Source of the DNA: Lachnospiraceae bacterium
GTDB lineage: Bacteria > Bacillota > Clostridia > Lachnospirales > Lachnospiraceae
DNA length: 60,128 bases
Reading direction: 5' to 3'
NCBI GenBank assembly: GCA_029062895.1
Contig: JAIDPF010000026.1
Coordinates: forward strand, 1-60,128
The translations under genes and the position numbers were made by a program. Under the pieces are notes generated by a model. It worked only from the letters and a program-made list of their open reading frames with translations. It did not search any database and had not been told where the DNA came from. Position 1 is the stretch's first letter. Every line of letters starts with the position of its first letter. This document shows, one piece after another, positions 1 through 60,128 of this stretch.

Positions 1-6
1 ATTATG

Positions 7-39
7 TCGTCGGCAGCGTCAGATTTGTATAAGATACAG
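7..39 (+). other. Nextera transposase adapter remnant (library artefact)
   Basis: These 33 bases match the Illumina Nextera read-1 transposase adapter (known sequence) at 31 positions, with mismatches at 25 and 35 (T instead of G in both). The match is end to end and lies 6 bases from the edge of the window, so it is very likely untrimmed library sequence on a contig end. Bases 1-39 should not be treated as genome. Confidence 0.9.
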
Positions 40-61
40 ATTGATATCTTATTTTTCAATC

Positions 62-114
62 AGCAATTTGAGTCAGAGCCTCAAATTGCTTTGATCGCAG
101 TAAAGCTGCTCTGA
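62..114 (+). promoter_or_regulatory. Pseudoknot-like leader upstream of the PFL gene
   Basis: Bases 62-72 (AGCAATTTGAG) pair perfectly with 80-90, an 11-bp stem closing a 7-base loop, TCAGAGC (73-79). That whole loop is the exact complement of GCTCTGA at 108-114, just before the ribosome binding site GGAGG at 118-122. A hairpin whose loop pairs with a site next to the Shine-Dalgarno is the geometry of an H-type pseudoknot or a translational switch. The pairing is seen; the regulatory role is inferred. No known riboswitch class was recognised. Confidence 0.5.
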
Positions 115-132
115 CATGGAGGTTAGTGTGAA

Positions 133-1497
133 ATGATCAATATTTATGAAGTTGCCGAGACAAATCAGATGATTGAGAAGGAAAATCTTGATGTGCGGAC
201 GATCACATTGGGGATCAGCCTTCTGGACTGCATTGATGCGGATCTTACAAAATTAAAAAACAACATTTATCATAAGATCACCGATACGGCCAAAGATCTT
301 GTGAAGACTGGGAAAGAGATCGAGAAAAAATACGCGATCCCTATCGTGAATAAGAGGATATCAGTAACGCCGATTGCAATTGTGGCAGGCACTGCCTGTA
401 AGACGGAAGAGGATTTTGCGTCCATAGCTGAGCTGCTGGATCTGGCGGCAAAGGAAGTAGGTGTCAACTTTATCGGCGGATATTCGGCACTGGTGTCAAA
501 AGGGATGACAAAGGCGGATGAGCTTTTGATCCGTTCGATTCCGCTGGCATTGTCTAAGACGGACAGAGTGTGCAGCTCGGTAAATCTGGGCTCTACCAGA
601 ACAGGAATCAATATGGATGCCGTCAGACTGATGGGGGAGATCATCAAAAAGACAGCCGAATGTACAAAGGAGAAAGATTCCTTGGGATGCGCGAAACTGG
701 TGGTATTCTGCAATGCTCCGGATGATAATCCGTTTATGGCTGGCGCGTTTCATGGAGTGACGGAAGCGGATGCGATCATCAATGTAGGAGTCAGTGGTCC
801 AGGCGTAGTAAAGACTGCTTTGGAAAAAGTGCGGGGCGAAAGTTTTGAAGTCCTGTGTGAGACGATCAAGAAGACAGCGTTTAAAGTGACCAGAGTAGGA
901 CAGCTGGTTGCGAAGGAGGCATCTGAAAAACTTGGGATCCCTTTCGGAATTGTTGATCTCTCATTGGCTCCGACACCTGCAGTGGGCGATAGCGTTGCGG
1001 ATATTCTTTGCGAGATCGGTTTGGAATATGCGGGGGCACCGGGGACGACGGCAGCTCTGGCATTGTTAAATGATCAGGTCAAAAAAGGCGGTGTGATGGC
1101 ATCATCGTATGTAGGAGGGTTAAGCGGCGCGTTTATCCCGGTCAGTGAAGATCAAGGAATGATTGACGCAGTAAAAGCAGGGGCTTTGACTCTGGAAAAA
1201 TTGGAAGCCATGACATGTGTCTGCTCCGTAGGGCTGGATATGATTGCGATACCGGGAGATACCAAAGCATCAACGATTTCAGGTATTATTGCGGATGAGA
1301 TGGCGATCGGTATGGTAAATCAAAAGACCACGGCGGTACGATTGATCCCGGTGATCGGAAAAGGTGTGGGAGAAACAGTGGAATTTGGTGGTTTGCTTGG
1401 ATATGCTCCAATCATGCCGGTCAACCCACATTCCTGCGATGCGTTTATCCAAAGAAAAGGACGTATTCCGGCTCCGATCCATAGTTTTAAAAATTAA
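133..1497 (+). CDS. PFL family protein (UPF0210/DUF711)
   Basis: The protein has 454 residues, the usual length of the UPF0210/DUF711 family, whose members are structurally related to the glycyl-radical enzyme fold but lack a settled function. The N-terminal block ([13 protein letters not shown]), the central [16 protein letters not shown] segment and the C-terminal [20 protein letters not shown] segment are typical of the family. The start ATG at 133 follows GGAGG with about 10 bases of spacing. In relatives a small ACT-domain protein (UPF0237) usually precedes this gene; any such partner here would lie to the left, beyond the contig end. The gene converges with tmcAL, leaving only 9 bases between stop codons. 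Family assignment is firm, function unknown. Confidence 0.9.
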
Positions 1498-1506
1498 AAT
1501 ATGCGA

Positions 1507-2751
1507 TTATAAGCGCTTCGCGATTATGACGGGCTGCCGATATTCTCCGATAAATTCGGCGGTCTCTTTGTTGATAAGGGAAAGCTGCTGGTACAGATTG
1601 GAGGCTGCAATATCTTTTTCCAATAGAGAAAGCTGATCTTTCTGCAATTTATTTTTGGCGTCAGCAAGTTTGGTAATGATGGGGCATTTAGAAGAAGTCT
1701 TGATCATATTCATTAATGGAGAAGCTTCTTTGTAGAACCCAAGCAGACGCAGATAAGCGCAATATTCATATTTTTTTATGATTTCTACATCGCTATTTTT
1801 GATGGAAAGAAGGATATGGAGCAATGCGCGGCTGATATGCGTCATGGCAATGTCTTTCGTTTTAAGACTGTTTCTGAATTCCAAAAGATCGGCAGATCTT
1901 TTTTGAAAAAGGGCGTTTTGGATTTTGTCTGCCAGACCGCCATAAATATCAAAGTAATCGGTCAGATCTTCTGAGGGATGCATCATAAAATGGTAGAATA
2001 ACAGATCGGAGACGGAACGAAATTCCAGATAGCGGTGGCTGTTATAATACTCACTGATGATCGGCAAGGTACAATCCGGCACAAAGCGGGATAACCTATG
2101 CAGCAGCTCTGCCTTATTTTCTCCCTGCGATGATTTGGAATGGATAGTAGCAGGCAAAGATGCGTCGGAAAGGGAGTGGAGCAGCGGTCTCAATGCCGTT
2201 GCGCTGCAATAAGTGCCTTCCTGTGCCGCCGTATCATGATAACCTGCTCCCTCCCGTTGGACTGTAATTGGTTTCATTGGTGAATGAAAATAGTTCAGTG
2301 CCCGAAGGTACTCTACTGCAAGGATATTGTTGGGGAGTTCTGTGTCAAGGGATTCGTTGGAGAAAGACTGCCGTATATTGGAATGTTTTGAGCGAAAATC
2401 TTTCTCGGCCAGTTCCTGCAATTTTTGTAGATTGCCGGATTCGCTGCCGAAGCATAGATAATCAACAATGCCGAGTGCATCCAATGCTGCAACAGCGCCT
2501 CTTGCAAAATATTCGGCGCTTCCTGTTGCGACGGTGACCGGAAGTTCAAAGACGGCATCAGCACCGGCTAAGATGGCGGCTTTTGCTCGGCAGTATTTAT
2601 CCATGCATGCCGGTTCGCCCCGTTGCACATAATCTCCGCTCATGACGACGATAAGATAGTCGGCACGCGTAAGGAGCCTCGCCTGTTCTAACAGATAGGC
2701 GTGGCCATTGTGAAACGGATTAAATTCCGCTATGATGCCGCATACGATCAT
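1507..2751 (-). CDS. tmcAL: tRNA(Met) cytidine acetate ligase TmcAL
   Basis: TmcAL (formerly YlbM) uses ATP and acetate to make N4-acetylcytidine at the wobble base of elongator tRNA-Met. The 414-residue product opens with MIVCGIIAEFNPFHNGHAYL, containing the nucleotidyltransferase HxGH-type motif (HNGH), followed by the family segment MSGDYVQRGEPACMDKYCRA. An in-frame ATG 42 bases upstream is possible, but the start at 2751 has a GAGGAA ribosome binding site 6-7 bases away and matches the family N-terminus. It is divergent from pta. In related genomes tmcAL sits next to pta-ackA, and an acetate-using enzyme beside acetate metabolism is an attractive link, though this is inference. Confidence 0.9.
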   Translation of the reverse strand: MIVCGIIAEFNPFHNGHAYLLEQARLLTRADYLIVVMSGDYVQRGEPACMDKYCRAKAAILAGADAVFELPVTVATGSAEYFARGAVAALDALGIVDYLCFGSESGNLQKLQELAEKDFRSKHSNIRQSFSNESLDTELPNNILAVEYLRALNYFHSPMKPITVQREGAGYHDTAAQEGTYCSATALRPLLHSLSDASLPATIHSKSSQGENKAELLHRLSRFVPDCTLPIISEYYNSHRYLEFRSVSDLLFYHFMMHPSEDLTDYFDIYGGLADKIQNALFQKRSADLLEFRNSLKTKDIAMTHISRALLHILLSIKNSDVEIIKKYEYCAYLRLLGFYKEASPLMNMIKTSSKCPIITKLADAKNKLQKDQLSLLEKDIAASNLYQQLSLINKETAEFIGEYRQPVIIAKRL

Positions 2752-2818
2752 CTGGGATTCCTCGCTTATTAATAATATCATTAAATGTAACATAGGCAGA
2801 AAAAAAGTACAAGTATTA

Positions 2819-2847
2819 TTGAATGGAAGAAGATTATGCTATATAAT
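2819..2847 (+). promoter_or_regulatory. Sigma-A-type promoter upstream of pta
   Basis: TTGAAT (2819-2824), a 17-base spacer and a perfect TATAAT (2842-2847). It lies about 105 bases upstream of the pta start in the tmcAL/pta divergent region. Confidence 0.7.
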
Positions 2848-2953
2848 AGCAGTAACATATGCTTTAAATATAGAATATCTGTCTGCAGAATTCCGCCAGG
2901 AGGCCGGAAAGATGCAGATGTTTATGGATGTGGGGTAGGAAAGGAGAGAGGGT

Positions 2954-3961
2954 ATGTCATATATTGATATCATTAAAGATAAGGCGAGGGCGGATAAGAA
3001 AACCATTGTTCTGCCAGAAACGACAGATAAGAGGACGCTGATTGCGGCGGCGCATGTGATTGAGGAGAATATTGCCAATATCATCATGGTAGGAAAAGAA
3101 GAAAAGATTTTAGACGGTGCCGGATGGTTGGAGATCGATCTGAGTAAGGTGAAGGTGATTGATCCGGAGAAGACGGAGCGGTTGGACGATTACATAGAGC
3201 TTTTGTATGAAACCAGAAAAGAAAAAGGAATGACACCGGAAAAGGCGAGAGAGATCCTGCTATCGGATTATCTGACATTTGGGGTTGTCATGGTAAAGGC
3301 GGGAGATGCGGATGGCATGGTAGCTGGCTGCTGTCATGCGACAGCAGATGTTCTGAGACCTTCCCTGCAGATCCTTAGGACGGCGCCCGGCACAAAGCTG
3401 GTATCCGGATTTTTCATTATTGACGTTCCGAATTGTCAATATGGTGAAAATGGAACCTTCCTGTTTTCTGACTGTGGATTGAATCAGGATCCGACAGCGG
3501 AGGAGCTGGCAGCGATTGCTGATTCATCGGCAAAGAGTTTTCACAATCTTGTGGGTGCCAATCCTGTGATTGCGTTATTATCACATTCGACGAAGGGGAG
3601 CGCAAAACATCCTCTGGTAGATAAGGTAATTGAGGCAACAAGAATCGCGCACGAGCAGTATCCGGAATTGGTTCTGGACGGCGAACTGCAGACAGACGCG
3701 GCGATCGTGCCGAAGGTTGCCAAGACAAAAGCGCCGGACAGTGATATCGCCGGCAAGGCCAATGTTCTGGTGTTCCCCAATCTGGACTGTGGCAATATTG
3801 CATATAAATTAGTAGAACGGCTGGCCAATGCAGATGCCTACGGTCCGATGTTGCAGGGAATTGCAAGACCGGTCAATGATCTTTCCAGAGGCTGCAGCTG
3901 GGAAGACATTGTGGGTGTTGTGGCGCTGACGGCGGTGCAGGCGCAGCATATAGAATCTTGA
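2954..3961 (+). CDS. pta: Phosphate acetyltransferase
   Basis: Pta interconverts acetyl-CoA and acetyl phosphate, the first step of acetate formation in fermenters. The product has 335 residues, the size of the short single-domain clostridial enzyme without the N-terminal DRTGG extension. It starts MSYIDIIKDKARADKKTIVL and has the family segments GDADGMVAGCCHATADVLRP and FPNLDCGNIAYKLVERLANA. A GGAGAG ribosome binding site precedes ATG 2954. Normally ackA follows directly; here the next gene is a metallopeptidase and no acetate kinase occurs anywhere in the window, so the ATP-yielding half of the pathway must be encoded elsewhere. Confidence 0.95.
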   Translation: MSYIDIIKDKARADKKTIVLPETTDKRTLIAAAHVIEENIANIIMVGKEEKILDGAGWLEIDLSKVKVIDPEKTERLDDYIELLYETRKEKGMTPEKAREILLSDYLTFGVVMVKAGDADGMVAGCCHATADVLRPSLQILRTAPGTKLVSGFFIIDVPNCQYGENGTFLFSDCGLNQDPTAEELAAIADSSAKSFHNLVGANPVIALLSHSTKGSAKHPLVDKVIEATRIAHEQYPELVLDGELQTDAAIVPKVAKTKAPDSDIAGKANVLVFPNLDCGNIAYKLVERLANADAYGPMLQGIARPVNDLSRGCSWEDIVGVVALTAVQAQHIES

Positions 3962-4059
3962 TATACGGTTTGATTAGTGCTTTTAGTATGGGATATATTA
4001 TAATATGAAATATGCATGTATGGGATTGTCCATCAGCAGGAAAGGAACGGAAACAGGTT

Positions 4060-6384
4060 ATGAATTTGAAAAACAAAGGAAGCTATTACGGAATCATCGG
4101 CATGCTTGTATTATCAGGCGCGCTGCTGTTGTATTCTGTAGGCGTCCGCGCGGCCAACGGGGGAAAACTGACCGATGAGGTAGATCATACGGAAGATTCT
4201 TTTGGAGACCTCGCTTATTTTGATGATGTGACGGAGGAAGAATTTGATGACCTTACGGCCAGAATTGAAGCGGCGATCACAGATATAAATAATGCGGATC
4301 AGGTAGATGTGCTGATTGACGAGATGGAGGATATGGCGCGCAGAACGATGGCCAATGACGTCATTGCCAATGTTTATGCTACGCTGGATGCAGAGAATCA
4401 GGAGTATAATGATCTGGTAACGTATTATGAAGAGCTTGCAATAGATCTCAATGATAAGATCCAGCAGAACTATAGGCTGATTGCGGAGTCAGAATGTTCC
4501 GAGGTGCTCCATGCAAGAGTGGAGGATGAAGAAGAATGGCAGGAGATTCTGGAATATGAACCTATGACGGAGGAGCAGAAGGAACTGGAGAATCGTGAGA
4601 CGGAGCTTTCTCTGAAATATGACGAACTTTATATTGCTGATTATACGGTTAATATCAATGGTATTGATTATGATTTGGATACCATTTCGGAAGGTTATGA
4701 AGCAGGAGAGATAACGGTAGAGGAATATTTTAGTGGATATGCGGATCTCTTAGAACAGCGGAATCAGGCGCTGGGCGATCTGTTCTTGGAACTTGTTGAC
4801 GTACGGACGCAGCTTGCCCAGAGTTATGGATATGATAATTATGCGGACTATGCATATGAGGAAATATACGACAGGGATTATACACCGGAAGACCTGGAAG
4901 AGTACAGACGGCAGGTCATTGAATACATGGTGCCTCTGGAGCATGATCTGTATGATCTGCTGATGGGAAACACATCATATGATGCCATATGGGACGCGGA
5001 GATGTCGGAGCAGGAATGTCTTGATAATCTTGAACGGTATCTTCCTGAGATTTCGGATGACATGTTGATATCCTACAGGTATATGGTGGATCATGGTATG
5101 TGCGATCTTTCAATTGATGAGCGGAAGGCACCGGGTGGATATACAACGCAGATCTATGTGTATAACGCTCCGTTTATGTTCAATTGCGCAGACGGAACGA
5201 TCAGCGATATGGGAACACTGGTCCATGAATTTGGACATTATAATCAGATGTACTTTGCATCAGAAGATGAATGGATGTACAGCTATAATAATCTTGACGT
5301 TGCGGAAATCCATTCTCAGGGACTGGAATTGCTTTTCTTGGATTACAGCGAAGATATTTATGGGGAGAACGCTTATGCAGTCGATCTGTATACACTGATG
5401 AATATGGCATATGCCTGCGTGGAAGGTGTGAAGGAAGATGCTTTCCAGTACGAGGTTTACAGTAATCCGGAGGGATTAACAATTGAAAAGCTGAATGAGA
5501 TTTACTATAACTGTTGTGAGGAATATGGAGCGCTGGATTTTCAAAATAGTTATTATCTTGGAATGTATGGTTTTATGGATTCTGATGAAATTACGGAATG
5601 GGTGGAGATTCCGCATACTTTCCAGTCGCCTTTGTATTATGTCAGTTATTCGGTTTCCATGGCTGCGGTGGAGGAACTGTGGGATGTGATTTTAGATGAC
5701 AGGGAAGAAGGCATTAATGTATATCTCGATCTGGTAGAGAAAGGGTTGGTGGATTCTTATACAGATGTTTTGGCAGATACAGGACTGAATAATCCTATCG
5801 AAAATCCAAGATTTGAAGTATATGCTAATAATGTTCGTTATTATCTGGGACTGCAGGAGAGCAGGGATCCGGCTGAAGAGGCAGATAGCGGAGAGGTCGT
5901 ACAGGAACCGGAGGAAGATGATCAGCCGGATTCGACAGTAAATGATAAGGAAGAAGATGACCGTGATTCCGGAAGAGACCGCGAGGATGATGACGACAGG
6001 GATCGTGATGGGAAAGAAGACAACAACAAAGCTTTGATCATTGTTTTGGTAGTCGGCGGGGTAATGCTGCTGTTAATCATTGTGGTGATCATTGTGCTGG
6101 TATCTTCTGATAAAAAGGCAAAGAAACAGGTTGCGATGCAGAACACCCCGCAGACGCCGGAGATTCCACCGATTCAGAATACGACGCCTCAGATGGGTGG
6201 TATTCCGCCAGTACCGCCAATACCGCCTGTGCCGCCGGTACCATCCGCGCCGGATGTTTTATCGGAACAGACTCCGACAGAATCGCAGGAAACTTCGACC
6301 GAACAGCAGGATGCTCCGACCGAACAGACGCCGGATCATGCAGGAAGCGGAGAGGATCATGCGGGACAGAACACAGAACAGTAA
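4060..6384 (+). CDS. Secreted, membrane-anchored M3-type zinc metallopeptidase
   Basis: The 774-residue product resembles M3 family oligoendopeptidases. It carries HEFGH at residues 389-393, the HExxH zinc site, and E416 followed by IHSQGLE is the likely third ligand. An N-terminal hydrophobic stretch (residues 11-30, ending before ANGGKL) looks like a signal peptide or anchor. Residues about 100-600 form the helical catalytic region. A strongly acidic D/E/R-rich linker follows (about 605-655), then a hydrophobic segment (658-683), a basic stop-transfer (KKAKK) and a tail rich in proline, then in T/E/Q. The predicted topology puts the enzyme outside and the proline-rich tail inside. M3 enzymes are usually cytosolic, so this architecture is unusual. 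The start at 4060 fits the signal peptide; an upstream ATG at 4012 adds an implausible 16 residues. It stands where ackA usually lies. Confidence 0.75.
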   Translation: MNLKNKGSYYGIIGMLVLSGALLLYSVGVRAANGGKLTDEVDHTEDSFGDLAYFDDVTEEEFDDLTARIEAAITDINNADQVDVLIDEMEDMARRTMANDVIANVYATLDAENQEYNDLVTYYEELAIDLNDKIQQNYRLIAESECSEVLHARVEDEEEWQEILEYEPMTEEQKELENRETELSLKYDELYIADYTVNINGIDYDLDTISEGYEAGEITVEEYFSGYADLLEQRNQALGDLFLELVDVRTQLAQSYGYDNYADYAYEEIYDRDYTPEDLEEYRRQVIEYMVPLEHDLYDLLMGNTSYDAIWDAEMSEQECLDNLERYLPEISDDMLISYRYMVDHGMCDLSIDERKAPGGYTTQIYVYNAPFMFNCADGTISDMGTLVHEFGHYNQMYFASEDEWMYSYNNLDVAEIHSQGLELLFLDYSEDIYGENAYAVDLYTLMNMAYACVEGVKEDAFQYEVYSNPEGLTIEKLNEIYYNCCEEYGALDFQNSYYLGMYGFMDSDEITEWVEIPHTFQSPLYYVSYSVSMAAVEELWDVILDDREEGINVYLDLVEKGLVDSYTDVLADTGLNNPIENPRFEVYANNVRYYLGLQESRDPAEEADSGEVVQEPEEDDQPDSTVNDKEEDDRDSGRDREDDDDRDRDGKEDNNKALIIVLVVGGVMLLLIIVVIIVLVSSDKKAKKQVAMQNTPQTPEIPPIQNTTPQMGGIPPVPPIPPVPPVPSAPDVLSEQTPTESQETSTEQQDAPTEQTPDHAGSGEDHAGQNTEQ

Positions 6385-6400
6385 ATATTCTAAAATTTTG

Positions 6401-6429
6401 TTGACAAATGATATGGACATGGTTATAAT
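6401..6429 (+). promoter_or_regulatory. Consensus sigma-A promoter for rpmF
   Basis: TTGACA (6401-6406), 17 bases, TATAAT (6424-6429): a perfect match in both hexamers and spacing. It starts 17 bases after the peptidase stop and about 60 bases before rpmF. A strong separate promoter fits a ribosomal protein gene cut off from the usual upstream DUF177 gene. Confidence 0.9.
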
Positions 6430-6489
6430 ATCATAAGTGTGGTTTAGAAACAGGTTGTAAGAATAAGATACGGCAGGAGGTGTAATGAG

Positions 6490-6669
6490 ATGTCAATTTG
6501 TCCTAAGAATAAATCTTCCAAGGGAAGAAGAGATAAAAGAAGAGCAAACTGGAAGATGAGCTCTCCTACATTAGTAAAATGCAGCAAGTGCGGCGCTTTA
6601 ATGGTTCCTCACAGGGTATGCAAGGCATGCGGTGCATATAATAAGAAAGAAATCATTTCTGTTGATTAA
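6490..6669 (+). CDS. rpmF: 50S ribosomal protein L32
   Basis: L32 is a small zinc-binding protein of the large subunit. The 59-residue product starts MSICPKNKSSKGRRDKRRAN and has two CxxC pairs at C31/C34 and C44/C47, the zinc-ribbon form. AGGAGG at 6475-6480 gives good spacing to ATG 6490. In Firmicutes rpmF is usually co-transcribed with DUF177 upstream and plsX downstream; here it has its own promoter and a terminator follows. Confidence 0.95.
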   Translation: MSICPKNKSSKGRRDKRRANWKMSSPTLVKCSKCGALMVPHRVCKACGAYNKKEIISVD

Positions 6670-6705
6670 TGGATTTTTATAATCCGTGTTATTTTGGAAT
6701 GATAC

Positions 6706-6739
6706 AAAAAGAGCTTTCTCTTAGGGATGGCTCTTTTTT
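6706..6739 (+). terminator. Rho-independent terminator after rpmF
   Basis: AAAAAGAGC (6706-6714) pairs with GCTCTTTTT (6730-6738) around a 15-base loop and runs into a T tract. The A-rich 5' arm could make it active in both directions. Confidence 0.75.
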
Positions 6740-6763
6740 ACTTTATACCGATTGCGAAATTTC

Positions 6764-6792
6764 TTGATTTTTCTTGCTTTTTTTAGTATTAT
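6764..6792 (+). promoter_or_regulatory. Probable promoter for plsX-acpP-rnc-smc-ftsY
   Basis: TTGATT (6764-6769), 17 bases, TATTAT (6787-6792), about 50 bases upstream of plsX and just after the rpmF terminator. Confidence 0.6.
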
Positions 6793-6842
6793 AAAAGATG
6801 AGTTTTTACGCGTATGCAATTAAAAGAACGAGGTAAAGAAAA

Positions 6843-7856
6843 ATGGGTCAGGTTGTAAAAGTTGCATTGGATGCTATGGGTGGTGATAACGCGCCTGTGG
6901 AGATTGTCAAGGGCGCTGTTGATGCATTGGCGGAATCAGAAGATCTGGTAGTTTATCTGGTTGGCAAGGAGAAGATAATCAAGGAAGAACTGGGTAAATA
7001 TCAATATGATGACAGACGTATTCTGATTGTGCCTGCAGATGAGGTCATTGAGACAGCCGAACCGCCGGTTATGGCAATCAGGAAAAAGAAAGAGTCATCG
7101 ATTGTAAAAGCTCTTTATTTGGTGAAAAACGGAACCTGTGATGCTTTTGTCTCAGCAGGAAGCAGCGGTGCGATTTTGGTAGGCGGACAATTGATTGTAG
7201 GAAGGATCAAGGGAATTGACCGTGCTCCATTGGCACCCGTCATTCCCACTGCCAGCGGATGCTCTCTTTTGATTGACTGTGGGGCGAATGTAGATGCAAA
7301 GCCTAATAATCTGGTGCAGTTTGCCAAAATGGGAAGTATCTATTGCGAGCACGTGCTAAATATAGAAAAGCCGAGAGTTGCTATCGTTAATATTGGCGCA
7401 GAAGAGGAAAAAGGTAATCTGCTGGTAAAGGAGACCTTTCCGTTATTAAAGGCGTGCGATGATATCAATTTTATCGGAAGTATCGAGGCAAGAGAGATTC
7501 CCAATGGATATGCGGATGTCATTGTCTGTGAAGCGTTTGTGGGTAATGTTATATTAAAGCTGTATGAAGGTACGGCGAGTGTATTGGTTCAGAAGATCAA
7601 GGAAGGCTTAAAGAGCAATTTCAAAAGTAAAATTGGTGCGGCTCTGGCACTGCCTACCTTGAAAGACACTTTGAAGTCCTTTAGTACGAAGGAACATGGC
7701 GGAGCCCCCTTGCTTGGCTTAAATGGACTGGTGGTCAAGACCCATGGAAGTTCGGAATCGGTTGAGATCAAAAATTCCCTGTTGCAGTGTAGGACATTTA
7801 AAGAACAGGATATCAATGGAAAAATCAGACAACAACTAATGATAGGAAATGATTGA
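6843..7856 (+). CDS. plsX: Phosphate acyltransferase PlsX
   Basis: PlsX converts acyl-ACP to acyl-phosphate, which PlsY (encoded at 40107) uses to acylate glycerol-3-phosphate made by GpsA (40966), so this window holds three linked steps of phospholipid precursor synthesis. The 337-residue product begins with the family signature VKVALDAMGGDNAPVEIVKG and includes SAGSSGAILVGGQLIVGRIK and LIDCGANVDAKPNNLVQFA. The stop codon is followed within three bases by the acpP start. Confidence 0.96.
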   Translation: MGQVVKVALDAMGGDNAPVEIVKGAVDALAESEDLVVYLVGKEKIIKEELGKYQYDDRRILIVPADEVIETAEPPVMAIRKKKESSIVKALYLVKNGTCDAFVSAGSSGAILVGGQLIVGRIKGIDRAPLAPVIPTASGCSLLIDCGANVDAKPNNLVQFAKMGSIYCEHVLNIEKPRVAIVNIGAEEEKGNLLVKETFPLLKACDDINFIGSIEAREIPNGYADVIVCEAFVGNVILKLYEGTASVLVQKIKEGLKSNFKSKIGAALALPTLKDTLKSFSTKEHGGAPLLGLNGLVVKTHGSSESVEIKNSLLQCRTFKEQDINGKIRQQLMIGND

Positions 7857-7858
7857 CG

Positions 7859-8089
7859 ATGGAATATAAAATACTAAAGGAAGCGATTTTAAGAGTGCTT
7901 CAGGTATACGAGACGGAGATTTCCATGGAGAGTACGTTTGAGCTGGATTTGGGAGCAGACTCTATAGATATGATGCAGATCATGCAGTATATCGAAAAGA
8001 AAACGGAGAAAAAATTCCGAGCAGTCGATTTGGATAAGATCGTTACCGTGGCGGATGCTGTCCGTGTGATGCAGGAACAGATGAAGTGA
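7859..8089 (+). CDS. acpP: Acyl carrier protein
   Basis: A 76-residue carrier protein. S35 in LGADSIDMMQ is the expected 4'-phosphopantetheine attachment site, in the conserved DSx4 context at the start of helix 2. A TTG codon at 7853 overlapping the plsX stop is an alternative start, but ATG 7859 gives the normal ACP N-terminus; the ribosome binding site AGGA lies in the end of plsX. Its place between plsX and rnc fits fatty-acid and phospholipid synthesis. This may be one of several carrier proteins in the genome. Confidence 0.9.
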   Translation: MEYKILKEAILRVLQVYETEISMESTFELDLGADSIDMMQIMQYIEKKTEKKFRAVDLDKIVTVADAVRVMQEQMK

Positions 8090-8154
8090 CTGGAGACGCC
8101 TGATAGGCGATCGATGAAGCAAAAACCATAGGACAGTAGAAATAGAGGGTTGGT

Positions 8155-8859
8155 ATGGATGAAGAAAGCAGGATCAAAGAGCTGGAAGAGCGGATCGGAT
8201 ATCACTTTCGAGAAAAAGAACTGGTCAGGGAAGCATTGACGCATAGTTCTTATGCTAACGAAAGGGCGATTAGAAAGATTAATTGTAATGAACGGCTTGA
8301 GTTTTTGGGAGATGCTGTCTTAGAACAGGCAAGCAGCATCTATTTGTTCCGGCATTATCCCAGAGTGCCGGAGGGGCAGTTGTCGAAGATGCGGGCGTCT
8401 CTGGTATGTGAGTCAGCACTGGCGTCTGCGGCAGAGAAGATCGGTCTGGGAGATTTTATTTTTCTTGGAAAAGGGGAGATGGCAAATGGCGGAAGTAAAA
8501 AGCCTTCGGTTGTCTCTGATGCTATGGAGGCGTTGATCGGCGCGTTGTTTTTGGATGGCGGCGATCAGGCGGCCGGTCGTTTTATCAAACAGTATATCCT
8601 GACGAATATAGAAGAGAAAGAGAAAGCGTTTATAGATTACAAATCCGAACTGCAGGAACTGGTGCAGTCAGGAAACTATGGAACGATCCGGTATCAGGTG
8701 ATCGGTGAGCATGGACCGGAACATCAGAAGGAATTTGAAGTGGAACTTGTGCTTGATCAGAAGAAAGTCAGTCTTGGACGTGGCAGAAATAAAAAGGCCG
8801 CGGAGCAGATGGCAGCGTATGAAGCACTAAAAAATCTAAAGGATTTAAAAAATTTATAA
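8155..8859 (+). CDS. rnc: Ribonuclease III
   Basis: RNase III cleaves double-stranded RNA in rRNA and mRNA maturation. The product has 234 residues: a catalytic domain with the signature NERLEFLGDAVL (residues 45-56), a second acidic cluster at SDAMEALIGALFLD, and a C-terminal double-stranded RNA binding domain from about residue 158 (DYKSELQELVQ to the AAEQMAAYEAL end). The tail ends in a short KNLKDLKNL repeat. It lies between acpP and smc, the standard Firmicutes order. Confidence 0.96.
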   Translation: MDEESRIKELEERIGYHFREKELVREALTHSSYANERAIRKINCNERLEFLGDAVLEQASSIYLFRHYPRVPEGQLSKMRASLVCESALASAAEKIGLGDFIFLGKGEMANGGSKKPSVVSDAMEALIGALFLDGGDQAAGRFIKQYILTNIEEKEKAFIDYKSELQELVQSGNYGTIRYQVIGEHGPEHQKEFEVELVLDQKKVSLGRGRNKKAAEQMAAYEALKNLKDLKNL

Positions 8860-8935
8860 GATCAAAAAATCTATAAGATTAAAAAATATTGGTTTTTAAA
8901 GATAAGGAATTGGGAAAGGGACAAGGTCTGTTCGT

Positions 8936-11900
8936 ATGTATTTAAAAAGCATTGAGATACAGGGATTTAAATCATTTGCTAATAAAATCGTATTTGAATT
9001 CCATAATGGGATTACCGGTATCGTAGGACCGAATGGCAGTGGCAAGTCTAATGTCGCGGATGCGGTCAGATGGGTTTTGGGAGAACAGAAGATCAAGCAG
9101 CTTCGGGGAGCATCCATGCAGGATGTTATTTTTTCGGGTACAGAGCAGAGAAAACCATTGGGCTATGCTTATGTGGCAATCACACTGGATAATGCGGATC
9201 ATCAGCTGAACATTTCCTATGATGAAGTGACGGTCGCGAGAAAGTTGTATCGTTCTGGAGAAAGTGAATATCTGTTAAATGGAACCGTGTGTCGGTTAAA
9301 GGATGTATATGAGCTGTTTTATGATACTGGTATCGGTAAGGAAGGATATTCCATTATCGGACAGGGACAGATTGATAAGATCCTAAGCGGTAAGCCGGAG
9401 GAAAGAAGAGAACTGTTTGACGAGGCGGCGGGTATCGTTAAGTATAAAAAAAGAAAAAGCGCTTCCCAGAAAAAATTGGAAGATGAGAAACAAAACCTTC
9501 TTCGTGTTAATGATATCCTTGCGGAATTGGAAAAACAGATCGGACCATTGGAGAAACAGTCAGAAAAGGCAAGGGATTATCTTAAGAAAAAAGAGGATCT
9601 GAAAAAGCTGGATGTGAATTATTTCCTTTTGGAAAATGCGCATACAACGGAGCAGCTGGACGTTGTCTCCGGGAAATTAAAGATTGCAGAAGACGAATAT
9701 CAGGAAAACAGCAGAAGGTTTGAAAATATCCGGCAGGAATACGATGAAATGCAGGAAAAGATCGAAGAACTTGAGAAGTCCATCGAAGAGACACGTAATT
9801 CCCTGAGTAATACCAGTTCCATCAGGACAAAGCTGGTCGGAGAGATTAATGTCTTAAAAGAGCAGATCAATTCCGCGAAGAATAATATGGAGCATTTTAA
9901 GACAAGGCTGGACAGTATTCAGGAAAATATCGGACAAAAGGAAAAGGAATGCGCTCTGCTTGCGGAAAGCAAGGGGCAGGCAGATGCGGCGCTTCAGGAA
10001 CTGGAAACAAAACGTAATGTTGTAAGAGAGGCTTTACAGAAGGTTCAGGGAGAAATTGAAGAAATCAATGAGTCCATTGAGACGGATAAAAACCGGATCA
10101 TTGAGACGCTCAATGAGCGTGCCACCATCCGCTCTAAAAAGGAGCGTTATGACACTATGCTGGAGCAGATCGCTATCCGGCGTTCAGAACTGAATTCCAA
10201 ATTTTTGCAGGCAAAATCCAACGAAGAGGAACAGCAGGAGATTGCAGCCCGGCTGAAAGAGGAATTTGAAAAAGTCAATCAGGAGATTGAAGCACTGAAT
10301 TACGAGCAGAAGAAAAAGGAAGAACGTGCCGGACAGATCCATGATGAGCTTGGGGAAACGGACCGCCGGCTTCGCGAAGCTCAGGTACAGTACCATCAGG
10401 ATAAGACAAAGTTAGAGTCCATTACCAATCTTACGGAGCGATACGAGGGATATGGAAACAGCATCCGTAAGGTGATGGAGTGTAAAGGGAGCAATAAGGG
10501 GATTATCGGCGTAGTAGCGGATATCATTAAAGTAGAAAAGAAATACGAGACTGCTATAGAGACTGCGTTGGGCGGCAATATCCAGAATATCGTTACCAAG
10601 GATGAAAAAACCGCCAAAGAGATGATTAATTACCTTAAAGAGAATAAATTTGGACGGGCTACCTTCTTGCCGCTGACGAGTATTGAGCATCCGCAGGAAT
10701 TTAAGACTCCGGAGGTTTTGGAGGAGAAGGGTGTCATCGGTATGGCGGATGAGATCGTTTCTACAGAGCCCGCTTATCGAAATGTAGCTAAGGCGATGCT
10801 TGGAAGGATCGTTGTCATTGATCATGTGGATCAAGCGTTGAAGATTGCAAGGAAGTATGATTACGGCATCCGGATGGTTACGCTGGATGGCGAACTTTTG
10901 GTGCCGGGTGGAGCGATCAGCGGTGGCGCATATAAGAATAGTTCCAATCTTTTGAGCCGGCGGCGTGAGATGGATGAATTAGACAAGCAGGTGAAGGCTT
11001 CTTTAAAACAGATCAATGAGCTGTTGGATCAGATCGAACAGATCAAGAATGAAAGAAATCAACTGCGTATCGGAATCGAAGAGATCAAGTTAAAGATCCA
11101 GAATCAATTTATCGCTCAGAACACAGCGAGACTTAATCTTATTAAGGCACAGGAGAGGATCGATGAGACTGTGCACGGTGTAGACGATCTGAAAGCGGAG
11201 CAGGCGGAGATCGAAAAGCAGATTAGTGAGATCAAGGGGCAGCAGGGACAGATCAGTCAACAACTGGAGGATTCCGCCAAAGAGGAGAAAACGTTAGAAG
11301 CGCAGATTACAGAAAAACAGGGGAATCTGGAAAATAAACGGGAGGAAGAGTCGCTCCATGCAGCCGCCGTGGCAGAGCAGGACGTTGAGGTAGAGAAGGC
11401 GCTGCAGAAACAGGAATTTGAACAACAGAACCTGAATCGTCTGAAAGAAGAACTGTCGCGGTATGCGGCGGAACGGGATGAGGTTCTGCAGGCGACGAAA
11501 CAAAACGAGACGGATATTGCGGAGAAGGAAGAGAATATCAAAAATCTGGAACAGACCATGGATGCCTCTTATACAACGCAGGAAGATTCCGAAATCCGCT
11601 TAAAGGAGATGCAGGAGAAGCGGGAAGAATATACCTCTAAACAGAAGCAGTTCTTCGGACTTCGTGAGGAATTGAATGATAAGATCGCGGGTCTGGATAA
11701 AGAGATATTCCGTTTGAAAACCCAGAAAGAAAAATTGGAGGATACCTTAAACGGATTGTCCGGTTATATGTGGTCAGAGTATGAACTGACACTTAGGGAT
11801 GCTGCTGAGCTTCGTGATGAGACGATGACAGATCTTGTGTTTTTAAAGAGAAGCGTTGCGGAGTTAAAGGACGGTATCAAACGTCTTGGGGATGTTAATG

Positions 11901-12496
11901 TCAATGCCATTGAAGATTATAAGGCGGTGATGGAACGGTATGATTTCCTGAAAAAGCAGCATGACGATCTGGTGGAAGCTGAGAAAATGCTGATTGGCAT
12001 CATAGAGGAACTGGATCAGGCGATGCGGGCGCAGTTTACGGAGAAATTTGCCGAGATCAGCAAAGAATTTGATAAAGTATTTAAGGAGATGTTTGGAGGC
12101 GGTAAGGGTACGCTGGAACTGATGGAGGATGAGGATATTTTGGAAGCAGGCATCCGGATCATTGCACAGCCGCCTGGGAAGAAGCTGCAGAACATGATGC
12201 AGTTGTCCGGCGGGGAGAAGTCCCTTGCGGCGATTGCGCTGCTGTTCGCCATCCAGAATCTGAAACCATCGCCATTTTGTCTTTTGGATGAGATTGAGGC
12301 GGCATTGGATGAAAGTAATGTCGGCAGATTTGCGCAGTATCTACATAAACTGACAAAACATACGCAGTTTATTGTGATCACGCATCGACGCGGAACGATG
12401 GAGAAGGCGGACAGATTGTATGGTATCACCATGCAGGAGAAGGGCGTTTCGGCACTGGTGAGCGTCAATCTGATTGATAAGGAATTGGATAACTAG
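8936..12496 (+). CDS. smc: Chromosome segregation ATPase SMC
   Basis: SMC is the core of bacterial condensin with ScpA and ScpB. The 1186-residue product has the Walker A GPNGSGKSN at residues 31-39, a long N-terminal coiled coil (about 170-500), the globular hinge (about 515-650, with GGAISGGAYKNSSNLLSRR at its end), the returning coiled coil, then the ABC signature LSGGEKSLAAIALLFA and Walker B FCLLDEIEAALDE near the C-terminus. All ATPase elements are intact and length is normal. The ribosome binding site is weak (GGGAAAGGGACAAGG region upstream). It is co-directional with rnc and ftsY. Confidence 0.97.
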   Translation: MYLKSIEIQGFKSFANKIVFEFHNGITGIVGPNGSGKSNVADAVRWVLGEQKIKQLRGASMQDVIFSGTEQRKPLGYAYVAITLDNADHQLNISYDEVTVARKLYRSGESEYLLNGTVCRLKDVYELFYDTGIGKEGYSIIGQGQIDKILSGKPEERRELFDEAAGIVKYKKRKSASQKKLEDEKQNLLRVNDILAELEKQIGPLEKQSEKARDYLKKKEDLKKLDVNYFLLENAHTTEQLDVVSGKLKIAEDEYQENSRRFENIRQEYDEMQEKIEELEKSIEETRNSLSNTSSIRTKLVGEINVLKEQINSAKNNMEHFKTRLDSIQENIGQKEKECALLAESKGQADAALQELETKRNVVREALQKVQGEIEEINESIETDKNRIIETLNERATIRSKKERYDTMLEQIAIRRSELNSKFLQAKSNEEEQQEIAARLKEEFEKVNQEIEALNYEQKKKEERAGQIHDELGETDRRLREAQVQYHQDKTKLESITNLTERYEGYGNSIRKVMECKGSNKGIIGVVADIIKVEKKYETAIETALGGNIQNIVTKDEKTAKEMINYLKENKFGRATFLPLTSIEHPQEFKTPEVLEEKGVIGMADEIVSTEPAYRNVAKAMLGRIVVIDHVDQALKIARKYDYGIRMVTLDGELLVPGGAISGGAYKNSSNLLSRRREMDELDKQVKASLKQINELLDQIEQIKNERNQLRIGIEEIKLKIQNQFIAQNTARLNLIKAQERIDETVHGVDDLKAEQAEIEKQISEIKGQQGQISQQLEDSAKEEKTLEAQITEKQGNLENKREEESLHAAAVAEQDVEVEKALQKQEFEQQNLNRLKEELSRYAAERDEVLQATKQNETDIAEKEENIKNLEQTMDASYTTQEDSEIRLKEMQEKREEYTSKQKQFFGLREELNDKIAGLDKEIFRLKTQKEKLEDTLNGLSGYMWSEYELTLRDAAELRDETMTDLVFLKRSVAELKDGIKRLGDVNVNAIEDYKAVMERYDFLKKQHDDLVEAEKMLIGIIEELDQAMRAQFTEKFAEISKEFDKVFKEMFGGGKGTLELMEDEDILEAGIRIIAQPPGKKLQNMMQLSGGEKSLAAIALLFAIQNLKPSPFCLLDEIEAALDESNVGRFAQYLHKLTKHTQFIVITHRRGTMEKADRLYGITMQEKGVSALVSVNLIDKELDN

Positions 12497-12531
12497 ACCT
12501 ATGGCAGTGATTTAGAAAGGAGATAGACCGG

Positions 12532-13707
12532 ATGTTATTTGGTTTTGGGAAGAAGAAAGATTCAGAAAAAATATCTGAGAAAGAAATAGAAGAAATGTCT
12601 GAAGAAAATACAGAAGGAATATCCGGGGAAAACGCAGAAGGGATATTGGAGGAGAATCCGGAAGGGATATCTGAGGAAAATCCAGAAGAGATATTGGGCG
12701 AGACCTCAGAAGGATTGCCCGAAATAGAAGGAAATAGTGCAGACATGAGCCAAGCGGAGAAAAGGGGCTTCTTTGCTCGTCTGAAGGAAGGTTTGACGAA
12801 AACCAGAAATAATATCGTTTCCGGCATAGATGCGGTATTCAGCGGTTTTACAAAGATTGATGAGGAATTTTATGAGGAACTGGAAGAGATCCTTATCATG
12901 GGAGATATCGGCGTCCATGCGACGGAGGAGATCATTGATGCATTGAAACAGAAGGTGAAGGAGCAGCATATCTCCAAACCGGAGGACTGTAAGGCACTGC
13001 TGGTTCAGACCATTAAGGATCAGATGCGTGTGGAAGAGACAGCATATGAATTTGAACAGAAGCGGTCCATTGTGTTTGTGATCGGAGTAAACGGTGTGGG
13101 AAAGACGACCTCCATCGGTAAACTGGCGGCGATCTTAAAGGCGCAGGGAAGGCACGTGCTGATTGCAGCGGCAGATACGTTCCGTGCGGCTGCAGGAGAG
13201 CAGCTTGCAGAGTGGTCAAGGCGAAGTGGCGTGGAAATGATAGGTGGTGTGGAAGGTGCCGATCCAGCAAGCGTGATCTTTGACGGGATTAATGCGGCAA
13301 AGGCGAGAAAGGCAGATGTTTTACTTTGTGATACGGCGGGACGTCTGCATAATAAGAAGAATCTGATGGAAGAATTAAAGAAGATGAACCGGATCATTGA
13401 CCGGGAATTTCCGGGTGCTCACAGAGAAAATCTGATCGTGCTGGATGCTACTACCGGTCAGAATGCAATGATGCAGGCAAAGGAATTTTCTGAGGCGGCA
13501 GATTTGACGGGCATCATACTGACTAAGATGGATGGTACCGCCAAAGGCGGGATTGCGGTTGCTATCCAGTCGGAACTTGGTATTCCGGTGAAATATATCG
13601 GTGTGGGAGAGAAGATCGAAGATCTCCAGAAATTTGATTCTGACCGTTTTGTAGATGCTTTGTTTGATGTAGATTTGAGTGAGGATGAGGCAGATGTTGA
13701 GGAATAA
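12532..13707 (+). CDS. ftsY: Signal recognition particle receptor FtsY
   Basis: FtsY docks the SRP (Ffh, encoded at 17909) at the membrane. The 391-residue product has an acidic N-terminal A domain and a C-terminal NG GTPase domain with G1 GVNGVGKTT (from residue 185), DTFRAAAGEQL, G3 DTAGRLHNK and G4 TKMDGTAKGG. The A domain includes five tandem 8-residue repeats (residues 22-61), noted separately. AAAGGAGATAG gives a strong ribosome binding site. In most relatives ylxM-ffh follows at once; here about 3.7 kb of other genes intervene. Confidence 0.96.
   Translation: MLFGFGKKKDSEKISEKEIEEMSEENTEGISGENAEGILEENPEGISEENPEEILGETSEGLPEIEGNSADMSQAEKRGFFARLKEGLTKTRNNIVSGIDAVFSGFTKIDEEFYEELEEILIMGDIGVHATEEIIDALKQKVKEQHISKPEDCKALLVQTIKDQMRVEETAYEFEQKRSIVFVIGVNGVGKTTSIGKLAAILKAQGRHVLIAAADTFRAAAGEQLAEWSRRSGVEMIGGVEGADPASVIFDGINAAKARKADVLLCDTAGRLHNKKNLMEELKKMNRIIDREFPGAHRENLIVLDATTGQNAMMQAKEFSEAADLTGIILTKMDGTAKGGIAVAIQSELGIPVKYIGVGEKIEDLQKFDSDRFVDALFDVDLSEDEADVEE
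12595..12714 (+). repeat. Five 24-bp tandem repeats in the ftsY 5' region
   Basis: The stretch encodes five consecutive 8-residue units: MSEENTEG, ISGENAEG, ILEENPEG, ISEENPEE, ILGETSEG. The period is exactly 24 bp with moderate divergence between units, as in an ageing minisatellite. The units add to the acidic membrane-proximal A domain of FtsY. Confidence 0.85.
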
Positions 13708-13771
13708 ATTAAGGTGATGTATTAAGGATAAAATTAAATGAGTGAAAAAATTTTGAAAGGCGGGTCGTCAT

Positions 13772-15010
13772 ATGGATACGAATGAAATGGAAGAAAGAAT
13801 GTTGACATTGGAAAAATTTGAGGAGGCATCCGAGATCGTAAAGCAGGTAACGCTGGAGACGAAGCTGGTCTATAGCGAGTATTTTAGCAATCTAACAGGC
13901 AATAAAGTATTTTTCAAGCCGGAGAACCTGCAGTTTACAGGAGCTTATAAGGTCAGGGGCGCATTTTATAAGACCAGCACGCTGTCTGAAGAAGAGAAAA
14001 AAAGAGGGGTTATCACTGCTTCTGCGGGAAATCACGCGCAGGGCGTTGCTTATGCGGCGCAGCGCAATCATATGAAGGCGACGATCGTTATGCCGACGAC
14101 GACACCGTTGATCAAGGTAAACCGTACAAAGAATTTCGGCGCAGAAGTCGTTCTATATGGTGACGTATATGATGAGGCATGCGCACGCGCATATGAACTG
14201 GCGGAGGAACATGGATATACATTTATTCATCCTTTTGATGATCTGGCGGTTGCCACAGGTCAGGGGACGATTGCCATGGAGATCGTCAAGGAACTTCCGC
14301 TGGTGGATTATATATTAGTTCCCATCGGTGGCGGCGGGCTGGCTGCGGGAGTTTCTACTCTGGCAAAGATGTTAAATCCGAAGATTAAAGTAATCGGCGT
14401 GGAGCCTGCAGGGGCTGCCTGCATGAAAGCGTCCATTAATCGCGGTGAGGTGACGACGCTGCCACAAGTCAATACGATTGCTGACGGTACGGCGGTCAAG
14501 ACGCCCGGATCGAAGATTTTTTCGTATATTCAGGATAATCTGGATGATATCATCACCGTGGAAGACGAGGAGCTGATCGTTTCTTTTCTGGATATGGTGG
14601 AAAATCATAAGATGATCGTGGAAAATTCCGGACTTCTTACGGCGGCTGCGCTTAAGCATCTTGATGTCAAAGATAAAAAGATCGTGGCTATTTTAAGCGG
14701 CGGCAATATGGATATCATAACGATGTCCTCGGTAGTTCAGCAGGGTCTGATTTTTAGGGATCGTATCTTTACGGTATCTGTGCTATTGCCGGATAAGCCG
14801 GGTGAACTTTGTAAGGTGGCGGGCATTATCGCGGAAGAAAATGGAAATGTCATTAAGCTGGAGCATAACCAGTTTGTATCGACCAATCGTAACGCTGCTG
14901 TGGAACTGCGGATCACGATTGAGGCATTTGGCGTGGATCATAAACAGAGGATATTAACGAGGCTGGAGCAGGAGAATTATAAGCCGAAGTTAGTTAGAAC
15001 CAATATTTAA
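13772..15010 (+). CDS. ilvA: Threonine ammonia-lyase (threonine dehydratase)
   Basis: A PLP enzyme that converts threonine to 2-oxobutyrate, for isoleucine synthesis or threonine catabolism. The 412-residue product has the PLP lysine in FTGAYKVRGAFYK (K60), the ASAGNHAQGVAYAA loop, the phosphate-binding glycine loop IGGGGLAAG and a C-terminal ACT domain (about 330-405, VSVLLPDKPGELCKVAGIIA). One ACT domain and this length fit the short IlvA/TdcB-like form rather than the 500-residue enzyme. No T-box or ilv leader was seen in the 64 bases upstream. Whether it is biosynthetic or catabolic cannot be decided here. Confidence 0.92.
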   Translation: MDTNEMEERMLTLEKFEEASEIVKQVTLETKLVYSEYFSNLTGNKVFFKPENLQFTGAYKVRGAFYKTSTLSEEEKKRGVITASAGNHAQGVAYAAQRNHMKATIVMPTTTPLIKVNRTKNFGAEVVLYGDVYDEACARAYELAEEHGYTFIHPFDDLAVATGQGTIAMEIVKELPLVDYILVPIGGGGLAAGVSTLAKMLNPKIKVIGVEPAGAACMKASINRGEVTTLPQVNTIADGTAVKTPGSKIFSYIQDNLDDIITVEDEELIVSFLDMVENHKMIVENSGLLTAAALKHLDVKDKKIVAILSGGNMDIITMSSVVQQGLIFRDRIFTVSVLLPDKPGELCKVAGIIAEENGNVIKLEHNQFVSTNRNAAVELRITIEAFGVDHKQRILTRLEQENYKPKLVRTNI

Positions 15011-15015
15011 AGACC

Positions 15016-15040
15016 AGATATTGGTCCCGAACCAATATCT
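15016..15040 (+). other. Perfect hairpin after ilvA
   Basis: AGATATTGGT (15016-15025) pairs perfectly with ACCAATATCT (15031-15040) around a 5-base loop. A third partial copy, ACCAATAT, at the ilvA stop codon (about 14999-15006) could compete for the 5' arm. The stem is followed by A's, not T's, so it is not a classic terminator for ilvA; it may protect the mRNA 3' end. Confidence 0.5.
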
Positions 15041-15088
15041 AAAAATACGGAATGAATGAAATCTGTCTTTATCGGATAATCTAATCCT

Positions 15089-15982
15089 ATGAAGGCAGAT
15101 TTTTCAGTGAGAAATAAAACAAAATCATTGCTTAGGACTTGGGTTGGGAGAGGTTTATTGCTGATCCTATTTTCTGCTGTTTATGCTTTTGGCGTAAGCT
15201 GCTTCCTTGACCCCAACAATCTTGCGCCGGGCGGTATCACAGGAATTGCGATTCTGGTCAACCGGTTGGTAGGCATTGATACGGGTACGCTGATCTTTTT
15301 GTTTAATATACCGATTATGGCGTTGAGTATTTGGAAATTTGGATTTAAATTTACCGCTTCTACAATATATACGCTTGCATGGATTTCCTTTTTTACCAAT
15401 TTATTTGAGATTAGCGGGGCATGGACAAGAGAGCCGTTCCTTGCAGCTGTGGCGGGAGGTGCGATCAATGCGGTAGCTATCGGGATGATCCTTCGGCTGG
15501 GAGCGACCACCGGTGGGACGGATATTGTGATCAAGCTTTTAAGAAACCGTTTTCCGTTTTTAAAGACAGGAGCGTTCTTTTTTATCATTGACAGTATTAT
15601 CGTGTTCCTGTCCCTGTTTGTTTTCGGCTCTGTAGATACAGTGCTGTTTACGGCGTTGACGGTATTTGTGACTGCAAGGGTGCTGGACCTTGTGTTGTAT
15701 GGAAGCGAGGAAGCAAGAATGATTTTTGTGATTTCTGATGAGGCGGAAACAATCGCAGGGGCATTTATGCAGGAACTGCAACGAGGGGTTACGTATCTGC
15801 ATGGTCAGGGGGCGTATACCGGAAGAGATAAGAAGATCATGCTCTGCATCATGCGCAAACGGCAGGCGCCGAAAGCAGTTGCCATTATAAAGGATATTGA
15901 CAATCATGCTTTTTTGATTATCGCCAGTGCGTCGGAGATTTATGGGGAAGGGTATAAGGATTATTACAGGAAGCAGATATAA
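15089..15982 (+). CDS. YitT family membrane protein (DUF2179)
   Basis: A 297-residue integral membrane protein of the YitT family. It has about five or six hydrophobic segments from residue 20 to 200, including GVSCFLDPNNLAPGGITGIAI, where the DPNNLAPGG loop is the family mark, and GATTGGTDIVIKLL. A soluble C-terminal DUF2179 domain follows (about 205-290, ISDEAETIAGAFMQELQRGVT). Function in the family is not established. It stands between ilvA and a DMT transporter with no clear operon partner. No convincing start other than ATG 15089 was seen. Confidence 0.9.
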   Translation: MKADFSVRNKTKSLLRTWVGRGLLLILFSAVYAFGVSCFLDPNNLAPGGITGIAILVNRLVGIDTGTLIFLFNIPIMALSIWKFGFKFTASTIYTLAWISFFTNLFEISGAWTREPFLAAVAGGAINAVAIGMILRLGATTGGTDIVIKLLRNRFPFLKTGAFFFIIDSIIVFLSLFVFGSVDTVLFTALTVFVTARVLDLVLYGSEEARMIFVISDEAETIAGAFMQELQRGVTYLHGQGAYTGRDKKIMLCIMRKRQAPKAVAIIKDIDNHAFLIIASASEIYGEGYKDYYRKQI

Positions 15983-16010
15983 AAACAGTTTTATTTCTAA
16001 ATGCATATCA

Positions 16011-16039
16011 TTGTGGTCCGGTTAAGCGTGTGTTATAAT
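16011..16039 (+). promoter_or_regulatory. Promoter of the DMT transporter gene
   Basis: TTGTGG (16011-16016), 17 bases, TATAAT (16034-16039), 41 bases upstream of the transporter start. Confidence 0.65.
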
Positions 16040-16079
16040 TCTTGTGTCAAAGCAATAAAAGCAAAACGGAGTTGAAGTA

Positions 16080-16988
16080 ATGAGAACCAAGACCATTGCA
16101 ACGGTATATGCTATACTAGCGGCTGCCTTGTACGCAATCAATATTCCCATATCTAAATTGCTTTTGAACCATGCAGGCGCAACCATAATGGCGGCATTTT
16201 TATACTTAGGCGCTGGTATTGGTCTGCTGATATACGGAAGCATAGAAAAAATAACCAAACCTGAAAAAAAGCAGGAACATTTAACAAGAAAAGAACTGCC
16301 CTATACGGTTGCTATGATAGTGTTGGATATTATTGCGCCGATCTTACTGATGTTTGGTATTGCAAGAACAAATTCGGCCAATGTATCATTGTTGAACAAT
16401 TTTGAAATTGTGGCAACTTCTATTATTGCATTAGTGATTTTTAAGGAAGTAATCTCCCATAAACTTTGGCTTGCGATTTTCATGGTTACAATCGCCAGTG
16501 TAATTCTTAGTTTTGAAGGTATAGGTGCATTTACACTGAATGAGGGTTCACTTTTGGTGTTAGGAGCCTGTATCTGTTGGGGTTTTGAAAACAACTGTAC
16601 CAAGATGATCAGTAATAAAAGTTCCACTGAAATCGTTGTCATAAAAGGCTGTTTTTCCGGCATGGGGAGTCTTATCATTGCATTGTTATTGGGAGAAAGC
16701 GTACCGGAAATCAAATGGATCTTCGCAATACTTTTCTTAGGTTTTGTGGCGTATGGATTGAGCATCAAATTTTATATTATGGCACAGCAGCATTTAGGTG
16801 CAGCAAAAACAAGCGCTTATTATTCCATTGCGCCATTTTTAGGCGTAGCGTTTAGTATGGTATTGTTAGGGGAAAGACCTGCAATGCAGTTTTATATTGC
16901 AATGATCATTATGATAGCAAGTACGGTAGTCATGGTAAAGGACACAATCAGTCAGCAGCATACATATGAACATGATGATTTAGATTAA
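16080..16988 (+). CDS. EamA-type drug/metabolite transporter
   Basis: A 302-residue inner-membrane protein with about ten hydrophobic segments arranged as two EamA repeats, residues 5-140 and 150-290. Repeat marks are SANVSLLNNFEIVATSIIALVI (first half, shortened here to its core NNFEIVATS) and GAAKTSAYYSIAPFLGV (second half). Members export amino acids, drugs or metabolites; the substrate cannot be told from sequence. It has its own promoter and no ribosome binding site stronger than GGAG at 16070-16073. Its more AT-rich, ATA/TTA-rich codon use than neighbouring genes suggests later acquisition, though this is an impression without calculation. Confidence 0.88.
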   Translation: MRTKTIATVYAILAAALYAINIPISKLLLNHAGATIMAAFLYLGAGIGLLIYGSIEKITKPEKKQEHLTRKELPYTVAMIVLDIIAPILLMFGIARTNSANVSLLNNFEIVATSIIALVIFKEVISHKLWLAIFMVTIASVILSFEGIGAFTLNEGSLLVLGACICWGFENNCTKMISNKSSTEIVVIKGCFSGMGSLIIALLLGESVPEIKWIFAILFLGFVAYGLSIKFYIMAQQHLGAAKTSAYYSIAPFLGVAFSMVLLGERPAMQFYIAMIIMIASTVVMVKDTISQQHTYEHDDLD

Positions 16989-17013
16989 ATACAAAAAGGG
17001 ACTATAGTTAATT

Positions 17014-17318
17014 ATGAAAAAAATTTATTTATCAAAGCCGTGTAAATATTTTCTGAAGTTTTTGGGAATATTTCTTGGAATCGTAATTTTATTATACAGT
17101 ACGATAACTTTTATCCTTTTTTGTATTAGAGGAGACCGTTTTGGCGGTTATTACATACGGCAGGAGAATGATATTCGCCGATCAAATTTCCGTTTATAGA
17201 ATATTGGTGGCCCGATATCTTTCTTAATCAGGTTATCTGGCTTCAACATTCAGAGTATTCCGGAGAATATTTAATGGTAGCTACGTTGGAAGGTGAAATA
17301 TTTTATAAAAAGCAATGA
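17014..17318 (+). pseudogene. Frameshifted small membrane protein
   Basis: The first frame (17014-17199) encodes 61 residues with one transmembrane helix (LGIFLGIVILLYSTITFIL) and stops. The next reading frame is open from 17172 to TGA at 17316-17318 and reads on plausibly (IEYWWPDIFLNQVIWLQHSE, then GEYLMVATLEGEIFYKKQ). A single-base loss near 17170 would join the two into one protein of about 100 residues. The product was probably a membrane-anchored protein with a short extracytoplasmic domain. No family was recognised. A sequencing error is an alternative. Confidence 0.55.
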
Positions 17319-17343
17319 TTTTTTCTTTTTAATTTTATGAGAG

Positions 17344-17377
17344 CTGAAAATTTTGCGGTAATACGCAAAAATTTCAG
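17344..17377 (+). repeat. 14-bp inverted repeat upstream of ylxM
   Basis: CTGAAAATTTTGCG (17344-17357) faces CGCAAAAATTTCAG (17364-17377) across a 6-base loop, with one internal A-A mismatch. No T tract follows, so it may act as an RNA hairpin or operator rather than a terminator. Confidence 0.5.
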
Positions 17378-17387
17378 ATGGGTTTGG

Positions 17388-17411
17388 CTGTCAAGAAAAA
17401 ATACTTGACAG
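17388..17411 (+). promoter_or_regulatory. Inverted repeat over the -35 of the ylxM promoter
   Basis: CTGTCAAG (17388-17395) and CTTGACAG (17404-17411) form a perfect 8-bp dyad with an A-rich 8-base centre. The right arm contains the -35 hexamer TTGACA, so a protein bound here would block RNA polymerase. The dyad is seen; the operator role is inferred. Confidence 0.45.
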
Positions 17412-17433
17412 TCTGTTTTCTTTTGTGTATGAT
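17405..17433 (+). promoter_or_regulatory. Sigma-A promoter for ylxM-ffh
   Basis: TTGACA (17405-17410), 17 bases, TATGAT (17428-17433). It lies 45 bases upstream of the ylxM start and probably drives the SRP/ribosome operon that follows. Confidence 0.8.
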
Positions 17434-17478
17434 AGACAAAGTGCTGAAAGTTTCTATTTGTTGGGAGCGGCTGAAAAC

Positions 17479-17832
17479 ATGGAACGGATCATTGAACAGG
17501 GAATATTATATGATTTTTATGGTCCGCTCTTGACAAAGCATCAGCAGGAAATCTATGAGGCGGTGGTTTATAACAATCTTTCGCTGGGTGAGATCGCGGC
17601 AGAGGAAGGGATCAGCAGGCAGGGGGTACATGACCTGATCAAGCGTTGTGACAAGACTCTGGCTGACTACGAAGAAAAGCTGCATCTGGTAAAGCGGTTC
17701 GCTGATAATAAGAAAAAGATCGCGAAGTTAAAAGAGCTGGTCAATAGCCTTATGGAAAGCGATAGTGCTGATAAAGAATATAAACGGGAAATCAACGCAA
17801 TCATAGATGAACTTTATGAGGGTTTGGATTGA
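17479..17832 (+). CDS. ylxM: YlxM, SRP-associated HTH protein
   Basis: A 117-residue protein of the YlxM/p13 family, with a sigma-70 region 4-like helix-turn-helix (residues about 20-62, LTKHQQEIYEAVVYNNLSLG then EIAAEEGISRQGVHDLIKRC). The family is tied to SRP: in streptococci YlxM associates with Ffh and small cytoplasmic RNA. The start is set at ATG 17479, because the ORF upstream of it overlaps the promoter. It precedes ffh by 76 bases in the usual ylxM-ffh pair. Confidence 0.9.
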   Translation: MERIIEQGILYDFYGPLLTKHQQEIYEAVVYNNLSLGEIAAEEGISRQGVHDLIKRCDKTLADYEEKLHLVKRFADNKKKIAKLKELVNSLMESDSADKEYKREINAIIDELYEGLD

Positions 17833-17908
17833 AACCTGTAATTGGATAAGAATTTTATGTTTTTATAGTTAAGTGATATTGTGGCGATGAAAAGGATCAG
17901 GGTTTTAT

Positions 17909-19261
17909 ATGGCATTTGAAAGTTTAAGCGAAAAACTTCAGAATGTATTTAAGAATCTACGGAGCAAAGGGCGGCTTACGGAAGCGGACGTAAAGTCTGC
18001 AATGAAGGAAGTCAAGATGGCGCTGTTAGAGGCTGACGTTAATTTTAAAGTCGTCAAGCAGTTTGTAAAATCAGTGGAAGAGCGTGCCGTAGGAGAGGAA
18101 GTTCTGAATGGATTAAATCCCGGGCAGATGGTGATCAAGATCGTAAACGAAGAGATGACCTCGCTGATGGGCTCTGAGACGACAGAACTGGTATTTCAGC
18201 CGGGGAAAGCAATCACCGTGATTATGATGTGCGGGCTTCAGGGCGCAGGTAAGACAACGACGACAGCGAAGATTGCCGGAAAGATGAAATTAAAGGGTAA
18301 GAAGCCGTTGCTGGTAGCCTGTGACGTCTATCGTCCGGCGGCTGTGGAACAGCTGATCGTCAATGGAAAAAAACAGGAAGTGGATGTTTTTTCCATGGGT
18401 ACGGATCATAATCCGGTGGAGATCGCGAAGGATGCGGTTGCCCATGCGGAAAAGAATGGACATAATGTTGTTATTTTAGATACTGCCGGCAGGCTTCATA
18501 TTGATGAAGGGATGATGGAGGAACTGCAGAGGATCAAGGAGGCAGTGGAAGTTCACCAGACGCTTCTGGTAGTTGATGCCATGACTGGACAGGATGCGGT
18601 GAATGTTGCGAAGGAATTTGATGAAAAGATCGGAGTGACCGGTATCGTATTATCCAAAATGGACGGTGATACCAGAGGTGGTGCGGCCTTGTCTGTTAAG
18701 GCAGTGACAGGTAAACCGATCTTATATGTCGGTATGGGCGAAAAACTTTCGGATCTTGAGCAGTTTTATCCGGATCGTATGGCAGGCAGGATCCTGGGAA
18801 TGGGAGACGTGCTGACTCTGATTGATAAAGTACAGGCCAATGTTGATATGGATGCCGACAAAGAACGTGAAATGGCGGGCAGACTCAAGAAAGGCAAGCT
18901 GGACTTTAATGATTATCTGGAATCCATGAAGCAGATGCGGAATCTTGGAGGATTTGCGAATATTCTGAAGATGATGCCGGGTGGCAGTCAGTTAGGTGAT
19001 ATTGAATCCATGATAGATGAAAAGCAGCTGGCACAGATTGAGGCGATTGTATATTCCATGACGCCGCAGGAACGGTCTAATCCGAAGCTTTTAAATCCAA
19101 GCAGAAAGCACAGGATCGCAAGAGGTGCCGGTGTGGATATTTCTGTAGTAAACCGTTTCATCAAGCAGTTTGAACAGTCGCAGAAGATGATGAAACAGAT
19201 GCCGGGGATGTTCGGCGGTATGGGAGGAAGGAAAGGACGCAAAATGCGGTTTCCCTTTTAA
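17909..19261 (+). CDS. ffh: Signal recognition particle protein Ffh
   Basis: Ffh binds signal peptides and 4.5S/6S RNA and delivers ribosomes to FtsY. The 450-residue product has the N domain (1-85), the G domain with G1 GLQGAGKTTT (about 108-117), ACDVYRPAAVEQL, DTAGRLHIDEG and SKMDGDTRGGAA, and a methionine-rich M domain (about 330-450) ending KQMPGMFGGMGGRKGRKM. Everything needed for activity is present. It is followed by rpsP after 36 bases, the common Firmicutes order. Confidence 0.97.
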   Translation: MAFESLSEKLQNVFKNLRSKGRLTEADVKSAMKEVKMALLEADVNFKVVKQFVKSVEERAVGEEVLNGLNPGQMVIKIVNEEMTSLMGSETTELVFQPGKAITVIMMCGLQGAGKTTTTAKIAGKMKLKGKKPLLVACDVYRPAAVEQLIVNGKKQEVDVFSMGTDHNPVEIAKDAVAHAEKNGHNVVILDTAGRLHIDEGMMEELQRIKEAVEVHQTLLVVDAMTGQDAVNVAKEFDEKIGVTGIVLSKMDGDTRGGAALSVKAVTGKPILYVGMGEKLSDLEQFYPDRMAGRILGMGDVLTLIDKVQANVDMDADKEREMAGRLKKGKLDFNDYLESMKQMRNLGGFANILKMMPGGSQLGDIESMIDEKQLAQIEAIVYSMTPQERSNPKLLNPSRKHRIARGAGVDISVVNRFIKQFEQSQKMMKQMPGMFGGMGGRKGRKMRFPF

Positions 19262-19297
19262 ATAAACAATATAAAATATTTTTTGGAGGAAAGAAAA

Positions 19298-19543
19298 ATG
19301 GCAGTAAAAATCAGACTTACAAGAATGGGAAAAAAGAGAAATCCGATCTACAGGATCATTGTTGCAGATTCCAGATCACCAAGAGACGGTAAATTTATCG
19401 ATGAGATCGGAACCTATGATCCCAACACAGATCCCAGCACATACAAGGTGGATGCGGAGAAGGCAAAGCAATGGCTGAATAACGGCGCACAGCCTACAGA
19501 AGTTGTCAATAAGATTTTCAAGCTTGCAGGCATTGAGAAGTAA
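19298..19543 (+). CDS. rpsP: 30S ribosomal protein S16
   Basis: The 81-residue product begins [20 protein letters not shown], the S16 signature, and has the normal length. GGAGGA at 19285-19290 sets the start at ATG 19298; a TTG at 19283 would overlap the ribosome binding site and is rejected. It belongs to the ffh-rpsP-khpA-rimM-trmD block. Confidence 0.96.
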
Positions 19544-19579
19544 CCTTGTTTTGGACAGACTTTTGATAGGAGGTGGCTT

Positions 19580-19810
19580 ATGAAAGAATTGGTTGAAGTG
19601 ATTGCAAAAGCGCTGGTAGAAAAGCCGGATGAGGTTGTGGTTACAGAAAAGACAAATGGAAAACATACAACGATAGAACTTCATGTTGCCCCTACAGATA
19701 TGGGAAAGGTGATTGGCAAACAGGGAAGGATTGCAAAGGCAATCCGCACCGTTATTAAGGCTGCATCTATGCAGGAAGATGTTTATGTAGATGTTGAAAT
19801 CGTTGAATAA
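19580..19810 (+). CDS. khpA: KH-domain RNA-binding protein KhpA
   Basis: The 76-residue product is a single KH domain with the GxxG loop in MGKVIGKQGRIAKAIRTVI (GKQG). KhpA pairs with KhpB/Jag in Firmicutes and affects cell elongation and small-RNA binding. AGGAGG precedes ATG 19580. It is the last gene before a hairpin terminator and the first leader repeat. Confidence 0.95.
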   Translation: MKELVEVIAKALVEKPDEVVVTEKTNGKHTTIELHVAPTDMGKVIGKQGRIAKAIRTVIKAASMQEDVYVDVEIVE

Positions 19811-19837
19811 GTGTGAAAGGAATTACTTTATTCTGGC

Positions 19838-19865
19838 GGCGCAAGCTGTTTGGCTTGCGCCTTTA
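19838..19865 (+). terminator. Hairpin terminator after khpA
   Basis: GGCGCAAGC (19838-19846) pairs with GCTTGCGCC (19853-19861) around 6 bases, followed by only TTTA. The stem is strong but the T tract weak, so read-through into rimM is likely. Confidence 0.6.
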
Positions 19866-19867
19866 GA

Positions 19868-19985
19868 TTGAAAAAAAAGAGTTTTTCAAAAACAAATAAA
19901 TTTGTTTTGCGAATTTGTGCCTACGGCATAGCACTAAAGTGCATTAAAGTTCGCGGGCTATGGAAAAGGCATGGTTATTAGTGTG
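19868..19985 (+). repeat. Leader repeat copy 1, upstream of rimM
   Basis: The region holds TGAAAAA/TTTTTCA and AAAACAAAT/ATTTGTTTT hairpins, then a conserved core (19916-19985) shared with copy 4 at 40041-40109 at roughly 85% of positions. The core includes GCATAGCACTAAAGTGCATT, TTCGC (paired with GCGAA at 19909-19913), GGAAAAGG (the Shine-Dalgarno of rimM) and ATGGTTATTAGTGTG. It supplies the translation start region of rimM and separates it from khpA. Confidence 0.8.
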
Positions 19986-20510
19986 AAAGGCAAGGTAAAT
20001 CATTTGGAAGACATATTCCGTATCGGCGTAATCACGGAGCCACATGGAGTACGTGGGGAAGTGAAAGTATTTCCTACGACAGATGAACCAGAACGCATCA
20101 AAAAGATCAAAGAGATCATTTTGGATGACGGCAAAGAAAAAAGGATGGTTCACCCGGAGGCGGTCAGGCATCAGAAGAATCTGCTGTTGATCAAATTTAA
20201 GGAATTTAATAACAGGGATGAGGTGGAACGGTTAAGAAAAAAAGAGCTTTTCGTGAGCCGGGAGTATGCCTCTCCTTTGAAGAAGGACGAATATTATATT
20301 TCGGATCTGATTGGTCTGAAGATCATAGATGAGGACGATCAGGAGATCGGAACTCTGAAAGATGTATTGCAGACAGGTGCGAATGATGTTTATCAGATCC
20401 TTATGAATGATGGAAAAGAGCTGCTTTTACCTGCAATCAGACAGTGCGTTTTAAAGGTGGATATCGAGGCGGGATATGTGCAGGTGCATGTGATGGATGG
20501 ATTAGATTGA
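19983..20510 (+). CDS. rimM: Ribosome maturation factor RimM
   Basis: RimM helps assemble the 30S head and binds S19. The product (175 residues from GTG 19983) has the N-terminal RimM domain (FRIGVITEPHGVRGEVKVFP) and the C-terminal PRC-barrel (EYYISDLIGLKIIDEDDQEI). The start is uncertain: ATG 19971 touches the GGAAAAGG site with almost no spacing, GTG 19983 aligns with the starts used behind other copies of the same leader repeat, and TTG 20004 (with AAGGCAAGG upstream) would give the most family-like N-terminus. It follows khpA and precedes trmD, as in most bacteria. Confidence 0.93.
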   Translation: MKGKVNHLEDIFRIGVITEPHGVRGEVKVFPTTDEPERIKKIKEIILDDGKEKRMVHPEAVRHQKNLLLIKFKEFNNRDEVERLRKKELFVSREYASPLKKDEYYISDLIGLKIIDEDDQEIGTLKDVLQTGANDVYQILMNDGKELLLPAIRQCVLKVDIEAGYVQVHVMDGLD

Positions 20511-20527
20511 AAAAAGGATATACCTTT

Positions 20528-21229
20528 ATGAAATATTATTGTATGACATTATTTCCGGAGATGATCGAACAGGCTATGAATACCAGTATCATCAAACGGG
20601 CCATGGAAAATGGAATACTTGAGCTGGAAACCATTAATATCAGGGACTATACGAACAATAAGCACGGTCGCGTGGATGATTATACTTATGGCGGCGGGGC
20701 TGGGATGCTGATGCAGGCGCAGCCTGTCTATGACGCTTATCAGGCGGTCAAAGAGAAAATGAACGGACAGCCGGCGAAGGTCATTTATGTTACTCCGCAG
20801 GGGAAGCCGTTTCATCAGCAGGCGGCAGCCGAACTGGCAGCGGAAAAGCAATTGGTTTTCTTATGCGGGCACTATGAGGGGATTGATGAACGGGTATTAG
20901 AGGAAATCGTGACGGATTATTATTCGATCGGAGATTATGTGCTGACCGGAGGGGAGCTTCCGGCATTGGTCATGATGGATGCGGTGGCGCGCCTTGTGCC
21001 GGGAGTGCTGAACAATGAGGAATCCGCCACAACAGAATCGTTTTACGGCGGACTTTTGGAGTATCCGCAATATACCCGCCCGGAGGAATGGATGGGCAGG
21101 CGTGTACCGGAGGTGCTGCTGAGCGGTCATCACGCGAATATTGAAAAATGGCGTCTGGAGCAGTCCATAGAGCGCACCAGGCAACGTCGTCCGGATCTTT
21201 ACGAGAAGAAATACGGAAGTGAAAAATAA
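20528..21229 (+). CDS. trmD: tRNA (guanine-37-N1)-methyltransferase TrmD
   Basis: TrmD methylates G37 of tRNAs that read CNN codons, preventing +1 frameshifting. The 233-residue product begins MKYYCMTLFPEM and carries the trefoil-knot SAM site segments FLCGHYEGIDERVLEEIV and YSIGDYVLTGGELPALVM. The long ORF upstream of ATG 20528 overlaps rimM and is not the start. In many relatives rplS follows directly; here about 4.8 kb of unrelated genes intervene. Confidence 0.96.
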   Translation: MKYYCMTLFPEMIEQAMNTSIIKRAMENGILELETINIRDYTNNKHGRVDDYTYGGGAGMLMQAQPVYDAYQAVKEKMNGQPAKVIYVTPQGKPFHQQAAAELAAEKQLVFLCGHYEGIDERVLEEIVTDYYSIGDYVLTGGELPALVMMDAVARLVPGVLNNEESATTESFYGGLLEYPQYTRPEEWMGRRVPEVLLSGHHANIEKWRLEQSIERTRQRRPDLYEKKYGSEK

Positions 21230-21295
21230 AGGAAAGCATAAGAAATTTTCTTAAAGAAGATTACCTAAAGAAGATTATGAAAGAAGAGGAGCGGT

Positions 21296-22087
21296 ATGAT
21301 CAGGACAGAGGGATTAAGTAAAAAATTCAGGAAAGTAAAGGATGAAAAACAAAAGACCCTAAATAAAAAGACTTCCTATGAATTTTATGCAGTGGATCAT
21401 GTGACCATGCAGGCAGACGACGGGGAGATCCTTGGCATATTAGGTCCAAATGGAGCTGGTAAGACGACGCTGCTGCGTATGATCGGTAATCTGATGAAGC
21501 CTACGGAAGGGAAGGTTGTGATCAGTGATGCGGAAGGCGGGGAGATTACGGATCAGATCATGATCAAAACGATGGTAGGATATCTTTCCGGCAATACAAA
21601 ACTGTATCACCGTTTCAGTACAAGAGAGATGCTTTCCATGATTGCTAAGATCCATGGAATTTCTAAGGAAGAGCAGCAGGACAGGATACAAGAGATCTGC
21701 GAAGTGCTGGATATGGAATCCTTTATGGATAACCGGATCGAACGGCTTTCTACCGGTCAGACTCAGCGCGCTAATATTGCCAGATGTCTGATCCATAAAC
21801 CGCAGATCTATATTTTTGATGAACCGACGCTGGGGCTTGATATCATCAGCAGCGAATCGATCATAGAGTTTATGAAGAAGGAGCGTGAACAGGGAAAGAC
21901 TGTGATTTATTCCACACATTATATGGAGGAAGCGCAGTATCTCTGTGACAGGATTGTGATGCTTTATCAGGGAAAGATCATTGCTGAGGGTACACCGGAA
22001 CATCTGATGCAGCAGACGCAGACCACAAATCTACGTGAGACTTTCCGCGCTCTGATTATGGGGATAGGAGGCGAGACGGATGAATAA
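21296..22087 (+). CDS. ABC transporter ATP-binding protein (NatA-like)
   Basis: A 263-residue ABC ATPase. It has Walker A GPNGAGKTTL (about residue 49), signature LSTGQTQRANIARCL, Walker B IYIFDEPTLGLD and the switch histidine in YSTHYMEEAQ. The sequence resembles NatA-type ATPases of export systems. It overlaps the permease gene by 8 bases, so the two are translationally coupled and form one transporter. Confidence 0.93.
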   Translation: MIRTEGLSKKFRKVKDEKQKTLNKKTSYEFYAVDHVTMQADDGEILGILGPNGAGKTTLLRMIGNLMKPTEGKVVISDAEGGEITDQIMIKTMVGYLSGNTKLYHRFSTREMLSMIAKIHGISKEEQQDRIQEICEVLDMESFMDNRIERLSTGQTQRANIARCLIHKPQIYIFDEPTLGLDIISSESIIEFMKKEREQGKTVIYSTHYMEEAQYLCDRIVMLYQGKIIAEGTPEHLMQQTQTTNLRETFRALIMGIGGETDE

Positions 22088-24194
22088 AAAGATTATTGCG
22101 GCATTATATAAAAAAGAAATGACGGATATTCTTAGGGATAAGAAAACAATACTGATGATGATCGTCGTTCCGCTGATCCTTTATCCGCTGATCTTTATCG
22201 GAAGCATGGCATTGAGTGCTTCTATTATGAACGCCAGTACGTCCAGTACCTATCGGATAGGATTTGATCAGGTGCCGGAGGCGCCGGAGTTAAGGACCTT
22301 TTTTTCGGAAGCGGCGAAGGAGTATGGGTATGATTTTCTGTATCTGACACCGAATGGACTTCAGGAAGAAGGAAATGGAGCAGTGATCACGGTCCTTCAT
22401 GAGGATGGGGAGAATACGGAATATGCCACGTATGAGGAAGCGTTAAAGAATGGATATCTGGATGCCTATCTGACAAAAGAAACTGTCGGTGCTGCAGACG
22501 GAAACCAATCCGGAGAAGTATATCGTATCAATTATCTTGCTTCGGAGACGGATTCCCAGACGGCAGCTTCGATGATCGAGGATATGCTGGAGGAATACCG
22601 TCAGTCGCTTCGGGAAGAAAGGTTGATTGAGGCGGGATTGTTGCCGGATGATATTCTGTATCCGATCTCTTATGAATATCAGGATATGTCCAGTAATGAG
22701 GAGACGATGGGAAGTTTGCTGGGCTATATTATTCCCTTTCTGATGATTACGAGTATTTTGATGGGCGCTATGTATCCGGCAATCGATACGACGGCAGGGG
22801 AAAAGGAGCGGGGCACGTTGGAGACGCTGCTGACGCTGCCCGTCAGAAATCTTGAGATGATCATGAGTAAATTTTTGGCAACCTCTACGGTTGCGGTTGC
22901 GGCGGCGCTGTTAAACCTGATATCCATGGGGATTCTGGGGGCGTATATGTATGAAAGTATGCAGGCAGCAAGCGATGTCCCGATGGAATTTAATGTGATC
23001 TCTTATCTTCCCGCCATTTTCATTATGATCCTGTGCGTGGCTGTATTCGCTTTATTTGCTTCGGCTGTCTGCCTTTGTGTCTGTATCTTTGCGAGAAGTT
23101 TTAAGGAAGCGCAGAATTATACCACGCCGGTTATGCTGGTGTTTATGTTCGCGGGGATGGCGGGGATGATTCCGGCGGTCAGCCTGGACGGAAGTACATC
23201 TTTGATCCCGGTGGTCAATGTGGCGCTTTTGATTGTGGAGCTGTTTAAGTTTCATTTTGATATGGGACTTATTGCCATGGTTCTTTTTTCCAATGTAGCC
23301 TACAGTCTTCTGGCGGTTGTTATTATGACGAAGCTGTTTAATTCTGAAGACATTCTTTTTGGGGACGGAACAGGAAGCATCCGTCTGTTGGAAAAACGCT
23401 CTGATATGAAGGAGAAGCAGATGCCGGGAATCGGAGATGTGGTACTCTTATTATCCATTCTTCTGATTGCGCTCATGCTTATTGGCTCCATTGCGATTTT
23501 AAAATACAGAGCGTACGGTCTTGTGATACAGCAGTTGATGATTCTTGGCATAACGGTATTTTATTGTTGGTATATTAAGACGGACTTTAAGAAAGTATTT
23601 CATCTGAAGCGGCCGAAGATTGGCGATCTGTTGACCGGCACATTATTATGGGTGGGTACGTATATTTTGATGATGACATTGACCGTTTTATTTAGCGCGG
23701 TCTTTCCAGGAAGCGCGGAAAGCGCAGGTCAGGATCTTCTGAATATCTGGGAAAACGCGCCGATCTGGCTTGTGATCCTATCCTCGGCTCTGCTCCCGGC
23801 GATCTGTGAGGAAACCGCGTTCAGAGGCGTGCTGTTTGGAACGCTGCAAAACAAGTGTCATATTTTAGTGGCTGTTCTAATTACAGGGGTGGTTTTCGGA
23901 CTCTATCATATGAACCTGATCAAATTTTTTGTGGTCGGATTCTTTGGCTGTGTTCTTGCTTATGCCGTATATAAGACAGGAAGTATTGCAGTATCCATGT
24001 GGATGCATTTCCTGAATAATCTGTTCTCTGTTTTGCTTACATTTTATGAAGATCAGATGGCGTCCATTTTTCCGATCCTGTTCCGGGAAGATCCGGGGAT
24101 AGGTGAGCTGGCAATATTTGTAATGATTGGTGTGATCTTGTTTGTGGTTTCTATATTGTTGCTTCGGCGGAAACACTTTAATGCTTTAAAGTGA
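22080..24194 (+). CDS. ABC permease fused to a CPBP intramembrane protease
   Basis: The 704-residue product has an ABC-2/NatB-type permease half (residues 1-430): a first membrane helix near 25-45, a large extracytoplasmic loop (about 50-205), then a helix cluster with DTTAGEKERGTLETLLTLPV. A second membrane half follows (about 455-700), a CPBP/Abi domain with the motif EETAFRG, FGLYHMN and HFLNN, which together form the metal site of CAAX-type proteases. The fusion is known in Firmicutes. The domain could process a transported peptide or give self-immunity; neither is shown. Its partner is the ATPase just upstream. Confidence 0.9.
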   Translation: MNKKIIAALYKKEMTDILRDKKTILMMIVVPLILYPLIFIGSMALSASIMNASTSSTYRIGFDQVPEAPELRTFFSEAAKEYGYDFLYLTPNGLQEEGNGAVITVLHEDGENTEYATYEEALKNGYLDAYLTKETVGAADGNQSGEVYRINYLASETDSQTAASMIEDMLEEYRQSLREERLIEAGLLPDDILYPISYEYQDMSSNEETMGSLLGYIIPFLMITSILMGAMYPAIDTTAGEKERGTLETLLTLPVRNLEMIMSKFLATSTVAVAAALLNLISMGILGAYMYESMQAASDVPMEFNVISYLPAIFIMILCVAVFALFASAVCLCVCIFARSFKEAQNYTTPVMLVFMFAGMAGMIPAVSLDGSTSLIPVVNVALLIVELFKFHFDMGLIAMVLFSNVAYSLLAVVIMTKLFNSEDILFGDGTGSIRLLEKRSDMKEKQMPGIGDVVLLLSILLIALMLIGSIAILKYRAYGLVIQQLMILGITVFYCWYIKTDFKKVFHLKRPKIGDLLTGTLLWVGTYILMMTLTVLFSAVFPGSAESAGQDLLNIWENAPIWLVILSSALLPAICEETAFRGVLFGTLQNKCHILVAVLITGVVFGLYHMNLIKFFVVGFFGCVLAYAVYKTGSIAVSMWMHFLNNLFSVLLTFYEDQMASIFPILFREDPGIGELAIFVMIGVILFVVSILLLRRKHFNALK

Positions 24195-24263
24195 TAAAAT
24201 TTTTGCTTGACAAAATGAATTACAGCATATATATTGGATTCAGTCGAAAGAGATGAGAATAGA

Positions 24264-24381
24264 TTGAAAAATCAAAGATTTTTCAATCGCAAATTTGTGC
24301 CTGCGGCAACATACAACAAAAAGCTTACGCTTTTCGTTGTCAAGAATTCGCAGGTTACGGAAAGGCATGGTTATTATTATG
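24264..24381 (+). repeat. Leader repeat copy 2, upstream of the aldolase gene
   Basis: It starts with a perfect 10-bp hairpin, TTGAAAAATC/GATTTTTCAA (24264-24286). A second hairpin is closed by ACAAC (24313-24317) and GTTGT (24336-24340). CCTGCG (24300-24305) pairs with CGCAGG (24349-24354). The 3' end, TTCGCAGGTTACGGAAAGGC then ATGGTTATTATTATG, matches copies 1, 3 and 4 and holds the ribosome binding site. GTGCC (24297-24301) could instead pair with GGCAT next to the Shine-Dalgarno. Confidence 0.8.
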
Positions 24382-25353
24382 AAACAGATTTCGGAATTGA
24401 TGGGTTACCGCTCAGATATTAAGGTGGTGGATGCGACGCTGCGGGATGGAGGTCTTGTGAATGATTTTCATTTTACGGATGACTTTGTAAAGGCGTTGTA
24501 TCAGACCAATATCAAGGCCGGTGTTGATTGTATGGAATTTGGATATAAGTGTGATAAGGAAATGTTTGATGTCAATCAGTTTGGCAAGTGGAAGTTTTGT
24601 AATGATGATGATATCCGGGAGATCGTCGGAGAAAACCAGACGGATCTGAAACTGGCAGTCATGGCGGACGTAGGCAGATGTAACTATAAAAATGATATTG
24701 TCAATAAGGCGGACAGCCCCATTGATGTGATCCGTGTGGCGACTTACCTTCATCAGATCCCGGCTGCGGTAGATATGATTGAGGATGCGGCGAAAAAGGG
24801 GTATCAGGTGACCTGTAATATCATGGCGATTTCTACAGGACAGGAGGGAGACATCAGAGCTGCTTTGGATATGATCGGACAGTCGCCAGTAGATGTCATC
24901 TATATTGTAGATAGTTACGGCTCGCTCTATCCGGAGCAGACCGCAAGAATTACGGATCTTTATAAGGAATACGCGGATAAGTATAAAAAGAAGCTGGGCA
25001 TCCATGCTCATGATAATCAGAAGCTGGCATTTGCCAATACGATTGAAGCGGTGGGTGATGGCGTCGACTGGCTGGACGGTACATATATGGCGATGGGAAG
25101 GGGCGCAGGCAACTGCGCGATGGAGTTGCTGTTGGGATTCCTTCGTAATCCCAAATATAATATTTATCCGGCAATCAGCTTTGTGGAAAAATATATGAAG
25201 CCGATGCAGGCGGAGGGAACGGTATGGGGATATGATCTTCAGTATCTGGTTTCAGGTTTACTGAACCAGCATCCGAGAGCGGCAATCGCGTTTACGAAGG
25301 ATCAACGCGCGGATTACGCGGAGTTTTATAAGGAAATGAACTCTCAGGAATAA
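24379..25353 (+). CDS. HMGL-type aldolase catalytic domain protein
   Basis: The 324-residue product belongs to the DRE-TIM (HMG-CoA lyase-like) metallolyases. The DATLRDGG motif (near residue 20) gives the metal-binding Asp and the catalytic Arg, and GIHAHDNQKLAFANT holds the paired metal-binding histidines. It resembles 4-hydroxy-2-oxovalerate aldolase in the barrel, but no partner dehydrogenase is nearby, so the substrate is unknown. ATG 24379 is preferred; ATG 24367 lies in the leader repeat, in frame. A MGYRSDIKV start seven codons in is also possible. Confidence 0.85.
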   Translation: MKQISELMGYRSDIKVVDATLRDGGLVNDFHFTDDFVKALYQTNIKAGVDCMEFGYKCDKEMFDVNQFGKWKFCNDDDIREIVGENQTDLKLAVMADVGRCNYKNDIVNKADSPIDVIRVATYLHQIPAAVDMIEDAAKKGYQVTCNIMAISTGQEGDIRAALDMIGQSPVDVIYIVDSYGSLYPEQTARITDLYKEYADKYKKKLGIHAHDNQKLAFANTIEAVGDGVDWLDGTYMAMGRGAGNCAMELLLGFLRNPKYNIYPAISFVEKYMKPMQAEGTVWGYDLQYLVSGLLNQHPRAAIAFTKDQRADYAEFYKEMNSQE

Positions 25354-25425
25354 AAATTTGCTTCGCAATTACATAGGTGCATGCCAGAGATATCATAAAG
25401 CAGATCAAAAAAGGTGGGAATATCT

Positions 25426-25920
25426 ATGTTGGATGTAGTGCTAGTTAGTTTATTGTTTCTTGTCATGGTGCCGGGTCTGATCATTTATGATAAGCAAATG
25501 GAAAAATATTATAAAAAACACTGCACTTTAAAAGTGGAAGCTCATATTGTGGAAAGGAAAAGAATAACTGTTCCCAAAGGATGCACACTTCCTAAAGCCT
25601 TTTTTAGGCCTGTTTTTGCTATTGATATTGAAGGTACAGAACACTTAATTGTAGAAAAGAAACTAGCATGGACTGATCGTACAGTGGAAGTTATTAATGG
25701 TACTGAACACCTCATTGCGGAACGGGAACCTACGTGGATTGACCGTCCACTGGAAGAATATCCGCATTTAATACTTTGGGTTAATCCACAAAACACAAAG
25801 CAATTCCTATATGATGATGAAAGATTAGTGCGCATGGTGAGTAGTGGTAAAAAAGCTTCGTATATTTTTTGTGGTATTGCTTGTATGTTTATTGCCGCAA
25901 TAGATTTTGCATTTAAATGA
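25426..25920 (+). CDS. Unknown membrane protein with an internal duplication
   Basis: The 164-residue product has a hydrophobic helix at each end (MLDVVLVSLLFLVMVPGLII and ASYIFCGIACMFIAAIDFAF) and a soluble middle. The middle contains a 22-residue duplication: GTEHLIVEKKLAWTDRTVE, then GTEHLIAEREPTWIDRPLE. The layout recalls DUF3592-type proteins (two helices around a beta-rich domain), but I cannot assign a family. AAGGTGGG gives the ribosome binding site for ATG 25426. It stands alone between the aldolase gene and the rplS promoter. Confidence 0.7.
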   Translation: MLDVVLVSLLFLVMVPGLIIYDKQMEKYYKKHCTLKVEAHIVERKRITVPKGCTLPKAFFRPVFAIDIEGTEHLIVEKKLAWTDRTVEVINGTEHLIAEREPTWIDRPLEEYPHLILWVNPQNTKQFLYDDERLVRMVSSGKKASYIFCGIACMFIAAIDFAFK

Positions 25921-25978
25921 GTTATGTGAATAGGAAACGGCTCTTAAGCTTAAAGATAAGAAAAATTATTAAAATATC

Positions 25979-26007
25979 TTGCATTTAGGGTTGATTTATG
26001 CTAAACT
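25979..26007 (+). promoter_or_regulatory. Promoter of rplS
   Basis: TTGCAT (25979-25984), 17 bases, TAAACT (26002-26007), with a TG one base before the -10 (extended -10). It lies just upstream of the L19 leader. Confidence 0.65.
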
Positions 26008-26013
26008 GTCATA

Positions 26014-26092
26014 GTTGCGAGTAAAGAGATGTTCCGCTGTTACCAGGATCAGTATCTGAAACGTATTAAGAACATCCGATGAAAAACAAGGA
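26014..26092 (+). promoter_or_regulatory. L19 (rplS) mRNA leader
   Basis: Between the promoter and rplS, GATGTTC (26028-26034) pairs perfectly with GAACATC (26070-26076), enclosing a structured internal region with CCGCTG. Position and closing stem fit the Firmicutes L19 leader, thought to let L19 repress its own translation. A covariance-model search was not run. Confidence 0.65.
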
Positions 26093-26099
26093 GGAAGAT

Positions 26100-26447
26100 A
26101 TGAGCGATATTATCAGAGAGATTGAAAAAGAGCAGATGAAGCAGGAGGTCCCTTCCTTTAATGTGGGCGATACTGTCAGGGTATCTGCTAAGATCAAGGA
26201 AGGCGAGAAGGAAAGAATTCAGGTGTATGAGGGCGTTGTTCTGAAGATCCAGAACGGAAGCAACAGGACCACATTCACTGTAAGAAAGATTTCCAATGGT
26301 GTAGGCGTTGAGAAAACATGGCCGTTACATTCTCCACAGGTAGAGAAGGTGGAAGTCATCAGAAGAGGTAAAGTAAGAAGGGCTAAGCTGAATTACCTGA
26401 GAGACCGTGTTGGTAAGAAAGCTAAGGTAAAAGAAATCCTGAAATAG
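26100..26447 (+). CDS. rplS: 50S ribosomal protein L19
   Basis: The 115-residue product starts [20 protein letters not shown] and contains the family core [20 protein letters not shown] and [10 protein letters not shown] at the end. AAGGAGG fixes the start at ATG 26100 rather than the ORF start at 26079. L19 lies at the subunit interface. It leads the lepB-rbgA-rnhB block. Confidence 0.96.
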
Positions 26448-26484
26448 GAAATACAGGGTGACAGATTATCAACCTGTGAAGAAC

Positions 26485-26524
26485 CCCCTTTTGTTAGTCA
26501 GAGTAAATGGCTAATGAAAAGGGG
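26485..26524 (+). terminator. Hairpin after rplS
   Basis: CCCCTTTTGTTAG (from 26485) pairs with CTAATGAAAAGGGG (26511-26524) with a one-base bulge and a 13-base loop. The tail is only TATTTCT, so termination may be partial. Confidence 0.55.
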
Positions 26525-26531
26525 TATTTCT

Positions 26532-26639
26532 ATGTTTGAACTAATTTTGGAGGTGGCTTCTTATTGTTTTTTGGCTAGTGCTATGATACAATATTTTGTA
26601 GCTTTTACATCAATAGAACGGCATATTGTTTACCACTAA
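26532..26639 (+). CDS. Possible 35-residue membrane peptide
   Basis: A short ORF begins at ATG 26532, 7 bases after AAAAGGGG (the 3' arm of the rplS hairpin), and encodes 35 residues with a hydrophobic middle (VASYCFLASAMIQYFVAF). It ends at TAA 26637-26639, before lepB. The ribosome binding site would be hidden in the hairpin. It could be a real leader or toxin-like peptide, or chance; no homologue is known to me. Confidence 0.25.
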   Translation: MFELILEVASYCFLASAMIQYFVAFTSIERHIVYH

Positions 26640-26675
26640 TAAACAAAGTATGTAGGAGAATAAGGGATCTATAAC

Positions 26676-27260
26676 ATGGGCAGAAGAAAAGGGTTATCTT
26701 TTTATGAGAAAGAAAAAAAGATCAATAAGAAATTACTGAAAGAGATCGGTCAGTGGATTTTCTGGGGAGCGGTGATGATGCTGATCGCCTTTGTTGCCGT
26801 ATTCTGTTTTGGTATCCGTACCAGTGTGATCGGCGGTTCCATGGAGCCGACCTTGTCTAATGGACAGGAGATACTGATCGATAGATTTTCTTATTTTTTT
26901 GTAAGCCCGGGACGCGGGGATGTGGTTGTCTTTTTACCAAATGGAAATGAAAATTCCCACTATTATGTGAAGCGTGTGATAGGGCTTCCGGGAGACGCGA
27001 TTTCCATACAGGATGGTTATGTGATGATCAACGGAATCTTATATGATGAAGATGGAAAATATGATAAAATGGAAGACGGCGGTATCGCGGAAACGGAGAT
27101 CACTCTTGGCGAGGATGAATATTTTGTCCTTGGAGATAACCGTAACAACAGTGAAGACAGCCGTTCCAGCAATGTCGGTATTGTGATGAGAAATTATATG
27201 ATCGGAAAAGCATGGTTCCATATGTCATCAGGAGATGTTCATTTGGGATTTATCAAATAA
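26676..27260 (+). CDS. lepB: Signal peptidase I
   Basis: A 194-residue type I signal peptidase with one N-terminal membrane helix (about 26-46). The catalytic serine is S55 in GGSMEPTL and the general-base lysine is K99 in YYVKRVIGLPGD; the GDNRNNSEDSR box is intact. It is one of two paralogues flanking rbgA. Short N-terminal cytosolic region, in contrast to the second copy. Confidence 0.94.
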   Translation: MGRRKGLSFYEKEKKINKKLLKEIGQWIFWGAVMMLIAFVAVFCFGIRTSVIGGSMEPTLSNGQEILIDRFSYFFVSPGRGDVVVFLPNGNENSHYYVKRVIGLPGDAISIQDGYVMINGILYDEDGKYDKMEDGGIAETEITLGEDEYFVLGDNRNNSEDSRSSNVGIVMRNYMIGKAWFHMSSGDVHLGFIK

Positions 27261-27273
27261 AGCGAGGTAAACG

Positions 27274-28143
27274 ATGAATTATCAATGGTATCCCGGACAT
27301 ATGACAAAAGCCATGCGTATGATGCAGGAGAATATCAAGCTGATCGATCTGCTGATTGAGCTGGTGGATGCCAGAATACCAAGAGCAGGAAGAAATCCTG
27401 ATATTGATCGTCTGGGGCAGAATAAGGCAAGGTTAATATTATTAAATAAATGCGATCTGGCCGATCCCGTAGAAAATGATCGATGGCTGGAATATTACGG
27501 CACGCAGGGAATACAGGCGGTGTTGATAGATTCCAGAAAAGGAACGGGACTAAAAGAAATCAGAAATGCAGTGATGGCAGCCTGTGAGAAAAAGATTGAG
27601 CGGGATAGAAAGCGGGGGATTATCAACCGTCCGGTGAGGGCTATGGTGGCAGGGATTCCCAATGTCGGAAAATCCACGTTTATCAACGCATATGCTAAAA
27701 AAGCGTGTACGAAGACTGGCAATAAGCCTGGTGTGACCAAGGGAAAACAATGGATTCGTCTGGATAAATCATTGGAACTGTTAGATACCCCCGGTGTGCT
27801 GTGGCCGAAATTTGAGGATGAGCTGACAGGGCTGCATCTTGCGATGATCGGAGCAATCAATGACGAGATCTTACAGGCGGAAGAACTGGCTTGCAAAGTG
27901 ATCTTACTGATGCGGGAGGAATATCCAGGAAGACTGCAGGAGCGCTATAAAATAGATGAGAAGGGTGATCCGGCAGAGGTGCTGGCAGAGATCGCTTTGA
28001 AAAGAGGGTGTCTGAGAAAAGGCGGGGAAGCGGATTCTGATAAAGCGGCGGGGCTGCTCTTGGATGAATTTCGCGGAGGTGTTCTTGGACGCGTTACGAT
28101 AGAAAAAATCGGAACAGTTTGTGACGACAGCGCCGATGAGTAA
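27274..28143 (+). CDS. rbgA: Ribosome biogenesis GTPase RbgA (YlqF)
   Basis: RbgA is a circularly permuted GTPase needed for late 50S assembly. The 289-residue product shows the permuted order: the G4 motif NKCDL (about residue 53) precedes G1 GIPNVGKSTF (about 127-136) and G3 DTPGVLWP. It starts MNYQWYPGHMTKAMRMMQEN, the family N-terminus. An AGCGAGG ribosome binding site precedes ATG 27274. It sits between the two lepB genes in the conserved rplS-lepB-rbgA-rnhB order. Confidence 0.96.
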   Translation: MNYQWYPGHMTKAMRMMQENIKLIDLLIELVDARIPRAGRNPDIDRLGQNKARLILLNKCDLADPVENDRWLEYYGTQGIQAVLIDSRKGTGLKEIRNAVMAACEKKIERDRKRGIINRPVRAMVAGIPNVGKSTFINAYAKKACTKTGNKPGVTKGKQWIRLDKSLELLDTPGVLWPKFEDELTGLHLAMIGAINDEILQAEELACKVILLMREEYPGRLQERYKIDEKGDPAEVLAEIALKRGCLRKGGEADSDKAAGLLLDEFRGGVLGRVTIEKIGTVCDDSADE

Positions 28144-28181
28144 AAAAATAGCGAAGTAAGTATGAAAAGTAAGAAAAAGGT

Positions 28182-28895
28182 ATGGATAGCAGGATGAGAG
28201 AAGAACAGAATTGGAATCGTGACAGGGATCTGGAAATGATCAGACTGGATGACGTGCCTGTGCGGAGGCAAAGGATTCCGGAAAGAAGGGAAGCCAAAGC
28301 AGAGGAAAAAGAAACAGAGACAGAGCAGAAGGAGGAAGAGAAGGAAAAAACTTCCCCCAGATCGATGATGAAGGAAATCCTATATAACAGTCTTTTTTTG
28401 CTGTTTGTTTTAATTATAACGTTGTTGTTGGTGAAATATGTAGCACAGAGGACCACTGTCTCGGGAAGCAGTATGGAACCGATGATCCATGATGGGGATA
28501 GCCTGATCGTGGATAAGATCACATATCGCTTCCGTGATCCGGAGAGGTTTGATATTATTGTGTTTCCTTTTGAGTATCAGCAGGATACCTATTATATCAA
28601 ACGTATCATCGGACTGCCGGGAGAATCTGTACGAATTGATGAAAATGGCAACATCTATATCAATGGTGAGATCTTGGTGGAAAATTATGGCGCGGAAGTG
28701 ATCGATAATCCGGGAAATGCATATAATGAGATCATCCTTAGGGAAGACCAGTACTTTGTGCTGGGCGATAATCGGAATAATTCGTCGGACAGCAGAAATC
28801 CGGCGGTTGGGCTGATCAATCGGGACCGTATTGTCGGGCGTGCATGGCTGAGAATCTTTCCATTTGGTTCCTTTGGCTTTATCAGGCATCAATAA
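28182..28895 (+). CDS. lepB: Signal peptidase I, second copy
   Basis: A 237-residue signal peptidase I. Its first 60 residues are highly charged (EAKAEEKETETEQKEEEKEK) and cytosolic; a membrane helix follows (about 66-86). The catalytic serine is S97 in SGSSMEP and the lysine K140 in TYYIKRIIGLPGE; the GDNRNNSSDSR box is intact. Two active-looking paralogues 0.9 kb apart probably divide substrates or expression times. Start could also be ATG 28194. Confidence 0.93.
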   Translation: MDSRMREEQNWNRDRDLEMIRLDDVPVRRQRIPERREAKAEEKETETEQKEEEKEKTSPRSMMKEILYNSLFLLFVLIITLLLVKYVAQRTTVSGSSMEPMIHDGDSLIVDKITYRFRDPERFDIIVFPFEYQQDTYYIKRIIGLPGESVRIDENGNIYINGEILVENYGAEVIDNPGNAYNEIILREDQYFVLGDNRNNSSDSRNPAVGLINRDRIVGRAWLRIFPFGSFGFIRHQ

Positions 28896-28967
28896 TAGAT
28901 AGGTGACTACAAAATGACAGAATGAAAATACACAACTACAGATTTTGACGCGGCATGGAGGCTAATG

Positions 28968-29732
28968 ATGGGCGTTCATAGAAAGATCAGTGAGATACAG
29001 AAGGAATACCGTGAACTGACGGAAAAGGATTATGAGACATTTATCCATACATATCAGGAGGATGAACGGGCTGCTGTTCGGAAGATGGCGGAAGCGGTGG
29101 TAAGGAAGCGGCAGGCATTGATCGCGGAACAAAAGCGTATGTTTGAGATGTTTGCTTATGAACGCAAATATCAGGAGTATCAGTATATCTGTGGGATCGA
29201 TGAAGTGGGCAGAGGCCCATTGGCAGGGCCCGTGGTTGCGGGCGCAGTAATCCTGCCCAAAGATTGTTCCCTGTTATATCTTAATGATTCCAAGCAATTG
29301 TCCGAAAAAAGAAGAGAAGAACTTTATGATCAGATCATGGCAGAGGCGGTTGCTGTCGGTATCGGATATGCGTCTCCGGAACGGATCGATGAGATCAATA
29401 TCTTAAATGCGGATTATGAAGCGATGCGCGAGGCGATTAGCAAACTTCCCGTCAAACCGGATCTGTTATTGAACGACGCGGTGACGATCCCGGAAGTAGA
29501 GATCCGTCAGGTGCCGATCATCAAGGGAGATACGCTCAGCGCATCCATAGCGGCGGCAAGCATTGTTGCTAAGGTGACAAGAGACCGGCTGATGGTGCAG
29601 TATGACGCAGTGATGCCGGAGTATAAATTTGCTTCCAATAAAGGATATGGTTCCAAAGAGCATATTGAAGCGATCAAAGCTTTTGGACCGAGCGTGATTC
29701 ATCGAAGAAGTTTTATTAAGAATTTTATATAA
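28968..29732 (+). CDS. rnhB: Ribonuclease HII
   Basis: RNase HII removes ribonucleotides and RNA primers from DNA. The 254-residue product has an N-terminal helical extension (about 1-65, typical of Firmicutes) and the catalytic core with CGIDEVGRGPLAGPVVAGAV, holding the D-E metal pair, and LLNDAVTIPE plus SIVAKVTRDRLM further on. GGAGG at 28957-28961 favours ATG 28968 over ATG 28965. It is followed by ylqG-ylqH as in Bacillus subtilis. Confidence 0.95.
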   Translation: MGVHRKISEIQKEYRELTEKDYETFIHTYQEDERAAVRKMAEAVVRKRQALIAEQKRMFEMFAYERKYQEYQYICGIDEVGRGPLAGPVVAGAVILPKDCSLLYLNDSKQLSEKRREELYDQIMAEAVAVGIGYASPERIDEINILNADYEAMREAISKLPVKPDLLLNDAVTIPEVEIRQVPIIKGDTLSASIAAASIVAKVTRDRLMVQYDAVMPEYKFASNKGYGSKEHIEAIKAFGPSVIHRRSFIKNFI

Positions 29733-29748
29733 TATTATTTCGTAATCT

Positions 29749-29787
29749 AAAATTCGCAGACTGTGGAAAGGCATGGTTATTGGTATG
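29749..29787 (+). repeat. Leader repeat copy 3 (5'-truncated), upstream of ylqG
   Basis: Only the 3' part of the repeat is present: AAATTCGCAG, a diverged ACTGTGGAAAGG segment, then CATGGTTATTGGTATG. It carries the ribosome binding site GGAAAGG and the start of ylqG. It begins 17 bases after the rnhB stop. Confidence 0.75.
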
Positions 29788-31692
29788 AGTTTGTTTTCTG
29801 GAGTTTATGGTAATCATGGATATACGGATAGTTCTATTACAGGTGCTGTTTCCGGAACGGCGTCTTCCGCATCTGTCAGCGGTCAGTCTGTCAATTCCCT
29901 TTCCGGTCTGAGTGCAGGTCAGACGATTGAGGGAAAAGTGATTGCAAGCAATGGCGATACTGTCCAGATTGATATCGGAACGGGAACGCCGGTGACGGCG
30001 AAACTTGACCATGCCATGGATCTGCAGAAGGGGCAGAATGTCATATTTGAGGTCAAGACCAATTCTTCGCAGCAGATTACGCTTTCCCCGCTTTATACGA
30101 ATCTTACCAACAGTTCTACCGCATTGAATGCGCTTCATGCGGCAGGGATGACGGTCACATCCGATTCTCTGGCGATGACAAGCGCTATGATGGAAGCGGG
30201 GATGAATATTGACAGGAATTCTCTTGCAAATATGTATCATACGATTTCAAGTTTTCCCGGTCATGATCCGGTGAATATTATACAGATGCATCAGATGGGA
30301 ATGGAAATTAACGAGCAGTCGCTGGAGCAGTTTGGGGCATTTAAAAACTATGAGACACAGATCGGGGAAGGAATGAAGCAGATCGCGGCGGATATCCCTG
30401 AAATGTACGGTGAGTTGCTCGCAGACGGTAAGGACGATGCGGCGATGCAGTTTATGAAAGCGGTTGTGGATATCTTTCTGGACGCGTCGGGTAATGCAGT
30501 AAATGGAGAAACGGCGACAGGATCTGTCCCGCAGGATGGCGTTCTTTGGCAGGAGCTTTCTCAGGAGGCTGCTCCTCAGAACTCGTTACAGGCCGTGGTC
30601 GTTGATGGAAAAGTAGTCGGTAGCACGCTTCTTCCGGAGGATGGCATAGTCATGACAAAGGAGGATGTACCGGCGGATGCTGTTCCGGCGGAGGATGTAC
30701 CGGCGGATGCTGTCCGGACACCGGATGATATCATGATCGCTTCGCCAGAACAGGAAACGCATGAAGCCGGGAAGAAACTTTCCGCGGAGGGAAGGGAACA
30801 GACGGTGGAAGTGGGAAAGACTACCGTATCCGGCAAGGAAGCTGCTGTGCAGAATACATTGGAACAGACAAAAAATATGCTCTTGGGAATGCTGAAGGAA
30901 TCCGGCGTACCGGAGAAACAGATCATGCGGCTTGCGGAACAGCCGGCGTCTGCGCAGGAGTTGCTAAGGACGACATCGGAGCTGATGAGGCGGATAGACA
31001 GTGGCACGATGCCGGAAGAACTTGCGGCAAAAATGAAAAACAATATCAAAAATGTATTTTTATCCAATGGATTTAGGAATACGATACAGCAGGCGGTTCA
31101 AAAACAGTGGTTTCTGGAACCTTCTGAAGTTGCGGATAAAGGTACGGTGGAGAGTCTGTACCGCAGACTGGATCAGCAGACAAGACAGCTTACGGACACT
31201 TTGTCCGAACTGGCCAGACCGGAGACGTCTCTGGCTCAGGATCTTTCCAATATGAACCAGAATATGAATTTTATGAATCAGATGAACCAGATGTATCAGT
31301 ATATCCAGCTTCCGCTCAAGATGAACGGCGGGGAAGCGACGGGGGATCTGTTTGTTTATACGGATAAAAAAAGTCTGACGCAGAAAGATGGCAATGTCAG
31401 TGCGATGCTGCATCTGGATATGCAGAATCTCGGCATGGTAGATGTGTATGCTTCCATGACAGCCGCAAAAAATGTATTTACAAAATTTTATCTGGAAAGT
31501 GACGAGATGCTCGACTTCATTGAGGCGAATATCCATATTCTCAATGAACGTCTGACTGGTAGAGGATATCAGCTGACGACGGAAATGGCGAAACATGAGG
31601 AAAAGAAGGATCTGATATCGCAGGTAGCCGTTAAGAAGGACGGTGCAGTTCCGAAAGCGATCGCACAATACAGTTTTGATATCAGGGCCTGA
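29785..31692 (+). CDS. ylqG: YlqG-like protein with FliK-type C-terminal domain
   Basis: The 635-residue product has a low-complexity S/G/T-rich start, a beta-type segment (GQTIEGKVIASNGDTVQIDI), a helical middle, a disordered region with a 30-bp DNA duplication (EDVPADAVPA then EDVPADAVRT, 30661-30713), and a C-terminal domain (about 500-600) resembling the flagellar hook-length control C-terminus, with LFVYTDKKSLTQKDGN and LHLDMQNLGMVDVYASMTA. In B. subtilis ylqG and ylqH lie between rnhB and yraN-like genes, as here. FliK and FlhB act together in flagellar export switching, so this pair may be a diverged version. ATG 29785 is preferred over 29773, which lies in the leader repeat. Confidence 0.75.
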   Translation: MSLFSGVYGNHGYTDSSITGAVSGTASSASVSGQSVNSLSGLSAGQTIEGKVIASNGDTVQIDIGTGTPVTAKLDHAMDLQKGQNVIFEVKTNSSQQITLSPLYTNLTNSSTALNALHAAGMTVTSDSLAMTSAMMEAGMNIDRNSLANMYHTISSFPGHDPVNIIQMHQMGMEINEQSLEQFGAFKNYETQIGEGMKQIAADIPEMYGELLADGKDDAAMQFMKAVVDIFLDASGNAVNGETATGSVPQDGVLWQELSQEAAPQNSLQAVVVDGKVVGSTLLPEDGIVMTKEDVPADAVPAEDVPADAVRTPDDIMIASPEQETHEAGKKLSAEGREQTVEVGKTTVSGKEAAVQNTLEQTKNMLLGMLKESGVPEKQIMRLAEQPASAQELLRTTSELMRRIDSGTMPEELAAKMKNNIKNVFLSNGFRNTIQQAVQKQWFLEPSEVADKGTVESLYRRLDQQTRQLTDTLSELARPETSLAQDLSNMNQNMNFMNQMNQMYQYIQLPLKMNGGEATGDLFVYTDKKSLTQKDGNVSAMLHLDMQNLGMVDVYASMTAAKNVFTKFYLESDEMLDFIEANIHILNERLTGRGYQLTTEMAKHEEKKDLISQVAVKKDGAVPKAIAQYSFDIRA

Positions 31693-31795
31693 AGTATAGA
31701 TTAGATTTGTGTCTATGCATCGAAACAACGATGCGAAAACGCAGAAAAGAAATGGACGTAATGCAGACAGGATAGAACGGGGCGGGAGGGCATCC

Positions 31796-32101
31796 ATGGC
31801 AGAATATGGGAATAAAGGTAAGACGAAGAAGAGGCAGGCGATTGCTCTGGAATATGATCCGGACGACGCGGCGCCCCGGGTCATTGCATCCGGACAGGGT
31901 ATTCTTGCCGATAAGATTATTGAAAAAGCAAAGGAAGCCAATGTTCCGGTGCATCAGGACGGAAAACTGGCGGATACCCTTTCCAGACTGGAGATCGGGG
32001 ATATGATCCCGCCGGAGCTTTATGAGGTGGTAGCGGAGATCCTTGTCTTTGTGGATGCGATGGATAAGATCAAAGCGAAAATGGATAAGGCGAAGAAGTA
32101 G
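31796..32101 (+). CDS. ylqH: YlqH, lone FlhB C-terminal domain
   Basis: The 101-residue product matches the cytosolic domain of FlhB/EscU downstream of its cleavage site (KRQAIALEYDPDDAAPRVIA and ADTLSRLEIGDMIPPELYE). The NPTH autocleavage motif and the membrane domain are absent: the sequence starts with a short charged linker where NPTH would end. Such lone FlhB-C proteins occur next to YlqG-type proteins, also in species without flagella. GGGAGGG five bases upstream supports ATG 31796; starts at 31709 or 31715 are less likely. Confidence 0.85.
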   Translation: MAEYGNKGKTKKRQAIALEYDPDDAAPRVIASGQGILADKIIEKAKEANVPVHQDGKLADTLSRLEIGDMIPPELYEVVAEILVFVDAMDKIKAKMDKAKK

Positions 32102-32158
32102 ATCATTGATTTGAGGAAAAGTATTTGACGTTAATAAAAGGCAGTGGGGAAAGTTATA

Positions 32159-32518
32159 TTGAATAAAAGACGTCTTGGCGCGGAATACGAAAGCATGGCA
32201 GTCGACTATCTGACCGGACAGGGGTATCAGATCATTGAGCAAAATTACAGAAACCATTTCGGGGAGATCGACCTGATCGCAAAGGATACGGACGGAACCA
32301 TTGTTTACTGTGAGATCAAATACAGGAGCGGTGCCTCCTCCGGGAATCCGTTGGAGGCAGTAGATTATAGAAAGCAGAGAAGGATCAGCCGGACGGCGGA
32401 GTATCATTACGCGTATCACGGGCATGAAGCAGGCCTACCCTGCCGGTTTGATGTAATAGGGATATATGCGGATGGAAACATCCGGCATGTTAAGAACGCA
32501 TTTGAATTTATCAAGTAA
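32159..32518 (+). CDS. yraN: YraN family protein (UPF0102)
   Basis: The product (119 residues from TTG 32159) has the restriction endonuclease-like fold marks of UPF0102: NHFGEIDLIAKD, with the GEIDLI acidic pair, and VYCEIKYRSG with the E-x-K. The family is predicted to be nuclease- or Holliday-junction-related, with no firm role. GGGGAAAG precedes TTG 32159, which gives the family N-terminus (NKRRLGAEYESMAVDYL); a GTG at 32144 is the alternative. Confidence 0.9.
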   Translation: MNKRRLGAEYESMAVDYLTGQGYQIIEQNYRNHFGEIDLIAKDTDGTIVYCEIKYRSGASSGNPLEAVDYRKQRRISRTAEYHYAYHGHEAGLPCRFDVIGIYADGNIRHVKNAFEFIK

Positions 32519-32548
32519 GATATTTAGTGAGACAACTGGGAGAGGACT

Positions 32549-33466
32549 ATGGTATGGAAGGATGGGCGGCGGACGCCGAAGCTGTTGGAACAGGATGGAA
32601 TCCCATATTTGCAGTTTGAAAGTCTGGCTAAGACGGGAGTGGTCAGGCATCTGTTTACGACTAGAGGCGGCGGTGTCAGTGAGGGCATTTATGCTAGTAT
32701 GAATCTGGGATTTACCAGAGGCGACGATCGGAAATGTGTGGAGGAAAATTTCCGGCGAGTTGCGGAGTTGCTTGGTTGTAGGCGGGAGGACATGATTGCC
32801 TCGGATCAGACCCATACAGCGAATGTGCGTCTGGTAACTGGAGCGGACCGCGGACATGGGATCACAAGAGAGAAAACTTTTTTTGATACGGACGGATTGG
32901 TCACGGAGGAATCGGGGATCGTGTTGGCAACATTTTATGCGGACTGCGTGCCGTTATTTTTTGTGGATCCGGTCCATCCGGCAGTTGGTCTTTCTCATTC
33001 CGGATGGCGGGGGACGGTGCAGGGCATCGGCGAGGCGACGGTTCGGAAGATGCAGGAGTGTTTTGGGTCAAAGCCGGAGGACATCGTCGTTGCAATCGGA
33101 CCATCCATCTGTGCGGACTGTTATGAAGTGAGTCAGGATGTGGCAGAGCATTTCCTTGGGGAATTTTGGGAGAAGTATCATAATGACAAGTTTTGCAGGC
33201 TGACAACGGAACCTGCTAAAATGAGTGATTCGTTATTGTGCAGAAAGAAGAAACCACTTCAGGGCTCAGATGAAGATGCAGAAGATATCAAATATCAGCT
33301 CAATCTTTGGGTGGCAAATCAATGTGTCTTGGAGAAAGCTGGCATCCTGCCGGAGCATATAGAAGTGACGTCGCTTTGCACCTGCTGCAACAGCGGGGAA
33401 TTGTTTTCCCATCGTGCCAGTCGTGGACAGAGGGGAAATCTGGGAGCGTTTTTGGGGTTAGTGTGA
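32549..33466 (+). CDS. pgeF: PgeF family purine nucleosidase/laccase-domain protein (YfiH)
   Basis: A 305-residue member of the YfiH/PgeF (formerly polyphenol oxidase, DUF152) family. Relatives phosphorolyse or deaminate purine nucleosides, or edit peptidoglycan precursors. The metal site segments are present: FYADCVPLFFVDPVHPAVGL, HSGWRGT and TCCNSGELFSHRASRG. The last three codons, TTA GTG TGA, are the first bases of trailer repeat copy A, so the C-terminus and stop are supplied by the repeat. Confidence 0.92.
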   Translation: MVWKDGRRTPKLLEQDGIPYLQFESLAKTGVVRHLFTTRGGGVSEGIYASMNLGFTRGDDRKCVEENFRRVAELLGCRREDMIASDQTHTANVRLVTGADRGHGITREKTFFDTDGLVTEESGIVLATFYADCVPLFFVDPVHPAVGLSHSGWRGTVQGIGEATVRKMQECFGSKPEDIVVAIGPSICADCYEVSQDVAEHFLGEFWEKYHNDKFCRLTTEPAKMSDSLLCRKKKPLQGSDEDAEDIKYQLNLWVANQCVLEKAGILPEHIEVTSLCTCCNSGELFSHRASRGQRGNLGAFLGLV

Positions 33467-33604
33467 AAAATATATCTAAGGCAGCAAAAAACACTGCCTA
33501 AGATATATTAAGTTTCACACAAAAAAACGCAAAGCAAACTCGTTTGCTTTTGAAGCGGCGTTTTTCATTTCTATTTGAGCCGCCAAAGGCGGCATGAGGG
33601 ATTA
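33458..33604 (+). repeat. Trailer repeat copy A (three-hairpin element)
   Basis: This 147-nt element is closely similar to copy B at 40793-40939. Hairpin 1 (33461-33520) is closed by GTGTGAAA/TTTCACAC and AAGGCAG/CTGCCT. Hairpin 2 (33526-33565) is AACGC/GCGTT around AAAGCAAAC/GTTTGCTTT and runs into TTTTC, so it should terminate transcription. Hairpin 3 (33579-33593) is GCCGCC-AAA-GGCGGC. Copy A overlaps the end of pgeF. Confidence 0.9.
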
Positions 33605-33648
33605 GAGTGAGAAGTGGCAATTATTATAAAAAGAGGAAGTGACAGCAG

Positions 33649-34206
33649 ATGAAATTGATCCATATGGAGAAAGTCAGGGATGGCAGATATCTGAAAAATT
33701 ATCAATTAACCTATTTGAATAAAGCTGGCAGGGAAAAGAATTACGAGATGGTCAGCCGTAATGATCTCGCCGCACCGGAGGACATTGGAAAAAGGACAGA
33801 TGGGATTTCTATTGTGGCGTTTCATGAGGATAAGCTGCTTTTGTTAAGAGAGTTTCGTATGGGCGTGAACCGCCATATCTATAATCTCTGTGCCGGTATG
33901 AAGGAACCGGAAGAAAGTATGGAGGCGTGTATGGAGCGCGAATTATATGAAGAGACCGGATTAAAGATCAGTCGGGTCATAGATATCCTTCCGCCATGCT
34001 TTTCTGCAGTGGCTATTTCGGATGTCAAGACCAGCATAGCGTTTGTGGAAGTCAGCGGGGAATTTACTGATCATACATCGGAGAATGAAGAGATCGGGGC
34101 GGCATTTTACAGCCGCGAAGAAGCGAAAAAGCTGCTGGAGACGGAAGAGTTTTCTTCCAGAGCACAAATGGCAGCATATTTCTTTGTGATGGGGATGAGA
34201 CTGTAA
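33649..34206 (+). CDS. NUDIX hydrolase
   Basis: The 185-residue product has a complete Nudix box, starting at GMKEPEESMEACMERELYEE and ending TGLKI (Gx5Ex7REVxEExGU form), after an N-terminal strand region (KNYQLTYLNKAGREKNYEMV). The overall layout resembles ADP-ribose pyrophosphatase-type enzymes. The exact substrate is unknown. It lies between trailer repeat A and the tyrS promoter and appears to be transcribed separately from pgeF. Confidence 0.9.
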   Translation: MKLIHMEKVRDGRYLKNYQLTYLNKAGREKNYEMVSRNDLAAPEDIGKRTDGISIVAFHEDKLLLLREFRMGVNRHIYNLCAGMKEPEESMEACMERELYEETGLKISRVIDILPPCFSAVAISDVKTSIAFVEVSGEFTDHTSENEEIGAAFYSREEAKKLLETEEFSSRAQMAAYFFVMGMRL

Positions 34207-34210
34207 GGGC

Positions 34211-34239
34211 TTGATAATGCCTTTACAATAGAGTAGAAT
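34211..34239 (+). promoter_or_regulatory. Promoter of tyrS
   Basis: TTGATA (34211-34216), 17 bases, TAGAAT (34234-34239), 59 bases before tyrS. The short leader has no T-box, unlike many clostridial tyrS genes. Confidence 0.65.
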
Positions 34240-34297
34240 CATGGTATATTTGGGAAACAGAATCAATTGAAAAACAACAGAATTGGAGAACGGTAAA

Positions 34298-35521
34298 ATG
34301 GAAATCTTTGAAGAACTAAAAGCAAGAGGACTCTTAGCGCAGCTTACAGACGAGGAGGAGATCAAGGAACTGATCAACAATGGTAAAGCGACTTTTTATA
34401 TTGGATTTGACCCTACGGCAGACAGCCTGCATGTGGGACATTTTATGGCATTGTGCCTGATGAAACGTCTGCAGATGGCTGGCAACAGACCGATTGCGCT
34501 TTTGGGTGGCGGCACTGGTATGATTGGCGATCCCTCCGGTAAGACAGATATGCGTAAAATGATGACAAAGGAGACGATCCAGCATAACTGTGACTGCTTT
34601 AAGAAGCAGATGAGCCGGTTTATAGATTTTTCTGAAGGCAAGGCACTGATGGTCAATAATGCGGACTGGCTTTTGGATCTGAATTATATTGAGATGATCC
34701 GGGACGTGGGAGCACATTTTTCGGTTAACAACATGCTTCGTGCGGAATGCTATAAGCAGCGTATGGAGAAGGGACTGACCTTTCTGGAGTTTAACTATAT
34801 GATCATGCAGAGTTATGATTTTCTGCGCTTATATCAGGATTATGGATGCAATATGCAGTTTGGCGGCGATGATCAGTGGAGCAACATGCTTGGCGGTACG
34901 GAGCTGATCAGAAGAAAGCTGGGGAAGGATGCATATGCCATGACGATTACCCTTCTACTGAATTCCGAAGGAAAGAAGATGGGTAAGACGGAAAAGGGCG
35001 CTGTATGGCTGGATCCAGAGAAGACGACGCCATTTGAATTTTTCCAGTACTGGAGAAACGTTGCAGATGCGGATGTTTTGAAATGTATCAAGATGTTGAC
35101 TTTCCTGCCTTTGGATGAGATCAAGAAGATGGAAAGCTGGGAAGGCAGTCAGTTAAATGACGCAAAAGAGATCCTTGCATGGGAATTGACGAATCTGGTG
35201 CATGGCAAAGAAGAGGCGGACAAGGCAAGGGATGCAAGCCATGCGTTATTTGCAGGGGGCGGAAGCAAGGAGAATATGCCGACAACCATTTTAGCGGAAG
35301 AAGATTTTAAGGACGGAGGCATTGACATTCTGTCGATGTTAGTGAAAGCGGGACTCTGTACGACAAGGTCTGACGCGAGACGTAATGTTGAGCAGGGAGG
35401 CGTATCCGTCAATGACGAGAAAGTAACAGATATTAAGGCTGTTTACGCGAAGGATGCTTTCCAGAATGAGTTCATCGTAAAGAAAGGCAAGAAGTCATTT
35501 ATGAAATTTAACCTTTCATGA
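34298..35521 (+). CDS. tyrS: Tyrosyl-tRNA synthetase
   Basis: The 407-residue class I enzyme has the HIGH-type motif HVGH in [20 protein letters not shown], a KMSKS-type loop KKMGKT, and a C-terminal S4 RNA-binding domain (about 345-405, [20 protein letters not shown]). The start is ATG 34298 (GGAGAACGG upstream); the ORF start at 34283 is a TTG inside the ribosome binding site. It converges on prs with a shared terminator. Confidence 0.96.
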
Positions 35522-35533
35522 TGGAACTGATGG

Positions 35534-35560
35534 TGGGTGGTAGATAGAATCTACCACCCA
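35534..35560. terminator. Bidirectional terminator between tyrS and prs
   Basis: TGGGTGGTAGA (35534-35544) and TCTACCACCCA (35550-35560) form a perfect 11-bp stem with a TAGAA loop, filling the 41-base gap between the two convergent stop codons. The T-rich right flank serves tyrS; the left flank has no clear T tract for prs. Confidence 0.8.
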
Positions 35561-35562
35561 TC

Positions 35563-36753
35563 TTATTCTTCATCATCAAATACCCGTCTATTATAATCGC
35601 TTACGATTTTGTTGATCTTTTCGGTCGGCGTTAGCACCTTCGCAAAGGAGATATCATGGTTGGAGAAGTCAATGATGGATGCCATGAATTTACTCATATC
35701 CGCTACCAGCACATAAGACCGACTGGTCACTTCTGGCGGCAGATAGGTGAGGTTCGTGGTGATGACATAATCAAAGTAGCCTTTTTCATATGCGTTGTCA
35801 AATGACTCCATACCATTGGTAAACAGGCCAAAAGTAACGCATAAGAAAACCCGTCTGGCATTCATTTCCTTTAACTGTCTGGAGGTATCCAGCATACTTT
35901 CGCCGGAAGCGATCATATCGTCAATGATGATCACGTCCATACTGTCGATCTTCTCTCCAAGAAATTCATGGGCAACAATCGGATTTTTTCCATTAACGAT
36001 CACTGAATAATCACGACGTTTATAGAACATACCGGTATTCACACCGAGGACAGTGGAAAAATATACGGCACGGTCAAGAGCGCCTTCATCCGGTGAAATA
36101 ACGACGGTATTATCTTTGTCAATGATCAGGTCATGTACCTGATGCAGCAGCATCTTTGTCAGCTGGTAATTGGGTGAGAAGTTGTCAAATCCATAAAGTG
36201 GCGTTGCGTTCTGTACTCTGGGATCATGCGCATCGAAAGTAATGAAATTGGAAACACCCATTTCCCCCAACTCTTTTAATGCATTGGCGCAGTCTAAGGA
36301 TTCTCTGGCTGTTCTTTTATGCTGCCTTCCTTCGTAGAGAAAAGGCATAATGACATTAATACGGTGCGCTTTGCCGTTGCAGGCAGCAATGATACGTTTT
36401 AAGTCCTGATAATGGTCATCTGGAGACATATGATTTTCAAACTGTCCCATGGAGTAGGTAATGGAGTAGTTTGTAACATCCACTAATATGTACAGGTCTG
36501 TTCCGCGGACGGATTCATATAAAACACCCTTGGATTCACCGCTGCCAAAGCGTGGGCAGTCGGCCTTTAACAGATAGTTGTCCGCCACATAACCTTGAAA
36601 TGCGGGGTCGTTTTTAAAGGTATTGTTGATGTTCTTCCGGTAGGAAATAAGGTGCTGATTAATGCGCTCCCCTAACGAGGCAGCCCCTTTTAATGCAATC
36701 AATTTTAATGGCGCCACCGGCATGGCTTTTTCCAGTTCTTCAATTTTTGACAT
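35563..36753 (-). CDS. prs: Ribose-phosphate pyrophosphokinase
   Basis: PRPP synthetase makes the precursor of nucleotides, His and Trp. The 396-residue product is longer than the common 315-residue form and belongs to the long clostridial type. It includes SMGQFENHMSPDDHYQDLKR, FDAHDPRV and the PRPP-binding loop MDVIIIDDMIASGESM. Long-form enzymes can be less sensitive to ADP; this is family knowledge, not shown here. It has its own promoter (36810-36837). Confidence 0.92.
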   Translation of the reverse strand: MSKIEELEKAMPVAPLKLIALKGAASLGERINQHLISYRKNINNTFKNDPAFQGYVADNYLLKADCPRFGSGESKGVLYESVRGTDLYILVDVTNYSITYSMGQFENHMSPDDHYQDLKRIIAACNGKAHRINVIMPFLYEGRQHKRTARESLDCANALKELGEMGVSNFITFDAHDPRVQNATPLYGFDNFSPNYQLTKMLLHQVHDLIIDKDNTVVISPDEGALDRAVYFSTVLGVNTGMFYKRRDYSVIVNGKNPIVAHEFLGEKIDSMDVIIIDDMIASGESMLDTSRQLKEMNARRVFLCVTFGLFTNGMESFDNAYEKGYFDYVITTNLTYLPPEVTSRSYVLVADMSKFMASIIDFSNHDISFAKVLTPTEKINKIVSDYNRRVFDDEE

Positions 36754-36809
36754 GGTTTTTCTTCCTTTATCATTTTTCTGCTATATGTATGTTTGAATCG
36801 ATATATAAA

Positions 36810-36837
36810 ATTATACTACAAAGAAAGCATTTTGCAA
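36810..36837 (-). promoter_or_regulatory. Promoter of prs
   Basis: On the minus strand: TTGCAA (36837-36832), 16 bases, TATAAT (36815-36810), 57 bases upstream of the prs start. Confidence 0.7.
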
Positions 36838-36952
36838 TTATTTTATAAAAAGGTTTTACGACGCAGCAGGTGATTATTAACTTGTGTTGTATGTTTGCTT
36901 ATGATAAGATAATGGTGTTAAAGCGTTTGACAAAAGAGAGGTGATTCTAAGA

Positions 36953-37300
36953 GTGAAAAAAAGCATGATAGTTAAATTTTTACTATCTATTTTTTTGACA
37001 TGTCTGGAATGTATCCTCCTAATTGAGTCCATTATTGGGACGGTATTATATGATTGGGGCAGTTTCGGAGGGGGATTAGGAAATGATATGATTTCACTCA
37101 TTTTGCTAATACCTCTGGTGGGTGTAATGGGAATATTTCTAAGCAGCATTGTGTGGCGCATAAAAAAGATGATTAACTGGAAAGAGTTTTTCATTGAGTG
37201 TGTTTATATAGTGGCTGGTATAGGCGTAGGCACAGCACTATCCACATTCTATCTGGTGATTCGGATTATGACTTTGGGAACCACGTTTCAGTTTTTTTAA
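36953..37300 (+). CDS. Unknown small membrane protein
   Basis: The product (115 residues from GTG 36953) has three hydrophobic helices: about 6-28 (FLLSIFLTCLECILLIESII), 47-66 (MISLILLIPLVGVMGIFLSS) and 82-105 (CVYIVAGIGVGTALSTFYLV). AGGTGAT upstream supports the GTG start; a GTG at 36941 is possible. I recognise no family. It lies 24 bases before the DUF512 gene and is divergent from prs. Confidence 0.65.
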   Translation: MKKSMIVKFLLSIFLTCLECILLIESIIGTVLYDWGSFGGGLGNDMISLILLIPLVGVMGIFLSSIVWRIKKMINWKEFFIECVYIVAGIGVGTALSTFYLVIRIMTLGTTFQFF

Positions 37301-37324
37301 TAGATCATTTTAATTGGAGCAGTT

Positions 37325-38656
37325 ATGAAAGAAAATCATCATATGATCAAGTCGGCAGCGCCGGACAGCATTGCAGAGGAACTTGGTATTGGAGCAGGGG
37401 ATGAGCTTTTGGAAATCTCCGGTCAGAGGATCGAGGATATCTTCGATTATCAGTATCTTTGTATGGAAGAATATCTTGAGGTGCTGGTCAAAAAGCCGGA
37501 TGGCGAGGAATGGTTATTAGAGATAGAGAAGGAAGAACACGAGGATCTGGGGATCGTATTTGAAAACGGACTGATGGACGAGTATCATTCCTGTCATAAT
37601 AAATGTATCTTTTGCTTTATCGATCAGATGCCTCCTGGGATGAGGAAAACACTTTATTTTAAGGATGATGATACAAGGTTATCCTTTCTACAGGGTAACT
37701 ATGTAACATTGACAAATCTTGATGACCATGATATTGAACGGATGATCCGATACCGTCTGGAGCCAATCAATATTTCCTTTCAGACGATGAATCCCGAACT
37801 TCGATGTAAAATGTTAAATAACAGATTTGCGGGAGATGCCCTGAAAAAGGTGGACAGGCTCTATGAGGCGGGGATTACCATGAATGGGCAGATCGTTCTA
37901 TGCAAGGGGATCAATGACGGCGAAGAACTCCACTATAGTCTGGACCAGCTGATCTCCTATCTTCCGGTTTTGGAGAGCGTCTCGGTGGTGCCGGTGGGGT
38001 TATCCAAGTACAGGGAGGGGCTTTATCCGCTTGAGCCGTTCACGAAAGAGGATGCCTGTGAGGTGATCGATCTGGTCGAGGAGTATCAGAAGAAGGCGCT
38101 GGCAGTCGGAGAGCTTCATTTTGTCCATGCCAGTGACGAGTGGTATATCCTTGCAGAGAGGGAACTTCCAGAGGAAGAACGGTATGACGGATATCTTCAG
38201 CTGGAAAACGGCGTCGGAATGTTGCGGCTGATGATCAATGAGACCAGAGAAGCGATCTCCAATTTTGCAAGGATGCGGATCATGCGGCCCTCAAGGAATC
38301 TCTCGATTGCGACAGGGATTCTGGCTTATGAAACGATCTGTATGTTATGCAGGGAGATCATGGAGGCATTTCCAATGATCAGGATCACAGTCTATCCGAT
38401 TAGAAATGACTTCTTTGGGGAGATGATTACAGTGAGCGGTCTGATTACGGGACAGGATCTGATTGCCCAGCTGAAAGGTAAGCCGCTGGGAGAATGTCTG
38501 CTTCTTCCGGAGAATATGTTTCGAAGCGGAGAAGAGGTTTTTTTGGACGACGTTACCCTGACGGATGTGCAAAATGCTTTACAAGTTCCCGTAGATATTG
38601 TAAAATCAAGCGGTATGAACTTTGTAAGCAGGATTTTAGATGATCAAAATCTTTGA
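37325..38656 (+). CDS. DUF512 radical-SAM protein
   Basis: The 443-residue product has an N-terminal PDZ-like domain (about 1-65, SIAEELGIGAGDELLEISGQ), a radical-SAM-type segment with the cysteine cluster CHNKCIFCF (C-x3-C-x2-C), and the DUF512 C-terminal region. It lies immediately upstream of der in this and many Firmicutes genomes, which suggests a link to translation or ribosome maturation, but its reaction is unknown. The family is conserved in anaerobic Clostridia. It is 31 bases from der. Confidence 0.9.
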   Translation: MKENHHMIKSAAPDSIAEELGIGAGDELLEISGQRIEDIFDYQYLCMEEYLEVLVKKPDGEEWLLEIEKEEHEDLGIVFENGLMDEYHSCHNKCIFCFIDQMPPGMRKTLYFKDDDTRLSFLQGNYVTLTNLDDHDIERMIRYRLEPINISFQTMNPELRCKMLNNRFAGDALKKVDRLYEAGITMNGQIVLCKGINDGEELHYSLDQLISYLPVLESVSVVPVGLSKYREGLYPLEPFTKEDACEVIDLVEEYQKKALAVGELHFVHASDEWYILAERELPEEERYDGYLQLENGVGMLRLMINETREAISNFARMRIMRPSRNLSIATGILAYETICMLCREIMEAFPMIRITVYPIRNDFFGEMITVSGLITGQDLIAQLKGKPLGECLLLPENMFRSGEEVFLDDVTLTDVQNALQVPVDIVKSSGMNFVSRILDDQNL

Positions 38657-38687
38657 TAAAAAATAAGAAAGCATAGAGAGTCAGTAT

Positions 38688-40022
38688 ATGAGTAAGAAAA
38701 GGAAACCCATTGTTGCGGTGGTGGGCAGACCAAATGTAGGAAAATCGACTTTATTTAACGCGCTGGCGGGAAGCAGGCTGGCGATCGTAAAAGATACGCC
38801 GGGGATCACAAGGGACCGGCTGTATGCTGATGTGACGTGGCTGAATACCAATTTTACGTTGATCGATACCGGTGGCATTGAGCCGGACAGTAAGGATATC
38901 ATTTTGTCACAGATGCGTGAACAGGCACAGATTGCCATTGATACGGCGGATGTGATCTTGTTTATGACGGATGTCAAACAAGGACTTGTGGATGCGGATT
39001 TCAGGGTGGCTGATATGCTCAGGAAGTCCGGAAGACCTGTTGTATTGGCTGTGAATAAGGTAGATAGTTTTGAAAAATATATGCCGGATGTTTATGAGTT
39101 TTACAATCTTGGTATCGGAGATCCATGGCCGATCTCCGCGTCAGAGCGGCAGGGGCTTGGGGATATGTTGGATGAGGTGATTTCCCATTTTGAAGAGCCA
39201 TCGGATGATGAGGAAGAGGATGATCGTCCCAAAGTCGCTATCGTAGGGAAGCCGAATGTGGGTAAATCCTCAATCCTGAATAAGCTGGCCGGAGAAAACC
39301 GTGTGATCGTATCGGATATTGCTGGTACGACAAGGGACGCCATTGATACGGAAGTAAAGTATCAAGGCAGGGAGTATGTGTTTATTGATACGGCGGGACT
39401 GCGCCGTAAGAATAAGATCAAGGAAGAACTGGAAAAATATATGATCGTCCGGACGGTCAGCGCAGTAGAGCGTGCCGATGTCGTCGTACTGGTGATTGAC
39501 GCGGCGGAAGGCGTGACGGAGCAGGACGCTAAGATCGCGGGGATCGCCCATGAACGCGGAAAAGGTATGATCATCGCGGTCAATAAATGGGATATGGTTG
39601 AGAAGAATGATAAGACGATCAATGAATATAAAAAGAAGATCAATCAGGTATTATCCTTTATGCCGTATGCGGAGATGATTTTTGTATCGGCTGTTACGGG
39701 ACAGAGACTGGTGAAGCTGTATGAAATAATCGATATGGTGATCGAAAATCATTCCATGCGTGTGGCGACCGGCGTTTTAAATGAAATCATGACGGAAGCG
39801 GTGGCATTGCAGCAGCCGCCCACGGATAAAGGAAAACGGTTGAAATTATTTTATATTACACAGGTCAGCGTGAAGCCGCCGACGTTTGTAATCTTTGTCA
39901 ATGATAAGGAGCTAATGCATTTTTCTTATACAAGGTATATTGAGAATAAGATCAGAGAATCCTTTGGATTCCGGGGAACTCCATTAAAATTTATCATTCG
40001 TGAGCGGAAAGAGCAGGGATGA
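38688..40022 (+). CDS. der: Ribosome biogenesis GTPase Der (EngA)
   Basis: Der has two tandem GTPase domains and a KH-like C-terminal domain and acts in 50S assembly. The 444-residue product has G1 of domain 1 GRPNVGKSTLF (about 11-21), an acidic linker (EPSDDEEEDDR, about 172-182), G1 of domain 2 GKPNVGKSSIL (about 187-197) and the C-terminal KH-like domain (about 355-440). NKVD and NKWD G4 motifs are present. The der-plsY-gpsA order is conserved, though the leader repeat interrupts the spacing to plsY. Confidence 0.97.
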   Translation: MSKKRKPIVAVVGRPNVGKSTLFNALAGSRLAIVKDTPGITRDRLYADVTWLNTNFTLIDTGGIEPDSKDIILSQMREQAQIAIDTADVILFMTDVKQGLVDADFRVADMLRKSGRPVVLAVNKVDSFEKYMPDVYEFYNLGIGDPWPISASERQGLGDMLDEVISHFEEPSDDEEEDDRPKVAIVGKPNVGKSSILNKLAGENRVIVSDIAGTTRDAIDTEVKYQGREYVFIDTAGLRRKNKIKEELEKYMIVRTVSAVERADVVVLVIDAAEGVTEQDAKIAGIAHERGKGMIIAVNKWDMVEKNDKTINEYKKKINQVLSFMPYAEMIFVSAVTGQRLVKLYEIIDMVIENHSMRVATGVLNEIMTEAVALQQPPTDKGKRLKLFYITQVSVKPPTFVIFVNDKELMHFSYTRYIENKIRESFGFRGTPLKFIIRERKEQG

Positions 40023-40040
40023 TAGCAGTTAAAAAATCAG

Positions 40041-40109
40041 TGTGCTTGCAGCATAGCACTAAAGTGCATTAAAATTCGCAGGTTATGGAAAGGCAGGGTG
40101 ATTAGTATG
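40041..40109 (+). repeat. Leader repeat copy 4, upstream of plsY
   Basis: It aligns with copy 1 over 69 bases: GCATAGCACTAAAGTGCATT is identical, followed by AAAATTCGCAGG, TTATGGAAAGGCAGGG and TGATTAGTATG. It supplies the plsY ribosome binding site and start. The GTG at 40098 and the ATG at 40107 are in frame. Confidence 0.85.
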
Positions 40110-40796
40110 GCGCAGACAATTGGAATTCGTATTGTTTGTCTGGTGATTGGGTATGCGTTTGGATTGATCCAGACATCTTATATATTAGGCAGGATCAACG
40201 GGATCGACATCAGGGAGCATGGGAGCGGCAATGCAGGAACTACCAATACCCTTCGGGTGCTGGGCAGAAAGGCTGGGCTGATCGTATTTTTATGCGATAT
40301 CTTAAAAGCGTTTGCCGCTGTGGTCTTAGCGTATTATCTGATTCCTGTTTTGTTTGGGGGAGGGTATCAGGAGCTTTTGTATTTATTTAAGCTTTACACC
40401 GGTCTGGGTGTTATTCTGGGGCATAATTATCCATTTTACTTAAAATTTAAGGGCGGAAAAGGTATTGCTGCTATGGGCGGTACTATTTTAGGATTCCATG
40501 GAATCTTTGCGTTGACGGGTTTTATTATCTTTTTCAGTACATTCTTTCTTTCACATTATGTGTCGCTGGCATCGCTGGTTTTAAGCGTCGGATTTTTTGT
40601 GGAGATGCTGATCTTTGGAATTGCCAAGATTGGAGTGTTTGCGACGATTCCGGAGAATGTGCTTCTGGAGATGTATATCGTAACATTTGTTATCAGCGTC
40701 ATGGCATTTTTACGCCATCATGAAAATATCAAAAAGCTGTTAAAGGGTGAGGAAAGAAAGACCTATCTTGGAAAAAAGAAACGAGAACAGGATTAG
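40107..40796 (+). CDS. plsY: Glycerol-3-phosphate acyltransferase PlsY
   Basis: PlsY transfers the acyl group from acyl-phosphate (made by PlsX) to sn-1 of glycerol-3-phosphate. The 229-residue integral membrane protein has the family motifs GSGNAGTTNTLRVLG, GHNYPFYLKFKGGKG and LRHHENIKKLL. The stop codon TAG (40794-40796) overlaps the first bases of trailer repeat copy B. ATG 40107 is chosen by alignment with the other leader repeats; an upstream GTG at 40098 is in frame. Confidence 0.95.
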   Translation: MAQTIGIRIVCLVIGYAFGLIQTSYILGRINGIDIREHGSGNAGTTNTLRVLGRKAGLIVFLCDILKAFAAVVLAYYLIPVLFGGGYQELLYLFKLYTGLGVILGHNYPFYLKFKGGKGIAAMGGTILGFHGIFALTGFIIFFSTFFLSHYVSLASLVLSVGFFVEMLIFGIAKIGVFATIPENVLLEMYIVTFVISVMAFLRHHENIKKLLKGEERKTYLGKKKREQD

Positions 40797-40939
40797 TGTG
40801 AAAAATATATCTAAGGCAGTAAAAGACACTGCCTAAGATATATTAAGTTTTACACCGAAAAACGTAAAGCGAACTTGTTCGCTTTTGATGCAGCGTTTTT
40901 CATTCCTATTTGAGCCGCCAAAGGCGGCATGGGGGATTA
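40793..40939 (+). repeat. Trailer repeat copy B (three-hairpin element)
   Basis: This is the second copy of the element at 33458-33604. Hairpins lie at 40796-40855, 40861-40900 and 40914-40928. In hairpin 2 the inner stem is AAAGCGAAC/GTTCGCTTT instead of AAAGCAAAC/GTTTGCTTT, a compensatory A-T to G-C change. It starts in the plsY stop codon and ends next to the gpsA ribosome binding site, so it probably separates two genes that are normally one operon. Confidence 0.9.
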
Positions 40940-40965
40940 ATATGGAGGAAAGGCAGGGTAACAAT

Positions 40966-42006
40966 ATGGAGAAGATTGGTATAGTCGGGGCAGGAAGCTG
41001 GGGGACGGCGATCGCAGTCTTATTAGATCATAATGGTCATGAGGTAACGATGTGGTCGGCGATCGGAAGTGAGATCGATATGCTGCAGGCGGAACATGAG
41101 CACAAGGATAAGCTGCCGGGAATCAAGCTTTCCGAACGGATGAGATTTACGAAGGAACTGAGGGAAGCAATAACGGATATGGATCTGGTGGTGCTTGCGG
41201 TTCCGTCGGTATATACAAGATCTACGGCGCGGCAGATGAAAGAACTGATATCGCCGGGACAGATTATCGTCAATGTTTCTAAGGGAATTGAAGAAGCTAC
41301 TTTAATGACGATGTCACAGATTATAGAGGAAGAAATCCCGCAGTCTGTAGTTGCGGTACTCAGTGGTCCTTCCCATGCAGAGGAGGTTGGAAAGCTTCTT
41401 CCCACCACGGTAGTAGTCGGAGCAAAAAGGAAAGCAACTGCGGAATTTGTGCAGGATATCTTTAAATGTGATGTGTTCCGGGCTTATATCTCACCGGATG
41501 TGATCGGCATTGAACTAGGCGCGGCTCTAAAAAATGTTGTCGCCCTCGCCGCAGGTATGGCGGACGGACTTGGATATGGAGACAATACCAAGGCGGCACT
41601 GATCACAAGGGGAATTACGGAGATCAGCCGTCTGGGCATGGCGATGGGAGGACAGCTGGAAACCTTTGCGGGATTATCCGGTATCGGTGACCTGATTGTT
41701 ACCTGCGCCAGCATGCATTCCAGAAACCGCCGCGCGGGTATCTTGATCGGACAGGGAAAGACGATGGAAGAGGCTATGGACGAGGTTAAGATGGTAGTGG
41801 AAGGTGTATACTCTGCCAAGGCGGCAATTGGACTTGGTAGAAAATACCAGATAGAGATGCCGATCGTCGAGCAGGTCAATGAAATATTATTTGAAGGTAA
41901 GAAGGCATGCGACGCAGTGAAGGAACTGATGCTTCGGGAAAGTAAGGAGGAACATACGAGACTTCCGTGGCTGTCCGATCTGGTGGCAGGGGAAGTGCAT
42001 GAATGA
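40966..42006 (+). CDS. gpsA: Glycerol-3-phosphate dehydrogenase [NAD(P)+]
   Basis: GpsA makes sn-glycerol-3-phosphate from dihydroxyacetone phosphate for PlsY. The 346-residue product begins MEKIGIVGAGSWGTAIAVLL, the Rossmann NAD(P) site, and has the catalytic lysine region IELGAALKNVVALAAGMADG. The start is ATG 40966 (GGAAAGGCAGGG upstream); an ATG at 40942 (MEERQG) is less likely. The ribosome binding region resembles that of leader repeat copy 4. Confidence 0.95.
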   Translation: MEKIGIVGAGSWGTAIAVLLDHNGHEVTMWSAIGSEIDMLQAEHEHKDKLPGIKLSERMRFTKELREAITDMDLVVLAVPSVYTRSTARQMKELISPGQIIVNVSKGIEEATLMTMSQIIEEEIPQSVVAVLSGPSHAEEVGKLLPTTVVVGAKRKATAEFVQDIFKCDVFRAYISPDVIGIELGAALKNVVALAAGMADGLGYGDNTKAALITRGITEISRLGMAMGGQLETFAGLSGIGDLIVTCASMHSRNRRAGILIGQGKTMEEAMDEVKMVVEGVYSAKAAIGLGRKYQIEMPIVEQVNEILFEGKKACDAVKELMLRESKEEHTRLPWLSDLVAGEVHE

Positions 42007-42047
42007 AAGGTTAAGTGATACAAAAATAAGAAAGGTTAGGGGATGTA

Positions 42048-42857
42048 ATGCAGACAGAATTTAAAAGTACAGGGGAATATGTTGCAAGCGAGCAGTTGAT
42101 GGCGAGTGTAAATGTTGCGATTGCATTGAAAAAACCGCTGCTGATCAAAGGGGAGCCCGGCACCGGTAAGACGATGCTTGCTCAGGCGGTTGCCAACTCT
42201 CTTGGAAAGAAACTGATTATCTGGAATATCAAATCAACCACAAAAGCGCAGGAAGGCCTTTATGTGTATGATACGATCCAGCGTTTGTATGATGGGCAGT
42301 TCGGGGAAGAAGGTGTAGATGATATTGCCCGCTATATCAAGCTTGGAAAACTGGGCGAAGCATTTGAGAGCGATGAACAGGTCGTGCTTTTAATTGATGA
42401 AATCGATAAGGCTGATCTGGAATTCCCCAATGATCTGTTATGGGAGCTTGATCAGATGGAGTTTTATATCCATGAGACCAAGCGGACGGTAAAGGCAAAG
42501 CAGCGCCCAATCGTAATTATTACCTCTAACGCAGAAAAGGAACTGCCGGATGCTTTCTTAAGAAGATGTATCTTCCATTATATTGATTTTCCCGATCAGG
42601 AGCTTATGGAGGAGATCGTAAAGACTCATTATCCGGAGATCGAGGAAAATCTATTGAAAAATGCTATGGAGGTATTTTATTGGATCAGGGGGATCCGGGA
42701 TATTCGCAAGAAACCCAGTACATCAGAACTGATTGATTGGGTCAATGCGCTTCAGCTCGGTGGTATCCCGGCGGATACATTGATGGAAAAGCTGCCGTTT
42801 GTCGGGGTAATCGTAAAAAAAGATGAGGATCTGGAGACCGTGAAAAATCATCATTAA
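42048..42857 (+). CDS. MoxR-family AAA+ ATPase
   Basis: The 269-residue product has Walker A GEPGTGKTMLAQAVA (about 35-44), Walker B VVLLIDEIDKADLEF and an arginine-finger region FLRRCIFHYI. MoxR ATPases act as chaperones together with VWA-domain partners, usually encoded next door, as here (42934). The pair likely assembles or matures a metal or cofactor enzyme; the client is not in the window. It lies 41 bases after gpsA. Confidence 0.9.
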   Translation: MQTEFKSTGEYVASEQLMASVNVAIALKKPLLIKGEPGTGKTMLAQAVANSLGKKLIIWNIKSTTKAQEGLYVYDTIQRLYDGQFGEEGVDDIARYIKLGKLGEAFESDEQVVLLIDEIDKADLEFPNDLLWELDQMEFYIHETKRTVKAKQRPIVIITSNAEKELPDAFLRRCIFHYIDFPDQELMEEIVKTHYPEIEENLLKNAMEVFYWIRGIRDIRKKPSTSELIDWVNALQLGGIPADTLMEKLPFVGVIVKKDEDLETVKNHH

Positions 42858-42933
42858 AATAATAAGATACAGAGTTATTGACAGTAAGTATCATCATTGA
42901 AAATACAGAAACCGGATATTAGTGTGGGGGATT

Positions 42934-44136
42934 ATGTTCAGTATTTTTTTTCAGACATTAAAAAATAAGGGATTGGATGTAACGCTCAGTGAATGGCTGA
43001 CGCTGCAGCAGGCATTGAATCAGGGACTTTGTGAAAGCAGCTTGACGAAGTTTTATTATGTCGCAAGGATGATCTTAGTCAAAAGCGAGACGGATTTTGA
43101 TAAATTTGACATGGCGTTTGACGAGTGCTTCAAAGGAATCCGTTCCGATGACGAAGTGACGAACCGGATGTTAAGGTGGCTGGACAAACCGGAAATGAAC
43201 GATCTGCTGCATGAAGAAGATAAGGAATATTTAAACCGGGTGGAACAGATCCAGATTGATAAGGATGACGTGGAGCAGAAGTATAAGCAGCGTCTAAAGG
43301 ATCAGGACAGTGAACACAACGGCGGTTCCTACTGGATTGGAACGATGGGCAAAACTTCTTTCGGCAATACAGGTGGCAATATCGGCGGTATCAGGGTTGG
43401 AGGAAGTACCGGATATCAGTCGGCATTTCAGGTGATTGGGGCGAGAAAATACCGCGATTTTAGGGATGACCGGATGCTGGATAACCGGCAGTTCCAGATG
43501 GCGCTTCGCAAACTCAGGCAGTTCTCAACGAAACTGGATATTCCGAAGACCGAGTTAGATATTGATCAGACCGTAGATAAGACATGCAACAATGGCGGAT
43601 GCTTACAGATCGTAATGGACAGACCGAGAAAAAATTCTGTCAAACTGCTTCTGCTGATGGATTCCGGCGGAACGATGATACCGTACTGTAATCTGTTAAA
43701 TGAATTGTTTCAGGCGGTACACAAATCCAATCATTACAAGGAAGTGAAAGCATATTATTTTCATAACTGCATCTATTCCCATGTCTATAAGACACCGGAG
43801 TGTGAGAATGGCGACTGGATCGAAACAGAGTGGATGTTCCGCAATCTGGATAAGGATTTTAAGGTAATCATTGTGGGGGATGCCGCCATGGCTCCTGAGG
43901 AGCTTTATGCAAAGGATGGCAACTACCGCGGACCGAACGGCGGATATTCCGGTGAAGAATGGCTCATGAGGATGCGAAGAAAATATAAAAAGATTGTCTG
44001 GCTCAATCCGAAGATGTCATTGGTTCCGGCACCATGGCGGGAAGCGGAGACACGGATCAAGGCACTGTTCCCGATGCTGCCGCTGACGGTTGCTGGGCTG
44101 AATGACGCGATGGAGATTCTGATGAAACGTGTCTAA
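42934..44136 (+). CDS. VWA (CoxE-like) domain protein
   Basis: The 400-residue product is the usual VWA partner of MoxR ATPases. An N-terminal helical region (1-130) is followed by a linker and the VWA domain (about 220-395). The MIDAS-type segment is LLLMDSGGTMIPYC; D-x-G-G-T replaces the classical D-x-S-x-S, a form common in CoxE-like proteins. VIIVGDAAMAPEELY follows. GGGGGA precedes ATG 42934. Its stop codon overlaps the stop codon of the convergent permease gene. Confidence 0.85.
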   Translation: MFSIFFQTLKNKGLDVTLSEWLTLQQALNQGLCESSLTKFYYVARMILVKSETDFDKFDMAFDECFKGIRSDDEVTNRMLRWLDKPEMNDLLHEEDKEYLNRVEQIQIDKDDVEQKYKQRLKDQDSEHNGGSYWIGTMGKTSFGNTGGNIGGIRVGGSTGYQSAFQVIGARKYRDFRDDRMLDNRQFQMALRKLRQFSTKLDIPKTELDIDQTVDKTCNNGGCLQIVMDRPRKNSVKLLLLMDSGGTMIPYCNLLNELFQAVHKSNHYKEVKAYYFHNCIYSHVYKTPECENGDWIETEWMFRNLDKDFKVIIVGDAAMAPEELYAKDGNYRGPNGGYSGEEWLMRMRRKYKKIVWLNPKMSLVPAPWREAETRIKALFPMLPLTVAGLNDAMEILMKRV

Positions 44137-45218
44137 AAAACTTTCAGATAGTAGTACGGCAGGAAAAGATATGACAGCGGTTTCAAAGCCGGCAGAAACA
44201 CGGAGATATCGATAAATACCGGTGTGAAGACCAGACACGCAAGAATGAAAAGGGGTAATAGAGAAGTGAATATTACCCTTTTTTTTATGATCAAAGTCAG
44301 AATAAGAGTTTTAATGACGCAGGCAGCGGCATAAAGAATCAGGAGGCATATCTCTTTTCCGAGACCGGCACCAAGACCGGCAAAATGGATGCAGAGCAGC
44401 ATGACCGGAATCGTGCAGAGAACCGGAATGACGATGCACCCGACGCGTACTTTCCATGTATCAAATACCGGATTTTCGGCAAGACGATAGTAGGAGATGG
44501 TCCCGGTCAGCGCGGATAACAGCATCAGCACTGCCAGCAGTCCGCGGATAGGAGAAAGGAGTACGGTCGTTGCGGTCAGACGGTAATCTTCCGGACTGCC
44601 TTCATATTCAAAATGGAAAGTGGAATCGCCAAGCATATATTTTTGATAGAGTTCTTCGATCATGGCATCATCATACAGGACATCATACTCTGTGGAGACA
44701 GCGCTGTCGTCCGCAAGATACTGTTCTAAGGAAAGCAGGGCAAGATCTTCAAATACAAAAGAATAAACGGTCTCATTAATGACAGGCAGCATTGTGGTGG
44801 AAGGGGAGGCAACTGTGGTGATTAAATCTTTTAGGTTGCCATCTAACAGTTCTTCATAAAGAGTTACTGAAAAGATATAACCACATTCGGCACGACCGAC
44901 AGCAACGGCATCATAGACTTCCTGCTCAGAAGCGCAGAGCCGGAAGGTATATAATCCGTCATACGTAGAAAGTTTATACGCAAGTGATGTCAGAGCCGTA
45001 TCTGCCTGAAGCGCTTTGTCAGAATCAGTGACAACGCCATCAAGATCTTCATGGGTAACGGAGGGAATATAGCATGCCACTTGTATCGGCTGTTCTTCTG
45101 TCTTTGCCAGATGGGAAAACAAGATAGTCAGAACCGGCAGGGAAAGCAGCAGAAGCAGACATTCCGGTTTTCGGATATATTGTTTTAACAACATATAAAA
45201 TAATCGTGGGAATCTCAT
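44133..45218 (-). CDS. ABC exporter permease, last gene of the operon
   Basis: The 361-residue product has an N-terminal membrane helix (about 18-35), a large extracytoplasmic domain (about 45-205, where SVTHEDLDGVV and TALTSLAYKLSTYDGLYTFR lie) and a C-terminal cluster of four or five helices (about 215-355). This is an ABC-2-type permease layout. It overlaps the next upstream gene by 4 bases (translational coupling). The substrate is unknown. Confidence 0.8.
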   Translation of the reverse strand: MRFPRLFYMLLKQYIRKPECLLLLLSLPVLTILFSHLAKTEEQPIQVACYIPSVTHEDLDGVVTDSDKALQADTALTSLAYKLSTYDGLYTFRLCASEQEVYDAVAVGRAECGYIFSVTLYEELLDGNLKDLITTVASPSTTMLPVINETVYSFVFEDLALLSLEQYLADDSAVSTEYDVLYDDAMIEELYQKYMLGDSTFHFEYEGSPEDYRLTATTVLLSPIRGLLAVLMLLSALTGTISYYRLAENPVFDTWKVRVGCIVIPVLCTIPVMLLCIHFAGLGAGLGKEICLLILYAAACVIKTLILTLIIKKRVIFTSLLPLFILACLVFTPVFIDISVFLPALKPLSYLFLPYYYLKVF

Positions 45219-46453
45219 AAGTGGTTATACCTCCTGCGGCAACTAAATATGATCATGCAGAACAGGAAGAAGATCACAGGATAGATCAAGATGGGAACGG
45301 ATAAGGTGATCCGTGAGTCTTCCAGCAGTTCAATCAGTCCTTTGTGCAAATAATAAGTAGGAAGATAAGAAGATATCTTTTGCAGTGAGGTCGGGAAGAA
45401 CGCGGAAGGGATGATACAGCCGGAACAGAATGCCATCAGGCTGCTGACGCTGTAGGAAATCAGAATCCCGCCGGAGACATCTTTTGCCGCAAGAAATATC
45501 ATATTGGCATAGGTTGCGAGAAACAAACTGCTGATCAGGAAGAAGACCAGACAGTTGTTACAAAAGATGTTTCGGGGACGGAGAACCAGTCCTTCTATCT
45601 CCTGCAATGCAGGAACCGATGAGGCAATCAGATAAAACAGGATCTGCAACAGAAAGAAAAACAGGGAAAAGCTGCATATTCTTGCAAGCAGATACTGGAT
45701 GGAAGATACGTTGCGGCTGAATAAAAGCTGATAATAATCCCGGCTCTCGCGCCGCAGCATCGCTGTAAATGCGGTTGTGATAAATAACATGACAAGCAGG
45801 ATGCCGGCCGCAGCATAATAGATCGTGGTACTACGGGTTCCTTGTAAAGAGGTGGCATCTTCGAGAAAGAGCTTTTCACGGTTCAGCGCATAATTAAGAT
45901 TAGTTCGGTTGATCCTGTCATAGGTGTCAGAAAGGGCGTCTTGCATGCCAAGTGCAGTGTAAATCTCGCCAGTTGCATAAATCGCAGCTTGTGCGCCGGA
46001 TAGAAGCCTTGCGCCGGCAAGGGTCGTTTCCGTCAGAAAAACAGAGGACAGCGCATCTTTTGTCGCAAATAGGACACGGATGGGCGGGTTGGTTCCATAA
46101 AGTATCCCGTTGATCAATTGTTTCGGAAGGAAAAGAATGGCGATGAGCTGATTCTTCTGCAAGGCCGAACGGGCTTCCTGCTCAGACATAACATGAAAAT
46201 CCATTGTAAGGGAAGTGCTGTCCATATTGCCGATGAGGTTCAATGCAAGCTGCAGATAGGAATCCTCTATATCATCAGTAACCACCGCGATATCAGAACG
46301 TGACAGGTCTTCCTGGCGGTAAAGGAGCTTTGAGGCACAGAAAGCAACTGTGCCCAGAATCAGGCACAGTACCAACATTCCCAACAATGCGTAAGGAAGT
46401 TCTTTGATTCCCTTTTTCAATTCTACAGAACAGCATTTTATAAATGAGGACAT
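45215..46453 (-). CDS. ABC exporter permease
   Basis: The 412-residue product has an N-terminal helix (about 20-40), an extracytoplasmic domain (about 50-205) and a six-helix C-terminal half (about 210-405) that ends in a basic cluster (CRRRYNHL). It resembles ABC-2 permeases and matches the architecture of the following permease, with which it probably forms a heterodimer. 36 bases separate it from the surface protein gene upstream. Confidence 0.82.
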   Translation of the reverse strand: MSSFIKCCSVELKKGIKELPYALLGMLVLCLILGTVAFCASKLLYRQEDLSRSDIAVVTDDIEDSYLQLALNLIGNMDSTSLTMDFHVMSEQEARSALQKNQLIAILFLPKQLINGILYGTNPPIRVLFATKDALSSVFLTETTLAGARLLSGAQAAIYATGEIYTALGMQDALSDTYDRINRTNLNYALNREKLFLEDATSLQGTRSTTIYYAAAGILLVMLFITTAFTAMLRRESRDYYQLLFSRNVSSIQYLLARICSFSLFFFLLQILFYLIASSVPALQEIEGLVLRPRNIFCNNCLVFFLISSLFLATYANMIFLAAKDVSGGILISYSVSSLMAFCSGCIIPSAFFPTSLQKISSYLPTYYLHKGLIELLEDSRITLSVPILIYPVIFFLFCMIIFSCRRRYNHL

Positions 46454-46489
46454 AGATATTCTCCCCTGCGGTAAAATCTACGGCAGTGA

Positions 46490-48280
46490 TTACCACCACC
46501 ACAAACCGTTGGCGATCTCATCAAAAAACAGCTCATAATCCTGCATGCTCATGGTAAACAGGTTGCGTTCTTTTCCTTCAGGGAGAGGGACGCGGTCTGT
46601 CAAAGGAGAAAAGGAAGCTTCCGCGTTAAGGGTAACTCCCGATTCATCAGACCCGGAGCCGACTGTCAATGTTAATTCTTCCAGATCAAACTCTATGGTA
46701 TCGTCTTCCAACGATAGAGTACTGTCTGAAACAATGTTCAGCAGGTCTATGCGGTCTTCATCAGTTACAGTCAGTTCCACGGTAAGGTTTTTATCATCGG
46801 CCTGATAGGATGCTTCATATGCGATATCATAACTGTAGGAATCGCCATCGCCTTCCAGATCGAGCGCAGCGTTCAGAATGCTGTGATAGATATCGTTGTT
46901 ATCGGTTCTGTTTTCACCCGTATAGTTTGCTTCACAGGAACAGCCATTATTGAAATCGATCAGAAAAGAACCCTCATACCGTTCCGGCAAGTAATCCCTG
47001 CCGTGAAATACGATTTCCGCAGATATGGTACAGGTTTCGGGAAAGTCGGAATCATCCGTGGAATCATCAGCACTATCATCGACATCAACATCGGGATAAT
47101 TGCCGCTGAAAACGTCAAAATAAACATAAGCCCACAGATCATCAAAATCAAGTTCGTCACTGATTTCGTCGAGCAGATCCATTTCGGCGGAATCATCGCC
47201 TAACATACTTTGGATGCTGCTGGTATCCAGTTCAATTTCATAGGACGCAGCGGCCAGCCGGTCCTTATTATCCAGATATACATATATTTCATGGTCTACA
47301 GCTATAAGCTCTTTATATACGTCAAAGATATCCCTGAGTAAATCCTCGTAGGAGGAAGGGAAATCCGCAAAGGAGCTGTCAAGGGAGCAGAGATAAGTAT
47401 AATATACATTATAGTTTTCAATGGTCTCCTTGTTGGCGGAAAAATACCAGTCTTCGTAGGCTTCGAACAACGTCAGGACATCTTCTTCTGCCAATGTGAT
47501 CCGATATTCGTCACATTCCTGCTGTTTTGTGCCAATCAGGATAGATCTTGTTTTGCCGGTTTTATCCACCTCTATATTGTCATAAAAATCCTTTAAGATC
47601 GAAATGGTATCTTCAGCTGCCATAAAAGAATCTTTGTCCGGTGTTGAAGGACAGAACAGATCATAAGCGGAAAAAGAAATCGAAGATTCAAGCTCCTGAG
47701 GAATCTCACCTAATATGGAAGGGAATATGGAGGCATTATAGGAGGTTCCGAACGTGTCGGTAGGGAGAGTAAGATACCCGTCAAAATAACTTGGCATTGC
47801 CATGGAAATAGCTTTGTCGGAGAGATAATATTTTCCGAGGGAAATTTTAAGAAAATTGTACTGCATAGTCAAATCATAATAGGCGACCCGGTTGATGGTA
47901 TCAACATCTCCGGCAACTTTCATACCGATGTTTGATAATGAGCCATAGCCCACAAGATCCGTTGCGTCAAGATCTGACATGGCATAGGAAGCATCGACGG
48001 AATATCCGCGTTCCTTCATGGATTCTAACGCGTCAGATGCTTTTAACAGATCGGCAAGGTATTCCGGAGCATATCCGTATTCGGATACACCCATATTGCC
48101 GGAATATTCTGAGATAATGCTGCTTGAACCAAAGGTTCTGGAAAGCGCGAGCATGACTCTTGCCTTAGGCGACAGAAAAGCGCCTGTTGCAAAGAGAACC
48201 GTCAATACAATGGCGGCAACTAAAGCAAGGCAGATGGGGATAATAATAAAAATGACCTTTTTTGATTTCATAGATGACAT
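46490..48280 (-). CDS. Unknown membrane-anchored extracytoplasmic protein
   Basis: The 596-residue product has one N-terminal membrane helix (about 10-34, VIFIIIPICLALVAAIVLTV) and a large acidic exported domain rich in D, S and Y. The exported part repeats the theme of DUF-type surface proteins; an aspartate-rich stretch (YPDVDVDDSADDSTDDSDFP) lies near 400-420. It has no cysteine after the helix in a lipobox, so it is anchored by the helix itself. It lies in the operon between the ATPase and two permeases and probably delivers or receives the transported substrate. I know no defined function. Confidence 0.7.
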   Translation of the reverse strand: MSSMKSKKVIFIIIPICLALVAAIVLTVLFATGAFLSPKARVMLALSRTFGSSSIISEYSGNMGVSEYGYAPEYLADLLKASDALESMKERGYSVDASYAMSDLDATDLVGYGSLSNIGMKVAGDVDTINRVAYYDLTMQYNFLKISLGKYYLSDKAISMAMPSYFDGYLTLPTDTFGTSYNASIFPSILGEIPQELESSISFSAYDLFCPSTPDKDSFMAAEDTISILKDFYDNIEVDKTGKTRSILIGTKQQECDEYRITLAEEDVLTLFEAYEDWYFSANKETIENYNVYYTYLCSLDSSFADFPSSYEDLLRDIFDVYKELIAVDHEIYVYLDNKDRLAAASYEIELDTSSIQSMLGDDSAEMDLLDEISDELDFDDLWAYVYFDVFSGNYPDVDVDDSADDSTDDSDFPETCTISAEIVFHGRDYLPERYEGSFLIDFNNGCSCEANYTGENRTDNNDIYHSILNAALDLEGDGDSYSYDIAYEASYQADDKNLTVELTVTDEDRIDLLNIVSDSTLSLEDDTIEFDLEELTLTVGSGSDESGVTLNAEASFSPLTDRVPLPEGKERNLFTMSMQDYELFFDEIANGLWWW

Positions 48281-48310
48281 GCTTCCTTTCTTAAATTGGT
48301 AGGATCTTTT

Positions 48311-48988
48311 TTAAAATTGGCTGATCAGATCAGCACCTCTTAAATCTTTATTTACTTTATGAAGCGAGCCGTTTTTCAAGATATAAAGCGTGGTACAAAG
48401 GTCAAGTTCTGCTTCCTCATGGGTCGTGATCAGAACGGTCTTTCCGGAAGACAGGCATTTGCTGAGATAAAGATGCATATCCTGCTTGCAGGGAAGATCC
48501 AGAGCCACAGATGGTTCATCCAAGATCAAAAGTCTGGGATCGTTTAACAGCGCAATTCCAAGACTGACTCTTTTTTTCATGCCACCGGATAAACTTTTTG
48601 CCGGTTTATGGAGGAAGTCTGTTAACATCAGCATTTCCATGGATTCCTGACGCAACGCCTGCTCAAAGTTTTTTTTGTTTCCGTGAAACCAGAGAAACAG
48701 ATTGTCATATGCGCTTAGTTCGGGGAGAAGTGGATTCTCCTGCGGAACATAGCCTATCAGATGGGACAGGGCTTTGGCATTTCCGGCGATATCTTTTCCG
48801 TTATAGATCATGGAAGCGGATGCGGCGCGCCGGCTTCCAGCAAGGATGGAAAGGAGAGTGGATTTTCCACAGCCATTGGCTCCCACAATGCCGATACATT
48901 CTCCCTGATCGATCTGCAGGGAGAGATTTTTTAAAATAGGATTTCGTTTATATGAAAAGTTTATATTGTCGATTTCAATCATATGCAT
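48311..48988 (-). CDS. ABC exporter ATP-binding protein
   Basis: The 225-residue product has Walker A GANGCGKST (about 37-45), the signature LSGGMKKRVSLGIAL, Walker B LLILDEPSVALD and the switch histidine in TTHEEAEL. It is the first gene of a minus-strand operon with a surface protein and two permeases. GAGGAA five bases upstream supports ATG 48988. The operon faces away from spoIVA. Confidence 0.92.
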   Translation of the reverse strand: MHMIEIDNINFSYKRNPILKNLSLQIDQGECIGIVGANGCGKSTLLSILAGSRRAASASMIYNGKDIAGNAKALSHLIGYVPQENPLLPELSAYDNLFLWFHGNKKNFEQALRQESMEMLMLTDFLHKPAKSLSGGMKKRVSLGIALLNDPRLLILDEPSVALDLPCKQDMHLYLSKCLSSGKTVLITTHEEAELDLCTTLYILKNGSLHKVNKDLRGADLISQF

Positions 48989-49226
48989 GGAAGTTCCTCA
49001 TGGTGTTATGCCGCACAACGTATACGCCTGATTTCCTTAGAGTATAATAAGCTCAAGAATCCAGCCGCTACGCGTCTGTCGCGCTTAAAATCTGCTTCGC
49101 AGATTAGATTCTTTCGCTAGCATGTCAGGTGAAATCAAATGCTCACTGCGTTCGCGCTTGATTTCCTGCTGACATGCTATATTGTATCAAAAGATAGGTG
49201 TCATTGCAATTTATTTCATAATAAAA
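48989..49226. other. Divergent region between the ABC operon and spoIVA
   Basis: This stretch carries no gene. It holds the palindromic element at 49055-49179 and, to its left, 49000-49054, presumably the minus-strand promoter of the ABC operon; no clear -35/-10 pair could be fixed there. Confidence 0.5.
49055..49179. repeat. Palindromic element upstream of spoIVA
   Basis: Two adjacent structures. The left one is closed by AAGAATC (49055-49061) and GATTCTT (49107-49113) and contains AATCTGC-TTC-GCAGATT (49089-49105). The right one has TAGCATGTCAG plus GAAATCAA (49118-49138) pairing with TTGATTTC plus CTGACATGCTA (49158-49179), 19 bp with a small internal loop. It is a compact repeat of the REP/BIME kind in one copy here. 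Confidence 0.75.
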
Positions 49227-49256
49227 GTCATAATATGTTCCGGGAATTCATATATT
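49227..49256 (+). promoter_or_regulatory. Sigma-E-like promoter for spoIVA
   Basis: GTCATAAT (49227-49234), 14 bases, CATATATT (49249-49256) resembles the mother-cell sigma-E consensus (-35 like KTCATATT, -10 like CATACAAT) with normal spacing. It ends 102 bases before the spoIVA start. In Bacillus and Clostridium spoIVA is a sigma-E target, so the match is expected. Confidence 0.65.
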
Positions 49257-49358
49257 GATATCGGAAAACAATATGGGTAGAGCCGGAGGAAGAAGAAAGA
49301 GTTCCGGATGTGCCTGATGGCACAGATTGCCAGACCATGGAAAGGAGAAAGTTGGAGT

Positions 49359-50831
49359 ATGGAATATCGTGACATCTACAAGGATATGGAGGTTCGGACG
49401 AAAGGGGAGATCTATATCGGCGTAGTTGGGCCGGTCCGGACAGGAAAATCAACATTTATCAAGCGGTTTATGGATCTTCTGGTGCTTCCCAATATGACGG
49501 GGGAACATGAAAAGAATCGTGCTGTGGATGAACTTCCACAGAGTTCCGGTGGCAGGACGATTACGACCACAGAACCGAAGTTTATTCCAAAGGAAGCGGC
49601 GGAAATTTCATTAAACGATGAGACGAGGGTAAAAATAAGGCTGATCGACTGTGTCGGTTATATGGTGGAAGGGGCTGCCGGACATATGGAGGAAGATGAA
49701 GAGCGCATGGTGAGGACACCGTGGTTTGAAGAGGAGATCCCTTTTACGGAGGCGGCGGAAGTGGGAACCGGCAAGGTAATCCGGGATCATTCCACGATTG
49801 GTGTGGTCGTGACCTGTGATGGAAGCTTTGGCGAGATTCCAAGAGAAAATTACATAGAACCGGAGGAGCGGACCGTCAGGGAATTAAAGGAGCAGGGAAA
49901 ACCCTTTATCATTTTGCTGAATACCACTAGACCTTATAGCGAAGAAGCAAAGACGCTTGCGCAGGAATTATATGAAAAGTATGGAATTTATACCATGCCG
50001 GTAAACTGCGAGCAGCTGAAAAAAGATGATATCCATAATATCATGGAACAGATTTTATATGAATTTCCGATCGCCAAGATTGAATTCTACATGCCGAAAT
50101 GGGTGGAAATACTGGATAAAAATCATCCAATGAAAGCGGATATCGTGGAGCATATTAAGACGCTTGCCGGCGATGTCAGGCTGATCAGGGATTTTAATGA
50201 AAAATCATTGCAGATGGACAGTGAGTATATCAAACGGTGTAAGGTGGATCAGGTCTCTATGGCAGACGGTAATATCGCAGTGGCAATTGATGTCCCGGAG
50301 CAGTGCTACTATGAAATGTTAAGTGAGATGTCGGGAGAAGAGATCAGCTGTGAGTATCAGTTGATCAACAAGATGAAGCAGCTGTCCGAACTTAAGAGAG
50401 AATATGAGAAGGTGAAGAATGCTATGGAGGCAGTTCGCGCTAAAGGATATGGCGTTGTAACGCCGGAACGCGGTGAGATTGTATTGGATAAACCGGAGAT
50501 CATCCGTCACGGCAATAAATATGGGGTAAAAATCAAGGCATACAGTCCCAGCCTTCACTTGATCAAAGCGAATGTAGAGACAGAGATCGCGCCGATCGTC
50601 GGGACGGAACAGCAGGCCAATGATCTGATCCAGTATATCAATGAAGCGGGTGTTGATCAGGAAGGCATATGGGAGACTAATATCTTTGGAAAGACGGTAG
50701 AGCAGCTTGTCAATGATGGTATCAACAGCAAGATCACAGCGATCGGTGAAGAAAGTCAGGTAAAGCTGCAGGATACGATGCAGAAGATCGTCAATGACAG
50801 TAATGGCGGTATGATCTGTATCATTATCTAG
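49359..50831 (+). CDS. spoIVA: Stage IV sporulation protein A
   Basis: SpoIVA is an ATPase that polymerises on the forespore surface to base the spore coat. The 490-residue product has the Walker A GPVRTGKST (about 22-30), the switch region RLIDCVGYMVEGAAGH, and the conserved C-terminus NDSNGGMICIII. Length and ends match family members. GGAG signals precede ATG 49359; the upstream ORF start at 49308 is not used. Its presence argues that the organism forms endospores. Confidence 0.97.
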   Translation: MEYRDIYKDMEVRTKGEIYIGVVGPVRTGKSTFIKRFMDLLVLPNMTGEHEKNRAVDELPQSSGGRTITTTEPKFIPKEAAEISLNDETRVKIRLIDCVGYMVEGAAGHMEEDEERMVRTPWFEEEIPFTEAAEVGTGKVIRDHSTIGVVVTCDGSFGEIPRENYIEPEERTVRELKEQGKPFIILLNTTRPYSEEAKTLAQELYEKYGIYTMPVNCEQLKKDDIHNIMEQILYEFPIAKIEFYMPKWVEILDKNHPMKADIVEHIKTLAGDVRLIRDFNEKSLQMDSEYIKRCKVDQVSMADGNIAVAIDVPEQCYYEMLSEMSGEEISCEYQLINKMKQLSELKREYEKVKNAMEAVRAKGYGVVTPERGEIVLDKPEIIRHGNKYGVKIKAYSPSLHLIKANVETEIAPIVGTEQQANDLIQYINEAGVDQEGIWETNIFGKTVEQLVNDGINSKITAIGEESQVKLQDTMQKIVNDSNGGMICIII

Positions 50832-50964
50832 GGAAGTGCATTGATCAGCGTTTTCACAAACAGGAACAATAGTTCAAAATTATGCGTACTATAGTCTATA
50901 TCAATTAATTACGATATTGGATAAAATATAACATAAAACACAAAAGAAGGGAGTAGTGCGGCAT

Positions 50965-51693
50965 ATGTCGAAAATAATAAAAAAGACTTATATTTCTGGC
51001 GCAGCCAGTGACAGAGGCACAACAAAAAAGATCAATCAGGATAAAATCTGTCTTAGAAGTACGAATACGGAAAGTGGGGAAGCGGTGTTTGCAATTGTGT
51101 GTGGCGGTATGGGCGGCATGGCAAGAGGAGACGTGGCTGCGAATACCGTCGTCAGGGAATTCACCATATGGTTTAAGAATCATGTTGGGGAAGCGCTAGA
51201 AGATCCCAAAAGAATCGAGACAGACTGGAAAGAGATCATAGATGAACTGAATGAGCGGATATGGGGATATGGAAAGCAGAAGGGGATAAAGCTTGGAACA
51301 ACAATGACCGTCCTTTTATTACTGCCGGATGGAAAGTATTACACCGCTGATGTCGGAGACAACAGGCTTTATCGTATCGTAGGAAACGAGTTTCAGCAGG
51401 AGAATAAAAAACAGACGGAAGGAAAAGGAAAGCAACCCCGGTCTATGATGGGCTGTTCTGATCTGGTGGAGCCAAACTTTACGAATGGCAGCATACATAG
51501 TGGAGAGAGTTTCCTATTATGTACGAATGGTTTTTATCATTTGTTGTTTTCAAAGAAATTGGATAAAAAACTGTTGGATGACAGCTTAGAAAAGGATGAT
51601 CAGATCCGAAAAAAACTGGAAGAGATGATCAAAGAGATCATGAATCATGGAGAAAAGGATAATATATCCGCTATTTTGATTAAAGCTTGTTAA
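50965..51693 (+). CDS. PP2C-family protein with altered metal ligands
   Basis: The 242-residue product has the PP2C scaffold: NQDKI, FAIVCGGMGGMARGDVAA, GTTMTVLLLLPDG, VGDNRLYRI, LLCTNGFYH and GEKDNISAIL. In active PP2C phosphatases the second motif reads DGMGG and the later one CSDG; here the aspartates are replaced (GGMGG, TNG), so two of the four metal-binding acids are missing while the first (NQD) and last (KDN) remain. The protein may be a pseudophosphatase or bind metal differently. It stands between spoIVA and the agr-like locus. ATG 50965 is chosen over GTG 50956. Confidence 0.8.
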   Translation: MSKIIKKTYISGAASDRGTTKKINQDKICLRSTNTESGEAVFAIVCGGMGGMARGDVAANTVVREFTIWFKNHVGEALEDPKRIETDWKEIIDELNERIWGYGKQKGIKLGTTMTVLLLLPDGKYYTADVGDNRLYRIVGNEFQQENKKQTEGKGKQPRSMMGCSDLVEPNFTNGSIHSGESFLLCTNGFYHLLFSKKLDKKLLDDSLEKDDQIRKKLEEMIKEIMNHGEKDNISAILIKAC

Positions 51694-51711
51694 AAGATAT
51701 GAAAACTGCAG

Positions 51712-51746
51712 GAAAAGCGCCTTTTATGGGCGCTTTTCTTGATTTT
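51712..51746 (+). terminator. Terminator after the PP2C-like gene
   Basis: GAAAAGCGCC (51712-51721) pairs perfectly with GGCGCTTTTC (51729-51738) around 7 bases, followed by TTGATTTT. Confidence 0.85.
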
Positions 51747-51861
51747 ACGAAACATCCAAAAAAAATAAAAAATAGACTAAAAGAACCTAAAACGTATATG
51801 GAAGAGCCAAAATTATTTTTATAAAATATTTTATAGGAATACGGGCAGAAAGGTGCATGCA

Positions 51862-52302
51862 ATGGCGAAATCTCATAATAACAAAGAAATTGCAGGCAGG
51901 CTGAAAGAACTGAGGTTGAATTTAAAATATACACAGGAGCAGTTTGCGGAATTTCTTGATATTTCTGTTCAGCTTTATAAGAAAATGGAGAGTGGCGAGA
52001 ATAATATCAGTATTGCCACTCTGCATAAGATGAAAAAGAAGCTGAGATTTTCAGTAGATTATCTTCTCTTTGGAGAAAAAGATGATCAGGAATCTATTTG
52101 GAATAGAGTGATCGCGTTGGATGATTCCGATAAGGAAAAGCTGCTGCTCAGGCTGTTTGTCATGATGACTTCGGATGATCGGCGGGTTAGTGCAAAAAGC
52201 AGGGAAGAGCATTTGTTTCAAATGTTGGATCAGGTCAGGGAAGCCGTCCCCAAGGACAATCCCCACACTAAAACTACGAAGAGAACGAAAAACAAGAGAT
52301 GA
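51862..52302 (+). CDS. XRE-family regulator, first gene of the agr-like operon
   Basis: The 146-residue product has an N-terminal helix-turn-helix of the XRE type (about 10-65, TQEQFAEFLDISVQLYKKME), then an acidic helical part and a basic tail (TKTTKRTKNKR). It overlaps the response regulator gene by 4 bases, so it is coupled to agrA and agrC. AAAGG gives the ribosome binding site for ATG 51862; GTG 51853 is a weaker choice. Binding sites are unknown. Confidence 0.85.
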   Translation: MAKSHNNKEIAGRLKELRLNLKYTQEQFAEFLDISVQLYKKMESGENNISIATLHKMKKKLRFSVDYLLFGEKDDQESIWNRVIALDDSDKEKLLLRLFVMMTSDDRRVSAKSREEHLFQMLDQVREAVPKDNPHTKTTKRTKNKR

Positions 52303-53027
52303 CAAAATGTGTATTGATCATAGAAGATAATATAAATAGCGTCAATATGATAAAAAAGATCATAGCATCGATAGACCCGTCTGTTGAGGTGCTGGTGGCG
52401 GCAAGCAGTGATGCCGCCTACAGACATGCAATGGAGAAGGATATCGATGTTTTTATTATTGATATCGTGTTAGATACCAAAGTCATGGGAGACACTTCCG
52501 GGCTGAAGTTCGCGGAATGTATCAGAGAGATGCCGAAGTATCTGTTTACTCCGTTTATTTTTACGACATCTTTGGAAGACCCGCAGATGTACGCTTTTCG
52601 GAAACTGCATTGCTATGGCTATCTTGAAAAGCCTATTGATGTGGAACAGGCAAAGGAACTGATCCGCAACGCGCTGCGTTATGAAAATAACAAAAGTATT
52701 TCCGAAACGGTTTATTTTAAGAAGGATAAAGTAATCTATCCGGTCAATGTGGATGATATTTTTTATACCAAAAATGAAAATCATGAGATGACCGTCTATC
52801 ATAGAAACGGCACCCGCTTAAGGATCCCGTATAAGACCTGCAGCCAGCTCTTAAAGGAAGTGCGTACCGGCTGTCTGTTTCAATGCAGCAGGAACACTCT
52901 GGTTAATAGGCAGTATATCGAATCCATAGATTTAGTGAACCGTTATATCACTTTGGGGGATCCGGATCATACGAAGCTCGATATTGGGATCAGTTTCGTG
53001 AAGAAGATGGAGAGGGAAATAAAATGA
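52299..53027 (+). CDS. agrA: AgrA-like response regulator (LytTR)
   Basis: The 242-residue product has a receiver domain (1-120, phospho-acceptor D55 in FIIDIVLD, switch lysine K111 in YLEKPID) and a C-terminal LytTR DNA-binding domain (about 140-240, containing FYTKNENHEMTVYHRNGTRL and CSRNTLVNRQYIESI). LytTR regulators pair with GHKL kinases of the AgrC type, encoded immediately downstream with a 4-base overlap. It likely activates the agrBD promoter. Confidence 0.9.
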   Translation: MTKCVLIIEDNINSVNMIKKIIASIDPSVEVLVAASSDAAYRHAMEKDIDVFIIDIVLDTKVMGDTSGLKFAECIREMPKYLFTPFIFTTSLEDPQMYAFRKLHCYGYLEKPIDVEQAKELIRNALRYENNKSISETVYFKKDKVIYPVNVDDIFYTKNENHEMTVYHRNGTRLRIPYKTCSQLLKEVRTGCLFQCSRNTLVNRQYIESIDLVNRYITLGDPDHTKLDIGISFVKKMEREIK

Positions 53028-54307
53028 CGATGATTATAAACATTCTGCAGTGTTTATTTGAAATTCTTTCTATTTTAATGTGTTTATCATTGCTATATGG
53101 AGAGAAGTTTTGTTTAGATAAGCTATCTGTTGGATTGATTTTATTTGATGTTACTTTCTGTATGGTACTGGCGGTATATCATCCTTTGAATGAATCCTTA
53201 ACGGTGCTTGTGTATCCTGTGATCGTAGTATATTGTGGATTGAAGTACGGATGGAAGTGGAAGCCGATTTTTGTGAATAATATTTTATATATTTTTATTG
53301 TTGGAAGCTTGCAGGTATTATACTTAAATATTTACTACTTTTTTCTAGGCACATTTTTAACTGAAAATATGATATTTGTTATAGCATGCGCTTCAATGTT
53401 TTTGATGTTTTATATGTTAAGAAAGAAAAAATGGTATGTCATATCTGATATGATCCAGAAATGGAATCCTTTTATGAATATGGGATTTATTGTTCTGTTT
53501 TCTTTTGTGGTTTTAGCCATCATATTATATAAAGTCTATAACAGGATGAGTATTGAGGGATATCTGATTATTTTTCTATACGCACTTGTGATTTGTATCA
53601 TCCTGGCGATATGGCAGGAGTTTCGTATCAAAAGGGTGGAGATGGACGCGGAGATGAAATGTTATAACACTTATATCCATGCCTATGAGGAATTGATCGA
53701 TATCGTCAGGATGCGCCAACATGAGTTTGATAATCATCTGAACTCTATCATCAGCCTGCAGTATACCACGGATGGCTATGAAGCACTGAAAAATGCGCAG
53801 ACGCTTTATATCCATGAGATACAGTCAGATAACCGTTATAATAAATTGTTAAAAGAAGGAAATCCTTTCTTTATTGGATTTTTATATGGAAAATTCCAAA
53901 GTCTTTCTAAAGAGGGTATTGATATTGATTATCAAGTAAAGGTCGGGATTCTGGAGGGATACGGTCTGCCGGTGTATAAGCTGATTGAAATCGCCAATGA
54001 TCTGATCACCAACGCCGCGGAGGCGCTGACCCAGACGGAGGAAAAGCGGCTGTCGGTCACGGCGCTGGAGGACGAGGAGAAGTTTGTGATGGAAGTTAGA
54101 AACCGTGGGGAAGTTCTGGATCCGGAATATATCTCGAAATGTTTTGAAAAAGGAACCAGTAGTAAGGGAGAAGGCAGGGGATATGGGTTGTATAATGTTA
54201 GGGATATTTGTGACAGGTATCGTCTGGAACTTGCTTTTTATAATCAGGAGCAGCAGGGTAAGAATTGGGTCTGTTTTCAGATCACAGCAAAAAAGCTTCC
54301 AGGATAA
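53024..54307 (+). CDS. agrC: AgrC-like sensor histidine kinase (GHKL)
   Basis: The 427-residue product has five or six membrane helices in residues 5-200 (sensor domain), the phosphorylated histidine H233 in RQHEFDNHLN, and a GHKL ATPase with N325/N330 in NDLITNAAEAL and the G box GEGRGYGLYNVRDI (383-394 region). This is the AgrC architecture, a receptor for a cyclic peptide. The gene ends in the loop of a terminator that also faces agrD. The membrane half is AT-rich, more so than its neighbours. Confidence 0.9.
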   Translation: MTMIINILQCLFEILSILMCLSLLYGEKFCLDKLSVGLILFDVTFCMVLAVYHPLNESLTVLVYPVIVVYCGLKYGWKWKPIFVNNILYIFIVGSLQVLYLNIYYFFLGTFLTENMIFVIACASMFLMFYMLRKKKWYVISDMIQKWNPFMNMGFIVLFSFVVLAIILYKVYNRMSIEGYLIIFLYALVICIILAIWQEFRIKRVEMDAEMKCYNTYIHAYEELIDIVRMRQHEFDNHLNSIISLQYTTDGYEALKNAQTLYIHEIQSDNRYNKLLKEGNPFFIGFLYGKFQSLSKEGIDIDYQVKVGILEGYGLPVYKLIEIANDLITNAAEALTQTEEKRLSVTALEDEEKFVMEVRNRGEVLDPEYISKCFEKGTSSKGEGRGYGLYNVRDICDRYRLELAFYNQEQQGKNWVCFQITAKKLPG

Positions 54308-54322
54308 CGTGGAAGCTTTTTT
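54289..54322. terminator. Bidirectional terminator between agrC and agrD
   Basis: AAAAAAGCTTCC (54289-54300) pairs perfectly with GGAAGCTTTTTT (54311-54322) around a 10-base loop that contains the agrC stop codon (54305-54307). Both flanks give T tracts on the proper strand, so it can end agrC and agrBD transcripts. Confidence 0.9.
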
Positions 54323-54327
54323 ACTGA

Positions 54328-54438
54328 TTAATCTTCAGGAAATGGATATTCCCCAAAAAAGATAACACTATGAAATGGGGGGATAATGATGGTATCCGCC
54401 AGCAGGATCAGCAGCGCAGTCTTGATAAAATTCTTCAT
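54328..54438 (-). CDS. agrD: AgrD-like cyclic peptide precursor
   Basis: A 36-residue peptide starts at ATG 54438, 3 bases past the agrB stop, with GGAGG upstream inside agrB. It has the three AgrD parts: an amphipathic, hydrophobic leader (MKNFIKTALLILLADTIIIP), a short core with SVIFF, and an acidic tail GEYPFPED rich in P and E. The residue that would form the ring is serine, not cysteine, so the signal would be a lactone rather than a thiolactone; ring members S-V-I-F-F fit the normal five-residue size. Order agrB-agrD and overlap with the agr locus support the call. Confidence 0.75.
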   Translation of the reverse strand: MKNFIKTALLILLADTIIIPPFHSVIFFGEYPFPED

Positions 54439-54441
54439 GGG

Positions 54442-55005
54442 TTACGCCTCCTTTCTGATAAGATTTGTCATTTTGGCAGCCATCAGCTGCAGGGTATCCA
54501 GCAGGATGATCCAGAAGCCTGCCTTGGCAAGGAGCATTTCCGGATACTGGCAAGAATATAAGATAAAACAGCCGATAACTGTCAATACACGAATCAATGC
54601 CTTTTTGGTACTTTTCGCAAGGTTGTCTTGACTTTTAAACCTCGCCCTACGTTCTTTTGTCATGACAGGGCCGATACAGTAGTTGAGGAGAGCGCATACA
54701 ACGAGGAGCGCGACGCGCCAGATCAGGGCGATCTCTATATAAGGTAAAAGATCAATGCATACGAAAAAGAGAACTGCGGAGGCTGCCAGACATCCAAGAT
54801 AAGTACGGCAGTGCGCTCCTCCGGTTGCCGTATGGATCATGGCAAACAGTAATACGCACCCAAGGTACGTGGGATATTGGTTCAGGAACAGGCATCCGAT
54901 CGCCAATAGTTTTCCTGTTTCTCCGAAAAAAACCATGAGATAATATTTTAACAGCTTTGTCTGATAGTCTGTCAGTTCATATTTTGTCTGAATTTTCTGC
55001 AGCAT
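54442..55005 (-). CDS. agrB: AgrB-like membrane protease
   Basis: AgrB cleaves AgrD and forms the cyclic autoinducer. The 187-residue product has about five hydrophobic helices. The catalytic pair is H65 and C72 in TGGAHCRTYLGC, the His-plus-seven-Cys spacing of S. aureus AgrB (H77/C84). GGAGAAA precedes ATG 55005. It is followed by agrD after 3 bases, and both lie convergent to agrA-agrC. Confidence 0.92.
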   Translation of the reverse strand: MLQKIQTKYELTDYQTKLLKYYLMVFFGETGKLLAIGCLFLNQYPTYLGCVLLFAMIHTATGGAHCRTYLGCLAASAVLFFVCIDLLPYIEIALIWRVALLVVCALLNYCIGPVMTKERRARFKSQDNLAKSTKKALIRVLTVIGCFILYSCQYPEMLLAKAGFWIILLDTLQLMAAKMTNLIRKEA

Positions 55006-55085
55006 AATGATTTCTCCGAGTCGTTAATATGATGATCTAAAAAACGGAACTATTTGATTAAAATAAGGATATGAAAAAAGATGAC

Positions 55086-55119
55086 GTAATATGGTTTTTT
55101 TGCGTGAATTATGTAATAT
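55086..55119. promoter_or_regulatory. Repeated GTAATAT sites in the agrB/XRE2 divergent region
   Basis: GTAATAT occurs at 55086-55092 and 55113-55119, 27 bp apart, in the AT-rich gap (55006-55274) between agrB and the second XRE gene. They could be sites for the LytTR regulator or the XRE proteins, but the spacing is not the usual 21 bp of LytTR tandem sites, so this is a weak call. No clear -35/-10 pair was fixed for agrB. Confidence 0.25.
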
Positions 55120-55274
55120 CAAACGCGGAAATGTAAAATCTGGTCAAAAGATAGTTCTTTATGATCAATTTTGCGGTTTGCGGTATAAATAAAAGGATTG
55201 GCGCAAAAAATAATTTTTATGGTAGATTTGCTCTTATAATCTATGGTATCAAAAGGAAAGTCGTGGTAATTAAT

Positions 55275-55580
55275 ATGGATTATAAAGAGATTGGGGAGCG
55301 GATCGCACGTTTAAGAGTGGAAAAAAGTTATTCCAGAGATGTTTTTGCAAGGCAGATCGGTGTTTCCTCAAGGTTTTTATATGATCTGGAGGCTGGGAGG
55401 AAGGGATTTTCCGTATGGGTTTTATATAATATTTCGCAGGCATTGTCTGTCAGCTGTGATTACATTGTCACGGGGCAGGAGGATTCTCATTATGAAAAAA
55501 TCGGAAGAATTATGACGGAACTCTGTGAAGAGATGAATCATTCTCAAAAAGAAGGGGCAGATATAGAGGAAGCAGGATAA
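55275..55580 (+). CDS. Second XRE-family regulator next to agrB
   Basis: The 101-residue product has an XRE helix-turn-helix (about 5-65, RDVFARQIGVSSRFLYDLEA) and a short tail (SHYEKIGRIMTELCEEMNHS). The ORF upstream of ATG 55275 has no ribosome binding site and is not part of it. It is divergent from agrB, so the shared region probably holds its own and the agrBD promoter. It and the XRE gene at 51862 flank the agr-like locus. Confidence 0.8.
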   Translation: MDYKEIGERIARLRVEKSYSRDVFARQIGVSSRFLYDLEAGRKGFSVWVLYNISQALSVSCDYIVTGQEDSHYEKIGRIMTELCEEMNHSQKEGADIEEAG

Positions 55581-55609
55581 CGAAAAGAACAAATGGCAGA
55601 TGTGAGAAT

Positions 55610-55639
55610 ACAGGTTCCCGTGGGAACTTGTATTTTTTT
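55610..55639 (+). terminator. Terminator after the second XRE gene
   Basis: ACAGGTTCCC (55610-55619) pairs with GGGAACTTGT (55622-55631), one G-T wobble, 2-base loop, followed by A and seven T's. Confidence 0.8.
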
Positions 55640-55710
55640 GCGTGACTTTTCTATTCTGACGGTTGTCTGGAAGGTAATCCATATGATAAAATATACGCGA
55701 AAGCAATGAG

Positions 55711-55833
55711 CAGTGCGCGAGCGAGTAACATCATACACCGCCGGAAGCTTGCTTGCGGTGTATGGTGTTGCGAGAGAGCATAGGGCGAAGCCCGTGAGCG
55801 AGATGGAGCAAAGCGGAATCGAGCTTAGCACTG
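55711..55833. repeat. Palindromic element upstream of cdd
   Basis: An outer stem CAGTGC (55711-55716) with GCACTG (55828-55833) encloses a long hairpin: 55725-55741 (GTAACATCATACACCGC) with 55755-55771, 17 bp with two G-T wobbles, and a small hairpin GGGC-GAA-GCCC (55783-55793). GCGAGCGAG-type direct repeats flank it. It is probably a dispersed repeat of the Clostridia type; the 63-codon ORF crossing it is not a gene. This region is most of the gene-free 55581-55903. Confidence 0.7.
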
Positions 55834-55903
55834 TGGATATGATAGAATATAAGCAAATTCATAAAAACGTTTTTTGTTTATTTAGAAAAATGGGGGTATC
55901 CTA

Positions 55904-56314
55904 ATGGAAGAAAAAGAATTGATTCGCGCTGCCATGGAGGCAAGGCAAAGGGCATATGCGCCGTATTCGGATTTTCTGGTGGGCGCGGCGCTGTTGACGG
56001 AAAGTGGAAAGGTCTATCAGGGCTGCAATATTGAAAATGCTTCCTATGGCGCGACGAACTGTGCGGAAAGAACGGCCGTTTTCCGAGCAGTCATTGAAGG
56101 CGAGATCCGTTTTAGTGCCATTGCCATTGTAGGCGGCATGAGAGATAAGGAGCTGACTTATGCGTATCCTTGTGGGATCTGTCGGCAGGTTCTTCGGGAG
56201 TTTTGCGAGCCGGAGCGGATGTGGGTGATCGTTGCCCGGTCAGAGACGGATTATAAAAAGAGGACACTCAGCGAGCTGCTTCCGGAGAGCTTCGGACCTG
56301 ACTTTGCCGGATGA
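55904..56314 (+). CDS. cdd: Cytidine deaminase
   Basis: The 136-residue product converts cytidine to uridine in pyrimidine salvage. It has NIENASYGATNCAERTAVFR with the catalytic Cys-Ala-Glu and PCGICRQVLREF, the second zinc-ligand pair. Length is normal for the tetrameric form. A GGGGG stretch lies 3-8 bases upstream (55891-55896). It is 27 bases from the MutS-like gene and probably co-transcribed. Confidence 0.95.
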   Translation: MEEKELIRAAMEARQRAYAPYSDFLVGAALLTESGKVYQGCNIENASYGATNCAERTAVFRAVIEGEIRFSAIAIVGGMRDKELTYAYPCGICRQVLREFCEPERMWVIVARSETDYKKRTLSELLPESFGPDFAG

Positions 56315-56341
56315 AATGACAGAATGGGAGATTGATATCAG

Positions 56342-58090
56342 ATGAATTTTGAAGTATGGGCAGGTATTTTTCTGGGGCTGCTTCTGCTGGTCTGTATTGT
56401 CGGATGGCAGGAGAAGAAGCGGTCATTGAAAAACTGCAAAAAAAGGCTGCAAAAGGATTATGGACGACCACTGACGTTGAAGAATGATCTGCTGCGCATG
56501 GAGTGTATTCCAGCCTATTACAGGGCGCATGATAACGGGAAGGGCATTGATGATATTACATGGAACGATCTTGGCATGGACCAGATCTTTGCCATGATGA
56601 ATTATACCTATTCGGCATCCGGAGAGGAATATCTTTACCATATACTTCGCACTCCGGTAGACCGCGAGGAGGAACTTCTGGTGAGGGAACAGGAGATCCA
56701 GTATTTTATGGAGCATGAGGACAAGCGTCGTTCCCTACAGATGATCTTTATGCGGATGGGAAAGAAGGATCAACATTCTTTATATGAATATCTTGGTTTT
56801 CTACGTGAAGCATATGGAAAAAGAAAAGTGGGTCTGGCGGTCTGGCTGCCGCTTTGTCTTGTGATATTGTCAGTGATTTTGCTGTTTGTGAGGACAGGCG
56901 TGGGTCTGATCATGCTGATGGTTGTTATTTCCTATAATATCTTCCATTATTTTAATCAAAAGGGAAAGCTGCGACCGTATTTATCCGGTCTACAGTTTCT
57001 TGTCAGACTGTTTTCCGCCGGCAGAGCGGCAGGACAGATCGACTTGGAGATCTGTAGGGAACAGGTGTCTGAGATCAAGGAAATCACCAAAACATTTCTT
57101 CCCTTTTTAAAAAAGGCGCGGTTTGTGTTTGCCGGCGAAGCAGGAAGCGGTAATCCGTTGGAGATCCTGCGGGACTATGTCAACATGGTATTTCATTTTG
57201 ACCTGATCCAGTTAAACAGTATGCTTTCTATGATTGAGAGCAGGGAAGAGGAGATTGACCGATTTAATACGGCGCTCGGTTATCTGGAGACGATGATTGC
57301 CATTGGTTCTTACCGGACATGCTTAAAGCAGGGTGAGGGGTACTGTACACCGGAATTTATAAGTACGGATACGAAGATAACAGGAGAGGGGATAACTGTG
57401 GATGACGAAACAAAAACTTCCGATATCAAGCAGATTGTACTCGATGGGTATCATCCGATGCTGAAAGATCCGGTGAGTAACAGCTACCAGATGAATGGAC
57501 CAATGCTGCTTACCGGTTCCAATGCCTCCGGAAAATCAACCTTTTTAAAGACTATGGCACTTAATCAGCTTTTTGCCCAGACCGTCCATATGGCGTGCGC
57601 GAAGAAGTTTCAGACCCGATTTTACAGGATCTATTCCTCTATGGCGTTGACCGATGATCTGTGTGGCGGAGACAGTTATTTTATGGTGGAAATCAAAGCC
57701 ATGAAGCGCATTATTGAAAAGCGTAAAACAGAGGGAGTTCCCGTGCTGTGTTTTATTGATGAAGTGCTGCGCGGGACCAATACGGTGGAGCGGATTGCTG
57801 CATCGGCGCAGATATTGAAGTCGCTTGCCGAACAGGGAGTCATCTGTGTAGCGGCTACGCATGATATAGAATTAACGATGCTTTTAGAGCCGTGGTATGA
57901 AAATTATCATTTTACGGAGAGCGTGGATGGGCAGGATGTAACGTTCAGCTACCGGCTTCTAAATGGGCGGGCGGATTCCAGAAACGCGATCCGGTTGCTG
58001 CAGGTCATGGGATATGATGCAGGGCTCATAGAGGACGCGGAAGCGATGGCGCAGGAGTTTATCAGATCGGGACAGTGGAAGATCCGGTGA
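56342..58090 (+). CDS. Membrane-anchored MutS-like ATPase
   Basis: The 582-residue product has an N-terminal membrane helix (about 4-24), a second helix pair near residues 160-200 (LAVWLPLCLVILSVILLFV), and a C-terminal MutS-family ATPase (about 370-580) with Walker A LLTGSNASGKSTFLK, DDLCGGDSYFMVEIK and Walker B VLCFIDEVLRGTN. It lacks the mismatch-recognition domain, so it is not mismatch repair MutS or MutS2. Such membrane-linked MutS-like proteins are common in Clostridia; their function is unknown. Confidence 0.9.
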   Translation: MNFEVWAGIFLGLLLLVCIVGWQEKKRSLKNCKKRLQKDYGRPLTLKNDLLRMECIPAYYRAHDNGKGIDDITWNDLGMDQIFAMMNYTYSASGEEYLYHILRTPVDREEELLVREQEIQYFMEHEDKRRSLQMIFMRMGKKDQHSLYEYLGFLREAYGKRKVGLAVWLPLCLVILSVILLFVRTGVGLIMLMVVISYNIFHYFNQKGKLRPYLSGLQFLVRLFSAGRAAGQIDLEICREQVSEIKEITKTFLPFLKKARFVFAGEAGSGNPLEILRDYVNMVFHFDLIQLNSMLSMIESREEEIDRFNTALGYLETMIAIGSYRTCLKQGEGYCTPEFISTDTKITGEGITVDDETKTSDIKQIVLDGYHPMLKDPVSNSYQMNGPMLLTGSNASGKSTFLKTMALNQLFAQTVHMACAKKFQTRFYRIYSSMALTDDLCGGDSYFMVEIKAMKRIIEKRKTEGVPVLCFIDEVLRGTNTVERIAASAQILKSLAEQGVICVAATHDIELTMLLEPWYENYHFTESVDGQDVTFSYRLLNGRADSRNAIRLLQVMGYDAGLIEDAEAMAQEFIRSGQWKIR

Positions 58091-58100
58091 TGAATTTGCG

Positions 58101-58131
58101 AAAGAGTTAAGTCCGGCTTACATAACTCTTT
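58101..58131 (+). terminator. Hairpin after the MutS-like gene
   Basis: AAAGAGTTA (58101-58109) pairs perfectly with TAACTCTTT (58123-58131) around 13 bases. The T's at the end are part of the stem, so as a terminator it is modest. Confidence 0.5.
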
Positions 58132-58193
58132 GTTTGAAAATAGTTGTTTTAACATCATAAATGAAATCATTTTTGGAACAACTATTTTCAAAC
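58132..58193. repeat. Perfect 17-bp inverted repeat upstream of rnhA
   Basis: GTTTGAAAATAGTTGTT (58132-58148) and its exact complement (58177-58193) enclose 28 bases that themselves hold AAATGA/TCATTT. It is a cruciform-prone palindrome about 80 bases before rnhA. Possibly an operator or a mobile palindromic element. Confidence 0.7.
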
Positions 58194-58272
58194 TTCAAGT
58201 TATGCAAACCTCATGGAAAGAATTGTGGAACGAAAAATGATATAAGTATAGGAAAAAGGGAGGAGGCGCGTT

Positions 58273-58752
58273 ATGAAGGTAACAATATATACAGATGGTG
58301 CTGCCAGAGGGAATCCTGATGGACCGGGAGGATACGGCGCTATTTTGCAATTCGTGGATTCCAAGGGAACGCTGCACGAGCGGGAATACAGCGCCGGGTA
58401 TAAAAAGACCACCAATAACCGGATGGAATTAATGGCGGCGATCGTAGGACTGGAGGCATTGACGAAATCCTGTGAAGTGGATCTTTATTCAGATTCCAAA
58501 TATCTGACGGATGCATTCAACCAGCACTGGGTGGATGGGTGGATCAAAAAGGGCTGGAAGCGCAGTGGTAATGAACCGGTGAAGAATATCGACCTCTGGA
58601 AGAGGCTGTTAAAGGCGATGGAACCTCACCGGGTTCATTTTATCTGGGTGAAAGGACATGCCGGTCATCCTGAAAACGAGAGATGTGATGGACTTGCCAC
58701 AGCGGCTGCGGATGGCGACGGACTTCTTGACGACGTTGTGGAATCGTTGTAA
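58273..58752 (+). CDS. rnhA: Ribonuclease HI
   Basis: RNase HI removes RNA from RNA-DNA hybrids. The 159-residue product has the four catalytic acids: D in [17 protein letters not shown] in [14 protein letters not shown] in [11 protein letters not shown] and D in [22 protein letters not shown] gives the ribosome binding site. With rnhB in the same window the strain encodes both RNase H types. Confidence 0.95.
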
Positions 58753-58795
58753 AATACACATAAATAAAAATTTATCGAAAGGGGCAATCAATAAG

Positions 58796-58993
58796 ATGGC
58801 ACAGAATGCGATTGCGTTTACTAATAGTTTTTTGGAGTATCTGATTGTTTTTGGAGTGAGCGTTGTTGTTGTACTCATAGCATGTTTTCTGGGGGTATCC
58901 ATGAAGAAAAGCAAAAACGCCAAAATGGAGATGGAAGCTGTAGGCGTAGATCAGACGGGAGCCGCCGGTCAGGAGAATACGGAAGAATCATAG
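58796..58993 (+). CDS. Unknown 65-residue membrane protein
   Basis: The product has one helix (about 14-37, YLIVFGVSVVVVLIACFLGV), a basic stop-transfer (KKSKNAK) and an acidic C-terminal tail. GAAAGGGG upstream sets ATG 58796; the ORF frame opens much earlier but overlaps rnhA. It is 6 bases from the WYL gene and probably co-transcribed. It resembles small single-helix proteins common in Lachnospiraceae; no family was recognised. Confidence 0.75.
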   Translation: MAQNAIAFTNSFLEYLIVFGVSVVVVLIACFLGVSMKKSKNAKMEMEAVGVDQTGAAGQENTEES

Positions 58994-58999
58994 GACAAT

Positions 59000-59989
59000 A
59001 TGGCAAAATCAGAGAACCAGAAATTAAAATTGTTATATATTGCGCAGATTCTGAAAGAATATACGGATGCTGATCATCCGATTACGACCAAAGCATTGAT
59101 TGAACGGCTGGAAAAGCTGGATATCAAAGCGGAGCGTAAGTCGATTTACAGCGATATGGAATGTCTCAGACAGTTTGGTATGGATATAGAGTATTTGGCA
59201 TCCAGATCGGAGGGCGGTTATTATCTGGCATCTAGGGAGTTTGAACTGGCGGAGCTGAAGATTCTTGTGGATATGGTGCAGTCTTCCCGTTTCCTTACAA
59301 AGAAGAAGTCGAGAGAACTGATCAAAAAACTGGAAGGCATGGCGGGCAGACATGAGGCTTCACAACTGCAAAGGGCGGTCTATGTGGGTAACCGTGTCAA
59401 GGCGGAAAATGAGACCGTTTATTATGGTGTAGATATGATCCATAGGGCCATACAAGAGAATAGGGGGATCTCCTTCCAGTATTATGAATATACCGTCGGT
59501 AAGGAACTGCAATATAGGAAAGGCGGGGAATTATATCTTGTCAGTCCCTACTATCTGACATGGCAGAATGAGAATTATTATTTGATCGGTGTGGATGAGC
59601 AGCTTGGCGAGATCCGGCATTACCGCGTGGACAGGATGAAGAAGATAGAACTCTTGCAGAGCGGCCGCCGGGCACAGGAACTGTTTCAGGATTTTGACAT
59701 TGCGGAATATACGAATGCCGCCTTTGGAATGTTTGGCGGAACGAAGACGTCAGTTTTGTTGGAGTGCCACAGCAGTCTGATCGGCGTAGTGATCGACCGG
59801 TTTGGGAAGGAACTTCCGGTCCGTAAGTCAGATGGGGAGCATTTTACGGTACGGATCGATGTGGTCTTAAGCAGTCAGTTCTATGGTTGGCTTGCGGGTT
59901 TGGGAAACAGGACGAAGATTCTGTCACCGGATGCGGCGGTAAAAGAGTATCGTACCTATTTGAAAGGAATCGTTGATTTATATTCATGA
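59000..59989 (+). CDS. WYL-domain transcriptional regulator
   Basis: The 329-residue product has an N-terminal winged helix (about 1-75, HPITTKALIERLEKLDIKAE and SIYSDMECLRQFGMDI), a WYL domain (about 140-220, LYLVSPYYLTWQNENYYLIG) and a C-terminal WCX extension (SVLLECHSSLIGVVIDRFGK). WYL regulators bind ligands, often nucleic acids or nucleotides, and act in DNA-damage or phage responses. It is the last complete gene of the window. Confidence 0.92.
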   Translation: MAKSENQKLKLLYIAQILKEYTDADHPITTKALIERLEKLDIKAERKSIYSDMECLRQFGMDIEYLASRSEGGYYLASREFELAELKILVDMVQSSRFLTKKKSRELIKKLEGMAGRHEASQLQRAVYVGNRVKAENETVYYGVDMIHRAIQENRGISFQYYEYTVGKELQYRKGGELYLVSPYYLTWQNENYYLIGVDEQLGEIRHYRVDRMKKIELLQSGRRAQELFQDFDIAEYTNAAFGMFGGTKTSVLLECHSSLIGVVIDRFGKELPVRKSDGEHFTVRIDVVLSSQFYGWLAGLGNRTKILSPDAAVKEYRTYLKGIVDLYS

Positions 59990-60056
59990 AATCATATAGA
60001 GACAGACTAGTTTATAAAATTTTAAGGATTCATCAGGAGATTAAAAATTGACCGCA

Positions 60057-60078
60057 GGCAGCCGTTCGGCTGCCTTTT
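60057..60078 (+). terminator. Terminator after the WYL gene
   Basis: GGCAGCC (60057-60063) pairs with GGCTGCC (60068-60074) around GTTC, followed by TTTT. Confidence 0.85.
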
Positions 60079-60107
60079 GTAATTTTAAAAATCTCAAAAT
60101 CCTTTTA

Positions 60108-60113
60108 TTGACA
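60108..60113 (+). promoter_or_regulatory. Possible -35 hexamer at the right edge
   Basis: TTGACA at 60108-60113; the matching -10 would lie beyond the window, so the call rests on one hexamer. Confidence 0.3.
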
Positions 60114-60128
60114 TACCTATGTTTAGTG

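Follow-up and report, generated by a model that had tools for sequence, protein, structure and literature searches.

The lactone AIP of Staphylococcus intermedius/pseudintermedius has a five-residue ring, and the AIPs of clostridial agr systems are taken to be cysteine thiolactones. The precedents for serine closure are the AIP of S. pseudintermedius and the GBAP of Enterococcus faecalis, which are the only lactone-making agr systems given in the accessible text of a 2025 primer (PMC12312760), and a 2024 review of anaerobes, in the passages available, defines AIPs as thiolactones (PMC11641729). Excerpts of two papers (PMC12312760, PMC3673130) describe S. intermedius/pseudintermedius as having AgrB, AgrD, AgrC and AgrA parts with a serine lactone replacing the cysteine thiolactone, and the Fsr system of E. 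faecalis as making a serine lactone with an AgrB-like FsrB and with homologues of AgrA and AgrC, namely FsrA and FsrC. Here we describe a locus of a Lachnospiraceae bacterium that likewise joins these parts to a serine-type precursor; it lies in contig JAIDPF010000026.1 (60,128 nucleotides, the whole of which is referred to as the window). Among the matches listed for open-licence PMC papers, titles and abstract openings describe neither a serine-type AgrD in Lachnospiraceae nor an XRE partner of agr, and the term 'XRE family' has no occurrence in the 20 agr papers among the matches listed there. PMC10626739 alone has AgrD, serine, lactone and Lachnospiraceae together, but in its available text they occur apart from one another: in a table on oral biofilms, in the introduction and in the titles of references.

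Organization of the locus

An XRE1–agrA–agrC operon on the forward strand faces agrD–agrB on the reverse strand across a common hairpin, with every feature where a preliminary description of this DNA had placed it. XRE1 (51862–52302, +), the first gene of the operon, encodes a Cro/C1-type HTH regulator of 146 residues (PF01381, 9.7e-12). It is followed by agrA (52299–53027, +), encoding a response regulator with a LytTR DNA-binding domain (PF00072, 2e-11; PF04397, 1.7e-10), and agrC (53024–54307, +), encoding a GHKL-type membrane sensor kinase (PF02518, 3.8e-11; PF14501, 4.8e-9), with ATGA overlaps at both junctions. The AgrC product has several hydrophobic N-terminal segments and a candidate phosphorylated histidine, His233, within RMRQHEFDNH. 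A membrane GHKL-type AgrC and a LytTR-type AgrA are thus both present, as in Agr quorum-sensing systems. The hairpin between agrC and agrD (54289–54322, both strands) overlaps the agrC stop codon and is likely to be the bidirectional terminator proposed earlier: it folds on both strands, with energies of −21.8 (+) and −23.4 (−) kcal/mol and z values of −7.1 (+) and −8.9 (−), and none of 200 shuffles was equally good. It was not among the terminators called by a consensus scan.

On the reverse strand, agrB (54442–55005, −) encodes the membrane peptidase/cyclase (PF04647, 64.9 bits against a cut-off of 23, 8e-18), and agrD (54328–54438, −) follows as a separate gene after a gap of 3 bases. The sequence AGAAAGGAGG, read directly, lies 8 bases upstream of the agrD ATG, in agreement with the close spacing and ribosome-binding site described previously. 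XRE2 (55275, the best start, to 55580, +), an addition to the earlier gene list, is a separate gene for a small HTH regulator (PF01381, 4.3e-7) that diverges from agrB; the intergenic region common to the two (55006–55274) presumably holds both promoters.

This region was aligned in three genomes, and AgrA sites were sought as direct repeats 19–24 bases apart in conserved upstream regions. The best candidate upstream of XRE1 (6,25) fell inside the shuffled range (best 6,27), and the pair ATTTTACAT/ATATTACAT upstream of agrB, 20 bases apart, reached 6,21 against 6,20 for the best of 200 column shuffles. None of the repeats in the conserved upstream regions was convincing, and no site is claimed. 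A further repeat that visual inspection showed in front of XRE1, AGAACCTAA/AGAGCCAAA, 21 bases apart, had 14 and 10 genome matches (≤3 mismatches) compared with 17 and 17 for the control, and therefore defines no regulon. Rfam at its gathering threshold had no match between 50800 and 56000.

A gene for a PP2C-type phosphatase (50968–51693, +; PF13672, 3.1e-8) lies within a segment that two congeners lack and possibly stands outside the signalling system; in the congeners L157 and L179, spoIVA lies directly 5′ of cda.

The AgrD precursor, AgrB and the predicted signal

AgrD has 36 residues and ends in HSVIFF-GEYPFPED, with a predicted ring S24-V-I-F-F28, as first described. The precursor lacks cysteine throughout, which makes a thiolactone impossible, and its sole serine occupies the nucleophile position. 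This serine is at −6 from the conserved glutamate of the tail, the position of the cysteine in S. aureus AgrD, and in S-V-I-F-F-G-E-Y-P-F-P it is spaced from the tail as cysteine is in other AgrDs. The product encoded beside agrB therefore follows the Agr pattern of a nucleophile, a ring and a tail with an acidic/Gln residue and proline, departing from it in the nucleophile itself, which is serine and not the usual cysteine. The tail is short, with 8 residues past the predicted ring, and stops before the position equivalent to Leu41 of S. aureus AgrD, a residue that, in the portion of PMC10482373 available, appears essential along with Glu34. The same portion of that paper states that S. aureus AgrB is unable to process a serine AgrD, and a serine-accepting AgrB would therefore be required here.

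AgrB contains the catalytic pair His65 and Cys72 noted previously. Gly62, Gly63, His65 and Cys72 are invariant among 37 aligned AgrBs, and the pair is present in all 29 serine-type and all 52 cysteine-type AgrBs. The structure model has a mean pLDDT of 95.1; the PDB gave no match among solved structures by sequence up to E = 10 or by fold at E ≤ 0.001. Between the two catalytic residues, position 69 is tyrosine in 19 of 29 serine-type and 4 of 52 cysteine-type AgrBs (outside the AgrB clade discussed below, 5/13 and 2/48), counts that are confounded by descent and belong to the best, hence selected, of the column/residue pairs screened. With only five supported pairs, the independent-pair test lacked power, and the AgrB of L247 has phenylalanine at position 69 yet a serine AgrD. 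A link between Tyr69 and serine-type AgrD is thus a lead only.

We consider it likely that the locus encodes all parts of an agr-type quorum-sensing system and that its signal, judged from sequence, is a five-membered cyclic lactone. AgrB, through His65 and Cys72, would cut AgrD after Phe28 and hold the peptide as a thioester, which the hydroxyl of Ser24, rather than a thiol, would attack, closing the S-V-I-F-F ring, from which an N-terminal tail would extend. We infer the ester between the serine hydroxyl and the C-terminus of the ring from the conservation of the serine and the absence of cysteine. The exported peptide would be sensed by AgrC, leading to phosphorylation of AgrA, which would control agrBD and other targets. 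Both XRE regulators, XRE1 from the mRNA that also encodes AgrA and AgrC and XRE2 from the gene divergent from agrB, probably modulate this response, for instance as repressors of agrBD. AgrB could also make the lactone and the final signal be a head-to-tail (homodetic) cyclopeptide, if an N-terminal cut directly before Ser24 let the ester become an amide by an O-to-N acyl shift. Such rearrangement is known from Listeria, where, according to the accessible text of PMC11297923, an exotail-free pentameric thiolactone rearranges with a half-life of 1.3 min and, of its lactone analogue, 48% had rearranged and 36% had hydrolysed by 22 h. However, the residue before the serine differs from lineage to lineage (among others H, A, T, P, V and F) and thus gives no sign of a fixed N-terminal cut; we regard a homodetic product as unlikely and retain the tailed lactone.

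Conservation and distribution of serine-type AgrD

Of 18 wider stretches from outside the genus of the host, 10 show the convergent agrAC/agrBD order and 8 do not, and the order recurs in other genera with AgrB identities of ∼24–33%. This bears on whether the adjoining AgrC reads the agrBD peptide, as opposed to AgrAC answering another signal or the product being otherwise used. The same genome does hold a second agr locus (L001; contig 106 of G000; AgrB, 113.7 bits) with its own kinase-like gene, whose cysteine-type peptide might be that other signal, but AgrC and AgrA remain beside agrBD, in convergent orientation, through large divergence, and such a mismatch seems quite improbable.

Within the genus the cassette is present in only 4 of 35 genomes, and the serine is kept in all four. 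Three genomes of the genus besides that of the host conserve the start, frame and length of agrD as well as the serine, a check that the preliminary description had left to be made. A second genus, g264, has an AgrB relative (E ≤ 1e-12) in 30 of its 36 genomes; in the sample taken from these 30 (the best 20 loci, one of them unreadable, plus L008), serine is found in 20 of 20 readable AgrDs, with a variable next ring position. In this genus agrAC converges on agrBD in five of six wider stretches and the XRE2 position is kept in 19 of 20 loci examined. That the serine marks a degenerate locus, as a loss-of-function change in a former cysteine-type AgrD, would suit the patchy presence within the genus but is very improbable given the g264 AgrB relatives, cassette genes that are open in the host genome, L005 and L199 and up to the contig end in L006, and 18 aligned g264 AgrDs that share Ser, Gly, Glu, Tyr and Pro without exception while the neighbouring residues vary. 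The retention of AgrD features within the genus and the recurrence of the convergent order elsewhere indicate that the locus is more than chance.

The preliminary description had also called for related AgrDs to be compared for serine or cysteine. Among the 86 AgrDs assigned across Lachnospiraceae, serine is present in 26 and cysteine in 55; 55 of 146 loci lack an assigned AgrD. These figures include six additions (L009, L014 and L062 with serine; L024, L044 and L080 with cysteine) that have an upstream start codon in frame or an agrB distance outside the first filter. A search by tail pattern only, requiring neither residue, gave cysteine (49) or serine (32) at −6 in 81 of 88 matches; among the 32, L118 is a chance match beside a cysteine-type AgrD and four have an adjacent cysteine. 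In some relatives cysteine lies near the serine (two residues before it in L006 and L016, one before it in L012 and L027, inside the ring in L018), so that a cysteine ring is conceivable there. Outside the AgrB clade, serine is less sure as the nucleophile because some serine-type AgrDs (L060, L062, L086 and L094) also have a cysteine nearer the tail. The signal is a member of a widespread family-level group and not a one-off, and the recurrence of the same serine means that the whole group may have an oxygen-closed ring.

The AgrB clade that contains the locus (20 rows, support 100/98) has 16 serine and 4 cysteine AgrDs, and 18 and 5 when enlarged to 23 rows (SH-aLRT 95). Most of it has XRE–agrA–agrC convergent on agrBD, sometimes with XRE2. 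An XRE-type gene lies directly 5′ of agrA in L184, L185, L188, L189, L190 and L194, also 5′ of agrA in L250, L251 and L254, and ∼450 bases upstream of it in L186. The position equivalent to XRE2 is occupied in L005, L199, L184, L186, L195 and L196; of the 17 clade loci that do not belong to the g264 set, only 5 were found to have XRE2. Among mobile elements, a phage record gave one partial match (28%) and a plasmid search gave none.

We lean slightly towards the view that lactones are an old and major means of agr communication in Lachnospiraceae, in which this AgrB clade is serine-majority, probably ancestrally so, and can be recognised by its GE tail and its XRE1–agrA–agrC / agrDB / XRE2 module, with separate serine lineages outside it. 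If so, lactones would make up some 30% of the AgrD signals assigned in the family, and many would have gone unseen, since the standard AgrD model fails to detect them: NCBIfam TIGR04223 at E ≤ 1 recognises 2 of 16 AgrDs of alignment A1, and no family matches the serine AgrD described here, whereas the AgrD of L001 passes the TIGR04223 cut-off (21.6 versus 19 bits). Lactone signals would then be common in a main family of gut bacteria. S-V-I-F-F is the peptide to synthesise, and there is reason for searches with a serine-aware AgrD model. Natural switches between close AgrBs, such as L020 (serine) and L021 (cysteine; support 100/96), would allow a direct test of what makes AgrB accept serine.

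Relation to described agr systems

The second locus of the same genome, L001, has an AgrD ring of five residues, C-I-G-F-L, like the predicted S-V-I-F-F, and differs in its cysteine nucleophile, its HQPKRP tail and its membership of another AgrB clade. Separate agrBD and agrCA operons, as found here, can also occur in clostridial agr systems, according to the excerpted primer (PMC12312760). The preliminary description had likened the expected lactone to that of Fsr. The lactone itself is now better supported at the sequence level, because AgrD lacks cysteine and has its only serine at the nucleophile position. The likeness to Fsr does not extend to the ring, since GBAP has 11 residues with a nine-residue ring and fsrD lies inside fsrB (PMC12312760, PMC3673130, from partial texts), whereas here the serine precedes the tail by just five residues, the ring is predicted to be five-membered and agrD is a gene of its own. 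Staphylococcal agr is an agrBDCA operon with RNAIII, in contrast to the convergent operons and the Rfam-negative region described above. S. intermedius/pseudintermedius shares the agrBDCA order, without the XRE genes and convergent layout seen here, and its serine is treated as an exception among cysteine-type staphylococci, whereas serine is the majority state of the present clade. Nevertheless, the S. intermedius/pseudintermedius lactone, with its ring of equal size, is a nearer comparison for this locus than Fsr.

The locus and its signal precursor

In the genome carrying the window (G000, 3.07 Mb; the window lies on its contig 35), XRE1 (51862-52302, plus strand; 146 residues with one stretch matching an HTH model), agrA (52299-53027, plus) and agrC (53024-54307, plus) converge on agrD (54328-54438, minus) and agrB (54442-55005, minus), beyond which lies XRE2 (about 55275-55580, plus). 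These genes have spoIVA and a PP2C phosphatase gene on one flank and cda, which encodes a cytidine deaminase, on the opposite flank. The preliminary description of an agr-like locus with a serine-ring peptide was right. At the 'perfect terminator' that it placed between the operons, a hairpin folds strongly on both strands; it is absent from the list of a consensus terminator scan, so that the claim rests on the fold and direct reading. The stretch upstream of XRE1 (51780-51835; AGAACCTAAAACGTATATGGAA ... TTATTTTTATAAAATATTTT) is near-identical in four genomes, with variable flanks, and contains no repeats above shuffled controls.

The AgrD precursor, MKNFIKTALLILLADTIIIPPFHSVIFFGEYPFPED, has no cysteine, which makes a thiolactone impossible, and a single serine, Ser24. 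Ser24 precedes the tail Glu by six residues and the tail Pro follows that Glu by four; the position of the Pro in the S. aureus AgrD tail matches this spacing. The interval from C28 to E34 in S. aureus AgrD (residue numbers from PMC10482373) equals that from Ser24 to Glu. The predicted ring is S-V-I-F-F and, since Ser24 is the sole Ser or Cys, we infer that it is closed as a lactone, an interpretation that holds as far as sequence goes. The NCBIfam AgrD model does not match this precursor and matches two of the 16 AgrDs of our alignment at E ≤ 1; Pfam yields no AgrD match to these peptides.

Conservation and gene arrangement

Close AgrB relatives occur in four of the 35 genomes of the genus: G000, G330 (loci L005/L030), G305 (L031/L199) and G331 (L006/L032). 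The agrD frame and start, the 36-residue length and the serine are kept in all four AgrDs, whose rings are SVIFF, SLIFF, SLIFL and SIIFF. The second ring residue and the residue two before Ser vary, the latter being Cys in L006. L005 and L199 have the gene order of the window, including XRE1 and XRE2, with open genes; the L006 contig stops inside agrB. Among 30 genus loci obtained around cda, three contain the cassette, and in two (L157 and L179) spoIVA is immediately followed by cda, the matched stretches being ∼80-90 bases apart; a ∼5 kb stretch including the PP2C gene has thus been gained or lost. The other 25, viewed over at most 1.5 kb, show neither arrangement. The PP2C gene (50968-51693) falls in the stretch missing from the two congeners, and locus L187 also has a PP2C gene near agr (31% identity).

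A protein search found AgrB relatives at E ≤ 1e-5 in 21 of 299 family genomes, and most of the small ORFs beside them end alike: Ser or Cys is followed by four residues, for the most part aliphatic or aromatic, then by G-E and, a little farther on, by Pro. In g264, another Lachnospiraceae genus, 30 of 36 genomes have a relative at E ≤ 1e-12. The best 20 g264 loci gave 17 AgrDs on first reading and two later (L237 and L242); in L233 the contig ends before the ring, leaving the AgrD unreadable. With L008 added from an earlier reading, Ser is present in all 20 readable g264 AgrDs. The 18 aligned show no variation at Ser, Gly, Glu, Tyr and Pro, whereas at least five different residues occupy the ring position after Ser.

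Outside the genus, agrA-agrC converges on agrBD in ten of 18 wider stretches (L184-L202 minus L199), namely L184, L185, L186, L188, L189, L190, L191, L194, L195 and L196. In L187 agrC adjoins agrB on the same strand, and no convergent pair was found in L192, L193, L197, L198, L200, L201 and L202, some of which are cut by contig ends. Five of six g264 stretches are convergent (L250, L251, L253, L254 and L255); L252 is cut by a contig end. Immediately upstream of agrA, L184, L185, L188, L189, L190 and L194 carry an XRE-type gene, which lies farther upstream in L186; within g264 it is upstream in L250, L251 and L254 and was not detected there in L253 and L255. The genes of L184, L185, L188, L190 and L194 encode 219-237 residues with two HTH-model stretches, compared with one in XRE1. 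In 19 of 20 g264 loci, XRE2 diverges from agrB at a distance of up to about 1.5 kb; it is present in five of 17 other group loci (L008, L010, L021, L022 and L031, of which one is itself from g264 and one from the window's genus); weaker XRE matches lie near agrB in four of 34 loci outside the group. Thus, XRE genes belong to the module in many lineages, not in all.

Serine and cysteine across the family

A Pfam AgrB search, which carries no bias towards the window's own gene, matched 96 of 250 genomes of the family, a set with nearly one genome for each genus. The census took 140 of at least 150 AgrB places, ten being dropped for stop codons or as short fragments; with fragment L029 removed and the window's locus added separately, 146 loci were read, including earlier ones. 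A strict AgrD pattern gave candidates in 83 loci; the remaining 63 had none. A control run of the tail pattern, with no demand for Cys or Ser, gave 88 matches in 84 loci (49 Cys, 32 Ser and seven other). These seven are mostly chance ORFs or second matches inside peptides counted otherwise; they also include L056, with Ser one residue off, and L070, a real-looking AgrD with Thr. With ten labels assigned by hand, 86 rows comprise 52 Cys, 29 Ser, four with adjacent Ser and Cys, and one Thr. A second reading added three Ser and three Cys AgrDs, giving 92 rows (55 Cys, 32 Ser, four both and one Thr), with 55 of the 146 loci left without assignment. The Pfam-search loci by themselves give 26 Ser, 55 Cys, four both and one Thr (86 assigned, 139 places read).

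In L070 (G054, contig 31) Thr occupies the nucleophile position (T-R-F-L-F-Y-E), with Cys four residues upstream; the product would be a Thr lactone or else a larger ring closed by Cys. In L050, L061, L098 and L125, Ser at -6 adjoins Cys at -5, and the relatives L046 and L048 have Ser-Ser; these peptides may form four-residue rings or reflect a switch between Ser and Cys at -5.

In a careful AgrB tree of the 86 rows, the window's AgrB falls in a 20-row clade (support 100/98) with 16 Ser and four Cys rows (L015, L017, L021 and L028), the window's genus supplying four of the 20. Ser also appears at several places outside it, and well-supported branches require the Ser label to change at least eight times. 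The same clade appears in a quick tree of the 92 rows, there with 23 rows (18 Ser, five Cys; SH-aLRT 95; L009, L014 and L024 added) and at least five forced changes. The ancestral state is a reading rather than a result, because both trees are midpoint-rooted with many long end branches and the bootstrap of the 86-row tree had not settled.

Processing and relation to known systems

AgrB is described as cleaving AgrD just C-terminal to the ring and handing it to the ring nucleophile (PMC10482373); by homology, the window's AgrB would do so with Ser24 as acceptor. S. aureus AgrB failed to process a Ser-AgrD (PMC10482373), and the window's enzyme must therefore be adapted. In its structure model (mean pLDDT 95.1), H65 sits within a loop, and the beginning of the helix that follows holds residue 69 and C72. 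Ser-type AgrBs show an enrichment of Tyr69, with L247 as an exception, and the comparison on independent pairs lacks power. Should the N-terminal cut fall directly before Ser, the final signal could instead have the form of a homodetic ring. Loss of function of the Ser-type AgrBs is unlikely, as the catalytic His and Cys are kept in 29 of 29 Ser-type and 52 of 52 Cys-type enzymes of the 86-row tree. The genome has a second, Cys-type agr locus on contig 106 (L001:1285-2230), with a kinase-like gene beside it, whose AgrD has the ring C-I-G-F-L and the tail HQPKRP. The organism would then produce two signals, a thiolactone and a lactone. In MT839371.1, a 4.7 kb 'bacteriophage' record that comes from human faeces and lacks annotation, positions 599-949 match AgrB in part (28% identity).

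No description of a Ser-type AgrD in Lachnospiraceae was found among the titles and abstract openings of the open-access papers listed. The term 'cyclic lactone autoinducers' in a paper on a Lachnospiraceae strain is presumably a generic cluster-class name. That paper predicts such autoinducers; 'AgrD' and 'AgrB' are both absent from its main text (PMC11352710). An agr clade of this family in which Ser is the majority and XRE genes are partners appears to be new and did not turn up among the open-access papers listed. Earlier descriptions of lactone AIPs concern S. intermedius/pseudintermedius and E. faecalis; a 2025 primer names S. pseudintermedius and E. faecalis (PMC12312760). The system of the window remains a variant of agr rather than a separate kind of system.
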